Assembly: GCA_024653405.1 (NCBI GenBank) | Contig: JANLGB010000168.1 | Span: forward strand, 1 to 5,184 | Length of the DNA stretch: 5,184 bases | Source of the DNA: Candidatus Saccharicenans sp. | GTDB taxonomy: Bacteria; Acidobacteriota; Aminicenantia; Aminicenantales; Saccharicenantaceae | Direction: 5' to 3' | Part shown: piece by piece, positions 1-5,184 of the stretch | Numbering within the stretch: position 1 is the first letter of the stretch | Layout of the letters: every line of letters begins with the position of its first letter | Program-made: the position numbers and the translations under genes | Notes under the pieces: model-generated | Seen by the model: only the letters and a program-made list of their open reading frames with translations | The model's database searches: none | What the model was told of the DNA's origin: nothing

Positions 1-383
1 AGATAAAAACCACCTGCCGCCACCAGCACGAAGCCGAAACCTACGGGCTCAAGTTCTATTTGCCGCGCCCCGTGGTCGGTTTCATGGTGGATACCAAATA
101 TTTTCCGGAACTTGTCGACAGCTACCGCGAGGTCGATATCCTGGTGATGAATGTCCTGAGAGCCAGGGAATTTGAAGGGGATCATATCAAGCATCTGACG
201 GTGAACGAGGCCACCCTGATTATCAAAGAGCTCAGGCCGGGGAAAGTCTACCTGACCCATTTCGGGATGACCATGCTTCAGGCCGACCCCAGGAAGGTGG
301 CCGAGAAAATGAGCCAGGAGAGCGGGGTTGAAGTGCTGGCCGCTTACGACGGTCTGACAGTCCCCCTGGATCAGGCGGCCTGA
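1..383 (+). CDS. Metallo-beta-lactamase-fold hydrolase, C-terminal part (5' truncated by window)
   Basis: The frame is open from base 3 and gives 126 residues before TGA at 381-383, so the gene begins upstream of the window and the in-frame TTG at 60 is not its start. Visible signatures are a His/Glu-rich stretch near the start (RHQHEAETYG), an Asp-x-x-x-His segment (GDHIKHLTVNEA) and the late-strand motif VYLTHFGMTML. The DHIKHL and LTHFG patterns resemble the late metal-ligand histidines of the RNase Z/PhnP-like branch of the MBL superfamily, which are cytosolic, usually dinuclear-metal phosphodiesterases. The N-terminal HxHxDH motif lies outside the window, so substrate and subfamily cannot be decided. 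A stem-loop and about 180 nt of regulatory DNA separate it from the next gene, so it probably belongs to a different transcription unit from the Fe-S operon. Confidence 0.8.
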   Translation, partial: IKTTCRHQHEAETYGLKFYLPRPVVGFMVDTKYFPELVDSYREVDILVMNVLRAREFEGDHIKHLTVNEATLIIKELRPGKVYLTHFGMTMLQADPRKVAEKMSQESGVEVLAAYDGLTVPLDQAA

Positions 384-409
384 GCCGTTGCCAGCTGGCC
401 GGGTGAGGT

Positions 410-437
410 CCAGGCCCGAAACCCAAAAATGGCCTGG
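410..437 (+). terminator. Stem-loop downstream of the MBL-fold gene, possible weak terminator
   Basis: CCAGGCC (410-416) and GGCCTGG (431-437) are perfect 7-bp arms around a 14-nt A-rich loop, starting 27 nt after the MBL stop codon. No T-run follows on either strand, so it is not a canonical intrinsic terminator. It could be a U-tract-less terminator or an mRNA 3'-end stabiliser. The position between two apparent transcription units is the main support. Confidence 0.35.
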
Positions 438-449
438 GAAGGAGGGCGC

Positions 450-480
450 AAAAATTCCTACTAAAATAGTAGGAAATTTT
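450..480. promoter_or_regulatory. Rrf2/IscR-like operator palindrome
   Basis: Perfect arms TTCCTACTA (455-463) and TAGTAGGAA (467-475) flank a central AAA. Allowing one mismatch (454/476), the symmetry extends to 14-nt arms at 450-463 and 467-480. The core CTA-AAA-TAG fits the CTR-WWW-YAG centre of the E. coli IscR type 1 site and related Rrf2-family sites. It ends 1 nt before the predicted -35 box of the Fe-S operon. It is centred about 52 nt upstream of the inferred transcript start, a position usual for activation, although a bound dimer would also crowd the -35 region. The regulator gene is not in the window. Family assignment is by motif resemblance and gene context. Confidence 0.7.
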
Positions 481-481
481 C

Positions 482-510
482 TTGAAATCCCGGCTGGAAA
501 AGATTAAAAT
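482..510 (+). promoter_or_regulatory. Sigma-70-type promoter of the Fe-S assembly operon
   Basis: TTGAAA (482-487) and TAAAAT (505-510) are separated by exactly 17 nt, close to the consensus -35 and -10 boxes. The expected transcript start is around 516-518, leaving a leader of about 48 nt before the nfu start codon. The Rrf2-like palindrome lies directly upstream. This is the best promoter match in the gap. Confidence 0.65.
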
Positions 511-516
511 AGAAAC

Positions 517-536
517 GTAAGCCCCAACGGGCTTAC
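517..536 (+). promoter_or_regulatory. Hairpin at the 5' end of the operon leader
   Basis: GTAAGCCC (517-524) and GGGCTTAC (529-536) form a perfect 8-bp stem with a CAAC tetraloop, beginning at the predicted transcript start. No T-run follows, so it is unlikely to terminate. A 5'-terminal stem of this kind commonly protects mRNA from decay. Its right arm can alternatively pair with 541-548 (GCTTACC at 531-537 with GGTAAAGC, one bulged A), a structure that ends 2 nt before the nfu Shine-Dalgarno. A regulatory switch is only a possibility. Confidence 0.4.
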
Positions 537-564
537 CAGAGGTAAAGCTTAAGGAGACATTTTA

Positions 565-783
565 ATGAAAGAAAAAGTGGAAGAAGTTCTTAACCGGATA
601 AGACCAGCCCTGCAGGCTGACGGAGGCGATGTGGAGCTGGTGGACGTGGTCGACGGCGTGGTCTCAGTCAGGTTGAAAGGCGCCTGTGGTGGCTGCCCCA
701 TGTCCCAGATGACCCTGAAGATGGGCATCGAGCGTTTGTTGAAAAAAGAAATTCCCGAAATCAAGAGCGTGGTTTCGGTCTGA
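565..783 (+). CDS. nfu: NFU-type Fe-S cluster carrier (NifU C-terminal domain protein)
   Basis: This 72-residue cytosolic protein consists solely of the NifU C-terminal (NFU) domain. Diagnostic features are LQADGGDVELV (16-26) and the cluster-binding CxxC in KGACGGCPMSQMT, with C41 and C44, followed by the usual amphipathic C-terminal helix. NFU domains bind a [4Fe-4S] cluster between two monomers and pass it to client enzymes. The start is ATG with a strong AAGGAG at 551-556, 8 nt upstream. It is the first gene of the predicted Rrf2-controlled operon, 32 nt before the IscS-like gene. Stand-alone NFU proteins of this size are common in anaerobes. The cluster type and clients here are inferred; NadA, encoded downstream, is a plausible client. 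Confidence 0.93.
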   Translation: MKEKVEEVLNRIRPALQADGGDVELVDVVDGVVSVRLKGACGGCPMSQMTLKMGIERLLKKEIPEIKSVVSV

Positions 784-803
784 TAACCTTTTAATTTCAG
801 GGG

Positions 804-818
804 AAGGAGGGCCCTTTG
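804..818 (+). promoter_or_regulatory. Ribosome binding site fixing the TTG start of the IscS-like gene
   Basis: AAGGAGG (804-810) is a near-perfect Shine-Dalgarno placed 5 nt before TTG (816-818). An in-frame stop (TAA, 792-794) lies just upstream, no ATG or GTG lies between, and the next in-frame ATG is codon 22, inside conserved sequence. TTG is therefore the only reasonable start. The strong binding site probably offsets the weak start codon. Confidence 0.75.
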
Positions 819-2006
819 CCAGGCTTTTATGCTGATAAGCAGGCCGCGGCCCCGGTCCGGCCGGAAGTCCTGGAGGCCATGCTCCCTTTTTTCAGCCAGG
901 AGTTCGGCAATCCCCAGAGCCTGCATTCAGTCGGGCAGAAGGCTGCCCGGGCCCTGAGTAAAGCCAGGGAACAGCTGGCCAGACTTATCAACTGCCGGCC
1001 GGAAGAAATAGTATTTGTGGCCTCCGGCTCGGAAGCCAACAACCTGGCTCTCAAGGGATTGGCCCTGGCCAACCAGGCCCGGGGACAGCGGGTCATAGTC
1101 TCAGCCATTGAGCACATTTCCGTGCTCAGGGCCACCCGGTTCCTGGAAAAGCTGGGATTCAGGATTACCCAGGTCCCGGTTGACGGATCGGGACTGGTCA
1201 GTCCGGAAAAAGTGGCTGAAGCTCTGACCCCGGACACGGTCCTGGTCTCGGTGATGATGGCTAATAACGAGGTTGGCACCATTGAGCCTGTGACTGAAAT
1301 CGCCCGGCTCTGCCAGTCCAGGGGCATCATTTTTCACAGCGATGCCGTGGCGGCTGTGGGCAACATCCCGGTTGACGTCAGTGCTCTGGGAGTTGATGCC
1401 CTGAGCCTGGCGGCTGACCAGTTCGGCGGTCCCAAAGGAGCTGGTGCCCTGTTCCTAAAGAAAGGAACTAAGATCACCCCCCTCATAGATGGCGGCTTGC
1501 AGGAAAATAACCGCCGGGCCGGTACCGAGAATGTCCCGGCCATAGTTGGCCTGGGCCAGGCGGCTGAGCTGGCGGCCCGGGAAATGGCAGAGAAAAGTGC
1601 GCGGCTATCCCGGCTCAGGGACCGCTTGATAGCCGGGGTTCTCGGCAGCCTGGATGAAGTCATCCTGACCGGGCATCCGGTAAACAGGCTGCCCCATCAT
1701 GCCAGCTTCTGCGTCAAATTTGTCGAGGGTGAAGCCATGCTGTTGGGCCTGGATCTCAAAGACATCCAGGTAGCCAGCGGTTCAGCCTGCACCTCGCGCT
1801 CTCTCCGAACCTCGCACGTGCTGACGGCCATGGGGATTGACCCGGCCGTGGCTCAGGGCAGCCTGGTCCTGACCCTGTTCGACGGGACCAGTGACGACCA
1901 GCTTGATTATTTCCTGGAAAATTTTCCACCGGTGGTCAGACGGCTCCGGGAATTGTCCCCGCTTTATACCAAGTATCGGCAGGAGAAAAAAGATGTACAC
2001 GGATAA
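816..2006 (+). CDS. iscS: IscS/NifS-family cysteine desulfurase homologue lacking the PLP lysine (probable non-canonical or pseudo-desulfurase)
   Basis: The 396-residue class V aminotransferase-fold protein aligns along its length with IscS, normally the PLP enzyme that takes sulfur from cysteine for cluster assembly. Retained residues include H100 (EH motif, IscS H104), N151 in ANNEVGT (IscS N155), D176 in HSDA (IscS D180), RRAGTENV, and loop cysteine C325 in SGSACTS (IscS C328). Lost residues are striking: the IscS sequence SGHK before IYGPKG reads AADQ (199-202), so the Schiff-base lysine K206 is Q202, H205 is D201 and S203 is A199. Gln183 is A179, and the N-terminal ATTP reads AAAP. The alignment is ungapped through this region and the frame is intact, so it is neither a frameshift nor a misalignment. 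Desulfurase activity is therefore doubtful. Archaeoglobus fulgidus IscS, which also lacks the lysine, is the known parallel. The gene overlaps iscU by 14 nt, supporting a joint role in the assembly complex. Confidence 0.9.
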   Translation: MPGFYADKQAAAPVRPEVLEAMLPFFSQEFGNPQSLHSVGQKAARALSKAREQLARLINCRPEEIVFVASGSEANNLALKGLALANQARGQRVIVSAIEHISVLRATRFLEKLGFRITQVPVDGSGLVSPEKVAEALTPDTVLVSVMMANNEVGTIEPVTEIARLCQSRGIIFHSDAVAAVGNIPVDVSALGVDALSLAADQFGGPKGAGALFLKKGTKITPLIDGGLQENNRRAGTENVPAIVGLGQAAELAAREMAEKSARLSRLRDRLIAGVLGSLDEVILTGHPVNRLPHHASFCVKFVEGEAMLLGLDLKDIQVASGSACTSRSLRTSHVLTAMGIDPAVAQGSLVLTLFDGTSDDQLDYFLENFPPVVRRLRELSPLYTKYRQEKKDVHG

Positions 2007-2565
2007 AGTCATGGAGCATTTTATGCATCCGCGGAATGTCGGGACCATAGCCGATGCCGATGGCGTCGGGGAAGTGGGTAACCCGGTCTGCGGCGACATG
2101 ATGACCTTTTACATAAAAGTCAAGGACGGGCGGCTGGAGGATGTTAAGTTCCAGACCTTCGGCTGCGGCGCAGCCATTGCCGTCAGCAGCCTGGTCAGCG
2201 AGATGGCCAAGGGTATGACCCTGGAAGAAGCCCTGAAGATAACCAATCAACAGGTGGCCGAGGAGCTGGGTGGCCTGCCGCCGCATAAGATGCATTGTTC
2301 CAACCTGGGGGCCGATGCCCTGCACAAGGCCATTGAAAATTACCTCAGCCAGCAGAGTGGTCAGCAAGCGGAAAAAGCCGAGAAAAGTGGCCCGGCTGCC
2401 GATAAGGACGAACCTTTCCACTGTCCTTTCTGCGATTTTATCCTGCCCGAAAATGCTCAGCTTTGCGCCCGCTGCCAGGTCAAGCTCATAAGATGCGAAC
2501 ACTGCGGCGAGTATAATCGGGAAGGGGAGGAAACCTGCCGCCATTGCGGGGCGGGATTGGTTTAA
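1993..2565 (+). CDS. iscU: IscU Fe-S scaffold fused to a C-terminal double zinc-ribbon-like domain
   Basis: The product has 190 residues. Residues 1-118 are a complete IscU/NifU N-terminal scaffold domain: opening MYTDKVMEHFMHPRNVG, then C33 and D35 in NPVCGD, C58 in FGCGAA, and H101-C102 in LPPHKMHCS. These are the three cluster cysteines plus the Asp and His of canonical IscU. Residues 119-141 are a Gln/Lys/Glu/Ala-rich, probably flexible linker. Residues 142-190 hold two consecutive modules, C144/C147-x10-C158/C161 and C168/C171-x10-C182/C185, typical of a double zinc ribbon. Canonical IscU is about 125-130 residues and ends before this part. ATG at 1993 is chosen because IscU homology begins there and AGGAG (1981-1985) sits 7 nt upstream; the frame is open further upstream but that part overlaps the IscS-like gene and has no homology. 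The tail's role is unknown; metal storage, protein docking or redox sensing are possible. Confidence 0.92.
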   Translation: MYTDKVMEHFMHPRNVGTIADADGVGEVGNPVCGDMMTFYIKVKDGRLEDVKFQTFGCGAAIAVSSLVSEMAKGMTLEEALKITNQQVAEELGGLPPHKMHCSNLGADALHKAIENYLSQQSGQQAEKAEKSGPAADKDEPFHCPFCDFILPENAQLCARCQVKLIRCEHCGEYNREGEETCRHCGAGLV

Positions 2566-2634
2566 GCCTAGCTACCGTTAGACCGGGAGAGGGGAGAAGA
2601 CTCCGGCCGCAATAAAAGATTAAGAAGGCTGAGA

Positions 2635-3543
2635 ATGAGAAAAAATAGACTGGTCGAAGAAATCAACAGGTTGAAGAAAGAAAAGCGGGCGGTTATCCTG
2701 GCTCACAATTATCAACCGGATGAAATCCAGGACCTGGCCGATTTTGTTGGTGATTCCCTGGAGCTTAGCCGGAAGGCGGCCGAAGTTGAAGCCGATATCA
2801 TAGTTTTCTGTGGAGTCCATTTCATGGCCGAGACGGCCAAGATCCTGGCCCCGGGGAAAAAAGTTCTGCTGCCCGACCTGCGAGCCCGCTGCCCGATGGC
2901 CGATATGGTCCGCGGCGATGACCTGCGCTGGATGAAGGAGCAGCACCCGGGGAAAAAAGTTGTAGCCTACGTTAACACCACGGCCGAAGTTAAGGCCGAA
3001 ACCGATGTCTGCTGCACCTCGGCCAACGCGGTCCAGGTCGTCAGCAGCCTGCCGGAGGCAGAAATTATCTTTGTCCCCGACCGCAACCTGGCCCACTATG
3101 TCAGCCAGAAAACTGGAAAAAAGCTTCACCTCTGGGATGGTTACTGTCCCATTCATGAAGAAATAAAACCGAAGCACATCGAGAGAATGAAAAAGCGGCA
3201 CCCCGGGGCCGAGGTCTGGGCCCATCCCGAGTGCCGACCCGAGGTCCTGCTGCTGGCCGACCGGATTCTTTCCACCGGCCAGATGATCAGGGAAGCCCCG
3301 AAGAGCGAAGCCAGGGAAATAATCGTGGCCACCGAGGTCGGCATCCTGCACCGGCTGAGGAAAGAGAACCCGGACCAGAAATTCTATCCGGCCAGAGAAA
3401 AGGCGGTCTGCCGGAACATGAAGAGAATTAATTTAAAAAAAGTTTATAAGACTCTGCTGCTGGAAGAACCAGAAGTGGTAGTGGAACCCGGCCTGGCCGA
3501 CCGGGCCCGGGAAGCCATCAACCAAATGATGCTTTTCATCTGA
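2635..3543 (+). CDS. nadA: Quinolinate synthase A
   Basis: The 302-residue cytosolic enzyme condenses iminoaspartate with dihydroxyacetone phosphate to quinolinate, a step of de novo NAD synthesis, using an oxygen-sensitive [4Fe-4S] cluster. Family signatures are AHNYQPDEIQDLADFVGDSL (24-43), FCGVHFMAETAKIL, YVNTTAEVKAETDVCCTSANA, PDRNLAHYV and WDGYCPIHE. The three cluster cysteines are C86 (RARCPMADM), C171 (GYCPIH) and C259 (AVCRNMKRI), matching the spacing of the compact three-Cys type found in Thermotoga and Pyrococcus. Length is normal. ATG follows GAAGG (2624-2628) by 6 nt, a modest ribosome site. It lies 69 nt after iscU with no obvious terminator between, so it may be co-transcribed with the Fe-S genes. 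nadB and nadC are not in the window. Confidence 0.96.
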   Translation: MRKNRLVEEINRLKKEKRAVILAHNYQPDEIQDLADFVGDSLELSRKAAEVEADIIVFCGVHFMAETAKILAPGKKVLLPDLRARCPMADMVRGDDLRWMKEQHPGKKVVAYVNTTAEVKAETDVCCTSANAVQVVSSLPEAEIIFVPDRNLAHYVSQKTGKKLHLWDGYCPIHEEIKPKHIERMKKRHPGAEVWAHPECRPEVLLLADRILSTGQMIREAPKSEAREIIVATEVGILHRLRKENPDQKFYPAREKAVCRNMKRINLKKVYKTLLLEEPEVVVEPGLADRAREAINQMMLFI

Positions 3544-3560
3544 AAATCAAGGAATCGATC

Positions 3561-3581
3561 CCGGGAAGCGGCTGTTCCCGG
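3561..3581 (+). other. Intergenic stem-loop between nadA and rubrerythrin
   Basis: CCGGGAA (3561-3567) and TTCCCGG (3575-3581) form a perfect 7-bp stem with a 7-nt loop, starting 18 nt after the nadA stop. The following bases (AGGTTGGTAAG) have no T-run, so a standard intrinsic terminator is unlikely. It may mark a processing or 3'-end-protection site that lets nadA and rubrerythrin messages differ in stability. Confidence 0.35.
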
Positions 3582-3622
3582 AGGTTGGTAAGAAAATAAT
3601 TGCCAAATTAAAGGGAGGCTTG

Positions 3623-4126
3623 ATGAAAAAAATCACTGAAAACACGGTCAAAGAAGCCCTGGCCGGCGAAAGCCAGGCCCATCTCCGGTATAAGTTTTAT
3701 GCCCAGAAAGCCAGGCAGGAAAATCTGCCCAACATTGCTCGGTTGTTGGAAGCGGCCTCTTTTTCCGAGCAGATTCATGCCCTAAACCATCTGAACGTTC
3801 TGGAGGGAGAAGGGAAAACGGCTGACAACCTGGGTAAAGCTTATGACGGGGAAAATTTTGAGATCGAAGAAATGTACCCGGCCTATATCGCCGTAGCCAA
3901 AGAACAGGGCGAAAAGAGAGCAGCCACCTACCATCAATTTGCCCTGGCCGCCGAAAAAATCCACGCCGGCCTTTATGCCCGGGCCAAGCAGGCCGTGAGC
4001 CAGGGAAAGGACCTGGAATTGCCCGACCTCCATATCTGTTCGGTTTGCGGTTTCACCATGGAGGGAGAGGCCCCGGACCATTGTCCGGTCTGTGGTGCTC
4101 CCAGAAGCAAGTTTGTTAAGTTTTGA
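3623..4126 (+). CDS. rbr: Rubrerythrin (ferritin-like di-iron domain plus C-terminal rubredoxin-like domain)
   Basis: This 167-residue cytosolic peroxidase reduces hydrogen peroxide in anaerobes. The N-terminal four-helix ferritin-like domain shows the di-iron ligand pattern: E16 (GESQAH), E49 and H52 (SEQIHALNH), glutamates around 80-97 (EIEEMYP, EQGEKR) and E111 with H114 (AEKIHAGLY). A C-terminal rubredoxin-like [Fe(SCys)4] site has C139/C142 (ICSVCG) and C154/C157 (CPVCGAPRSKF). Length and domain order are those of compact rubrerythrins. ATG at 3623 is preferred over the adjacent in-frame TTG at 3620 because GGGAGG (3613-3618) would be only 1 nt from the TTG. It follows nadA by 79 nt. Co-expression with the Fe-S genes would fit protection of labile clusters, but a shared transcript is not shown. 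Confidence 0.96.
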   Translation: MKKITENTVKEALAGESQAHLRYKFYAQKARQENLPNIARLLEAASFSEQIHALNHLNVLEGEGKTADNLGKAYDGENFEIEEMYPAYIAVAKEQGEKRAATYHQFALAAEKIHAGLYARAKQAVSQGKDLELPDLHICSVCGFTMEGEAPDHCPVCGAPRSKFVKF

Positions 4127-4304
4127 TCGGTTTTGGCCGTTTCCGGGTCGGTCATCGATAATCAGCATAATGAAAATAATGGCCGGATCTGGTTCTCTGC
4201 CTGGAATTATTAAGTAATCGGGCTGACTTCCTGATCATTTTTCCGGGCTGGCCTGACTGGCAGAGCCGGGAATTGATACTTAATGAATCGCTGCTGGTCA
4301 TATT

Positions 4305-4342
4305 GCCAGCCCGCCTGCTTTTAGGCTGACTGGCCGGGTTTT
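4305..4342 (+). terminator. Possible intrinsic terminator (interrupted stem followed by short T-run)
   Basis: GCCAG (4305-4309) pairs with CTGGC (4330-4334), and GCCT (4313-4316) with AGGC (4323-4326), around a 6-nt GCTTTT loop with a 3x3 internal loop between the helices. CGGG and then TTTT (4339-4342) follow. The stem is imperfect, the T-run is short, and it lies about 180 nt past the rubrerythrin stop, so the call is tentative. Confidence 0.25.
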
Positions 4343-4344
4343 GC

Positions 4345-4373
4345 TTGGTGGCCGTAGGAAAAGCTGATAAAAT
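4345..4373 (+). promoter_or_regulatory. Probable sigma-70-type promoter of the M50 protease gene
   Basis: TTGGTG (4345-4350) and TAAAAT (4368-4373, within GATAAAAT) are 17 nt apart, predicting a transcript start near 4380 and a short leader of about 23 nt before the ATG. The -35 box is only moderate. Position directly upstream of a strong ribosome site supports it. Confidence 0.45.
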
Positions 4374-4402
4374 ACAATAGCAAGCAAGCCGAAGGAGGAT
4401 TT

Positions 4403-5184
4403 ATGAAACATACCTGGAAAGTGGCCCGCATTTCTGGAATCGATATCAAGGTTGATTCCAGCTGGCTGGTGATTTTTCTACTGTTCACTTTTTCCCTGTC
4501 CGCGTTCTATTTTCCCCAGTCCTTTCCGGTTGCTAACCGGATGTATTACTGGCTTCTGGGCATTCTGACCAGCCTGCTGGTTTTTGCTTCGGTCCTGTTT
4601 CACGAGCTGGCCCATTCTCTAACCGCCAAGAAGCAGGGCGAGGAGGTGGAAGATATTACCCTGTTCATACTGGGTGGGGTGGCCCGGATCAGCGAAGAAC
4701 CGAGAACACCGCAAAAAGAATTCGTTATGGCCCTGGTGGGGCCGGTCTCCAGCTTTGTCCTGGCCCTGTTTTTCATCCTGGTCTCGGTTCTGATAGCCCC
4801 GTATTCCAAGCCTGTCCAGGTTGCCACAGCTTACCTGGCTTATATCAACGCCATAGTCGGCGGATTTAATCTGCTTCCGGGGTTTCCCATGGACGGCGGC
4901 CGGGTGCTGAGAGCCATTGTCTGGAAAGCGACTGGCAATTTGAAAAAAGCCACCAGGGTGGCTTCCCAGGTTGGCCAGGGTATCGCCTTTTTCCTGATAT
5001 TTTTTGGCATATTCAGGTTTTTCCGGGGTAATCTGGGTGGGCTGTGGTTGGTTCTCATTGGCTGGTTCCTGCACAACGCTTCAGTCCAGGGCTACAGCCA
5101 GGTCTTGCTCAAATCGTCCCTGGAAGGACTCAAGGCTACCGACCTGATGAGCAAAGACTTCGAGTTCGTGGAGCCGGATTTGCC
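4403..5184 (+). CDS. Site-2-protease-type M50 intramembrane zinc metalloprotease, 3' truncated by window
   Basis: An open frame of 260 complete codons runs off the window end. ATG at 4403 follows GAAGGAGG (4391-4398) by 4 nt. The zinc motif HELAH is at 67-71 inside a hydrophobic helix, and the third ligand, D164, lies in NLLPGFPMDGGRVLRA (156-171). Also typical are LGGVARI near 90-98 and the FVMALVGPVSS segment. Hydrophobic segments lie near 20-38, 48-72, 106-131, 138-160 and 190-225, giving a multi-pass inner-membrane protein. After the last one, LKATDLMSKDFEFVEPDL (from about 243) looks like the start of a CBS domain, as in MJ0392-type site-2 proteases with a C-terminal CBS pair. Such enzymes cut membrane-bound regulators; CBS domains often sense adenine nucleotides. 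The substrate is unknown. It has its own promoter and is probably unrelated to the Fe-S operon. Confidence 0.92.
   Translation, partial: MKHTWKVARISGIDIKVDSSWLVIFLLFTFSLSAFYFPQSFPVANRMYYWLLGILTSLLVFASVLFHELAHSLTAKKQGEEVEDITLFILGGVARISEEPRTPQKEFVMALVGPVSSFVLALFFILVSVLIAPYSKPVQVATAYLAYINAIVGGFNLLPGFPMDGGRVLRAIVWKATGNLKKATRVASQVGQGIAFFLIFFGIFRFFRGNLGGLWLVLIGWFLHNASVQGYSQVLLKSSLEGLKATDLMSKDFEFVEPDL

Follow-up and report, generated by a model that had tools for sequence, protein, structure and literature searches.

An IscS homologue that lacks the Schiff-base lysine, encoded beside IscU in Candidatus Saccharicenans, is one member of a large bacterial family

The cysteine desulfurase is treated as the point at which sulfur enters ISC systems. 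Among described proteins, the IscS of Archaeoglobus fulgidus is presented in PMC7585200 as having no desulfurase activity because its lysine is replaced by Asp, and as supplying a Cys ligand instead. The same source describes IscS1 of Methanosarcina acetivorans (MA0808), which has no catalytic lysine, is paired with an IscU1 of 24.2 kDa, above E. coli IscU in size, and went into inclusion bodies as a recombinant protein. Here we analysed a 5,184-nucleotide stretch of DNA (the window) from a draft genome of Candidatus Saccharicenans sp. (order Aminicenantales), a MAG of 2.31 Mb in 356 contigs that is 80.1% complete, in which an IscS homologue without this lysine is encoded. Compared by its description, M. 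acetivorans IscS1 resembles the window protein in the missing lysine and the pairing with IscU, but it is archaeal.

The window opens with the end of a gene of the beta-lactamase fold (3-383), which precedes the cluster in other loci of the genus as well. The conserved cluster begins with a NifU C-terminal (Nfu-like, NfuL) protein (565..783, + strand; Pfam NifU, 2.9e-32), followed by the lysine-less IscS/NifS homologue of 396 amino acids (816..2006, + strand), whose TTG start at 816 is preceded by AAGGAGG (804..810, + strand), by eye a likely ribosome binding site. Next come the IscU/NifU-N scaffold (1993..2565, + strand; Pfam NifU_N, 3.2e-49, and DZR, 4.5e-07) and NadA, quinolinate synthase, a [4Fe-4S] enzyme (2635..3543, + strand; Pfam NadA, 3e-127); rubrerythrin (3620-4126) and an M50 peptidase (from 4403) complete the order. 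The iscS frame is open over 816-2006 and the iscU ATG (1993) lies within it ahead of its stop (2004-2006), giving an overlap of 14 bases; the intact frame and the overlap had both been put forward in an initial annotation. The encoded IscU carries Cys33, Asp35, Cys58 and Cys102, together with a C-terminal double zinc ribbon (residues 144-186, 8 Cys).

With E. coli IscS from NC_000913.3 as the reference for residue numbering, the codons at 1404-1436 (+ strand) read S197-L-A-A-D-Q-F-G-G-P-K207, where lysine-bearing IscS has His-Lys ahead of the GPKG motif, so that A199-A200-D201-Q202 stand in place of S203-G-H205-K206 (SGHK) and the position of Schiff-base Lys206 is the Gln202 codon CAG (1419..1421, + strand, by alignment). 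The change from lysine to Gln202 and from SGHK to AADQ had been claimed in the initial annotation, along with further losses of PLP contacts (A199 for S203, A179 for Q183 at 1350..1352 on the + strand, and AAAP for ATTP, that is, A11 for T12) and the retention of H100, N151, D176, RRAGTEN and C325, and all of these are present. That annotation also gave Asp for the adjacent His (D201 for H205), which is present as well, and we additionally observed Val351 in place of conserved Arg354 (1866..1868, + strand), absent from it. Retained residues correspond to E. coli H104 (H100), N155 (N151), D180 (D176), T243 (T237) and C328 (C325), and the mobile-loop cysteine C325 (1788..1790, + strand) lies in SGSACTS, which contains the SGSAC loop motif. 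The alignment to E. coli IscS was said to need no gaps; this holds around the site but not over the full length, as the offsets of Q202 to K206, T237 to T243 and C325 to C328 reveal. The IscS fold is retained by structure alignment, using an AF2 model of the monomer in which loop 326-330 has pLDDT under 50, and the protein has the fold of a class I cysteine desulfurase (a fold-type I PLP enzyme) without its Schiff-base lysine (Q202). NCBIfam scoring marks it as NifS/IscS-like, below the cut-offs of both equivalogs (NifS, 476.8 bits against 530.75; IscS, 353.8 bits against 643.2). The proposed pattern, a coordinated loss from the catalytic pocket in a protein whose fold, loop cysteine and partner IscU persist, was borne out.

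The resemblance to A. fulgidus IscS suggested at the outset (Asp for Lys, inactivity, a Cys ligand) agrees with the account in PMC7585200 and extends to the pocket. In AfIscS2 (PDB 4EB5, 4EB7 and 4HVK; D199K mutant 4R5F) the Schiff-base lysine is likewise replaced and the loop Cys kept, the same pocket positions are altered (His205 to Asn, Gln183 to Ala and Arg354 to Leu), and the protein was solved in complex with IscU, as the window protein is encoded with IscU; the two are 46% identical by structure alignment. AfIscS2 differs in having Asp rather than Gln at the lysine position and in keeping Ser203 (SSND). The window protein therefore has the missing lysine, the loop Cys and the adjacent IscU of the A. 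fulgidus type, without its Asp.

To place the protein, the best 120 of 7975 matches above cut-off in a database of 5.8 billion proteins were read. The nearest named ones come from "Candidatus Saccharicenans", Aminicenantes and an unplaced acidobacterium, and in the best 119 other proteins the lysine is replaced throughout, by Gln in 114 and by Glu in 5, with the loop Cys present in all. A change of this kind could reflect chance, a decaying gene, or an error of sequencing or assembly, and the source is indeed a MAG at 80% completeness in many contigs; against this, the frame is intact, the same change occurs across many other assemblies, and dN/dS of the window iscS against 11 congeners is 0.069-0.160 (Nei-Gojobori; dS near saturation in the most distant pairs). 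Because 119 of 119 nearest other proteins lack the lysine and dN/dS is low, the loss is more than chance or assembly error, and this reading, which retains virtually no likelihood, is ruled out. Values for the neighbouring genes are 0.056-0.136 for IscU and 0.038-0.112 for NadA, each computable for 9 of the 11 congeners. By these codon comparisons, the lysine-less iscS is under purifying selection.

The window protein is not the isolated bacterial counterpart implied by the initial annotation but one member of a large family. Starting from L057, a distant member of another acidobacterial lineage, for which several of the best 120 matches are named Dehalococcoidia or Chloroflexota, we counted 118 further proteins (L057 included) with 115 Gln, 2 Met, 1 Glu and no Lys at the position, all with the loop Cys. 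A degenerate DNA motif, GSNRAYCARTTYTAYGGNCCNNNNGG, searched in one genome per species, matched at least 118 stretches, and among the matches listed 111 of 118 lie in a lysine-less IscS homologue and 7 do not; since the motif itself requires Gln, this fraction speaks to breadth and not to the share without lysine. The loop Cys is present in 102 of the 102 readable genes among these 111. By record title the motif-found genes span about ten phyla, most records being MAGs of which single ones may be mis-binned: Aminicenantes/Acidobacteriota, Chloroflexota, Thermodesulfobacteriota and other "Deltaproteobacteria", Omnitrophota, Planctomycetota (including Brocadia), Bacillota (Syntrophomonadaceae), Elusimicrobiota, Actinomycetota, Pseudomonadota and Saganbacteria. 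A match at 1e-100 was found in 121 of 396 acidobacterial genomes, with lysine-bearing proteins among them. No report of this bacterial family was recognised in the titles and abstract openings of the open-access PMC literature, nor was biochemistry on any bacterial member found.

The pattern of loss was quantified in a representative set of 114 rows (72% non-redundant), 65 without Lys (64 bacterial and AfIscS) and 49 with it. Gln occupies the lysine position in 61 of the 64 bacterial lysine-less rows. His205 is found in 4 of 65 lysine-less against 49 of 49 lysine-bearing rows (lost in 60 of the 64 bacterial ones), Gln183 in 1 of 65 against 47 of 49 (lost in 63 of 64), Ser203 in 11 of 65 against 42 of 49, and Asn155 in 23 of 65 against 44 of 49. 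The separation is complete at Arg354, present in all 49 lysine-bearing rows and in none of the 64 bacterial lysine-less rows (V 36, L 19, I 5, Q 2, H 1 and T 1), whereas Cys328, His104 and Asp180 occur in every row of both kinds. Separately, position 331 (1806-1808), six residues past the loop Cys, is Lys or Arg in 62 of 64 lysine-less rows and Glu or Asp in 42 of 49 lysine-bearing rows, a possible change at the loop. Four Syntrophales-like loci, all with IscU, vary the site in other ways: L227 and L228 read SGPALGAPKG and SGPPLGAAKG, which put Ala or Pro where the lysine would stand, and L221 and L235 read S[PS]HQFYGPKG, with His retained and an insertion beside the loop Cys.

A. fulgidus IscS belongs to a large, parallel archaeal family marked by "SSND". 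Its best 120 proteins (itself included) carry Asp in 119 cases and Lys in one, the PDB mutant; every one of the 120 shows Asn in place of His205, either Leu or Val in place of Arg354, and an intact loop Cys. Named matches come from Archaeoglobus, Ferroglobus, Geoglobus, Hadarchaea, Bathyarchaeia and a "Thaumarchaeota" MAG. Every listed natural protein of this family is without lysine, a distribution wider than the two archaeal cases in the cited literature. Grouping was read from a tree with the pocket columns removed, in which the archaeal SSND clade (100/99) and a clade of the bacterial lysine-less proteins plus lysine-bearing 9wep (100/98) are not sisters; in one careful tree, 0% of 200 bootstrap trees joined the bacterial rows with AfIscS. 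Careful trees favoured two lysine-less groups without rejecting one (AU p of a single clade 0.4 in the larger tree, 0.148 with pocket columns removed and 0.361 with 9wep included), and in a quick tree the constraint uniting all lysine-less rows scored better by 22.74 (p 0.742). The lysine-bearing 9wep falls beside the bacterial group in two trees, among them the larger one (85/79), and inside it in two others, the quick tree and the one with pocket columns removed; in the latter, 2% of 200 bootstrap trees kept the bacterial rows together without it, and a bacterial clade excluding it is not rejected (AU p 0.492). The pocket residues may have been lost in a single event or in several, and the 9wep line may have regained its lysine. 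On the question of whether the K-less members form one clade, they do not do so cleanly, given 9wep and the two groups, but a single clade is not rejected by the AU test.

Whether the altered pocket could still work was assessed against published mutants. According to PMC9978102, either K206A or Q183E abolishes the desulfurase activity of E. coli IscS, some PLP remains bound to the K206A protein, and R354K matches wild-type activity when assayed with DTT; a figure legend in PMC9769115 describes 4EB5 with PLP. Because K206A and Q183E are inactive whereas K206A binds some PLP, absence of desulfurase activity in the window protein is a strong prediction from its sequence and complete loss of PLP is not. 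The PLP contacts are gone as the initial annotation had stated, but, as K206A and 4EB5 illustrate, their loss need not mean that no PLP is bound, and loss of Arg354 alone is no proof of inactivity since R354K is fully active. The protein might still be a desulfurase, with PLP doing the chemistry without a Schiff base or on another lysine; His104 and Asp180 are kept, K206A retains some cofactor, and although Lys fills half or more of the 64 bacterial lysine-less rows in nine columns, it exceeds 90% in only one, that of Lys80 (62 of 64). Lys80 is no new feature, however, because Lys or Arg occupies it in 40 of 49 lysine-bearing rows too, and the lysine of the GPKG motif is present in only 41 of 64 lysine-less rows, so neither qualifies as a substitute. 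With several pocket residues lost together and the corresponding E. coli mutants inactive, retained desulfurase activity is very improbable.

The neighbourhood points to a partnership with IscU. NfuL, lysine-less IscS, IscU and NadA form one cluster in the window and likewise in all the related loci from the order that were fetched with the best matches (29 of 29), in some of which NadA is cut by the locus edge. More widely, IscU lies at most 600 bp from the lysine-less gene in 81 of the 111 motif loci among the matches listed; 23 of the other 30 are near an edge and 7 have at least 1 kb on both sides with IscU not recognised. L057 (G187:C166) sits, by eye, amid nuo-like (complex I) genes, where IscU was likewise not recognised. 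Because of these 7 genes and L057, the lysine-less proteins need not work through IscU in every case. The 111 distinct IscU rows from fetched loci retain Cys33 (110), Asp35 (110), Cys58 (110) and Cys102 (109). A cysteine-rich IscU tail was considered as a diagnostic of the lysine-less partner and rejected, as tails containing 4 or more Cys occur in 64 of 115 IscU proteins beside lysine-less genes and in 9 of 31 beside lysine-bearing genes, the tail of these 9 being longer (about 150 aa). NadA is near lysine-bearing IscS too in some relatives.

Within the genus, the lysine-less operon is present in 13 of 19 genomes (split over two contigs in one), an IscU-NfuL-IscS operon with SGHK in 5, both in none and neither in one, which is 63% complete (Fisher p 1.2e-4, uncorrected for kinship). 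As no genome of the genus holds both operons, the distribution suggests that the two are functionally equivalent. An additional NifS-type paralogue occurs in 19 of 19 genomes, with Lys read in three. The proposed genome-wide check for a second IscS/SufS that keeps the lysine yielded two in the window genome, a NifS-type gene (SSHK, contig C133) away from IscU and a Csd/SufS-like gene (TGHK, contig C352) interrupted by a run of N; other class V aminotransferases are present besides. The earlier claim that sulfide, not cysteine, feeds cluster assembly is unsupported here: because the genome keeps both lysine-bearing genes, sulfide-only feeding does not follow, and sulfur from cysteine could therefore arrive in trans.

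The case for sulfide is stronger in CP070819, by record title a Dehalococcoidia chromosome (a MAG in one contig of 2.1 Mb, of unstated completeness). There the lysine-less gene is the only intact IscS-type gene found; a second, incomplete copy of its start lies next to a stretch of N, and the search for SufB/D gave no match. In CP070693 (a MAG of 1.1 Mb, likewise of unstated completeness), the lysine-less gene is joined only by an aminotransferase-like match, and a SufB/D match is present; in neither genome was an intact lysine-bearing IscS/SufS-type homologue found. The condition of CP070819 is not general, because 73 of 80 sampled Dehalococcoidia genomes have a match at 1e-12 and 63 of them two or more, Lys having been read in few. 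As a further observation, the complete genome of Candidatus Brocadia pituitae (AP021856) encodes a lysine-less IscS and, next to IscU and NfuL, a lysine-bearing one; it gave no SufB/D match.

These genomes bear on two other explanations. The protein could act in a sulfur relay, forming no persulfide of its own while Cys325 takes one from a desulfurase or rhodanese-like donor and passes it to IscU. The invariant loop Cys in the sets examined and the NifS-type paralogue throughout the genus would fit, but no intact lysine-bearing donor of the IscS/SufS type was found in CP070819 or CP070693, and A. fulgidus IscS is reported in PMC7585200 to give a ligand and not sulfur; we consider a relay unlikely. 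It could also be a pseudoenzyme regulator that makes no contact with the cluster and instead inhibits IscU, sets its timing, or pairs with lysine-bearing IscS in mixed dimers. This accords with the retained fold and with the presence of additional IscS-type genes in many lysine-less genomes, most of those read being lysine-bearing; a regulator would not need so conserved a loop Cys, though, nor is one expected where the lysine-less gene is the only IscS-type gene found (CP070693 and, partial copy aside, CP070819) or where its operon replaces the lysine-bearing ISC operon, as in the genus, and we judge this role improbable.

We favour, as somewhat the more probable account, an IscS-fold protein that is predicted to be non-catalytic and serves as a likely docking platform for the neighbouring IscU, lending Cys325 as a cluster ligand. 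The lysine-less IscS would dock the IscU encoded next door and, judging from the E. coli mutants and A. fulgidus IscS, would not cleave the C-S bond; by analogy with the archaeal protein, its loop Cys325 would ligate the nascent cluster. For anaerobes, sulfide would be the simplest supply of sulfur, and in genomes that yielded no intact lysine-bearing homologue no other supply is evident; in the window genome persulfide from a paralogue may also serve. NfuL, the zinc ribbon of IscU and the adjacent NadA suggest that clusters may be passed on to [4Fe-4S] enzymes, NadA among them.

More tentatively, and with somewhat less than even confidence, we propose an ancient branch of ISC free of PLP chemistry in many anaerobic bacterial phyla, in which a non-catalytic IscS lends a Cys ligand, free sulfide is the source and, in some Dehalococcoidia, this is the sole Fe-S assembly system, with the parallel archaeal branch having changed the same pocket residues. 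If so, many public annotations in anaerobes would be wrong: where lysine-less proteins are named, the name is mostly "cysteine desulfurase", and desulfurase counts in anaerobes may therefore be inflated, with a bearing on annotation and metabolic models. With fold, loop cysteine and partner IscU kept but the catalytic residues gone, a conserved bacterial family of this kind would separate what IscS does as platform and ligand from what it does as catalyst, and offers natural material to test whether sulfide feeds IscU in bacteria.

Among known systems, the class I desulfurases of the IscS/NifS type (E. coli IscS, NFS1 and NifS) have the fold, the loop-cysteine motif and the IscU partner in common with the window protein, which differs in lacking the Schiff-base lysine and the equivalents of His205, Gln183 and Arg354. 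The SMS system (SmsCB) of Methanocaldococcus jannaschii, described in PMC12192291 as assembling Fe-S clusters on sulfide without a desulfurase, is a functional analogy only, since it consists of SufBC-type proteins and not of IscS and IscU. The minimal ISC system, MIS, which the same source describes as a cysteine desulfurase and a scaffold with no carrier, is similar as a short desulfurase-plus-scaffold system; in the window locus, by comparison, the scaffold is present, the IscS is without its catalytic lysine and an Nfu-like gene is adjacent.
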